Positions 1 to 23,703 of a stretch of DNA of 23,703 bases are shown here, one piece after another. The translations under genes were made by a program, and so were the position numbers. Origin of the DNA: a virus; the IMG/VR virus record IMGVR_UViG_3300034375_005322, positions 1 through 23,703 of that record; one strand, written 5' to 3'. Every line of letters begins with the position of its first letter. The stretch's first letter is position 1. The notes under the pieces are model-generated. The model did not search any database. It saw only the letters and a program-made list of their open reading frames with translations, and was not told the DNA's origin.

Positions 1-1995
1 CAAACCAGAACTAATAGTGAGGTCAAACTTAGTACGCTTGTCTATCTTATACCCTATCCAATCCTCTAGCGTTTTATTAAAATACATCCCCCCATACTCA
101 CCAGTATCAGCATTAAAGCCTACATGATCATGTATGTATTGCTCGATTGCTTGTGCATGGGATTGAATAACATCTTGTGAGTTAGATGGGATACCTTTAG
201 TCTTGACATTTACTTTGGAGTTAGGGTTGGATAAGTGTTGCGGTCTCTCCATCAAATACCCGTCATACCCCCTCTCTTCAAAGTACCTAGCTATCCCATA
301 CTTGTTGTTTTCTATAAGCAGCGGATACCCATAATAGAAAGCACACATCAGTACATCTTCGTAAAAAATCTTTGCTAGGTCTGGGCGGGCTGCATACTCC
401 ACAACAAACATATTAGATGCCCCATCTAGATTGAACTTGTTGTACATGTGCAAAGCCCCTTTAGACCCCCGTCCATCTACAGTAGCATCGATATCGTAGC
501 TATCCACACCACCACACCCGTAGTTAGCATTGCCTGGTGATCTCTTACCTTTAACATCGATAACTTTGTTTCTGTTTTCAGAGTGGGGCATCCAGCTAAC
601 TCTAAACCTACCAGTATTGTTAGGGGAGAAAATTACTTCTTTGTCTTTCTCTTTCCACATAAAGTTACCCCTAACAACAGGGTTGGGGTATAGCTCATCG
701 TTGTAATCGATTTGCTCGTAGATCTTACCGATGTTAAACAAACTCCCCTCAACACTATCTCTAAATGCTTCTTCTGGGGTGAATGGGAACTGACGTATAA
801 CCTCGTTCAAGTCTTTAGCACTGTTCTTAAACGCAGCCCTTTCGTTCTTCAAATAAGTTTTAGCCCCTTGCTCTACAAAGTCCCCATCGATTGTTTCTAC
901 AGGAGACTCAGGATCATCAACGATAGGTAACCCATACTTGTCAAAGAAACCTTCTAGTGAGTCGTAAGCTGGTACAAATAGTCTGTATAACCCAGACTTA
1001 GTCCTCCCATTCTGATTCCTCTCCAAAGGGTTGGACTCCCCCCATAGAACCTTGAACTCCTCTCCACCTTTGTCCATTGGATTTACGGTGCTTCCTACTA
1101 GAGCCTTTCCCACGATCTTTCGACCGACGATTAGACACGTTCTTTGAATCCTCCAGGCTTCCCTGATGTCTGTAGGTTTTTCCCATTTTCCTGCTTCATC
1201 TAAGTAAAACAAATGTAGCTTCTCACCATCGTATGCGTTGTTAGTGGTAGCCTTCCAGTTGATAACTGTATTCAAAGCCTCCCCTCTTTGAGAGGTCTTA
1301 TTGTTTTTAGTGATTCGTTTTGATGGTTCTCTAAAAGCCAACTCCATGCGCGGGTTGGTTGTACCATCTTGAATAGGTTTAAAGAAGAAAGGGTATGCTC
1401 TGTGCATCTGCACAACCTTCTTCATAAAGATATTCTCTTGAGCATCCTTTGCCGTCTTGGATTGTATACCCAGCAGCTTGTCTTTTACTTGAGTGCCTTC
1501 ATCAAGAAGAATAGATGAGCAGATGTTAGTATACCCAGAACGTCTACACTTTACGTACAACTGACCTATACATCTAGAATCAGCTTCACATGCTGCAAAG
1601 TGAATAAAAATCTTTCTCTGAAAGTCCAAGTAATCTGGGGAGCCAATGTCAAATCTACTCCACTGCAAAGTCATGTAGTGCCTACCTGTAATGTAAGTAG
1701 CCACCCCGTTGTTCATAAACCAAAAGCCGTCACGCCTTCGTTTGAACTCCTCTTCAATGTATGGGGAGTACTTAGATCTAAACTCTCGTGGCATCTCCAA
1801 CCACTCATCCATAGACTTAATACGTCTAATCTCTTCTGGGATGGAGAGCCTCTCCCAATACTGCTCAGACTTTTTCTTTGACCTTTTGTATACAGACTTT
1901 GGTTTAGCAGGCAGGGCAATAGGGATATCCCCTATCTCCACAACCTCCCCAGAAGTCCCGTTAGGACAAATAACAATAGGGGTGGTACTGTCCAT
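1..1995 (-). CDS. terL: Terminase large subunit, 3' end cut by window
   Basis: Motor and nuclease that cuts concatemeric phage DNA and pumps it into the prohead. The frame is open for 665 codons from the ATG at 1995 to the window edge, so the C-terminus is missing. The ATPase domain shows a noncanonical Walker A, RRSGYT at residues 151-156 (the usual Lys is replaced by Tyr), a Walker B LHLFYLDE at 260-267 and a coupling-motif-like GSTVNP at 301-306. The RNase H-like nuclease part shows GGVDSYDID (Asp498), IENN (Glu562) and KFDLTIS (Asp658), a plausible acidic triad. It is the last gene visible in the leftward arm and starts 2 nt after the small lipoprotein-like gene. The family call is firm; which terminase subfamily (and so headful or cos packaging) cannot be told from sight. 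Confidence 0.93.
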   Translation of the reverse strand, partial: MDSTTPIVICPNGTSGEVVEIGDIPIALPAKPKSVYKRSKKKSEQYWERLSIPEEIRRIKSMDEWLEMPREFRSKYSPYIEEEFKRRRDGFWFMNNGVATYITGRHYMTLQWSRFDIGSPDYLDFQRKIFIHFAACEADSRCIGQLYVKCRRSGYTNICSSILLDEGTQVKDKLLGIQSKTAKDAQENIFMKKVVQMHRAYPFFFKPIQDGTTNPRMELAFREPSKRITKNNKTSQRGEALNTVINWKATTNNAYDGEKLHLFYLDEAGKWEKPTDIREAWRIQRTCLIVGRKIVGKALVGSTVNPMDKGGEEFKVLWGESNPLERNQNGRTKSGLYRLFVPAYDSLEGFFDKYGLPIVDDPESPVETIDGDFVEQGAKTYLKNERAAFKNSAKDLNEVIRQFPFTPEEAFRDSVEGSLFNIGKIYEQIDYNDELYPNPVVRGNFMWKEKDKEVIFSPNNTGRFRVSWMPHSENRNKVIDVKGKRSPGNANYGCGGVDSYDIDATVDGRGSKGALHMYNKFNLDGASNMFVVEYAARPDLAKIFYEDVLMCAFYYGYPLLIENNKYGIARYFEERGYDGYLMERPQHLSNPNSKVNVKTKGIPSNSQDVIQSHAQAIEQYIHDHVGFNADTGEYGGMYFNKTLEDWIGYKIDKRTKFDLTISSGL

Positions 1996-1997
1996 GA

Positions 1998-2153
1998 CTA
2001 CAGCTTAGGACACTTAATAATAGAAGGTTTCTTCTTTTTCATGCAGTCACAATCAAGGTGACCCGTTCCTGGAAACTTTACTGGTTCAAACTGTCTAGTA
2101 GTGTAGCATCCGCTGCAAAAGACAACGATAAGAATAGATAGAATCAGTTTCAT
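1998..2153 (-). CDS. Small lipoprotein-like protein (51 aa)
   Basis: A 51-residue protein beginning MKLILSILIVVFCSGCYTT. It has a short basic start, about 10 hydrophobic residues and a Cys at 16 preceded by CSG, which resembles a Bacteroidota lipobox although Leu is missing at -3. The mature part is short, Cys-rich (HLDCDC) and ends in a Lys-rich tail. Its ATG overlaps the stop of the upstream gene (ATGA) and its stop is 2 nt from the terminase start, so it is surely translated in the same operon. Small lipoproteins in phage late operons are sometimes outer-membrane spanins, but no partner inner spanin is visible; function unknown. Confidence 0.7.
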   Translation of the reverse strand: MKLILSILIVVFCSGCYTTRQFEPVKFPGTGHLDCDCMKKKKPSIIKCPKL

Positions 2154-2446
2154 TTTTTTGCATTTCGCTCTGCCCATCCACTGCTAAAGTCCCCGTCTTT
2201 CTCACCGTCAAATGTGCCAGACTTAAGATCCTTTACCATCTGCTCGAGCTTTTGTCTTTCGACAAGCAACTCCTTACAGTCAATGGCAGTTTGTTTAATA
2301 GATTGTAATTCTGCTTTTCTAGCTGACCCGTTTATCTCAGGGTCTACAGGTTTACGGATCTCGGTAATCATGTTGTTGATAGCCTCCTCCATACTCCCCA
2401 TCAACCTTTCGGCTGCATCAATCGTTGTGAACTTCTTCCTCGACAT
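2150..2446 (-). CDS. Helical protein, candidate small terminase subunit
   Basis: A 98-residue, almost wholly helical, charged protein starting MSRKKFTTIDAAERL. The start at 2446 was chosen over the ATG at 2470 because it leaves a shorter (29-nt) overlap with the upstream gene. Heptad-like stretches (KELLVERQKLEQMVKDL, about residues 62-78) suggest coiled-coil oligomerisation, and the C-terminus is polar. Size, helical content and position just before terL (only the tiny lipoprotein intervenes) fit a small terminase subunit, which recognises DNA as an oligomeric ring. No helix-turn-helix is convincing by eye, so the role is an inference from context. Confidence 0.75.
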   Translation of the reverse strand: MSRKKFTTIDAAERLMGSMEEAINNMITEIRKPVDPEINGSARKAELQSIKQTAIDCKELLVERQKLEQMVKDLKSGTFDGEKDGDFSSGWAERNAKK

Positions 2447-3017
2447 ACAGCAAATCGATTGCTCGAACACGGTAGTACTCTACCTCGTCAATAGTGATGC
2501 GGTAATCTCTGTTCTCTTTGAACCCAACGATATCGTCTTTCTTAACGCCTAGGTATTCACCCCAAGGCGTATCGAAAGCTACTCTCCCTTTCCTTGGGAG
2601 TCTTTCTTCAAGCTCTACAAGTTCGATAGAGTCAGACTGTACATCGCTCTCTTCTTCTACGCTAGTAAGCAGCACCCACCCAGCGAGAGGATGTACCTCA
2701 CCTGTGTCTTTGCACTTGTATGCGATAGCTTGATTGTTGATAGTATGCTCGTCGTCATAACGAACTAAGTAGTGCTTGTCATTCCCAGTCAAGACTTGAC
2801 CTTCGTTCATAACAACTAAGTGGTGAAAGTACAGAGTATCCCCAGCCTTTGCCCCAGTATTGTATTTACCAGGGGAAGCTACTATTGGGCCTTCTGTTAC
2901 TCTGTGTTCAAACTGATTGAACTTTGTGTCAATGTAAAGTTCTAAACCGCTTTCGGTCTTAATGGTATCATTGGTCTGGGATTCCAGCTCAACGATAAAC
3001 AGATCTAAAGTTTTCAT
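2418..3017 (-). CDS. GroES-like co-chaperonin, two-part protein
   Basis: A 199-residue protein. Residues 1-115 read like a GroES beta-barrel: FIVELES, then a mobile-loop-like stretch (about 18-36), RVTEGPIVASPGK, AGDTLYFHHLVV and IAYKCKDTGEVHPLAGWVLLT. Residues 138-190 look like a second, shorter copy of the same pattern: GRVAFDTPWGEYLGVKKDDIVGF followed by YRITIDEVEYYRVRAIDLLYV. Bacterial GroES is about 97 residues, so this is close to double length. T4 Gp31 is the precedent for a phage co-chaperonin that replaces GroES when the capsid protein folds, and the position in the packaging/virion operon fits. A host GroEL partner is assumed. Confidence 0.75.
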   Translation of the reverse strand: MKTLDLFIVELESQTNDTIKTESGLELYIDTKFNQFEHRVTEGPIVASPGKYNTGAKAGDTLYFHHLVVMNEGQVLTGNDKHYLVRYDDEHTINNQAIAYKCKDTGEVHPLAGWVLLTSVEEESDVQSDSIELVELEERLPRKGRVAFDTPWGEYLGVKKDDIVGFKENRDYRITIDEVEYYRVRAIDLLYVEEEVHND

Positions 3018-3022
3018 TTTAA

Positions 3023-3331
3023 TTAGTAGCCGCCACCACCACCGCCACCACCTGAGGCAGATACGCTAGATGAAGATATAACAGTGGGGGTTGACGATAT
3101 TGATTGAATTTTACTTTGCCTTAATTGATCGGCTCTTAACTCGGCTTGAATAGAAGCAACCTTTTGAGCAGCTTCATCATTTACAGGAATTAAAGTAGAA
3201 TGAGTAACTGTCGAATGACGAGGTCCAACCATTGCACCAGAATCAACATGCACATGATACAAACCAGTGTATGGAGTTCCGTTTGGTAAAACAAACTCAG
3301 ATCCGTCAGTAGTTAGATTATTTCTAGTCAT
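3023..3331 (-). CDS. Putative virion protein with glycine-rich C-terminus
   Basis: A 102-residue protein. The start MTRNNLTTDG at 3331 is preferred because its ATG overlaps the stop of the upstream gene (TGATG). The core LYHVHVDSGAMVGPRHS resembles a histidine-rich motif seen in many marine phage structural proteins; then comes a helical part (about 52-73), a Ser/Thr-rich linker and a run of eight glycines ending in Tyr. No enzyme motif is present. A tail or neck component is a guess from location and from the low-complexity tail. Confidence 0.75.
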   Translation of the reverse strand: MTRNNLTTDGSEFVLPNGTPYTGLYHVHVDSGAMVGPRHSTVTHSTLIPVNDEAAQKVASIQAELRADQLRQSKIQSISSTPTVISSSSVSASGGGGGGGGY

Positions 3332-3576
3332 CAGAACTTTAAATCGTATTCTATAGTACAGGGCATATTTTCTACAGACTTCCAAGGTACAACCCCATCA
3401 TCCGTCTGGAGGTATACAATGTACCTATCCCCACCAGTTTTATGTTCGTAGTATTCATCTTTGAGAATAGCAGATACCTCACCGCTACCCGCTCTCATAC
3501 CCACATAGTAGGCCATACCATCTTTCGGATCTCTCCCAAGGATGATCTTTCTAATCAGTCCGTCTTGTTGATTCAT
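3331..3576 (-). CDS. Hypothetical protein, virion arm (81 aa)
   Basis: An 81-residue beta-rich protein starting MNQQDGLIRKIILGRDP. It contains alternating hydrophobic strands (MAYYVGMRAG, DRYIVYLQTDD, CTIEYDL) and no membrane segment or catalytic motif. It lies directly downstream of the 3578-3865 gene and overlaps the next start by one base, so it is part of the leftward operon. I do not recognise the family. Confidence 0.75.
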   Translation of the reverse strand: MNQQDGLIRKIILGRDPKDGMAYYVGMRAGSGEVSAILKDEYYEHKTGGDRYIVYLQTDDGVVPWKSVENMPCTIEYDLKF

Positions 3577-3577
3577 G

Positions 3578-3865
3578 TCAATTCAAAAAGAAACCAAGGT
3601 CTTCGTCGTATCCATTGTCAGACTGGTCCTTCTGTTTTTTAAACTCCTCCTTAACAAGCTCACACAACTCGTCAATCTCTGATTCATCGCAGATATTAAA
3701 CGTATGCATCACTCTCATTTTTGCTCTATCCTCATCGATCTCTTCGATCAACCCGACAGAAAAAATAGATACAGCCTTTTCTCTGACATCGTGCTTATCA
3801 AGTAAGTTCTCTAACTTTACAGCGATAAGCTTGAGTTCTTTGAAGAATTGGAGGTTGTCGTCCAT
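3578..3865 (-). CDS. Hypothetical acidic protein (95 aa)
   Basis: A 95-residue acidic, helical protein starting MDDNLQFFKELKLIAVKLENLL. An in-frame extension upstream exists, but it would run through the divergent gene start and the TATATTTG box, so the ATG at 3865 is chosen. Many Asp/Glu (IEEIDEDRAKMRV, CDESEIDELCELV) and a C-terminus GYDEDLGFFLN. It is the first gene of the leftward run after the inserted plus-strand winged-helix gene. Function not recognised. Confidence 0.75.
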   Translation of the reverse strand: MDDNLQFFKELKLIAVKLENLLDKHDVREKAVSIFSVGLIEEIDEDRAKMRVMHTFNICDESEIDELCELVKEEFKKQKDQSDNGYDEDLGFFLN

Positions 3866-3882
3866 AAAATAGATTTTAATCA

Positions 3883-3890
3883 AATATACG
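3883..3890 (-). promoter_or_regulatory. TATATTTG -7 box (minus strand)
   Basis: Read on the minus strand this is TATATTTG, matching the Bacteroidota -7 consensus TAnnTTTG, 17 nt before the ATG at 3865. A -33 TTG lies only 14 nt upstream (3905-3907), shorter than the usual 17-23, so the promoter is plausible but not complete. Confidence 0.4.
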
Positions 3891-3893
3891 AAA

Positions 3894-4304
3894 ATGCGGA
3901 GGGACAAGAAAAAGATGTTCCGTGAGTTTGCCAAGAGAAGCAAATCACTTGTTGACAACAACTATTTAAAGAACATCAAGAGGGTAAAGCAGATTGTTCA
4001 GGCAGACTTCGATGTATCTTTCTCAGATGTAGAGGTTATGCTGTGGGCTTACGACTTAGAGTTCTTTACTCTAGACTACGCCTCCAAAGAATTAAACTTC
4101 AGTAGGCAAAACATCGCCAACAGACATGTATATCCGTTGACAAAGTCTGGGTACATGTACAAGCACTTCCCAAAGCTCTCACCATCGCAGACAATGGCTG
4201 ATCATATATTTCGTGAAGAATCAAAATGGGCGTACCGAACAAGATACGCCCTGACCCCGAAGGGAAGAAAGTTAGTCAAAAAAGTCTATAAGATGATGAA
4301 CTAA
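3894..4304 (+). CDS. Winged-helix DNA-binding protein, lone plus-strand gene
   Basis: A 136-residue basic protein, alone on the plus strand inside the leftward operon. Residues about 50-125 fit a MarR-type winged helix: a helix (DVEVMLWAYDLEFF), helix-turn-helix (LDYASKELNFSRQNIANRHVYPLTKSGYM), and a wing with a closing helix (RYALTPKGRKLVKKVYKMM). The N-terminus is Lys/Arg-rich. Its start is 28 bp from the divergent gene at 3865 and its stop overlaps the convergent gene (4301) by 4 bp. It probably binds DNA, perhaps the nearby TATATTTG region, to control late genes; the target is inferred only. A structural role cannot be excluded because such genes sit in virion arms. Confidence 0.8.
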   Translation: MRRDKKKMFREFAKRSKSLVDNNYLKNIKRVKQIVQADFDVSFSDVEVMLWAYDLEFFTLDYASKELNFSRQNIANRHVYPLTKSGYMYKHFPKLSPSQTMADHIFREESKWAYRTRYALTPKGRKLVKKVYKMMN

Positions 4305-4594
4305 TCTTTATTGTGCATCTTCCTAATCTGCTCCTTACCTTTTTTTGCTATCGCAGCCTGCTTTAGTTTTTTAGCAACCTTAGCTCTTTGCTCTAATACA
4401 GTCAGTATCTGTATCTTTCTAGCAAAAGGTTTCTTCAGTCTCTTTACTTTCTCTACAGTATCTTTAGCATCCTGCACTGTAGCAAACTTTATACGAACAG
4501 TATCTTTAGGATTTTCGTCCGTATACAGTCTTCTCCCAGAACCCTTTGGTTTTTTACCAGTACCTTCTTTTGGATCAGACTTTTTCGCTTTCAC
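4301..4594 (-). CDS. Basic virion-arm protein (97 aa)
   Basis: A 97-residue very basic protein with a GTG start that overlaps the previous stop (TAGTG). Sequence runs GRRLYTDENPKDTVRIKFATVQDAKDTVEKV, then long Lys/Arg-rich helices to the end. The DENPKDTVxIKF pattern is one I associate with short genes in virion operons of marine phages, but no function is known. The charge suggests contact with DNA, for example as an internal head protein; this is a guess. Confidence 0.75.
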   Translation of the reverse strand: MKAKKSDPKEGTGKKPKGSGRRLYTDENPKDTVRIKFATVQDAKDTVEKVKRLKKPFARKIQILTVLEQRAKVAKKLKQAAIAKKGKEQIRKMHNKD

Positions 4595-4833
4595 TACTTA
4601 CTAGCTTTTTCTACTTCTTTTCTCATTTGAGCAAGCAATCCTGGATCTTTTGCCATCTCTGGAATCATAGTCCCTGCTTTAGCGTAAACCTTACCTCCGT
4701 AAGCAAACTTAATACCACGCAAAGTTTTCATATCAAAAGACATGTCTTTTCGTTTAGATCTTTCTTCACGACGATCCTCTCGTTTAGAGCGTCTTTTAGA
4801 CTTCTTGTCTTTGTCTTTCTTAATTGCTTTCAT
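4594..4833 (-). CDS. Lys/Arg-rich small protein with GGKVYAKAG motif
   Basis: A 79-residue protein whose first 31 residues are almost all Lys, Arg, Asp, Glu and Ser. It is followed by FAYGGKVYAKAGTMIPEM and a helical C-terminus. The short GGKVY...G motif recurs in small proteins of Bacteroidota phage virion operons. It overlaps the upstream membrane-protein gene by 14 nt and the downstream GTG by one base. No enzymatic feature; probably virion-associated. Confidence 0.72.
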   Translation of the reverse strand: MKAIKKDKDKKSKRRSKREDRREERSKRKDMSFDMKTLRGIKFAYGGKVYAKAGTMIPEMAKDPGLLAQMRKEVEKASK

Positions 4834-5044
4834 CTTTCTTTTTAAGTACTCTAACTGAGAGTAGTGAATATACTTTTGTCTTAATAGCTTTTACTCCGTT
4901 AGCAATCCACCCCCCGATAATCATAAAAATGTATGCGGGGATTTGTACAACCAAGTAAACAACTGAAACAACAAACCCGACAATTGTCCATCCGATAAGT
5001 TGTACTGTGGTCCACAAGGACTCGATCATTTTATTGTAATCCAT
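4820..5044 (-). CDS. Small membrane protein, holin candidate
   Basis: A 74-residue protein with an N-terminal stub (MDYNKMIESLW), about 38 hydrophobic residues (roughly 12-49, enough for two close membrane helices: VQLIGWTIVGFVVSVVYLV and PAYIFMIIGGWIANGV) and a basic C-terminus (KTKVYSLLSVRVLKKKDES). This size and charge layout is like small holins, and a lysozyme-like gene lies 1.2 kb upstream in the same operon. Holin is an inference; a virion membrane protein is the alternative. Confidence 0.72.
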   Translation of the reverse strand: MDYNKMIESLWTTVQLIGWTIVGFVVSVVYLVVQIPAYIFMIIGGWIANGVKAIKTKVYSLLSVRVLKKKDESN

Positions 5045-5520
5045 TAAAGAAATCTTGGGTTAGAAAATTTTCCAAGGGGTTGTTCTAGCCTTCTAGCTTC
5101 AGCTAAATTTTGCAAAATCTTATCAGCTAACTCCCTTTCTTTTTGAGGATCACCTACTGTTCTAAGATTATATCTAGACCTAGTAGGATTAAATGCAGGC
5201 ATAACTACGACTTCGCTTTTTTCTGCTTTAAGATTGTCAGACTCGCAACTACCAGTTATTCCTCTAGATTGCCCTGGTGGGCATCCATCATTAGATGGCA
5301 TTAAATCAATACCGCTAAGATCAAAGTCAAACATAGCTTTTTCTTCAATCGGCTGCTCAAACTCACTACCCTCAAAAGCTTCAGCATATTTTTCCATCTT
5401 AGATGGATCATCACCGATCATACGGTAAAGCCTTTGCTGCTGTCTCCCAGCTCTTCTTCTTAGCCTTCTGCCTTTATCAAAAAGCCCACCGTCTTGATAT
5501 GTAGACTTTACAAGTCTCAT
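5044..5520 (-). CDS. Hypothetical virion-arm protein (158 aa)
   Basis: A 158-residue protein with an Arg-rich N-terminal helix (KGRRLRRRAGRQQQRLYRM), an acidic middle (AFEGSEFEQPIEEKAMFDFDL), a short Cys-containing loop (GCPPGQSRGITGSCES) and a charged tail. The start overlaps the upstream stop (TAATG). No known domain seen. The two cysteines 13 residues apart could form a disulfide. Probably a minor virion protein by position. Confidence 0.7.
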   Translation of the reverse strand: MRLVKSTYQDGGLFDKGRRLRRRAGRQQQRLYRMIGDDPSKMEKYAEAFEGSEFEQPIEEKAMFDFDLSGIDLMPSNDGCPPGQSRGITGSCESDNLKAEKSEVVVMPAFNPTRSRYNLRTVGDPQKERELADKILQNLAEARRLEQPLGKFSNPRFL

Positions 5521-5807
5521 TAACGCTGACCACCCTGCAACATTTCCATCAGTTGCTGGTTGATTCTAGCAATAAGTTGTGCTGCTTGTTCTGCTGGGAT
5601 TTGGCGAACAATATCTACAAACATTTGCATTTGTTCTTGCGCCGCCATAGCAGCTTCATCACCACCACCTTGTTGAGAAGCCATTTCTCTTGCCATGTCT
5701 CCTTTAGGTGGGTTAAAACGCATAGCGCCACCCTCTTGAAACATTTGGTCTCTTTTGGGCATCATGCCACCACCAGGCATCTTTTTTTCGTTATTTCCGT
5801 GATACAT
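5520..5807 (-). CDS. Met/Gln/Gly-rich virion-arm protein (95 aa)
   Basis: A 95-residue low-complexity protein: a Met/Gly-rich N-terminus (KKMPGGGMMPKRDQMFQEGGAM), a linker, then amphipathic helices (FVDIVRQIPAEQAAQLIARINQQLMEML, about 63-90) that look suited to coiled-coil assembly. Codon use is like its neighbours. Its start is 2 nt after the stop of the beta-rich gene 5809-6234. No function recognised; assembly or scaffold-like role possible. Confidence 0.7.
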   Translation of the reverse strand: MYHGNNEKKMPGGGMMPKRDQMFQEGGAMRFNPPKGDMAREMASQQGGGDEAAMAAQEQMQMFVDIVRQIPAEQAAQLIARINQQLMEMLQGGQR

Positions 5808-5808
5808 A

Positions 5809-6234
5809 TTACTGTGCTATAAATACTTCTAATTGAACAGTACCTGAATTGGCATCTGCCTTGATTGAATCGATATTTGCTAGAGAAGCAGATTGGCTAC
5901 CAGTAGCATTGGCATCCATAAGGCTGTTCCCTAAAATAAAACTATCGCCAGCTTCGAGCTTGACGAAATATTCTTCACTATTGCCAAGCACTCTAAGAGT
6001 TGCAAACTCAGACGCATCCAAGTTAGTTACTCTCAAGTACTTAACACTGCCGTCAACAAACTGACCCGCAGCAATTGTTGAATCAAACAATACAATTGAA
6101 TGCTCCGCTGTAGTAGCGGTCATAATACGGTGGTCTACTTGAGTAACACTAGAGATTGTCTCTACGTTAGTAGCACCGTGATTCTTGTTATTAAGCGTAA
6201 CGCTTTCTGTAATTGTTACTGTCAGATCAGCCAT
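5809..6234 (-). CDS. Beta-rich virion protein
   Basis: A 141-residue Thr/Ser/Val-rich protein of the form MADLTVTITESVTLNN, with regular beta strands, HRIMTATTAEHSIVLF, YLRVTNLDASEFATLRVL and YFVKLEAGDSFIL, ending QLEVFIAQ. This layout resembles small beta-sandwich structural proteins that are common in marine phages and often annotated only as virion proteins. No Cys, no signal. A TATATTTG box sits 4 nt before its ATG, so it may be transcribed separately and strongly, as expected for an abundant structural protein. Confidence 0.8.
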   Translation of the reverse strand: MADLTVTITESVTLNNKNHGATNVETISSVTQVDHRIMTATTAEHSIVLFDSTIAAGQFVDGSVKYLRVTNLDASEFATLRVLGNSEEYFVKLEAGDSFILGNSLMDANATGSQSASLANIDSIKADANSGTVQLEVFIAQ

Positions 6235-6238
6235 GCTG

Positions 6239-6246
6239 CAAATATA
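6239..6246 (-). promoter_or_regulatory. TATATTTG -7 box (minus strand)
   Basis: TATATTTG on the minus strand, 4 nt before the ATG at 6234. It is the same octamer with the same tight spacing as at 8778-8785. If functional, transcription would begin at or beside the start codon, giving a nearly leaderless mRNA. No TTG is found at the expected -33 distance. Confidence 0.35.
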
Positions 6247-6252
6247 ATACTA

Positions 6253-7014
6253 TTAAAATTTAGGAACTGGACTTATTGTAGTAGGTTTCCTTGTCAAAGA
6301 CACGCCTGCACTGTCAAGTTCTTGCTGGGTAGGGAAAAAACCAAAGAATGAAGAATCTACACCAGGTAACTTATCACCCCCTCCAAAAAGCGGTGGGCCA
6401 TCATAAGTAGTCATACTTTCATTAAAAGCTCTGATTCTATCTGCTCTTTCTGCACTTGGACCCGACCAGTGGTAGTTAGCCCAATAATCTTGAAGACTCA
6501 TCTTACCAGAAACTAAATCTGGATTTTTATGCGGTCCTTGAATCATATCTGCCACCATAAGAAGATCCTGTTGCTCTCTAGTTAGATCATCAACTTTAAG
6601 AGACTCGTCATTAATAAAGTCAGGTACAGAATAGCCAAGAATCTCAGAAACCTTTCTAACCCTAGTCTTCATCGTCTCAAACCTAGCTGGTTCAATCTGA
6701 TATAAACCTCTACCAGGTCCACCACCACGTTGTTTCAACTTAGGGTCCATAGTACCCATACTTTCGTGGTGAGCAATCATATTCATCACGTTTCTAAAGT
6801 CAAAGTCTACACCTTCTGGAACTCTAGTTGCATTGATGTAATCGATAAAGTCTTCTGCATTTGCCACAGGTTTTTCTTCAGGGATTTGTCCACCTTGTTG
6901 TAGCTTACCCTTTTGCTCCATAGCTAAAGCAATAGCCACTGCTTGTTTGCGTGGGTATCCTTCACCAACCAGAATAGAGATCTTATTATCTACTTTACTT
7001 TTCTTTACTTTCAT
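6253..7014 (-). CDS. Lysozyme-like transglycosylase, virion-associated
   Basis: A 253-residue protein. Residues 10-42 carry an ILVGEGYPRKQAVAIALAMEQKGKLQQGG motif that I associate with small phage virion proteins. Residues 72-200 look like a goose-lysozyme/Slt-type fold: MNMIAHHESMG with Glu84 as the likely catalytic acid, GRGLYQIEPARFE at 101-113 (the conserved G-LyQI strand), then helices ending YWANYHWSGPSAERADRI. It would cut peptidoglycan glycan strands, either during DNA entry as part of the particle or at lysis. The C-terminus (204-253) is Pro/Gly-rich. The enzyme call is good; the timing of action is inferred. Confidence 0.78.
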   Translation of the reverse strand: MKVKKSKVDNKISILVGEGYPRKQAVAIALAMEQKGKLQQGGQIPEEKPVANAEDFIDYINATRVPEGVDFDFRNVMNMIAHHESMGTMDPKLKQRGGGPGRGLYQIEPARFETMKTRVRKVSEILGYSVPDFINDESLKVDDLTREQQDLLMVADMIQGPHKNPDLVSGKMSLQDYWANYHWSGPSAERADRIRAFNESMTTYDGPPLFGGGDKLPGVDSSFFGFFPTQQELDSAGVSLTRKPTTISPVPKF

Positions 7015-7019
7015 AACGC

Positions 7020-8051
7020 TTAAAATGTAACAGTACCTCTTTCTCTTTCTCGTTGAAGCCTTCTAAGCTGTCGAATCATTTCAGGGGAGAACCTATCTAC
7101 AGAGGTATACCTTGTTCCGTCAGGTCGCTCGTATACTCTTCTTTCTCCAACTTGGTCCAAAGATTGCTCATCTCCTCTAACATTGTTTCTATTAGATAGG
7201 GGAGTTCTATAGATATCTTGAGTATCAATCAACCTATCCCCTTCAGGACGTTCTATTGGTTGTAGTGTTGTAGGTAGATCAATACTAAAGTCCAACGGTG
7301 GCATTTTATCAATTTCTATGCGAGGTCGAGATGGGGTAGGGGAAGACTGAGAGCTTTGCACGCCATACCCAGGTTTATTAGGATCTTGATACCCTATAGG
7401 TACACCACTATTGCCATACTTTTTAACACGCTCTATTAGTTGATCATGTGTAAGTTCATCCGCAGGAGCTACAGCGATTGGATCGTATCCATAAAATTCA
7501 ACTTTATCTCCACGCATTATATCGCCCTCTTTAATATTTTCTCCTCTTAAATATTGTGTAGGACTTATTCTAGTATCAAATAACTGCATGGGGGCATTAT
7601 CGTCAATTACAACGGCAAAACTCTCCCTTCGCTTAAATCTATATTGGTCTATAGGTTCATACATATCCCTCCCCCTAAAACTTGCATCTATAATTTCACC
7701 TATTGAAGTATCTTCATAAGAACCATATTTTTCTTCAAGTTCTTTTAATGCTCTGTTTTTAGGAAATGCGTCTAAAATTTTATCAGGATCTCCATACTTT
7801 TTTTCCAAGAACTCTCTTTGACGTTTAAAATTTCTGAGGTGGATTCCACCCGCGTGGTCGAGATTTTCAATAAGATCCCACTTGTAGGTTCCTCTACCCG
7901 TATAATAATCTTTAACTAGCAAAGCATTATTATAAAGATCTAAAGAGTCAGCTCTTGTAGGTTCAGTCGGATCAGTATGCAGCCCCCCGTGCTCCATCTT
8001 TTTTCGCACAGACATTTTACCAGAACCAAAATTTTTCTTTTTAGAATTCAT
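7020..8051 (-). CDS. Virion-arm protein with ADSLDLYNN motif (343 aa)
   Basis: A 343-residue protein starting MNSKKKNFGSGKMSVRKKMEHGG. The ATG at 8051 overlaps the upstream stop (TGATG); a TTG one codon earlier is less likely. The segment TRADSLDLYNNALLVKDYY (about 32-50) is a motif I recall from structural proteins of Bacteroidota phages. The middle is mixed alpha/beta (FKRRESFAVVIDDNAPMQL; GDKVEFYGYDPIAV), and residues 225-300 form a Pro/Ser-rich disordered linker before a basic helix (MIRQLRRLQRERERG). No catalytic motif. Tail or portal-proximal component by position only. Confidence 0.75.
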   Translation of the reverse strand: MNSKKKNFGSGKMSVRKKMEHGGLHTDPTEPTRADSLDLYNNALLVKDYYTGRGTYKWDLIENLDHAGGIHLRNFKRQREFLEKKYGDPDKILDAFPKNRALKELEEKYGSYEDTSIGEIIDASFRGRDMYEPIDQYRFKRRESFAVVIDDNAPMQLFDTRISPTQYLRGENIKEGDIMRGDKVEFYGYDPIAVAPADELTHDQLIERVKKYGNSGVPIGYQDPNKPGYGVQSSQSSPTPSRPRIEIDKMPPLDFSIDLPTTLQPIERPEGDRLIDTQDIYRTPLSNRNNVRGDEQSLDQVGERRVYERPDGTRYTSVDRFSPEMIRQLRRLQRERERGTVTF

Positions 8052-8773
8052 CAATACCCGTATTCAGTTTCTAGCAGATCCATAAATACTTTCTTCTGCT
8101 CGTCACTCCCTTCTTTAGAAAGGTAGTTAGCATACTTTGCCAACCCTCTGGCATTGTTAGAAGTATTTTTATTCTGATTAATAAACCCAACCATATCCTC
8201 GAAAGAACTACCCGCAGCAATCTGTTTTACATTTGCTCCTGCATCGTAAAAGCTTTTCAAACCAGATTTAATAACAGCCTCAAAGTCTCGTGGGGATCTT
8301 GTTACAAAGTACCCCGCCCCTGTCTCGGTCATAATGTTATTCTCATCCGTTAAACCAGCAGCTCTAAACGCTTCTTCTTGAGTGTCATACTTATCAAAGT
8401 CTGGTTCAGGGCCAGAGTACAAGTCACTTAGGTACTTATACCCCTCTCGAAGCACAGGATCTTGAATCCTGCCCTTTTCAGGGTTTGATGGATCACCCAA
8501 GAATCTACCAAGCTTACTGTATTGTGCTGCATGAAGTCGCTCATGGTACTCAACTGATGGGTCTGAGTCTGCTTCTACAAAGATTCTGTTTTGGTTTGCT
8601 GGAAATTGACCTTGAGCTGACCCTGGGATTGGGATATTCATAGAAGGGAGAAAGCTCAACGGACCTAGACGAGTAAACTCTTTAGGTTGTCGCCTTTCAA
8701 AGCGCCTAGCCAACCTATCTAATTGTCTCTGCCTCTGCGTTCTACCTCCGTTATCAAACTTCTTAACATTCAT
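8051..8773 (-). CDS. Zincin-like HExxH protein, virion arm
   Basis: A 240-residue protein. The start MNVKKFDNGG at 8773 is chosen because it matches the GG-ending N-terminal pattern of the neighbours and follows a TATATTTG box. Residues 73-84 read SVEYHERLHAAQ: an exact HExxH zinc-protease motif (His77, Glu78, His81) followed by helix. TQEEAFRAAG (131-140) could supply the third ligand through a Glu. A conserved-looking FVEADSDPS strand precedes it. In phages such a protein could process virion proteins or act on the cell surface; no substrate is evident. Structural non-enzymatic use of the fold remains possible. Confidence 0.75.
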   Translation of the reverse strand: MNVKKFDNGGRTQRQRQLDRLARRFERRQPKEFTRLGPLSFLPSMNIPIPGSAQGQFPANQNRIFVEADSDPSVEYHERLHAAQYSKLGRFLGDPSNPEKGRIQDPVLREGYKYLSDLYSGPEPDFDKYDTQEEAFRAAGLTDENNIMTETGAGYFVTRSPRDFEAVIKSGLKSFYDAGANVKQIAAGSSFEDMVGFINQNKNTSNNARGLAKYANYLSKEGSDEQKKVFMDLLETEYGY

Positions 8774-8777
8774 ATCG

Positions 8778-8785
8778 CAAATATA
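8778..8785 (-). promoter_or_regulatory. TATATTTG -7 box (minus strand)
   Basis: TATATTTG on the minus strand, 4 nt before the chosen ATG at 8773, the same geometry as at 6239-6246. It lies just beyond the stop of the small upstream gene (8793). A -33 TTG is found only 26 nt away (8812-8814), outside the usual range. Confidence 0.35.
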
Positions 8786-8792
8786 CACACAT

Positions 8793-8948
8793 CTACCCAC
8801 TACATGACTCACAATCTTCTGGTGAATCAATATTGCAAGTAATCTCCCCGCTCTTTATTTTATCATCCATTGATTTGAGTTTGTCTTGGTTGAGAAAAGC
8901 AATTTCTTCTCCTCCCCAGTCTTGCTGAGTGTGTTTTTTTTCTGACAT
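8793..8948 (-). CDS. Small hypothetical protein (51 aa), first gene of left arm
   Basis: A 51-residue ORF, MSEKKHTQQDWGGEEIAFL, continuing NQDKLKSMDDKIKSG and ending NIDSPEDCESCSG. It is the promoter-proximal gene of the leftward operon: the strong promoter at 9091-9121 is about 140 nt upstream. Two Cys in the last six residues (CESC) could bind metal or form a disulfide. Family not recognised. Coding status is supported by position, by clean spacing to the next gene and by reasonable composition. Confidence 0.6.
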   Translation of the reverse strand: MSEKKHTQQDWGGEEIAFLNQDKLKSMDDKIKSGEITCNIDSPEDCESCSG

Positions 8949-9090
8949 GTATAAGAAAATTTAGCGCACAATGTGCCTGTGATACTACTTGAACTCGCCA
9001 CATCAATTATTTGAGTCTTACTTCAACTCAAAAACATTAATGCTGCCACAATATGTGACTCACTCGCCTAATGTGGTCGTAATTCGGTAG

Positions 9091-9121
9091 CAAAGTTACT
9101 ACTTTTTTTTTGCAAAGTCAA
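9091..9121 (-). promoter_or_regulatory. Leftward Bacteroidota-type promoter
   Basis: Minus strand: TTG (9121-9119), a 20-nt A-rich spacer with a run of nine A, then TAACTTTG (9098-9091). This matches the flavobacterial consensus TTG-N17-23-TAnnTTTG. Transcription should start near 9084 and read into 8948 and the virion arm, with an untranslated leader of about 135 nt. The leader holds a 6-bp hairpin (9011-9031) and a GCACA-A-TGTGC inverted repeat (8966-8976), possible control sites. Confidence 0.7.
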
Positions 9122-9252
9122 GGGTTAAAGTAATACTTTAAGTAGATGACGCAACTGGTTGATTGTTAGGGGGTTAAGGGGTTTAGAAATCGCAGAGTAT
9201 TGTATGGGGTGGGGATTATATATAGTTTACAGCGCTGCCAAACGCTGACCTA

Positions 9253-9269
9253 AGTGTATATTGTACACT
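9253..9269. repeat. Inverted repeat AGTGTA-N5-TACACT
   Basis: Perfect 6-bp inverted repeat with a 5-nt centre (TATTG). The length and symmetry fit a dimeric repressor operator. The binder is unknown; the winged-helix protein at 3894 is one candidate. Confidence 0.4.
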
Positions 9270-9341
9270 ACCCCCCTATGTGTGTTGATAATTTGTTGAA
9301 AACTTTTTAGCTTTTTGCTTGCACAGCTCCTGGAATTTGTC

Positions 9342-9361
9342 TATACGTACGTGCGCGCGCG
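9342..9361. other. Alternating purine-pyrimidine tract (Z-DNA-prone)
   Basis: Twenty bases of perfect purine-pyrimidine alternation, TATACGTACGTG followed by CGCGCGCG, in otherwise AT-rich DNA. Such tracts can adopt Z-form under negative supercoiling. It sits between the two 40-bp repeats. Confidence 0.5.
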
Positions 9362-9407
9362 GTTGTCTATTAGGGGAGGGGGGACAATGACACCCCCGTT
9401 AATAACT

Positions 9408-9416
9408 TGTGAATAA
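9408..9416 (-). promoter_or_regulatory. Consensus DnaA box TTATTCACA
   Basis: Minus strand reads TTATTCACA, an exact fit to TTATnCACA, inside repeat copy B. Copy A has TTATCAACA (one mismatch) at 9283-9291. The phage encodes its own DnaA domain IV-like protein (22273-22890), so the sites could be bound by that or by host DnaA. Confidence 0.45.
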
Positions 9417-9581
9417 CTTATTGCCGTTTTGCTTGCATATATCGAAAACTTTTCTGGGGCATTTTAAGGGCGTTTCCTTGGACTTTCTGCCCTCGCTGGT
9501 ATAGTGGTATTACTTTTTTGAGATCGTCGAAAAGCCTATAAACACTGAGGTTGCGGGCTGTTTTGATAGTTGTGTTAGTGT

Positions 9582-9635
9582 GCTAATTCTGTTAGCTTTT
9601 TTCCTGCTAAGATTTTTAGCATCTAATATTTTTAG
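9582..9635. repeat. Three tandem CTAA-N5-TTAG palindromes
   Basis: Three units: GCTAA-TTCTG-TTAGC (9582-9596, followed by TTTTTT), GCTAA-GATTT-TTAGC (9606-9620) and CTAA-TATTT-TTAG (9623-9635). The arms are constant while the 5-nt centres vary. Neighbouring arms can also pair across units. They look like operator or iteron sites; the first, with its T-run, could also act as a weak plus-strand terminator. Confidence 0.5.
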
Positions 9636-9645
9636 CGCTGGCTTT

Positions 9646-9666
9646 CGCGCGCGCGTGTGTGCGCGT
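9646..9666. other. Second alternating purine-pyrimidine tract
   Basis: Twenty-one bases of perfect alternation, CGCGCGCGCG then TGTGTGCGCGT. Like the tract at 9342-9361 it is Z-DNA-prone. It immediately follows the CTAA-N5-TTAG palindromes and would lie just upstream of the structured RNA region. Confidence 0.5.
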
Positions 9667-9704
9667 CAAGGTATCCTGCGTGTGTGCGGTTGCTTATACT
9701 TTGA

Positions 9705-9723
9705 CGGGGATCTCCCCGATTTT
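9705..9723 (+). terminator. Weak intrinsic terminator-like hairpin
   Basis: CGGGG-ATCT-CCCCG with a 5-bp GC stem, followed on the plus strand by ATTTT. The T-run is short. It may stop transcription entering from the left, or be part of the structured region downstream. Confidence 0.35.
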
Positions 9724-9784
9724 ACCGCTTATCGATAAATACCTACCAGTCGTCGACACATCCCTACCAACCGACGAGTTTTTT

Positions 9785-10232
9785 AGGGGCGTTCCAAAGT
9801 TCCTCCCCATGTTTGCAGTGTCCGAAAGGGAGAAAGGCTAACGGGCCTTGACAGTCTCCGACATTCGGCAAAGGAACCCCGCCCATGCCTTCGCACACGG
9901 TGCGCTTTGGTTAAAGTCTAGAGATTAGGCGCTAGACACGGGGAGAGCCTTTCGACTCTTTGACGTAGTGAGTATAGGTAGAAGCACAAACGGCGTAATA
10001 AGAAAGTAAAAGCGCCTACGTACGCGGCAATAAGCACCGATGTACGTACTTGCGCGGCATTGCCGACACCCTCTAGCAGCTTTCGGGGGTAGCGATGCTG
10101 AGACAATGTGACAGCAGGGGTCTACGAACTCAACACCTTTGGCAAGGTGTAGCAATGCGCGAAAGCGCATGGGCGTGGCGTTAGGGGTGAAAACTAACAA
10201 AGCAAGCGGGTTCGATTCCCGCGCACCTTCCA
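9785..10232 (+). ncRNA. Putative large structured RNA with tRNA-like 3' arm
   Basis: About 450 bp, richer in GC than the flanks, with no believable ORF and many stems. Seen: CCGA-CAT-TCGG (9858-9868), CGCAC-ACG-GTGCG (9892-9904), GTCTAG-N10-CTAGAC (9916-9937), TACGTAC/GTACGTA (10017-10049), ACACCTT-TGGC-AAGGTGT (10133-10150), ATGCGC-GAAA-GCGCAT (10155-10170) and GTTAG-N9-CTAAC (10180-10198). Long-range GAAAGGCT (9832-9839) can pair with AGCCTTTC (9946-9953). The 3' end is a perfect T-arm (10206-10222). The plus strand is preferred because the T-arm reads that way and gene 10252 follows. 5' end unknown. It is not tmRNA (no tag frame, no tmRNA 5' domain) and not RNase P RNA as far as I can see. 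Confidence 0.45.
10144..10230 (+). ncRNA. tRNA-like cloverleaf at 3' end of structured RNA
   Basis: AAGGTGT (10144-10150) can pair with GCACCTT (10223-10229), closing three arms: ATGCGC-GAAA-GCGCAT in the D-arm place, GTTAG with a 9-nt loop GGGTGAAAA in the anticodon place, and GCGGG-TTCGATT-CCCGC, an ideal T-arm. It is not a normal tRNA: the D-arm is replaced by a GNRA hairpin without the GG, and the anticodon loop is 2 nt too long. AAGGTGT also pairs perfectly with ACACCTT (10133-10139), so the acceptor may be a conformational switch. Could be a degenerate tRNA or a deliberate mimic. Confidence 0.4.
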
Positions 10233-10236
10233 AACT

Positions 10237-10248
10237 TCAAAACAAACA
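10237..10248 (+). promoter_or_regulatory. Conserved leader motif TCAAAACAAACA, copy 1
   Basis: Twelve-base A-rich motif ending exactly 3 nt before the ATG at 10252. It is nearly identical at 10777-10788 and 12810-12821, both also 3 nt before the ATG. In the absence of Shine-Dalgarno sites it is likely a translation-initiation enhancer; copies 1 and 2 share 15 identical bases. Confidence 0.5.
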
Positions 10249-10251
10249 GTT

Positions 10252-10674
10252 ATGCAAATTTCTTGCAATTTTTATCAAGTAGACGATGCGGGACAGCGCA
10301 TCAACGAACTCAAGTTTAAGTTTGAAATCGACGGCCGTACAGCAGCGCGTAAAGCGTTCTTCACGGCATCGTGGGATTTCATCAAGCGGGTTCGTATGTA
10401 CAACAAAGTGGGGGCAAAGGTTATCAATTGCCGTCTCCCGCTTATTTTCGAAATGACCAAAGGTGAGCAGGTGCTGGACCTCGGACGCTGCGACCGCGTA
10501 GTTGTCAACCGTTTCAAGTACGGACACACAGGCAAGGCACAGCGTCGATGGGTAAACCATATGTGGACTAGCGCTGAGTACATGATCAACAACAAGCTTG
10601 AGGTGATCGATCACGATGACTTCCAGCAGAATATGTTGGCTATCGAAGCAACAGAGGTTGCAGAAGCGAACTAA
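10252..10674 (+). CDS. Hypothetical protein, first gene of right arm (140 aa)
   Basis: A 140-residue mixed alpha/beta protein starting MQISCNFYQVDDAGQRINELKFKFEIDG, with a basic centre (RTAARKAFFTASWDFIKRV; KYGHTGKAQRRWVNHMW) and an acidic, helical C-terminus ending EATEVAEAN. It is the first gene of the rightward arm, directly downstream of the structured RNA, and is closed by its own intrinsic terminator at 10704-10735, so it is probably a single-gene early transcript. Higher GC than the left arm. Family not recognised; early position suggests a host-takeover or regulatory role, which is speculative. Confidence 0.8.
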   Translation: MQISCNFYQVDDAGQRINELKFKFEIDGRTAARKAFFTASWDFIKRVRMYNKVGAKVINCRLPLIFEMTKGEQVLDLGRCDRVVVNRFKYGHTGKAQRRWVNHMWTSAEYMINNKLEVIDHDDFQQNMLAIEATEVAEAN

Positions 10675-10703
10675 AAAAAAATTACCATCCAGCGGTAACA
10701 TAT

Positions 10704-10735
10704 CCCCCGTATGCAAATTGTGTGCGGGGGTTTTT
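10704..10735 (+). terminator. Intrinsic terminator after 10252-10674
   Basis: CCCCCG (10704-10709) pairs with CGGGGG (10725-10730) and is followed by TTTTT. It is the first part of a cassette repeated at 11473: terminator, then CGTG/CACG/CGTG segments, then a 12-codon leader ORF, then a gene. Confidence 0.75.
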
Positions 10736-10770
10736 CGTGCAGACACGAGCATGGCAAAACGCGAATCGTG
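10736..10770 (+). promoter_or_regulatory. Three-segment CGTG/CACGA/TCGTG pairing element, copy 1
   Basis: CGTG (10736-10739), CACGA (10744-10748) and TCGTG (10766-10770). The middle segment can pair with either the upstream or the downstream one, as in attenuators. In copy 2 (11505-11539) the bases differ but complementarity is kept (CGTGC, GCACG, CGTGC), which argues for selection on pairing. Confidence 0.4.
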
Positions 10771-10789
10771 TAAACTTCAAAACAAATAG
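10751..10789 (+). CDS. 12-codon leader ORF MAKRESCKLQNK
   Basis: Starts with ATG inside the loop of the CACGA/TCGTG pairing and stops with TAG 2 nt before the next gene's ATG. The matching cassette at 11519 has another 12-codon ORF (MATKQIVRILYR) with the same first two residues and the same arrangement. A role in translational coupling or attenuation is inferred; the peptide itself may have no function. Confidence 0.35.
   Translation: MAKRESCKLQNK
10777..10788 (+). promoter_or_regulatory. Conserved leader motif TCAAAACAAATA, copy 2
   Basis: Ends 3 nt before the ATG at 10792, as in copies 1 and 3. It also forms the last codons and stop of the 12-codon leader ORF, so both elements share the same bases. 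Confidence 0.5.
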
Positions 10790-10791
10790 CC

Positions 10792-11136
10792 ATGGGATTT
10801 TTCTCTTGGAAAACACAGGACACAGGGCGTAGCATATGCAACAAGCATTCAGGTCGCCCCACATTCCGAGTCGTAATGACAGACAACAAAGGCAATCGAT
10901 GGGAGGAGTCTGACTACGATGGGTACGGAGTATTCGGGGGTAAGGACTACTACGTTCTGCTCGATGAGATGAACGGAGGTGTGGGCAATCGCACGGCTGG
11001 GATCGAACTGGCCTTCAGCGGCAAGGCATTCATCTCGCCAAGCCTGACCGAGTGCGGTTACTACTATGACGGAGTAGAGCCTGAGCAATGCAAACACCAA
11101 GGATTCTTTTACGAAAGCGTAACTATAGAGGGATGA
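10792..11136 (+). CDS. Conserved phage protein, MGFFSWKT family
   Basis: A 114-residue protein starting MGFFSWKTQDTGRSICNKHSG, then YDGYGVFGGKDYYVLLDEMNGG and a C-terminal half with GYYYDGVEPEQCKHQGFFYESV. Proteins with this MGFFSWK...S...YDGYG signature are widespread in phages and plasmids of several phyla, but I know of no function. Three Cys and several His could form a metal site (C17, C86, C97 approx.). Its stop overlaps the start of the 34-residue membrane peptide (ATGA), so the two are translationally coupled. Confidence 0.85.
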   Translation: MGFFSWKTQDTGRSICNKHSGRPTFRVVMTDNKGNRWEESDYDGYGVFGGKDYYVLLDEMNGGVGNRTAGIELAFSGKAFISPSLTECGYYYDGVEPEQCKHQGFFYESVTIEG

Positions 11137-11237
11137 AAACAAAGCCAGAGTTAGATCAGTACGCAGAGGATGCGTTATTCAATGTAGTAATAGTGCTGCT
11201 GCTGTTAGCAGGTGCAGTGCTTGGAGTATGTATGTAA
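11133..11237 (+). CDS. Small single-pass membrane protein (34 aa)
   Basis: MKTKPELDQYAEDALFNV followed by a hydrophobic helix (VIVLLLLAGAVLGVCM) that runs to the C-terminus. The ATG overlaps the stop of the previous gene. The acidic N-terminal half and hydrophobic end predict an N-in or tail-anchored inner-membrane peptide. The stop (11235-11237) comes just before the structured RNA begins at about 11238. Confidence 0.6.
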   Translation: MKTKPELDQYAEDALFNVVIVLLLLAGAVLGVCM

Positions 11238-11352
11238 ACCCACTCTAAGGTTGAGGAACTTAGAGTTATACAATAGGTGTGTTCCTCGCACCCGATACCG
11301 TGGACTGCCAGCGATGGAAGCGGTGGGAATTAAGGGCTGGACTTGGATAGTA

Positions 11353-11461
11353 GAATGTATTGAAATATGAGGTTCGAATCCCTTCAGGATGTGTGAGGTT
11401 ATAAAATACTGTGTAGCGTCCTGTAGTGTAATTGGTAACACGCAATCTTTCTACGACATTC
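11353..11461 (+). tRNA. Circularly permuted tRNA-Arg(UCU) candidate
   Basis: The 3' half (11359-11392) precedes the 5' half (11417-11455). 5' half: acceptor CGTCCTG, T8-A9, D-arm GTGT-AATTGGTA-ACAC with A14, G18G19 and A21, G26, then CAATC-TTTCTAC-G with U33, anticodon UCU and A37. 3' half: ATTG, variable AAATA, TGAGG-TTCGAAT-CCCTT, acceptor CAGGATG, discriminator T. Acceptor strands pair over 7 bp (one G-U). Joining G11455 to A11359 gives a perfect CAATC/GATTG anticodon stem and a canonical 73-nt tRNA. Flanks GAATGT (11353-11358) and ACATTC (11456-11461), abutting both cut points, pair perfectly. The spacer 11393-11416 would be removed. Weak point: the T-stem has only two Watson-Crick pairs plus one G-U in standard register (GAGG/CCTT works with an 8-nt loop). 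No CCA encoded. Confidence 0.6.
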
Positions 11462-11472
11462 CTTGACTTTAT

Positions 11473-11504
11473 CCCCCTCAGGCAAATGCTTGCAGGGGGT
11501 TTTT
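11473..11504 (+). terminator. Intrinsic terminator after the permuted tRNA
   Basis: CCCCCT (11473-11478) pairs with AGGGGG (11494-11499), followed by TTTTT. Its first bases overlap TATCC (11470-11474), which can instead pair with GGATA (11345-11349) in the RNA, so folding of the tRNA-like domain could compete with termination. Confidence 0.75.
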
Positions 11505-11540
11505 CGTGCAGCACGGGCATGGCAACAAAGCAAATCGTGC
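11505..11540 (+). promoter_or_regulatory. Three-segment pairing element, copy 2
   Basis: CGTGC (11505-11509), GCACG (11511-11515) and CGTGC (11536-11540): the middle segment is complementary to both neighbours. Same order and position as copy 1 at 10736-10770, relative to the preceding terminator and following 12-codon ORF. Confidence 0.4.
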
Positions 11541-11557
11541 GAATACTTTACAGGTGA
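11519..11557 (+). CDS. 12-codon leader ORF MATKQIVRILYR
   Basis: Starts in the loop between the pairing segments and ends with TGA overlapping the GTG start of the next gene (GTGA). Same length and same MA start as the ORF at 10751. Translational coupling to the GTG-started gene is the simplest role. Confidence 0.35.
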   Translation: MATKQIVRILYR

Positions 11558-11862
11558 AAACATTCAAAGACTTAGAATTCGATGCCTTGGACATGGGTGC
11601 AATGGGGCAAGGGAAACACGCAAAAATGCAATTCGATAACGGCTATTCAATTAGCGTAGTCGCAGGCAAGGGGTATTACTGCACACCACGAGAGAGTGAC
11701 TTGGACAGCAGCAAGTATAAATCCTTTGAGATCGCAATCTTTGGCGTGGGCGGGAGCTGGGTAACCAAAGAGTTTTTCCTATCCCACCACGAGCGAGATG
11801 TAGCAGGCTGGCAATCAAGAGAAGAGATTGACAAAGTAATGAAACAAATACAAGCAAAGTGA
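11554..11862 (+). CDS. KTFKDL-family phage protein, paralog of 16004-16306
   Basis: A 102-residue protein. The GTG at 11554 is chosen because the protein then begins VKTFKDLEF, aligning with MKTFKDLTF of the gene at 16004. Shared features are FDNxxxxSVVxG near residues 28-40, a following Tyr/Phe-rich strand, and a C-terminal DVxG(W/Y)...(E)xxxxMKxIQ helix. I recall this family from other Bacteroidota phages, but without a function. An upstream in-frame ATG at 11506 lies in the terminator-distal leader and is rejected. The stop overlaps the GTG of the lipoprotein gene. Confidence 0.82.
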   Translation: MKTFKDLEFDALDMGAMGQGKHAKMQFDNGYSISVVAGKGYYCTPRESDLDSSKYKSFEIAIFGVGGSWVTKEFFLSHHERDVAGWQSREEIDKVMKQIQAK

Positions 11863-12014
11863 AATATCTAAACCCGAAAGTAGTGGTGTTGGTCGCAGGT
11901 GTGATCATCATCCTCGCACTCAGCTCGTGCGGTTCGTCGAGCAAAGTATACAGTGAATCGAATAGCTGGATGCATCAGCATCGTAACGAGCAACCTTGCT
12001 CTAACAATTGGTAA
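11859..12014 (+). CDS. Small lipoprotein (51 aa)
   Basis: GTG-started, overlapping the previous stop (GTGA). Sequence: MKYLNPKVVVLVAGVIIILALSSCGSSSK, a clear type II signal peptide with lipobox LSSC and lipidated Cys24, followed by a Ser-rich linker and a 20-residue tail with one more Cys (EQPCSNNW). It would be anchored in the inner or outer membrane facing the periplasm. Early-arm lipoproteins in phages often act in superinfection exclusion; that is a possibility, not something the sequence shows. Confidence 0.75.
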   Translation: MKYLNPKVVVLVAGVIIILALSSCGSSSKVYSESNSWMHQHRNEQPCSNNW

Positions 12015-12017
12015 GCT

Positions 12018-12230
12018 ATGTACAGAGAACTAGAACTAGAATGCACTTGGCATTTGGTCAAGGAGGAAGTTGGTGATGACCTCACACCTGGCGTGCCTGA
12101 GCACGTAGTGATTGAAGAAGTGTTTGTCATTGATGGACACGGCTGGAGATTCGGCAACATCATCGATGTATTTACTCTCAAACAACTGCAAGACATGGCA
12201 GCGGAAATATACGAAGAGAACTATGGTTGA
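12018..12230 (+). CDS. Hypothetical acidic protein (70 aa)
   Basis: A 70-residue protein, MYRELELECTWHLVKEEVGDDLTPG, then VVIEEVFVIDGHGWRFGNIIDVF and an acidic helix. Net negative, no Cys cluster, no membrane span. Starts 3 nt after the lipoprotein stop and its stop overlaps the next ATG, typical of this compact operon. It resembles no family that I can name. Confidence 0.75.
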   Translation: MYRELELECTWHLVKEEVGDDLTPGVPEHVVIEEVFVIDGHGWRFGNIIDVFTLKQLQDMAAEIYEENYG

Positions 12231-12804
12231 AAAGAAAATACGTAAGAACGTACGTGGGTGGTGGGATGAGTCCACCGCCTGCGAGAAAGAGCAGGGCAGA
12301 GTCTGGTACAAAGAAGCGCAGGACTTCGCCCGTGAGTTGTCAGTAAAGTACAACGTCAGCCGAGAGGTTGCGGCAGGTGTTATCTCTGCCCTATCCCCCA
12401 ACAACAAGTGGGAGCGCAACAAGTACGACACCATCCAAGTCTTCGAAGCCATCAAGGCGGGGCTTGGACCTGACGACATCAAGGTCTGCACCTACAGCTC
12501 AAACAAACGCAAGGCATTCTCGATTGCTATGGGCGATGCAAAGATACTGCGGCAGTCACCTAAGACGTACGCCTTTGCCCGCAATGTGGGGGAGCTGGAT
12601 GATAACTTCGTGACCATCGACAAGTGGCACTTACGAGCCTGTCAAACGATGAGCAAGAAGTCCAAGCGATGCCGTGAGTCCGTCACGCCAAAGCAATACA
12701 GAGTTATACAAGAACAAACCATAAAGGTTGCACGACAGATCGGTGTACCTGCATACGTACTGCAAGCTACAGTGTGGGTCACTATCCGCAACCGTTGGAG
12801 TTAA
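12223..12804 (+). CDS. Conserved phage protein with VTIDKWH motif (193 aa)
   Basis: A 193-residue protein. The start MVEKKIRKN (12223) overlaps the upstream stop; the longer frame from 12112 would lie wholly over that gene and is rejected. Order of features: ARELSVKYNVSREVAAGVISALSPNNKWERNK (about 27-58), a helical middle with NKRKAFSIA, FVTIDKWHLRAC (about 129-140), then helices ending QATVWVTIRNRW. This pattern recurs in phage proteins of unknown function; the helical layout with a conserved D-x-W/H is loosely like HhH DNA glycosylases, but no HhH motif or catalytic Lys/Asp can be assigned by eye. Confidence 0.82.
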   Translation: MVEKKIRKNVRGWWDESTACEKEQGRVWYKEAQDFARELSVKYNVSREVAAGVISALSPNNKWERNKYDTIQVFEAIKAGLGPDDIKVCTYSSNKRKAFSIAMGDAKILRQSPKTYAFARNVGELDDNFVTIDKWHLRACQTMSKKSKRCRESVTPKQYRVIQEQTIKVARQIGVPAYVLQATVWVTIRNRWS

Positions 12805-12809
12805 ACATC

Positions 12810-12821
12810 TCAAAACAAATA
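12810..12821 (+). promoter_or_regulatory. Conserved leader motif TCAAAACAAATA, copy 3
   Basis: Identical to copy 2 and again 3 nt before the start codon (12825). A shorter relative (TCAAAACAATTC) precedes the ATG at 14191. Confidence 0.5.
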
Positions 12822-12824
12822 ACG

Positions 12825-13088
12825 ATGGAAAAATCTAAACAGAAAGAATCCTTTACAGTACCCGCATCATGGAAATCTTTGATCGGTACTAAGATTGAAC
12901 TCATACGATACCTAACCCCTCAAGAGTGCAAAATGCAAGACTGGTATAGCTCACCACTAGCCATCCAGTTATCGAACGGCTGCCTACTGATACCCATGCG
13001 AGACGATGAGGGCAATGACGGAGGGGCTATGTGGTATATCAATCCCGACAACGACGATGGTGTCACTATATACACTCAGCGAGTATGA
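12825..13088 (+). CDS. Conserved small phage protein (87 aa)
   Basis: Starts MEKSKQKESFTVPASWKSLIGTKIELIRYLTPQECKMQDW; then LAIQLSNGCLLIPMRDDEGNDGGAMWYI. The LTPxExxxxxW...L.NGxxLxPMxDDEGNxxG pattern is one I associate with short early proteins of many phages, function unknown. The start at 12825 follows the leader motif; the upstream extension is rejected. The stop overlaps the next ATG (ATGA). Confidence 0.82.
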   Translation: MEKSKQKESFTVPASWKSLIGTKIELIRYLTPQECKMQDWYSSPLAIQLSNGCLLIPMRDDEGNDGGAMWYINPDNDDGVTIYTQRV

Positions 13089-13267
13089 AAGACCTATCAA
13101 TACTTGAGCGCTACTTCCTCTGGCAGTGGTACTATATGTCATCATACGACAGCCAAGAGTTTATGCAAGTGATCATGGATGCATCGTCATCCTCTGACCT
13201 TAGCTTCGACCAAGCTTGCGCGGAGATGAAAGAGCAAATGGATTTACGATCAACATTTTTAAACTGA
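13085..13267 (+). CDS. Hypothetical protein (60 aa)
   Basis: A 60-residue helical acidic protein: MKDLSILERYFLWQWYYMSSYDSQEFMQVIMDASSSS, then a second helix (FDQACAEMKEQMDLRSTFLN). The aromatic-rich first helix is unusual. The ATG overlaps the upstream stop, which fixes the start. No family recognised. Confidence 0.72.
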   Translation: MKDLSILERYFLWQWYYMSSYDSQEFMQVIMDASSSSDLSFDQACAEMKEQMDLRSTFLN

Positions 13268-13273
13268 CAAAAG

Positions 13274-13465
13274 ATGGATAAGGAAAAAACAAAAGAGAGG
13301 ATCATTGACGATGTGATCGAACACATCAAATTGGATGTGATATACGGTGATTACTCAGCGATAGCCGAGTTACTCCGATATACACCAACCGACAACCTCA
13401 TAGCTTTTCTCCCTGAAACTGAACACCCCCTTGGACATCAAGGAAAATACATAACCAATGATTAA
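13274..13465 (+). CDS. Small conserved phage protein, LPETEHP end (63 aa)
   Basis: A 63-residue protein, MDKEKTKERIIDDVIEHIKLDVIYGDYSAIAELLRYTPTDNLIAFLPE followed by a short tail. Proteins with a helix, GDYxAIxELL and xNLxxFLPE are common in phage early regions; no function is assigned. Overlaps the next start by 8 nt. Confidence 0.75.
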   Translation: MDKEKTKERIIDDVIEHIKLDVIYGDYSAIAELLRYTPTDNLIAFLPETEHPLGHQGKYITND

Positions 13466-13781
13466 GAAAACAGATTGGCAACACAGCGGTACATCGTTCC
13501 ACAATGTGACGATCACCGCATCAACAAACAGGCTGGCTGAAGTCCTCGGCCCACCATCACACCGAGACCCTAGCGACAGCAAGGTGACACGAGAGTGGGC
13601 GCTTGAGTACATCGATCCATCCGACCCTGTGGGTGAAGCACCCAAGCGTTTCGTTACGGTGTACGATTGGAAAGAAGGTTGGGACTTCCCCGACAACATG
13701 ACTGTGCGGTTCCACATCGGAGCTCGCACTCTGCATGAATCCATGCGGGCAAAAGAATTGTTAATCAGTAAACTAAAATAG
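13458..13781 (+). CDS. Conserved phage protein with VYDWKE and FHIGA motifs (107 aa)
   Basis: A 107-residue protein: TSFHNVTITASTNRLAEVLGPPSHRDPSDSKVTREWALEY, then RFVTVYDWKEGW and VRFHIGARTLHESMRAKELL. The L..vLG.P...SDKVt.EW...YDWK...HIGa pattern is familiar from phage and plasmid hypothetical proteins. Mixed alpha/beta, no catalytic signature. Ends 2 nt before the next ATG. Confidence 0.8.
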   Translation: MIKKTDWQHSGTSFHNVTITASTNRLAEVLGPPSHRDPSDSKVTREWALEYIDPSDPVGEAPKRFVTVYDWKEGWDFPDNMTVRFHIGARTLHESMRAKELLISKLK

Positions 13782-13783
13782 AT

Positions 13784-14155
13784 ATGGGATTAGATATGTA
13801 TCTCACACGAGCCACTGACACCAGTAAAGACCTAGCGTACTGGCGCAAAGCAAACCAAATCCACGGGTACATCGTGGATACATTCGCAAAAGGTGTGGAC
13901 GAGTGCCAGCCGATTGCAGTACACCGAGCAGAACTACTCGGGTTAGTGCAGCTATGCGAGTCACTACTTGAAAGCAAAGACGAGAAGAAAGCACTAGAGG
14001 TGCTACCCCCTAAGAGTGGGTTCTTCTTTGGCCCAACCGTAGTGGACGAGTGCTATTGGGATGATCTAAAAGCGACCGTCCGAATGCTAACAGACACAAT
14101 CAACTTCGAAGACAAAACAGAAGACGACTACTTTATCTATCAGGCAAGCTGGTAG
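13784..14155 (+). CDS. Conserved phage protein, MGLDMYL...YWRKANQIH family
   Basis: A 123-residue protein starting MGLDMYLTRATDTSKDLAYWRKANQIHGYIVDTF. It then has CQPIAVHRAELLGLVQLCESLL, a helix, and FFFGPTVVDECYWDDLKATVRML with a C-terminal IYQASW. The MGLDMYL/YWRKAN signature is very widespread in phages and bacterial genomes but is uncharacterised. Invariant-looking Trp, Arg, His and Cys could form an active site; that is only a guess. Confidence 0.87.
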   Translation: MGLDMYLTRATDTSKDLAYWRKANQIHGYIVDTFAKGVDECQPIAVHRAELLGLVQLCESLLESKDEKKALEVLPPKSGFFFGPTVVDECYWDDLKATVRMLTDTINFEDKTEDDYFIYQASW

Positions 14156-14190
14156 AATCAAACAAACAATAACAATTCAAAACAATTCAA

Positions 14191-14571
14191 ATGTCACAGA
14201 CTAAGTACAAATTCAAGAAGGTTAAACTCGACGACCTCAATGTCGGGGATGTTTTCAAAACCAAGCCTACAACAAATCTCATGGAGAAGCGGGAGGCTGC
14301 AAAGTGGGTGTCCGATAAAGGGTGCAAGAAGTACACCTTCAAATACCTACACAACGGAAACTTCAACTACAACCTGAGCAGAGTGGAGAACGGCAACCCA
14401 TGCGTGTATGTATGGCAGGCTATTGCTGTTGAGCAAGAACCACGCAAGCCAGTGTCCAAGATTGCTACGGTAGATACTTGGGTAGCGATCAAAGAGATCG
14501 GTGACCTTGTTGACCGCAAGGTAATCACCAACGAACAATTCAAATCAATCATCAAACTAATCGTAGACTAA
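14191..14571 (+). CDS. Hypothetical protein (126 aa)
   Basis: A 126-residue basic protein: MSQTKYKFKKVKLDDLNVGDVFKTKP (a small beta-barrel-like start with LDDLNVGDVF), KKYTFKYLHNGNFNYNL, VYVWQAIAVEQEPRKP and a C-terminal helix (EQFKSIIKLIV). Preceded by a repeated AACAATTCAAAACAATTCAA leader. Its last base is the first base of the next ATG (TAATG). No family recognised. Confidence 0.77.
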   Translation: MSQTKYKFKKVKLDDLNVGDVFKTKPTTNLMEKREAAKWVSDKGCKKYTFKYLHNGNFNYNLSRVENGNPCVYVWQAIAVEQEPRKPVSKIATVDTWVAIKEIGDLVDRKVITNEQFKSIIKLIVD

Positions 14572-15056
14572 TGGACAACTCATCACGAATCAACGAAAAG
14601 ATCGTCATCAAAAGCGATTCGCTTTCACCAGAAGACCGAGCAGCGTTTGAAAATCCAACACAAAACGGCAAACCGAAAGCACAATTCGTCCACATCCCCC
14701 ACCTGTTAGCGCACTTCACCAACCTGTTCGGTAACACTGACTTGATTGCCAAGTGTAAGGCAGAGGTGGCCTGTATTCAGGAGGAACTGCTTAGAAAGCA
14801 TCAAGAGGCAGAGCCTCAGCTGGACTTCAATGACGTAGAGCTTCGAACAGATATCCAAGAGATAATTGAGTCTGACTACTGGTGCGAGTCGGTATACATC
14901 CAATTCCCATCAGACATGCAGGTCGATTGCAGCGGCTGTGACATTACTGTTTCAGACGTAGAGGGTGAGGTTGAGGTTAGTATGAACCAAGGCCAAGCCG
15001 AAGTGATGGCAGATAAGATCATGGACTTTCTCGAAAAAAGAACTAAACATGCTTAA
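14571..15056 (+). CDS. Hypothetical acidic protein (161 aa)
   Basis: A 161-residue protein with a mixed N-terminus (MDNSSRINEKIVIKSDSL), a helical middle (FGNTDLIAKCKAEVACIQEELLRKHQEAEP) and a beta-rich acidic C-terminal part (VYIQFPSDMQVDCSGCDITVSDVEGEVEVSMNQGQAEVMADKIMDFL). C115-x2-C118 approximately (DCSGCD) is a single CxxC, too little for a zinc finger. Function not recognised. Confidence 0.77.
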   Translation: MDNSSRINEKIVIKSDSLSPEDRAAFENPTQNGKPKAQFVHIPHLLAHFTNLFGNTDLIAKCKAEVACIQEELLRKHQEAEPQLDFNDVELRTDIQEIIESDYWCESVYIQFPSDMQVDCSGCDITVSDVEGEVEVSMNQGQAEVMADKIMDFLEKRTKHA

Positions 15057-15065
15057 GGAAGAAGA

Positions 15066-15086
15066 ATGACTAAATTGCAATTATGA
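15066..15086 (+). CDS. 6-codon leader ORF MTKLQL
   Basis: ATG at 15066, stop TGA at 15084-15086 overlapping the ATG of the PP-loop gene (ATGA). Short and alone it proves nothing, but similar mini-ORFs end at the starts of 10792, 11554 and 16977. Confidence 0.25.
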   Translation: MTKLQL

Positions 15087-15949
15087 ATAGAGACATAGTA
15101 TGCTGGTGGAGCGGAGGGATTACCTCCGCTGTCGCCTGCAAGAAAGCCATAGAGATATACGGTAAGGAGAGGTGCAGGGTTGTGATGATCGACACACACA
15201 ACGAGCACGAAGATACCTATCGATTCAAGGTGGATTGCAGTGAGTGGTACGGTATTGAAATCGAAACCATCAGCGGCATCGGCGATAAGTACTCGAAGAT
15301 TCAAGATGTGTGGGAGAAGTACAAGAGCCTGAACGTAGCTCACGGTGCTATATGCAGCACTGAACTGAAGCGATCAGTTAGAGAGGCTTGGCAAAGAGAT
15401 AACGAGTTCACACACCAAGTGTTTGGGTTCGAGTTCGAGAAGAAAGAATTCAATCGAGGACTCAGCCTGACGATGAATCATCCAGCAGCGAAGCCGATCT
15501 ACCCGCTACTTATGTACGGTCTCAACAAGAAGGACTGCATCAAGATTGTACAAGATGCTGGACTGAAGATCCCAATCATGTATGAGATGGGGTTCAAGAA
15601 CAACAACTGTTTTGGAACGGGTTGCGTTCAGGGTGGTATTGGTTACTGGCAGAAGATGAGGAGAGACTTCCCCGACAAGTTCGAGGAGATGTCTAACGTG
15701 GAGCACAAGCTCACAGCTATGCGAGGCAAGCCCGTAACAATGCTAAAGGATCAGAGTAAGGCCGCGAAAGAAAGTGGCAGAACCTTAGTGTTCCTTCGGA
15801 AGCACCCCGACTATCCTGAATACAAGTGCCTTGACGATATGCCCGAGCGCAAGGTGCAGCCTCTGTTTGAGTGCAATGGTTTCTGTGGGACAAACGACCT
15901 CAACGAGAGGACAGAAACTGAAGGGCAAATTAATTTTCAATTCGACTAG
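15083..15949 (+). CDS. PP-loop ATP-pyrophosphatase, PAPS reductase-like
   Basis: A 288-residue protein. Residues 5-14 are VCWWSGGITS, the PP-loop SGGxTS that binds the pyrophosphate of an adenylated substrate. MIDTHNEHEDTY (35-46) follows as in PAPS reductase-family enzymes. GAICSTELKRSVREAW (about 91-106) matches the family's C..LK motif. Later cysteines occur as NNCFGTGC (174-181) and FECNGFCG (near 270), which could hold an Fe-S cluster. Known relatives reduce PAPS, load sulfur onto tRNA or DNA (TtcA, DndC type), or activate nucleotides. In a phage early operon, base or nucleic-acid modification is the more interesting option; assimilatory sulfate reduction is the other. The fold is confident, the substrate is not. 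Confidence 0.85.
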   Translation: MNRDIVCWWSGGITSAVACKKAIEIYGKERCRVVMIDTHNEHEDTYRFKVDCSEWYGIEIETISGIGDKYSKIQDVWEKYKSLNVAHGAICSTELKRSVREAWQRDNEFTHQVFGFEFEKKEFNRGLSLTMNHPAAKPIYPLLMYGLNKKDCIKIVQDAGLKIPIMYEMGFKNNNCFGTGCVQGGIGYWQKMRRDFPDKFEEMSNVEHKLTAMRGKPVTMLKDQSKAAKESGRTLVFLRKHPDYPEYKCLDDMPERKVQPLFECNGFCGTNDLNERTETEGQINFQFD

Positions 15950-15958
15950 CATCGGATA

Positions 15959-15977
15959 GTTGTGGTACTACCCCAAC
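15959..15977. repeat. Inverted repeat GTTG-T-GGTA-C-TACC-C-CAAC
   Basis: Nineteen bases with eight matched pairs around a central C and one mismatch, between the PP-loop gene and 16004. It is followed by TTGTG-N7-CACAA (15983-15999). The first is too tight to form an RNA hairpin at its centre, so an operator in DNA is more likely. Confidence 0.4.
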
Positions 15978-16003
15978 TTATCTTGTGCTACTAACACAAC
16001 ATT

Positions 16004-16306
16004 ATGAAGACGTTCAAAGACTTGACATTCGAGCCGCATCCGTTCGGAGGCAAACAAGCATACGCTTTCTTTGACAACGAACGAGCCGTGTCAGTTGTCA
16101 CAGGAGCCGATTGGTTCCACACCTCAGAGTTCGCACCCTACGAGGTTGGCTTCATCAATTTGGACGGCAAGCTAGGCTGCGTATACCTTGAACGTGGCAC
16201 TACGTCCGTTACTATTGCCGAAGACGCAGATCACAACGATGTTCAAGGGTACTGCACAGAAGATGAGGTGACCCTCATTATGAAAGCGATTCAAAATCTA
16301 GTATAA
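16004..16306 (+). CDS. KTFKDL-family phage protein, paralog of 11554-11862
   Basis: A 100-residue protein, MKTFKDLTFEPHPFGGKQAYAFFDNERAVSVVTGADWFHTS, then YEVGFINLDGKLGCVYLERGTTSVTI and DVQGYCTEDEVTLIMKAIQNLV. It aligns over its full length with the 11554 protein (same start, FDN/SVV core and MKxIQ end). The copies are well diverged at the DNA level, so the duplication is old or they arrived separately. Function unknown. Confidence 0.85.
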   Translation: MKTFKDLTFEPHPFGGKQAYAFFDNERAVSVVTGADWFHTSEFAPYEVGFINLDGKLGCVYLERGTTSVTIAEDADHNDVQGYCTEDEVTLIMKAIQNLV

Positions 16307-16307
16307 C

Positions 16308-16529
16308 ATGGGACGCACTAAAGACCTACGAGACAACATCCCCTTCAGCCCCAAGACCTGGGGTTCGATGGAAGAGTTCGCAGCAGCTATAGGCTGGGAT
16401 CTATCACCTAACACCAGTGAGTTTGTTCACAAGAGTTGGGATCACTACAACGAGTCACTGAACAACGGTTCGCTGTTCGACTGGCTGCAACACCACAACG
16501 GTTCAGAAATAAACCTATTAAACCAATAG
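16308..16529 (+). CDS. Hypothetical protein (73 aa)
   Basis: MGRTKDLRDNIPFSPKTWGSMEEFAAAIGWDLSPNTSEFVHKSWDHYNESLNNGSLFDWLQHHNGSEINLLNQ: a short, Trp- and Asn-rich helical protein. Starts 1 nt after the previous stop and ends 4 nt before the next gene. Not recognised. Confidence 0.72.
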   Translation: MGRTKDLRDNIPFSPKTWGSMEEFAAAIGWDLSPNTSEFVHKSWDHYNESLNNGSLFDWLQHHNGSEINLLNQ

Positions 16530-16533
16530 ACAG

Positions 16534-16770
16534 ATGAAACAGTTTGATACTTACTGGGAGTACTTACTCCGTCAGAGCAAGCCTTGGGCTAGGCTCATTA
16601 ACATCCTTGTCACCCCTGTACTGATGATCATGATGGTCGTCGAGGGCGTGGCTACTAACCAACCGTACTTCTGGCTTGGCGCAATCTTCGCAGCCGTGAT
16701 GTGTGTGCAGCAGCACCGCCACTACTGGACGAAGTGGGATGAGAATTACCGCAAAACCCCTAAGGTATGA
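16534..16770 (+). CDS. Two-helix membrane protein (78 aa)
   Basis: A 78-residue protein with an aromatic, basic start (MKQFDTYWEYLLRQSKPWARL), membrane helix 1 (NILVTPVLMIMMVVEGVA, about 24-41), a short loop, helix 2 (YFWLGAIFAAVMCVQ, about 45-59) and a charged tail (HRHYWTKWDENYRKTPKV). Its stop overlaps the next ATG (ATGA), which opens another membrane protein; the two probably act together. A holin/antiholin-like or superinfection-exclusion pair is possible but unproven. Confidence 0.75.
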   Translation: MKQFDTYWEYLLRQSKPWARLINILVTPVLMIMMVVEGVATNQPYFWLGAIFAAVMCVQQHRHYWTKWDENYRKTPKV

Positions 16771-16943
16771 TCGACCCATTGAACTTTACAGAGGATCAAG
16801 TGAAGGAAGTAACTCAGATCCAAAAGCATGCATTTGAAAACGGTTTAGTGTGGGGGTTCGTATGTACCCTCGGGGCGATTGTAGCGATCGCTATCGCAGT
16901 ACTGGCAGCGAAGCAGTTCTTCCCACACTGGCTACTAAAATAA
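16767..16943 (+). CDS. Single-pass membrane protein (58 aa)
   Basis: Fifty-eight residues: MIDPLNFTEDQVKEVTQIQKHAFENG, then a hydrophobic helix (GFVCTLGAIVAIAIAVLAA, about 30-48) and a short C-terminus KQFFPHWLLK. Translationally coupled to the upstream two-helix protein through ATGA. Its length, just under 60 codons, makes it easy to miss. Confidence 0.7.
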   Translation: MIDPLNFTEDQVKEVTQIQKHAFENGLVWGFVCTLGAIVAIAIAVLAAKQFFPHWLLK

Positions 16944-16947
16944 TACA

Positions 16948-16980
16948 ATGACACACGAAGGCCATAGAGCAACAAGATGA
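16948..16980 (+). CDS. 10-codon leader ORF MTHEGHRATR
   Basis: Starts 4 nt after the previous stop and ends with TGA overlapping the ATG of the next gene (ATGA). It fills the gap so that ribosomes could run continuously through the operon. Peptide function is not suggested. Confidence 0.3.
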   Translation: MTHEGHRATR

Positions 16981-17210
16981 AAAACTATAACGTAAGATCC
17001 ACAGAATCGACAGAGTTTGATGGGGTTCGAAAGCGGAACCTATACAACGGTGAGCATCACTACTACATCAGCAAGACAGTTGATGGGCTGTCATCAAGTG
17101 TCCACGAAAAGTACGATTCACCCCGTGAAGCAGCGATTATGCTCGACAAATGGCTGCTCAATCACGGAAAGGAACCGATAAATGTATTGAAACCCTTGCG
17201 GAAACGATAG
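16977..17210 (+). CDS. Hypothetical basic protein (77 aa)
   Basis: MKNYNVRSTESTEFDGVRKRNLYNGEHHYYISKTVDGLSSSVHEKYDSPREAAIMLDKWLLNHGKEPINVLKPLRKR. Predicted beta hairpins followed by one helix (SPREAAIMLDKWLLNHG), basic overall, like small single-domain nucleic-acid binding proteins, although no named fold is evident. It is the last gene before the promoter of the replication block, and its 3' end overlaps the -33 box of that promoter. Confidence 0.75.
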   Translation: MKNYNVRSTESTEFDGVRKRNLYNGEHHYYISKTVDGLSSSVHEKYDSPREAAIMLDKWLLNHGKEPINVLKPLRKR

Positions 17211-17226
17211 GGATTTCGTATCTTTG
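17196..17226 (+). promoter_or_regulatory. Bacteroidota promoter for the replication block
   Basis: TTG (17196-17198), 20-nt spacer, TATCTTTG (17219-17226). Same layout and same spacing as the leftward promoter at 9091-9121. A start near 17233 gives a leader of about 17 nt before the ATG at 17250, so the recombination/replication genes can be expressed separately from the accessory operon. Confidence 0.7.
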
Positions 17227-17249
17227 TAATCCATTTTAATTCAGTATAC

Positions 17250-17804
17250 ATGAGTACATACAAGTTCAAGACCACCAAGATCAAGGGGAAGGACTACGTC
17301 GAAGTAAACGAGCGTATCAAGTTCTTCCGTCAAGAGGATCAGTACAAGAACTGGTCAATCCAGACAGAGTTCCCAATGCTTACCGCTGACGAAGCCCTCT
17401 GCCGATGCACCATTGCTAACGCAGACGGATTGGTTGTGGCCCAGGGTCACGCCCATGAGAGCAAGTCCAACGGTATGATCAACAAAACCAGCTACGTAGA
17501 GAACTGCGAGACCTCAGCAGTAGGTCGTGCATTGGCTATGTTGGGTATTGGGATCGACACTAGCATCGCCTCGGCCAACGAGGTTGAGACTGCCATCGCG
17601 CAGCAGAATGCTACTCCGAAAACATTCAAGCAAGAGATCAGCACAGCGAAGAAGGAAGTGCAAGACGATAAGTTCCAAGATGCCATCACCTACATGAAGA
17701 GTGTAGCCAAGCCTGAGCGAAAGAAAGCTCTTGATGCTGTACTTACCAAGTACGGTGAGACATTCAGCGAGAACCAAGTTGCAGCACTTAATAAGTTCCT
17801 GTGA
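17250..17804 (+). CDS. Single-strand annealing protein (Erf/Rad52-like)
   Basis: A 184-residue protein. Residues 10-100 carry the pattern KDYVEVNERIKFFRQEDQYKNWSIQTEF, MLTADEALCRCTIANADGLVVAQGHAHE and SYVENCETSAVGRALAMLGIGID. The last segment is a hallmark of phage Erf-like annealing proteins. Residues 115-184 are a charged helical tail. Such proteins coat and anneal complementary single strands for recombination-dependent repair and replication. The next gene is a RecE-like exonuclease, giving the Red/RecET-type pair, and an SSB-like protein follows. Family assignment by motif is good but not tested. Confidence 0.8.
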   Translation: MSTYKFKTTKIKGKDYVEVNERIKFFRQEDQYKNWSIQTEFPMLTADEALCRCTIANADGLVVAQGHAHESKSNGMINKTSYVENCETSAVGRALAMLGIGIDTSIASANEVETAIAQQNATPKTFKQEISTAKKEVQDDKFQDAITYMKSVAKPERKKALDAVLTKYGETFSENQVAALNKFL

Positions 17805-18568
17805 TGAGTATGAGAGAAGAGCTTCAAGAGAAGGTGGGTAAACCTCACCTCTCTTACTCCTCTCTTAAGTACGCTCTCGGAGACATGCGTCTGTGGGAGA
17901 TGTACATGAGGGGTCAACTAAAGAAGAAGTCAGAGGCACTCACCTTTGGTGGGTTGTACGATACGGTTCTTCTTGAACCCGACAAGCTACTAAATAGATA
18001 TGCTATCGCATCAGAAGAAAGTCTGTGCGAGGGTATCAACTCAAAGAACCCAAAGCTAACTAAGGTATACAAGGACAGACTCAAGGAGTTCGAAGACATG
18101 AACTCTGACAAAGAGATCGTACTTGATGCAGACCACAAGAAGGCGGTGGAGATGGTCGAGAGACTGAAGGATACTGGACTGTATTACACGCGCATCGGTT
18201 TGGGTGATGTGCAAGTGGAATTTAATATAGACCTAGACGGTGTCCCTGTAAAAGGCTTCTTAGATTGTCTCCACCCTTCTTTCATTGTGGACAGCAAGTC
18301 AACGCGAAGCATCAACTCTTTTGGTAGAGATGTGGGTACGTTCTCGTACGACATACAAGCCTACATCTACACCACGGTGTTTGGTATCAACGATTTCTAC
18401 TGGCTTGTCCAAGAGAAGTCCTACCCTTACTACCCTGCCGATGTGAAGTGTACAGACAAGACCCTATTCAGTGGGGAGATGAAGTTCCACGATGCTGTTT
18501 CTCGTATCAAGAAGTGGCTGAGTGGTAAGAAGTCTACAAGCAAGTACTATGCAGAGTTCGAAGTCTAA
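17804..18568 (+). CDS. RecE-like PD-(D/E)XK exonuclease
   Basis: A 254-residue protein starting MSMREELQEKVGKPHLSYSSLKYAL, whose ATG overlaps the previous stop (TGATG); a GTG three bases earlier is less likely. It fits the PDDEXK exonuclease VIII/Cas4-like group: HLSYSSLKYALGDMRLWEMYMRG, TFGGLYDTVLLEPDKL, FNIDLDGVPVKGFLDCLHPSFIVDSKSTRS (the catalytic GxxD...IVDSKS core, about 143-168), and DIQAYIYTTVFG, a QxxxY-type helix. It would resect double-stranded ends to make the tails used by the annealing protein upstream. Cytoplasmic, acts with 17250 and 18650 products. Confidence 0.85.
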   Translation: MSMREELQEKVGKPHLSYSSLKYALGDMRLWEMYMRGQLKKKSEALTFGGLYDTVLLEPDKLLNRYAIASEESLCEGINSKNPKLTKVYKDRLKEFEDMNSDKEIVLDADHKKAVEMVERLKDTGLYYTRIGLGDVQVEFNIDLDGVPVKGFLDCLHPSFIVDSKSTRSINSFGRDVGTFSYDIQAYIYTTVFGINDFYWLVQEKSYPYYPADVKCTDKTLFSGEMKFHDAVSRIKKWLSGKKSTSKYYAEFEV

Positions 18569-18647
18569 GAGACATTGGTTCCACGAATTCTGGACGTTAA
18601 AGATTTTATTTTCTATCTACATCATTTATAAACTGTTAAAATTATAG
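18549..18647 (+). CDS. Small basic/hydrophobic peptide (32 aa)
   Basis: MQSSKSKRHWFHEFWTLKILFSIYIIYKLLKL: a basic start followed by a hydrophobic helix (LKILFSIYIIYKLL). It overlaps the end of the exonuclease by 20 nt and ends 2 nt before the SSB-like gene, filling an otherwise empty gap. Possible small membrane protein; coding status moderate because the stretch is AT-rich. Confidence 0.4.
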   Translation: MQSSKSKRHWFHEFWTLKILFSIYIIYKLLKL

Positions 18648-18649
18648 TT

Positions 18650-18946
18650 ATGTCAGAGATCAAGAGTGACAGTGTCCTGGTAGGTTGGGCAGAAGAACCT
18701 ACATTCAAAGATGATGGTAGCCTCCAAAGCTGGAAGCTAAAGATCAAAGCTACTGAGCTGCGTGATATCGCAGACAAGTACGCAACCCGTGTTGATGATA
18801 AAGGTGAGGGTGGTAATGTATACATCACCCCATTCATGTCTAAGAGTGGTAAGTCACACATCCGTGTGTGGGATCCCAACTCCGAAGGCGCTAAGGAAGC
18901 CAGAGCTAAGAAGGCGGCTGAGAAAGAGACCGACCTTCCGTTCTAG
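18650..18946 (+). CDS. SSB-like protein with DLPF C-terminal tip
   Basis: A 98-residue protein. Residues 5-75 could form an OB-like small beta barrel (SVLVGWAEEP, SWKLKIKATELRDIADKY, GNVYITPFMSKSGKSHIRVWDP); then an Ala/Lys/Glu-rich linker and the last six residues ETDLPF. An acidic tail ending D-(I/L)-P-F is the protein-interaction tip of bacterial SSB. The gene lies between the annealing/exonuclease pair and the primase-helicase, exactly where a phage SSB would be expected. Shorter than E. coli SSB (178 aa) and without an obvious SSB sequence match, so the assignment combines tip motif and context. Confidence 0.7.
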   Translation: MSEIKSDSVLVGWAEEPTFKDDGSLQSWKLKIKATELRDIADKYATRVDDKGEGGNVYITPFMSKSGKSHIRVWDPNSEGAKEARAKKAAEKETDLPF

Positions 18947-18973
18947 GTAGTTCATTTGTTTTGTTTTGATGAG

Positions 18974-18998
18974 AGGGGGGCTACGGCCCCCTTCTATT
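18974..18998 (+). terminator. Intrinsic terminator with UACG tetraloop
   Basis: AGGGGGGC (18974-18981), loop TACG, GCCCCCTT (18986-18993), giving an 8-bp stem with one G-U and a stable UNCG-type loop, followed by CTATTTCC. The T-run is imperfect. It would limit transcription from the SSB-like gene into the primase block. Confidence 0.6.
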
Positions 18999-19009
18999 TC
19001 CTTTAGACT

Positions 19010-19369
19010 ATGAGTTACGATTACATAAACCCCAACCACTACAAGAGCGGGGGTAAAGAAGTATGGGAGATGATGATAGATTGCTATGGACTGGAAGCAT
19101 ACATCAACTTCTGCCAGCTAAATGCTTTCAAGTATCGCATGAGGGCTGGTAAGAAACCCAACAGCACAGCGCAGGATGACATCAAGAAGGCGCGGTGGTA
19201 TGAAGAAAAGATAGATATGATACAACAAAACAAATTGAACGATGCAAGTAACGATCCTAGAAAACATCTACAAGACAACAGAGGTACATCAGATACCCCT
19301 GGAGTCAGCACTGAAGAGAATCAAAGAGGGCAACTCGAGCACATCTATTGGGAAACTTCGAACTGGTGA
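19010..19369 (+). CDS. DUF3310 protein
   Basis: A 119-residue protein. Residues 1-65 (INPNHYKSGGKEVWEMMIDCYGLEAYINFCQLNAFKYRMRAGKK, then DDIKKARWYEEKIDMI) are the DUF3310 pattern: P-x-HY, a helix with F-x-x-x-N-x-x-K-Y-x-x-R and a KAxWY helix. Many phages encode it, sometimes labelled nucleotide kinase without proof. The C-terminal 45 residues are low-complexity and lie in the 128-nt overlap with the primase-helicase gene, so their sequence is constrained by the other frame. Confidence 0.82.
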   Translation: MSYDYINPNHYKSGGKEVWEMMIDCYGLEAYINFCQLNAFKYRMRAGKKPNSTAQDDIKKARWYEEKIDMIQQNKLNDASNDPRKHLQDNRGTSDTPGVSTEENQRGQLEHIYWETSNW

Positions 19370-21059
19370 TAAAGAAATAAAGAAGATCCTCCCTGCTGTA
19401 TTATTCAGTGGGGAGTTTTCATCTAGAGAAGACTCTGCCCTTGTCCAGCACAGCGGCTTCATCGTATGCGACTTCGACAAGCTCGACGATGTGCAAGGTG
19501 TGAAGGATGCCCTGGCTATGGATAGCTTCATACACTCCTGCTGGGTATCCCCTAGTGGTAACGGTGTGAAAGCACTGGTGCGTGTCACCAATCCTGAGCG
19601 ACACAAAGACCATTACCGTGCGCTTGAACGGTACTTCACGGATGTGTACAGCCTTGTGCTCGACCCCACAGGTGTGAACGTATCACGCGCCTGTTACGAG
19701 TCGTATGACCCTGACATCATCATCAAGGATGACTCAGTAAAGTTCGGGGCGTTCTACACTGAGCAAGCAGAGCAGAACCAAATCATCCAGTCACGAGATG
19801 CCGAGACCAACTACATGAAGGTCAACATCGCTGCGCTGATGATACGCAGAGCAAGGGATGGGGAGAAGCACACGCAGCTACTCAAAGCAGCCACCCTTTG
19901 CGGGGGGTATATTGCTGCTGGGCAGATCGAAGAAGATGATGCCATCCGTGTACTGAAGAAAGAGATCCTGAAGCGTGACATCGACAACGAAGATGAGGCG
20001 TTCGCTACTATCGCACGAGGTATTGAAGCAGGTAAGCAGATGCCTATCAAGGATCTGATCAATGATGAGAAGGCCATCCAGCGTGAGATGCTTATCAACG
20101 ATGGGGATATGTCATTCATATCGTCTGACTCTGACGACCTCGATTGGATCATCAAGTACGCTAACGGTCAGATCGAGACAGGCTTGACCACAGGTGACGA
20201 TAACCTGGACCAGTACTTCAAGTACAAGAGGGAGTTCGTTATCATCAACGGGCATAGCAACGTGGGTAAGACCACTGCTGCATTGTACATGATGGTTAAC
20301 TCTGCCGTCCTGCACGGTTGGAAGTGGATGGTGTACTCGTCAGAGAACAAGACTGCGTCAGTAAAGATGAAGCTCATGGAGTTTGCATCTGACAAAAAGA
20401 TCAGCAGTATGACTGGTGCTGAAAGAGATTTGGCCTGGAAGTGGGTGAAGGATCACTTCATTGTCATTGACAACAAGGATCTCTACACTTACAGTGACAT
20501 CATAATTATGATGGAGAAGATGATGAGGCAAGAAAAGTTCGATGCCTGTTTCGTTGACCCGTACAACTCCCTTCGATTGGATATGCGCGGAAGCAATCTT
20601 TCTTCTCACGAGTACCACTACGAGGCTGCATCAGAGTTCCTGAACTTCAGCACTAACAACAACGTAGCTGTGTGGTTAAACATGCATGCTGTTACCGAGG
20701 CGCAGAGACGCAAGGGTGATGACGGGTTACCTGTCGCACCGTTTGCTGAGGACACTGAGGGTGGTGGCAAGTTCGTCAACAGGGCAGACTGCTTCATCAC
20801 CATACACCGCAAGGTTCAATCGCAAGACCCCAACGTCAGAGCGATGAACGAATGGCACGTACGCAAGGTGCGTGAGGTGGAGACTGGTGGTCAACCCACA
20901 CCACTAGAAGAACCCTATCGCATGCGGATGAACTCATCACACACTGGCTTCCACGGTTGGCTGACACAGAAAAGAATCTTCCAACCCATTGATATTCAGT
21001 CAGATACACAGGAGGAGATAAAGTTTTCCTTGAACCCCAACTCTGATTTCCTGTCTTAG
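19242..21059 (+). CDS. Primase-helicase, VirE_N/BT4734-type primase fused to DnaB-like helicase
   Basis: A 605-residue protein. Residues 1-180 fit the VirE_N primase-like domain: ILENIYKTTEVHQIPLESALKRIKEG, LPAVLFSGEFSSRE, FIVCDFDKL (the DxD metal pair), WVSPSGNGVKALVRV and GVNVSRACYESYDPD. Residues 310-570 are a RecA/DnaB-type helicase: VIINGHSNVGKTT (Walker A), KFDACFVDPYNSL (Walker B), WLNMHAVTEAQRRKG (H-loop) and a later Arg-rich segment. It would unwind the fork and prime the lagging strand. The start at 19242 is kept despite the long overlap because the domain begins at residue 4. No DNA polymerase lies in the window. Confidence 0.9.
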   Translation: MQVTILENIYKTTEVHQIPLESALKRIKEGNSSTSIGKLRTGDKEIKKILPAVLFSGEFSSREDSALVQHSGFIVCDFDKLDDVQGVKDALAMDSFIHSCWVSPSGNGVKALVRVTNPERHKDHYRALERYFTDVYSLVLDPTGVNVSRACYESYDPDIIIKDDSVKFGAFYTEQAEQNQIIQSRDAETNYMKVNIAALMIRRARDGEKHTQLLKAATLCGGYIAAGQIEEDDAIRVLKKEILKRDIDNEDEAFATIARGIEAGKQMPIKDLINDEKAIQREMLINDGDMSFISSDSDDLDWIIKYANGQIETGLTTGDDNLDQYFKYKREFVIINGHSNVGKTTAALYMMVNSAVLHGWKWMVYSSENKTASVKMKLMEFASDKKISSMTGAERDLAWKWVKDHFIVIDNKDLYTYSDIIIMMEKMMRQEKFDACFVDPYNSLRLDMRGSNLSSHEYHYEAASEFLNFSTNNNVAVWLNMHAVTEAQRRKGDDGLPVAPFAEDTEGGGKFVNRADCFITIHRKVQSQDPNVRAMNEWHVRKVREVETGGQPTPLEEPYRMRMNSSHTGFHGWLTQKRIFQPIDIQSDTQEEIKFSLNPNSDFLS

Positions 21060-21092
21060 ATTTAACATCCTTTAACATTTGAGGTATTGTGT

Positions 21093-21191
21093 ATGTCAGA
21101 AATACTCTGGAACTTTGTCTCAAATGAAAAGAAAGAAAGGCAGAACTCAGCCGAGGAAGTCTTCCTCAAAAAGACGACTCGGCAGATATAA
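21093..21191 (+). CDS. Possible small overlapping ORF (32 aa)
   Basis: MSEILWNFVSNEKKERQNSAEEVFLKKTTRQI in another frame over the start of the endonuclease gene (21124). It has a reasonable ATG and charge pattern and occupies the gap after the primase-helicase, but nothing beyond that supports it. Its translation could feed the endonuclease start. Confidence 0.25.
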   Translation: MSEILWNFVSNEKKERQNSAEEVFLKKTTRQI

Positions 21192-21585
21192 GTCAGGCAT
21201 TGAAAAAGAATGTGCTGATCAGTTATCTGGTTCGGGGGTGGATTTTAAGTACGAAGAAGATGTCTACGTACTTCAAGAAAAGTTTCGTTACCCTGGCGTG
21301 TACAAGAAGATGACTTCCAAAAGGAAGGATCTATCTGACCGAAGCAATAAAATTGTTTTGGATATAAAGTACACACCAGACTTCACGGGTGTGGATCACA
21401 ACTGGGTGATCGAGTGCAAGGGGTACCTTCCATCACACCATGACTTCCCGATGCGGTGGAAGTTGTTTCTTCTGAAGATGTCAGAGGTTACACCGACACC
21501 CGCTTTGTTTATAGTTAAGAATAAGCAACAGATTGCTGAGGCTGTAGAAACTATTAAACAACTAATAAAAGATGGGGAGATTTGA
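21124..21585 (+). CDS. T7 endonuclease I-like Holliday junction resolvase
   Basis: A 153-residue protein, near T7 gp3 (149 aa). The start MKRKKGRTQP at 21124 is preferred to a TTG at 21079. A basic N-terminus (1-24) is followed by the PD-(D/E)XK set: SGIEKE with Glu27, YTPDF with Asp86, WVIECKG with Glu97 and Lys99, and a helix FPMRWKLFLLKM. The family cuts branched DNA, resolving recombination and replication intermediates before packaging. It sits with the annealing protein and exonuclease block as expected. Confidence 0.88.
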   Translation: MKRKKGRTQPRKSSSKRRLGRYKSGIEKECADQLSGSGVDFKYEEDVYVLQEKFRYPGVYKKMTSKRKDLSDRSNKIVLDIKYTPDFTGVDHNWVIECKGYLPSHHDFPMRWKLFLLKMSEVTPTPALFIVKNKQQIAEAVETIKQLIKDGEI

Positions 21586-21778
21586 ACTTTCATGGGATTA
21601 TGCCAAGGCTTGCAGAATGATGCATGCCCTGGTGGCGCACCTTTACGAAGAGCTGCACGATGATAACGGTGATCCGATCACCATTGGTGCAGTGGTAGAC
21701 AACAAGATCGACAAGTTCCAAGAGCGCATGGGGATTGAGATCGATATGTTGAAGGAAGCCTGTAGGGATGAGAAGTGA
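21572..21778 (+). CDS. Hypothetical protein (68 aa)
   Basis: MGRFELSWDYAKACRMMHALVAHLYEELHDDNGDPITIGAVVDNKIDKFQERMGIEIDMLKEACRDEK. Helical, acidic. Overlaps the resolvase end by 14 nt and the next gene by 11 nt, so it is part of the replication operon. Not recognised. Confidence 0.72.
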   Translation: MGRFELSWDYAKACRMMHALVAHLYEELHDDNGDPITIGAVVDNKIDKFQERMGIEIDMLKEACRDEK

Positions 21779-22295
21779 CAGGATAAAGTCAAGCTTCAGG
21801 ATCGGTAGGGTTGTGGAGCAGAGATGGCTGAGTGCTGTCCCTGAGTCAATCAAGTCATCACCTGAAGATGACAAGAAGAAACACATCGACTTCTACGTTG
21901 ACCTTCCTTCTCACAGTTTCAGTGTGGATGTGAAGGGAAACAATCCACCACATGAGATCTGGTTAGAGATCAAGAATGTGAACGGTGATACGGGCTGGCT
22001 CTACGGTGAGGCAACGCACATAGCTTTCGACATACCTGAAATGGGTGGGTTTGTTATGGTGCTCTCTGAAGTGCTGAGAGAATATGTTGCTAACAACGTA
22101 AAGAAAGAGTTCGTCACCAAGCGCAAGGCGTACAAGAAGTTGTACACTAGGAAAGATAGGAGTGACGTTATCACCTACTTGACGATCACTGATCTGCTTT
22201 CCCTCCCACACAAAGTAGTTACCTATTCAAACAAATACAATCACCCAGTGACGGGTGAGCAAATTCAATTCAATGACAGATCAAGAGATAGCTAA
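21768..22295 (+). CDS. Putative PD-(D/E)XK nuclease (175 aa)
   Basis: A 175-residue protein. The core KKKHIDFYVDLPSHSFSVDVKGNNPPHEIWLEIKNVNGDTGWLYGEATHIAFDI shows Asp41, then Asp54-Val-Lys56, a typical (D/E)xK nuclease end, followed by a strand and a GWLYGxA...AF helix region. The C-terminal third is basic (VKKEFVTKRKAYKKLYTRKDR), suited to DNA contact. It may act with the T7-like resolvase or cut a different branched substrate. The nuclease call is from the motif; the precise family is not known to me. Its end overlaps the DnaA-like gene by 23 nt. Confidence 0.75.
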   Translation: MRSDRIKSSFRIGRVVEQRWLSAVPESIKSSPEDDKKKHIDFYVDLPSHSFSVDVKGNNPPHEIWLEIKNVNGDTGWLYGEATHIAFDIPEMGGFVMVLSEVLREYVANNVKKEFVTKRKAYKKLYTRKDRSDVITYLTITDLLSLPHKVVTYSNKYNHPVTGEQIQFNDRSRDS

Positions 22296-22890
22296 CGAGA
22301 TTATCGAGTACGTTATCGAGAAGAAGAATGTTGACGTAAGAGATGTCACCAGGAAGCGACCTATCGTACAACTACGTGCAGCGGTAGCCTACTCTCTGAA
22401 AGAGGAGGCCAACCTAACGCTAACGCATATTGGTAAGTTGATGGGTAAAAACCACACCACTATTCTCCATTACGTTAGGCATGTAGAGTACTATGCTCTA
22501 GCTGATTTAAAGTTTAGAGATGACTTCTGGGAGATTAGAAATAAGGTTTGTAAAATTGTAAACACGAATGCACTTCCTGTACTCGAGAACATGCTAGTCA
22601 AGAGAAAGAAAGAAGTGGCGATCATTAAAAGACGTATTGCAAAGATGCGAAGAGACAAAAAAGTAGATATCGATTTACAGATCAAGAACATTATTCGTCA
22701 GCGGATCTGCGACAAGTGTAAGATTGACGAACTGCTTGAACTCGATACGTCGATGCACACATACTTGGGTATTGACTCTACTCCTGAAGAGAGAGAAGAG
22801 GCAAAAGAAAACTCAATCAAGATATACAAGACCATCAAGAATATCAATGTCAACGTGGGGCAGGGGTTCTTGGACTTGATGGATGAGTAA
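22273..22890 (+). CDS. DnaA domain IV-like DNA-binding protein
   Basis: A 205-residue protein; ATG 22273 is chosen over a GTG at 22255. Residues about 24-70 match the DnaA C-terminal helix-turn-helix: VTRKRPIVQLRAAVAYSLKEEANLTLTHIGKLMGKNHTTILHYVRHV, where GKNHTTILHYVR corresponds to the DnaA signature (G-x-DHTTV). There is no AAA+ domain; the rest (80-205) is charged and helical, with CDKC (about 152-155). It could bind DnaA-box-like sites, perhaps the TTATTCACA in the switch region, to recruit the primase-helicase or to compete with host DnaA. That target is an inference. Confidence 0.83.
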   Translation: MTDQEIANEIIEYVIEKKNVDVRDVTRKRPIVQLRAAVAYSLKEEANLTLTHIGKLMGKNHTTILHYVRHVEYYALADLKFRDDFWEIRNKVCKIVNTNALPVLENMLVKRKKEVAIIKRRIAKMRRDKKVDIDLQIKNIIRQRICDKCKIDELLELDTSMHTYLGIDSTPEEREEAKENSIKIYKTIKNINVNVGQGFLDLMDE

Positions 22891-22897
22891 AGAAGCT

Positions 22898-22940
22898 GGG
22901 GTTGCAACGGCGACCCTGCATAATCAAACAATTATTTTTT
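22898..22940 (+). terminator. Hairpin with delayed T-run after DnaA-like gene
   Basis: GGGTTGC-AACG-GCGACCC (22899-22916, 7 bp with one G-U, extended by another G-U) just after the stop at 22890. A TTTTTT run appears only at 22935-22940, 18 nt away, so it may be a weak terminator or a processing hairpin. Confidence 0.4.
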
Positions 22941-22967
22941 AACCTCTAGTTGAAGTCTAATTGATTG

Positions 22968-22980
22968 GTGTTAATAACAC
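22968..22980. repeat. Palindrome GTGTTA-A-TAACAC
   Basis: Perfect 6-bp inverted repeat around a single A between the replication operon and the tRNA. Operator-like; no binder can be named. Confidence 0.4.
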
Positions 22981-22985
22981 GGTGC

Positions 22986-23012
22986 TAGGGGGTGAACAAT
23001 AGTAGCCCCCTA
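22986..23012 (+). other. Hairpin TAGGGGG-N13-CCCCCTA in the tRNA leader
   Basis: Perfect 7-bp stem ending 3 nt before the tRNA 5' end. There is no T-run, so it is better explained as a pre-tRNA leader structure than as a terminator. Confidence 0.4.
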
Positions 23013-23015
23013 CTT

Positions 23016-23089
23016 GCTCCCGTAGCTCAATTGGATAGAGCAACGCACTTCTAATGCGTAGGTTACAGGTTCGATTCCTGTCGGGAGTA
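23016..23089 (+). tRNA. tRNA-Arg (anticodon TCT)
   Basis: Complete 74-nt cloverleaf: acceptor GCTCCCG/CGGGAGT (one G-T), T8-A9, D-arm GCTC-AATTGGATA-GAGC, anticodon arm ACGCA-CTTCTAA-TGCGT with anticodon TCT, variable AGGTT, T-arm ACAGG-TTCGATT-CCTGT, discriminator A. CCA is not encoded, usual for Bacteroidota. It would decode AGA. The permuted tRNA at 11353-11461 has the same anticodon but is not a copy: only the general tRNA features agree. Confidence 0.96.
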
Positions 23090-23104
23090 CTAAATATTAG
23101 TGAT

Positions 23105-23359
23105 ATGAATGTATATGTAGTTACTCAACACAAGAGTATGGTATTCGGGGTTTACTCTTCAGAGGAAGAGGCAAGAAATTCTGTTATGTCAGATTTCAAA
23201 AAGTCAGAAATAAAAGACGAGAGATGGATCACCAGGCCTGAAGCAGATGTGTGCTGGTCCTCTCATATAGAGTGCCATCACAAAGACTGGGATGAGGTTG
23301 TGACTTACGACTTCGAATGTTGGGAGTCTGTTCTCAACGACCCTTACGCAGAACCATGA
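23105..23359 (+). CDS. Hypothetical protein (84 aa)
   Basis: Begins MNVYVVTQHKSMVFGVYSSEEEARNSVMSDF; the longer frame starts inside the tRNA and is rejected. The N-terminus looks like a beta-hairpin/helix unit (VYVVTQHKSMVFGVYSSEEEA), followed by ADVCWSSHIECHHKDWDEVV, with Cys and His that could bind metal. The VYVVT...G.F.S.EEA pattern occurs in small phage proteins of unknown role. Stop overlaps the next ATG. Confidence 0.78.
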   Translation: MNVYVVTQHKSMVFGVYSSEEEARNSVMSDFKKSEIKDERWITRPEADVCWSSHIECHHKDWDEVVTYDFECWESVLNDPYAEP

Positions 23360-23637
23360 AAAACAAGAATTCGATATTCAAAAGATTGCACGACGAACTG
23401 GTAGACTGGTACAGCGTAACTTGGCTCTGCCGAGCCTTAGACTTTTCTACTAAACGATGGGTAAAAAAGTGTATCGAAGAGAAACTCTGCCTCCGTTGTG
23501 GAGGCACTACCAATATAACAAGTCCACACTACGGCAAGATACATGAATGCAGTTGCCTTCCTTGCGATGGCGGTCCTTATCCTTGTATCGGATACTGTGA
23601 TGACTTAACTAAATGCGTGTGTTATTTAAGCAAGTGA
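23356..23637 (+). CDS. Cys-rich, zinc-ribbon-like protein (93 aa)
   Basis: Start MKNKNSIFKRLHDELVDWYSVTWL at 23356 (ATGA overlap). Residues 40-93 contain ten cysteines: LCLRCGG, HECSCLPC, PCIGYC, KCVC. The C-x2-C and C-x-C-x2-C groups suggest one or two zinc sites, after a helical N-terminal part with two Cys-poor helices. DNA or protein binding is plausible. No family recognised. Confidence 0.75.
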   Translation: MKNKNSIFKRLHDELVDWYSVTWLCRALDFSTKRWVKKCIEEKLCLRCGGTTNITSPHYGKIHECSCLPCDGGPYPCIGYCDDLTKCVCYLSK

Positions 23638-23638
23638 A

Positions 23639-23703
23639 ATGGAAGACATCTTTACTTCAGCGGGGGACTTCTCTGCTATGACTATGTTCGAACTAGCAAT
23701 GTA
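23639..23703 (+). CDS. Start of a gene cut by the window end
   Basis: ATG at 23639, one base after the previous stop region, open to the edge: MEDIFTSAGDFSAMTMFELAM. Too short to identify. The spacing and strand continue the rightward operon. Confidence 0.5.
   Translation, partial: MEDIFTSAGDFSAMTMFELAM

What the first reader, a model, noticed from the sequence alone, without database searches (positions are those of the whole stretch)
11353..11461. Circularly permuted tRNA-Arg(UCU) in a phage non-coding RNA
Seen: a tRNA 3' half (11359-11392) lies upstream of a 5' half (11417-11455). Acceptor strands pair over 7 bp with one G-U, the D-arm is perfect with G18G19, and joining G11455 to A11359 makes a 5-bp anticodon stem CAATC/GATTG with loop TTTCTAC. 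The resulting tRNA has the canonical length of 73. The bases flanking both cut points (GAATGT and ACATTC) are perfectly complementary, just where a splice-guiding helix would be. Established: permuted tRNA genes are known from some algae and archaea, where a splicing endonuclease joins the ends; I know of none described in a phage. Inference: either the halves are joined (for example by RtcB-type ligation), or the RNA stays two-piece after the acceptor loop is cut by RNase P/Z, as in two-piece tmRNA. Caveat: a weak T-stem, so it may be a decayed or specialised molecule.
Basis: partly seen in the sequence, partly recalled or inferred. Interest (0 to 1): 0.92.

Follow-up and report, generated by a model that had tools for sequence, protein, structure and literature searches.

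The report
Phage RNA mimicking tRNA, YrlA-like
A phage fragment encodes a small RNA whose core is a tRNA with its two halves swapped, the known shape of bacterial Y RNAs that pose as tRNA, so it is most likely a divergent Y RNA-like tRNA mimic and not a tRNA gene that must be cut and rejoined.

Summary
In detail: T arm, acceptor 3' strand, loop, acceptor 5' strand and D arm lie in permuted order at 11369-11441, with 7/7 acceptor and 4/4 D-stem pairs. Such a core arose once in 1,500 Markov copies of the window. The reading as a tRNA-Arg(UCU) gene awaiting ligation is not supported. Bacterial Y RNAs (YrlA) are known circular permutations of tRNA. Rfam's best match is YrlA (23.1 bits, below its cut-off of 69). 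A covariance model built from 15 other phage permuted RNAs, without the window, ranks this locus first (30.8 bits, E 5e-7). The same model finds such RNAs beside the Ro60 gene rsr in 33 of 79 phage loci, so the class is phage Y RNA. ARAGORN calls a joined 'tRNA' even when the flanks are shuffled. Limits: the UUACUUC motif, nearly invariant in rsr-linked phage Y RNAs, is absent; no rsr lies in this 23.7-kb fragment; no homologue was found; the Y stem alone is only marginally better than chance. I call it a YrlA-like tRNA mimic, not an established YrlA member.

The parts
11345..11362 (+). 5' strand of the basal (Y-like) stem: GGA 11345-11347, GUAGAA 11350-11355, AUUG 11359-11362
   Evidence: MFE fold and pair probabilities 0.83-0.98 for GUAGAA, 0.87-0.92 for AUUG; only marginal against shuffled flanks
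11369..11384 (+). T arm, TTCGAAT loop 11373-11379, weak stem
   Evidence: sequence; matched by R1 and Rfam YrlA
11385..11391 (+). acceptor stem, 3' strand CAGGATG
   Evidence: 7/7 pairs with 11417-11423
11392..11416 (+). 25-nt loop closing the acceptor stem
   Evidence: sequence; loops of about 2-36 nt in other phage Y RNA-like RNAs
11417..11423 (+). acceptor stem, 5' strand CGTCCTG
11424..11441 (+). U8-A9 and D arm with G18G19
   Evidence: 4/4 D-stem pairs
11443..11462 (+). 3' strand of the basal stem: CAAU 11443-11446, UUCUAC 11449-11454, UCC 11460-11462; contains the supposed anticodon UCU
11473..11504 (+). intrinsic-terminator-like hairpin CCCCC...GGGGG plus T run
   Evidence: fold and sequence; the strict consensus scan lists only the similar site at 10704-10730, with which it shares a repeat of 83% identity
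23016..23090 (+). the phage's ordinary tRNA-Arg(UCU), for comparison
   Evidence: ARAGORN, Rfam tRNA 73.8 bits

Best explanation
A divergent YrlA-like (Y RNA-type) tRNA mimic. The RNA stays in one piece. T arm, loop-closed acceptor stem and D arm form the tRNA-like module (base pairing shown in sequence; L-shape inferred from YrlA), and the RNA's two ends pair with each other where a tRNA would have its anticodon arm, forming the Y stem that in known Y RNAs binds Ro60/Rsr. Inferred action: the module is recognised by tRNA-binding proteins (in known YrlA: modification enzymes and PNPase) or competes with tRNA-cutting nucleases, while the stem recruits an Rsr from the host or from the unsequenced part of the phage. 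The Rsr step is the weakest, because the usual conserved stem motif is missing.
For: Rfam's best match is YrlA, full length, 23.1 bits, E 0.0099 in 341 nt. R1, trained on 15 other phage permuted RNAs without the window, ranks the locus first in the window (30.8 bits, E 4.9e-7). R2, trained on 30 rsr-linked phage Y RNAs, matches it full length, weakly (21.5 bits, E 5.6e-4). These RNAs are Y RNAs: 33 of 79 phage rsr loci have an R1 hit of 30 bits or more near rsr, R2 finds them beside bacterial rsr as well, and the structure covaries strongly (score 0.666 against 0.191 shuffled, 0/500). The fold prefers the Y-like stem. YrlA is a published circular permutation of tRNA (PMC11472068; PMC8394870). 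A terminator follows, as for a stand-alone RNA.
Against: Below Rfam's gathering score (23.1 against 69; rsr-linked phage Y RNAs fail it too, 47.7 and 21.7 bits in L140). Lacks the UUACUUC motif nearly invariant in 30 rsr-linked phage Y RNAs. No rsr in the fragment or in related records. Y stem only marginal against shuffled flanks (3.5% match it on both pairs and energy; energy alone 27%). No homologue in related phages, so no covariation test on this RNA itself. Overall fold z only -1.1.
Confidence: 0.65

Rival explanations
1. A lineage-specific tRNA mimic with the same permuted fold but no Ro60 partner, for example a decoy for tRNA-cutting defence nucleases.
For: Ro60-side motif and rsr are absent. 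The phage carries another non-canonical tRNA-like element at about 10141-10233, and relatives carry further ones. Competitive inhibition of an anticodon nuclease has been proposed for YrlA (PMC7790460).
Against: No direct evidence of function; the Y-like basal stem and the YrlA/R1/R2 matches favour a common origin with Y RNAs.
Confidence: 0.15
2. Remnants: the 3' part of one decayed tRNA next to the 5' part of another, or a chance arrangement.
For: Weak T stem, no homologue, fold energy ordinary (z -1.1); tandem tRNA junctions score well with the same models.
Against: Acceptor strands from unrelated remnants would rarely pair 7/7; one such core in 1,500 Markov windows; no ARAGORN or Rfam tRNA call; the flanks also pair.
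Confidence: 0.15
3. One reading: a permuted or two-piece tRNA-Arg(UCU), ligated or cut at the acceptor loop.
For: Joined halves are 73 nt and ARAGORN calls them tRNA-Arg(tct).
Against: Most joins give a call, even with shuffled flanks; anticodon loop paired, flank helix probability 0.02; no bulge-helix-bulge; no A20, no CCA, weak T stem; an ordinary tRNA-Arg(UCU) is present.
Confidence: 0.05

Closest known systems
YrlA / bacterial Y RNA (Rfam RF02553; Salmonella YrlA, PDB 6CU1)
   Same: T arm, loop-closed acceptor stem and D arm in the same permuted order; RNA ends paired into a stem; best Rfam match
   Different: Scores below the Rfam cut-off, 25-nt acceptor loop, weak T stem, no recognisable Ro60-side motif, no rsr nearby
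Phage Y RNAs beside rsr (models R1/R2 here, e.g. L272, L275, L305, L140, L143)
   Same: Permuted tRNA-like domain and end-to-end stem; window matched by both models
   Different: They carry UUACUUC and often an extra hairpin like an anticodon arm before the T arm; the window has neither and scores low
Circularly permuted tRNA genes of algae and archaea
   Same: 3' half upstream of 5' half
   Different: No bulge-helix-bulge and no usable anticodon arm
Permuted (two-piece) tmRNA, Rfam RF04321
   Same: Acceptor halves joined by a loop
   Different: No Rfam match in the region up to E 10; has a full D stem

Membership tests
YrlA / bacterial Y RNA | Permuted tRNA-like module: T arm, loop-closed acceptor stem, D arm | tested here: met
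   matched by R1 trained without it
YrlA / bacterial Y RNA | 5' and 3' ends paired into a Y stem | tested here: inconclusive
   predicted with probability 0.83-0.98, but 3.5-7.7% of shuffled flanks do as well in number of pairs
YrlA / bacterial Y RNA | Conserved linker/Ro60-side motif (UUACUUC in rsr-linked phage Y RNAs) | tested here: not met
   nearly invariant in 30 sequences, absent in the window; also absent in some high-scoring phage Y RNA-like RNAs without detected rsr, e.g. L121, L163, L168
YrlA / bacterial Y RNA | Rfam RF02553 gathering score | tested here: not met
   23.1 against 69 bits; rsr-linked L140 RNAs also fail it (47.7 and 21.7)
YrlA / bacterial Y RNA | rsr (TROVE) gene close by | tested here: not met
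   none in the 23.7-kb record or in related records; the record is a fragment
YrlA / bacterial Y RNA | Binding to Rsr and PNPase | not testable with these tools
   needs biochemistry
Permuted tRNA gene | Bulge-helix-bulge at the junction | tested here: not met
   one-sided 9-nt bulge between ATTG/CAAT and GAATGT/ACATTC; that helix has probability 0.02
Permuted tRNA gene | Canonical tRNA after joining, with identity elements | tested here: inconclusive
   ARAGORN calls tRNA-Arg(tct) but does so for most joins with shuffled flanks; A20 absent, T stem weak
Permuted tmRNA (RF04321) | Match to the Rfam model | tested here: not met
   no match up to E 10 in 11200-11540

The most novel reading that the evidence does not exclude
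A phage-encoded, truly circularly permuted tRNA whose halves are joined at the anticodon loop, or that works as a two-piece tRNA, in a host without the archaeal/eukaryal splicing machinery.
Probability: 0.05. Interest if true: 0.85.

Novelty: new variant of a known kind. Interest (0 to 1): 0.38.

Why it matters
It explains an apparently impossible permuted tRNA gene by a known RNA architecture and extends that architecture to an orphan form in a phage with no detectable rsr. Together with the survey, it shows that permuted tRNA mimics are common beside rsr in phage genomes and that annotation tools (Rfam cut-off, ARAGORN) miss them; it also makes the proposed decoy role of the tRNA-like domain testable.

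Tried and rejected
Close homologues: tblastn-based scan with the neighbouring 118-aa ORF (none); blastn against phage records (none; only short weak matches; the best, in Pseudoalteromonas phage Pq0, lies in an ordinary tRNA-Gly); a narrower pattern (one tRNA array). YrlA hits in DUF7178 relatives proved to be tandem tRNAs where inspected. A relaxed permuted scan of 92 relatives found only the window apart from a tRNA junction. Overall fold stability is not significant. A sigma-70 promoter scan found none. Permuted tmRNA was rejected. The joined-tRNA argument was rejected by the shuffled-flank control. I looked for Chen 2014, Wang 2018 and two reviews on bacterial Y RNA; they are not held, so Y RNA facts rest on other papers and on own knowledge where marked.

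Full report
Observation. The sequence is as described. On the + strand a T arm (TTCGAAT loop 11373-11379) is followed by CAGGATG 11385-11391, a 25-nt loop, CGTCCTG 11417-11423, U8-A9 and a D arm 11426-11441 with GG in the loop. The acceptor pairs 7/7 with one G-U and the D stem 4/4. A scan for this permuted core finds it once in the window and once in 1,500 Markov-1 copies; among 92 related phage loci only a real tRNA-tRNA junction comes close. ARAGORN and Rfam's tRNA model do not call it; they call only the ordinary tRNA-Arg(UCU) at 23016-23090.

What it is. With permissive thresholds the best Rfam match over the region is YrlA, the Y RNA-like family, full length 1-114, 23.1 bits, E 0.0099, well under the curated cut-off of 69. 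YrlA consists of a stem formed by the RNA's ends plus a tRNA-like domain (PMC8394870), and its crystal structure superposes on tRNA as a circular permutation (PMC11472068). The permuted order is therefore expected for a Y RNA and needs no splicing.

Independent test. A pattern scan of viral contigs, after removing tRNA overlaps, left about 20 permuted RNAs in other phages. Records of four of them hold a TROVE/Rsr gene; Pfam confirms three above and one below the cut-off. Model R1, from 15 of these RNAs and without the window, puts the window locus first in the window with 30.8 bits, E 4.9e-7; in 1.25 Mb of relatives the stronger hits come from L083, L024 and L026, which carry tRNA arrays. A search with the four Rsr proteins found 331 viral contigs encoding relatives, 80 kept. 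By my count from the table, R1 has hits of 30 bits or more within about 1.1 kb of rsr and on its strand in 33 of 79 loci. On 30 of these RNAs the structure covaries strongly (score 0.666 against 0.191 shuffled, 0/500; slid versions at most 0.185). Model R2 from them recovers the earlier phage RNAs (L151 101 bits, L101 91, L163 65) and finds Y RNAs beside bacterial rsr in Bacteroidota, Verrucomicrobiota and Actinomycetota. R2 matches the window full length but weakly: 21.5 bits, E 5.6e-4, below a partial hit on the window's own tRNA.

Mechanism. In the predicted fold the ends pair as AUUG/CAAU, GUAGAA/UUCUAC and GGA/UCC, with pair probability 0.83-0.98 for the second. The supposed anticodon UCU lies inside this helix. 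Joining the halves gives an ARAGORN call of tRNA-Arg(tct), but nearly every allowed join does so for this RNA, and all 40 shuffled-flank sets give calls as well, so the call carries no weight. There is no bulge-helix-bulge. D-loop position 20 is U, whereas the phage's real tRNA-Arg has A20 (bacterial Arg identity element; own knowledge). Most likely the RNA is uncut and presents a tRNA-like surface on a basal stem. Partner proteins are inferred: PNPase and modification enzymes for the module, Rsr for the stem; inhibition of an anticodon nuclease has been proposed for YrlA (PMC7790460).

Limits. The UUACUUC element, nearly invariant in the rsr-linked phage Y RNAs, is missing, though some high-scoring phage permuted RNAs without a detected rsr lack it too. 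No rsr was found in the window or relatives (one search had no positive control). The basal stem alone is not convincing: 3.5% of flank shuffles match it on pairs and energy, 27% on energy alone. No homologue was found. I therefore call it YrlA-like in architecture and do not file it as an established YrlA member.

Verdict. A divergent, apparently orphan YrlA-like tRNA mimic: a new variant of a known kind, of moderate interest. The splicing or two-piece tRNA reading stays possible at about 5%.

Noticed in passing
window ~10141-10233 +; relatives L024 12884, L026 12448, L028 12368, L025 12601, L023 13002, L011 5092, L003 7651, L004 7764, L006 129, L013 9628: A second non-canonical tRNA-like element: acceptor-like AAGGTGT/GCACCTT followed by CCA, perfect T arm, but the D arm is replaced by a GAAA-capped hairpin and the next arm has a 9-nt loop; fold z -2.7, no tRNA call, no Rfam tRNA match. 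Relatives carry other T-arm-plus-acceptor-like elements without a tRNA call.
   Followed up: partly
L272, L275, L282, L305, L307, L314 and others, just upstream of rsr: Many phage Y RNAs keep a hairpin like a whole anticodon arm between the Y stem and the T arm (e.g. L275 TCGA-CTGATAA-TCGA), so their breakpoint lies between D arm and anticodon arm, not in the anticodon loop.
   Followed up: partly
L241-L320 (viral contigs): 331 viral contigs encode Rsr/TROVE relatives; where no full Y RNA is found, R2 still often finds short hits of 60-80 nt just upstream of rsr, possibly Y RNAs without the tRNA-like domain.
   Followed up: partly
window 10701-10741 and 11470-11510: Two terminator-like stretches share 83% identity over 41 bases, each ending GGGGGTTTTTCGTGC.
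   Followed up: no
window 23016-23090; L216, L217, L219-L226, L228, L229: An ordinary tRNA-Arg(UCU) is shared by this phage and many relatives, sometimes with a tRNA-Met beside it.
   Followed up: no
window ORFs 11506-11862 and 16004-16306: Two small ORFs look like paralogues (about 29-30% identity through L006, L017 and L082 matches); the ORFs around the RNA (10252-12230) have no relatives in the syntenic phages, so the RNA sits in an accessory stretch.
   Followed up: no
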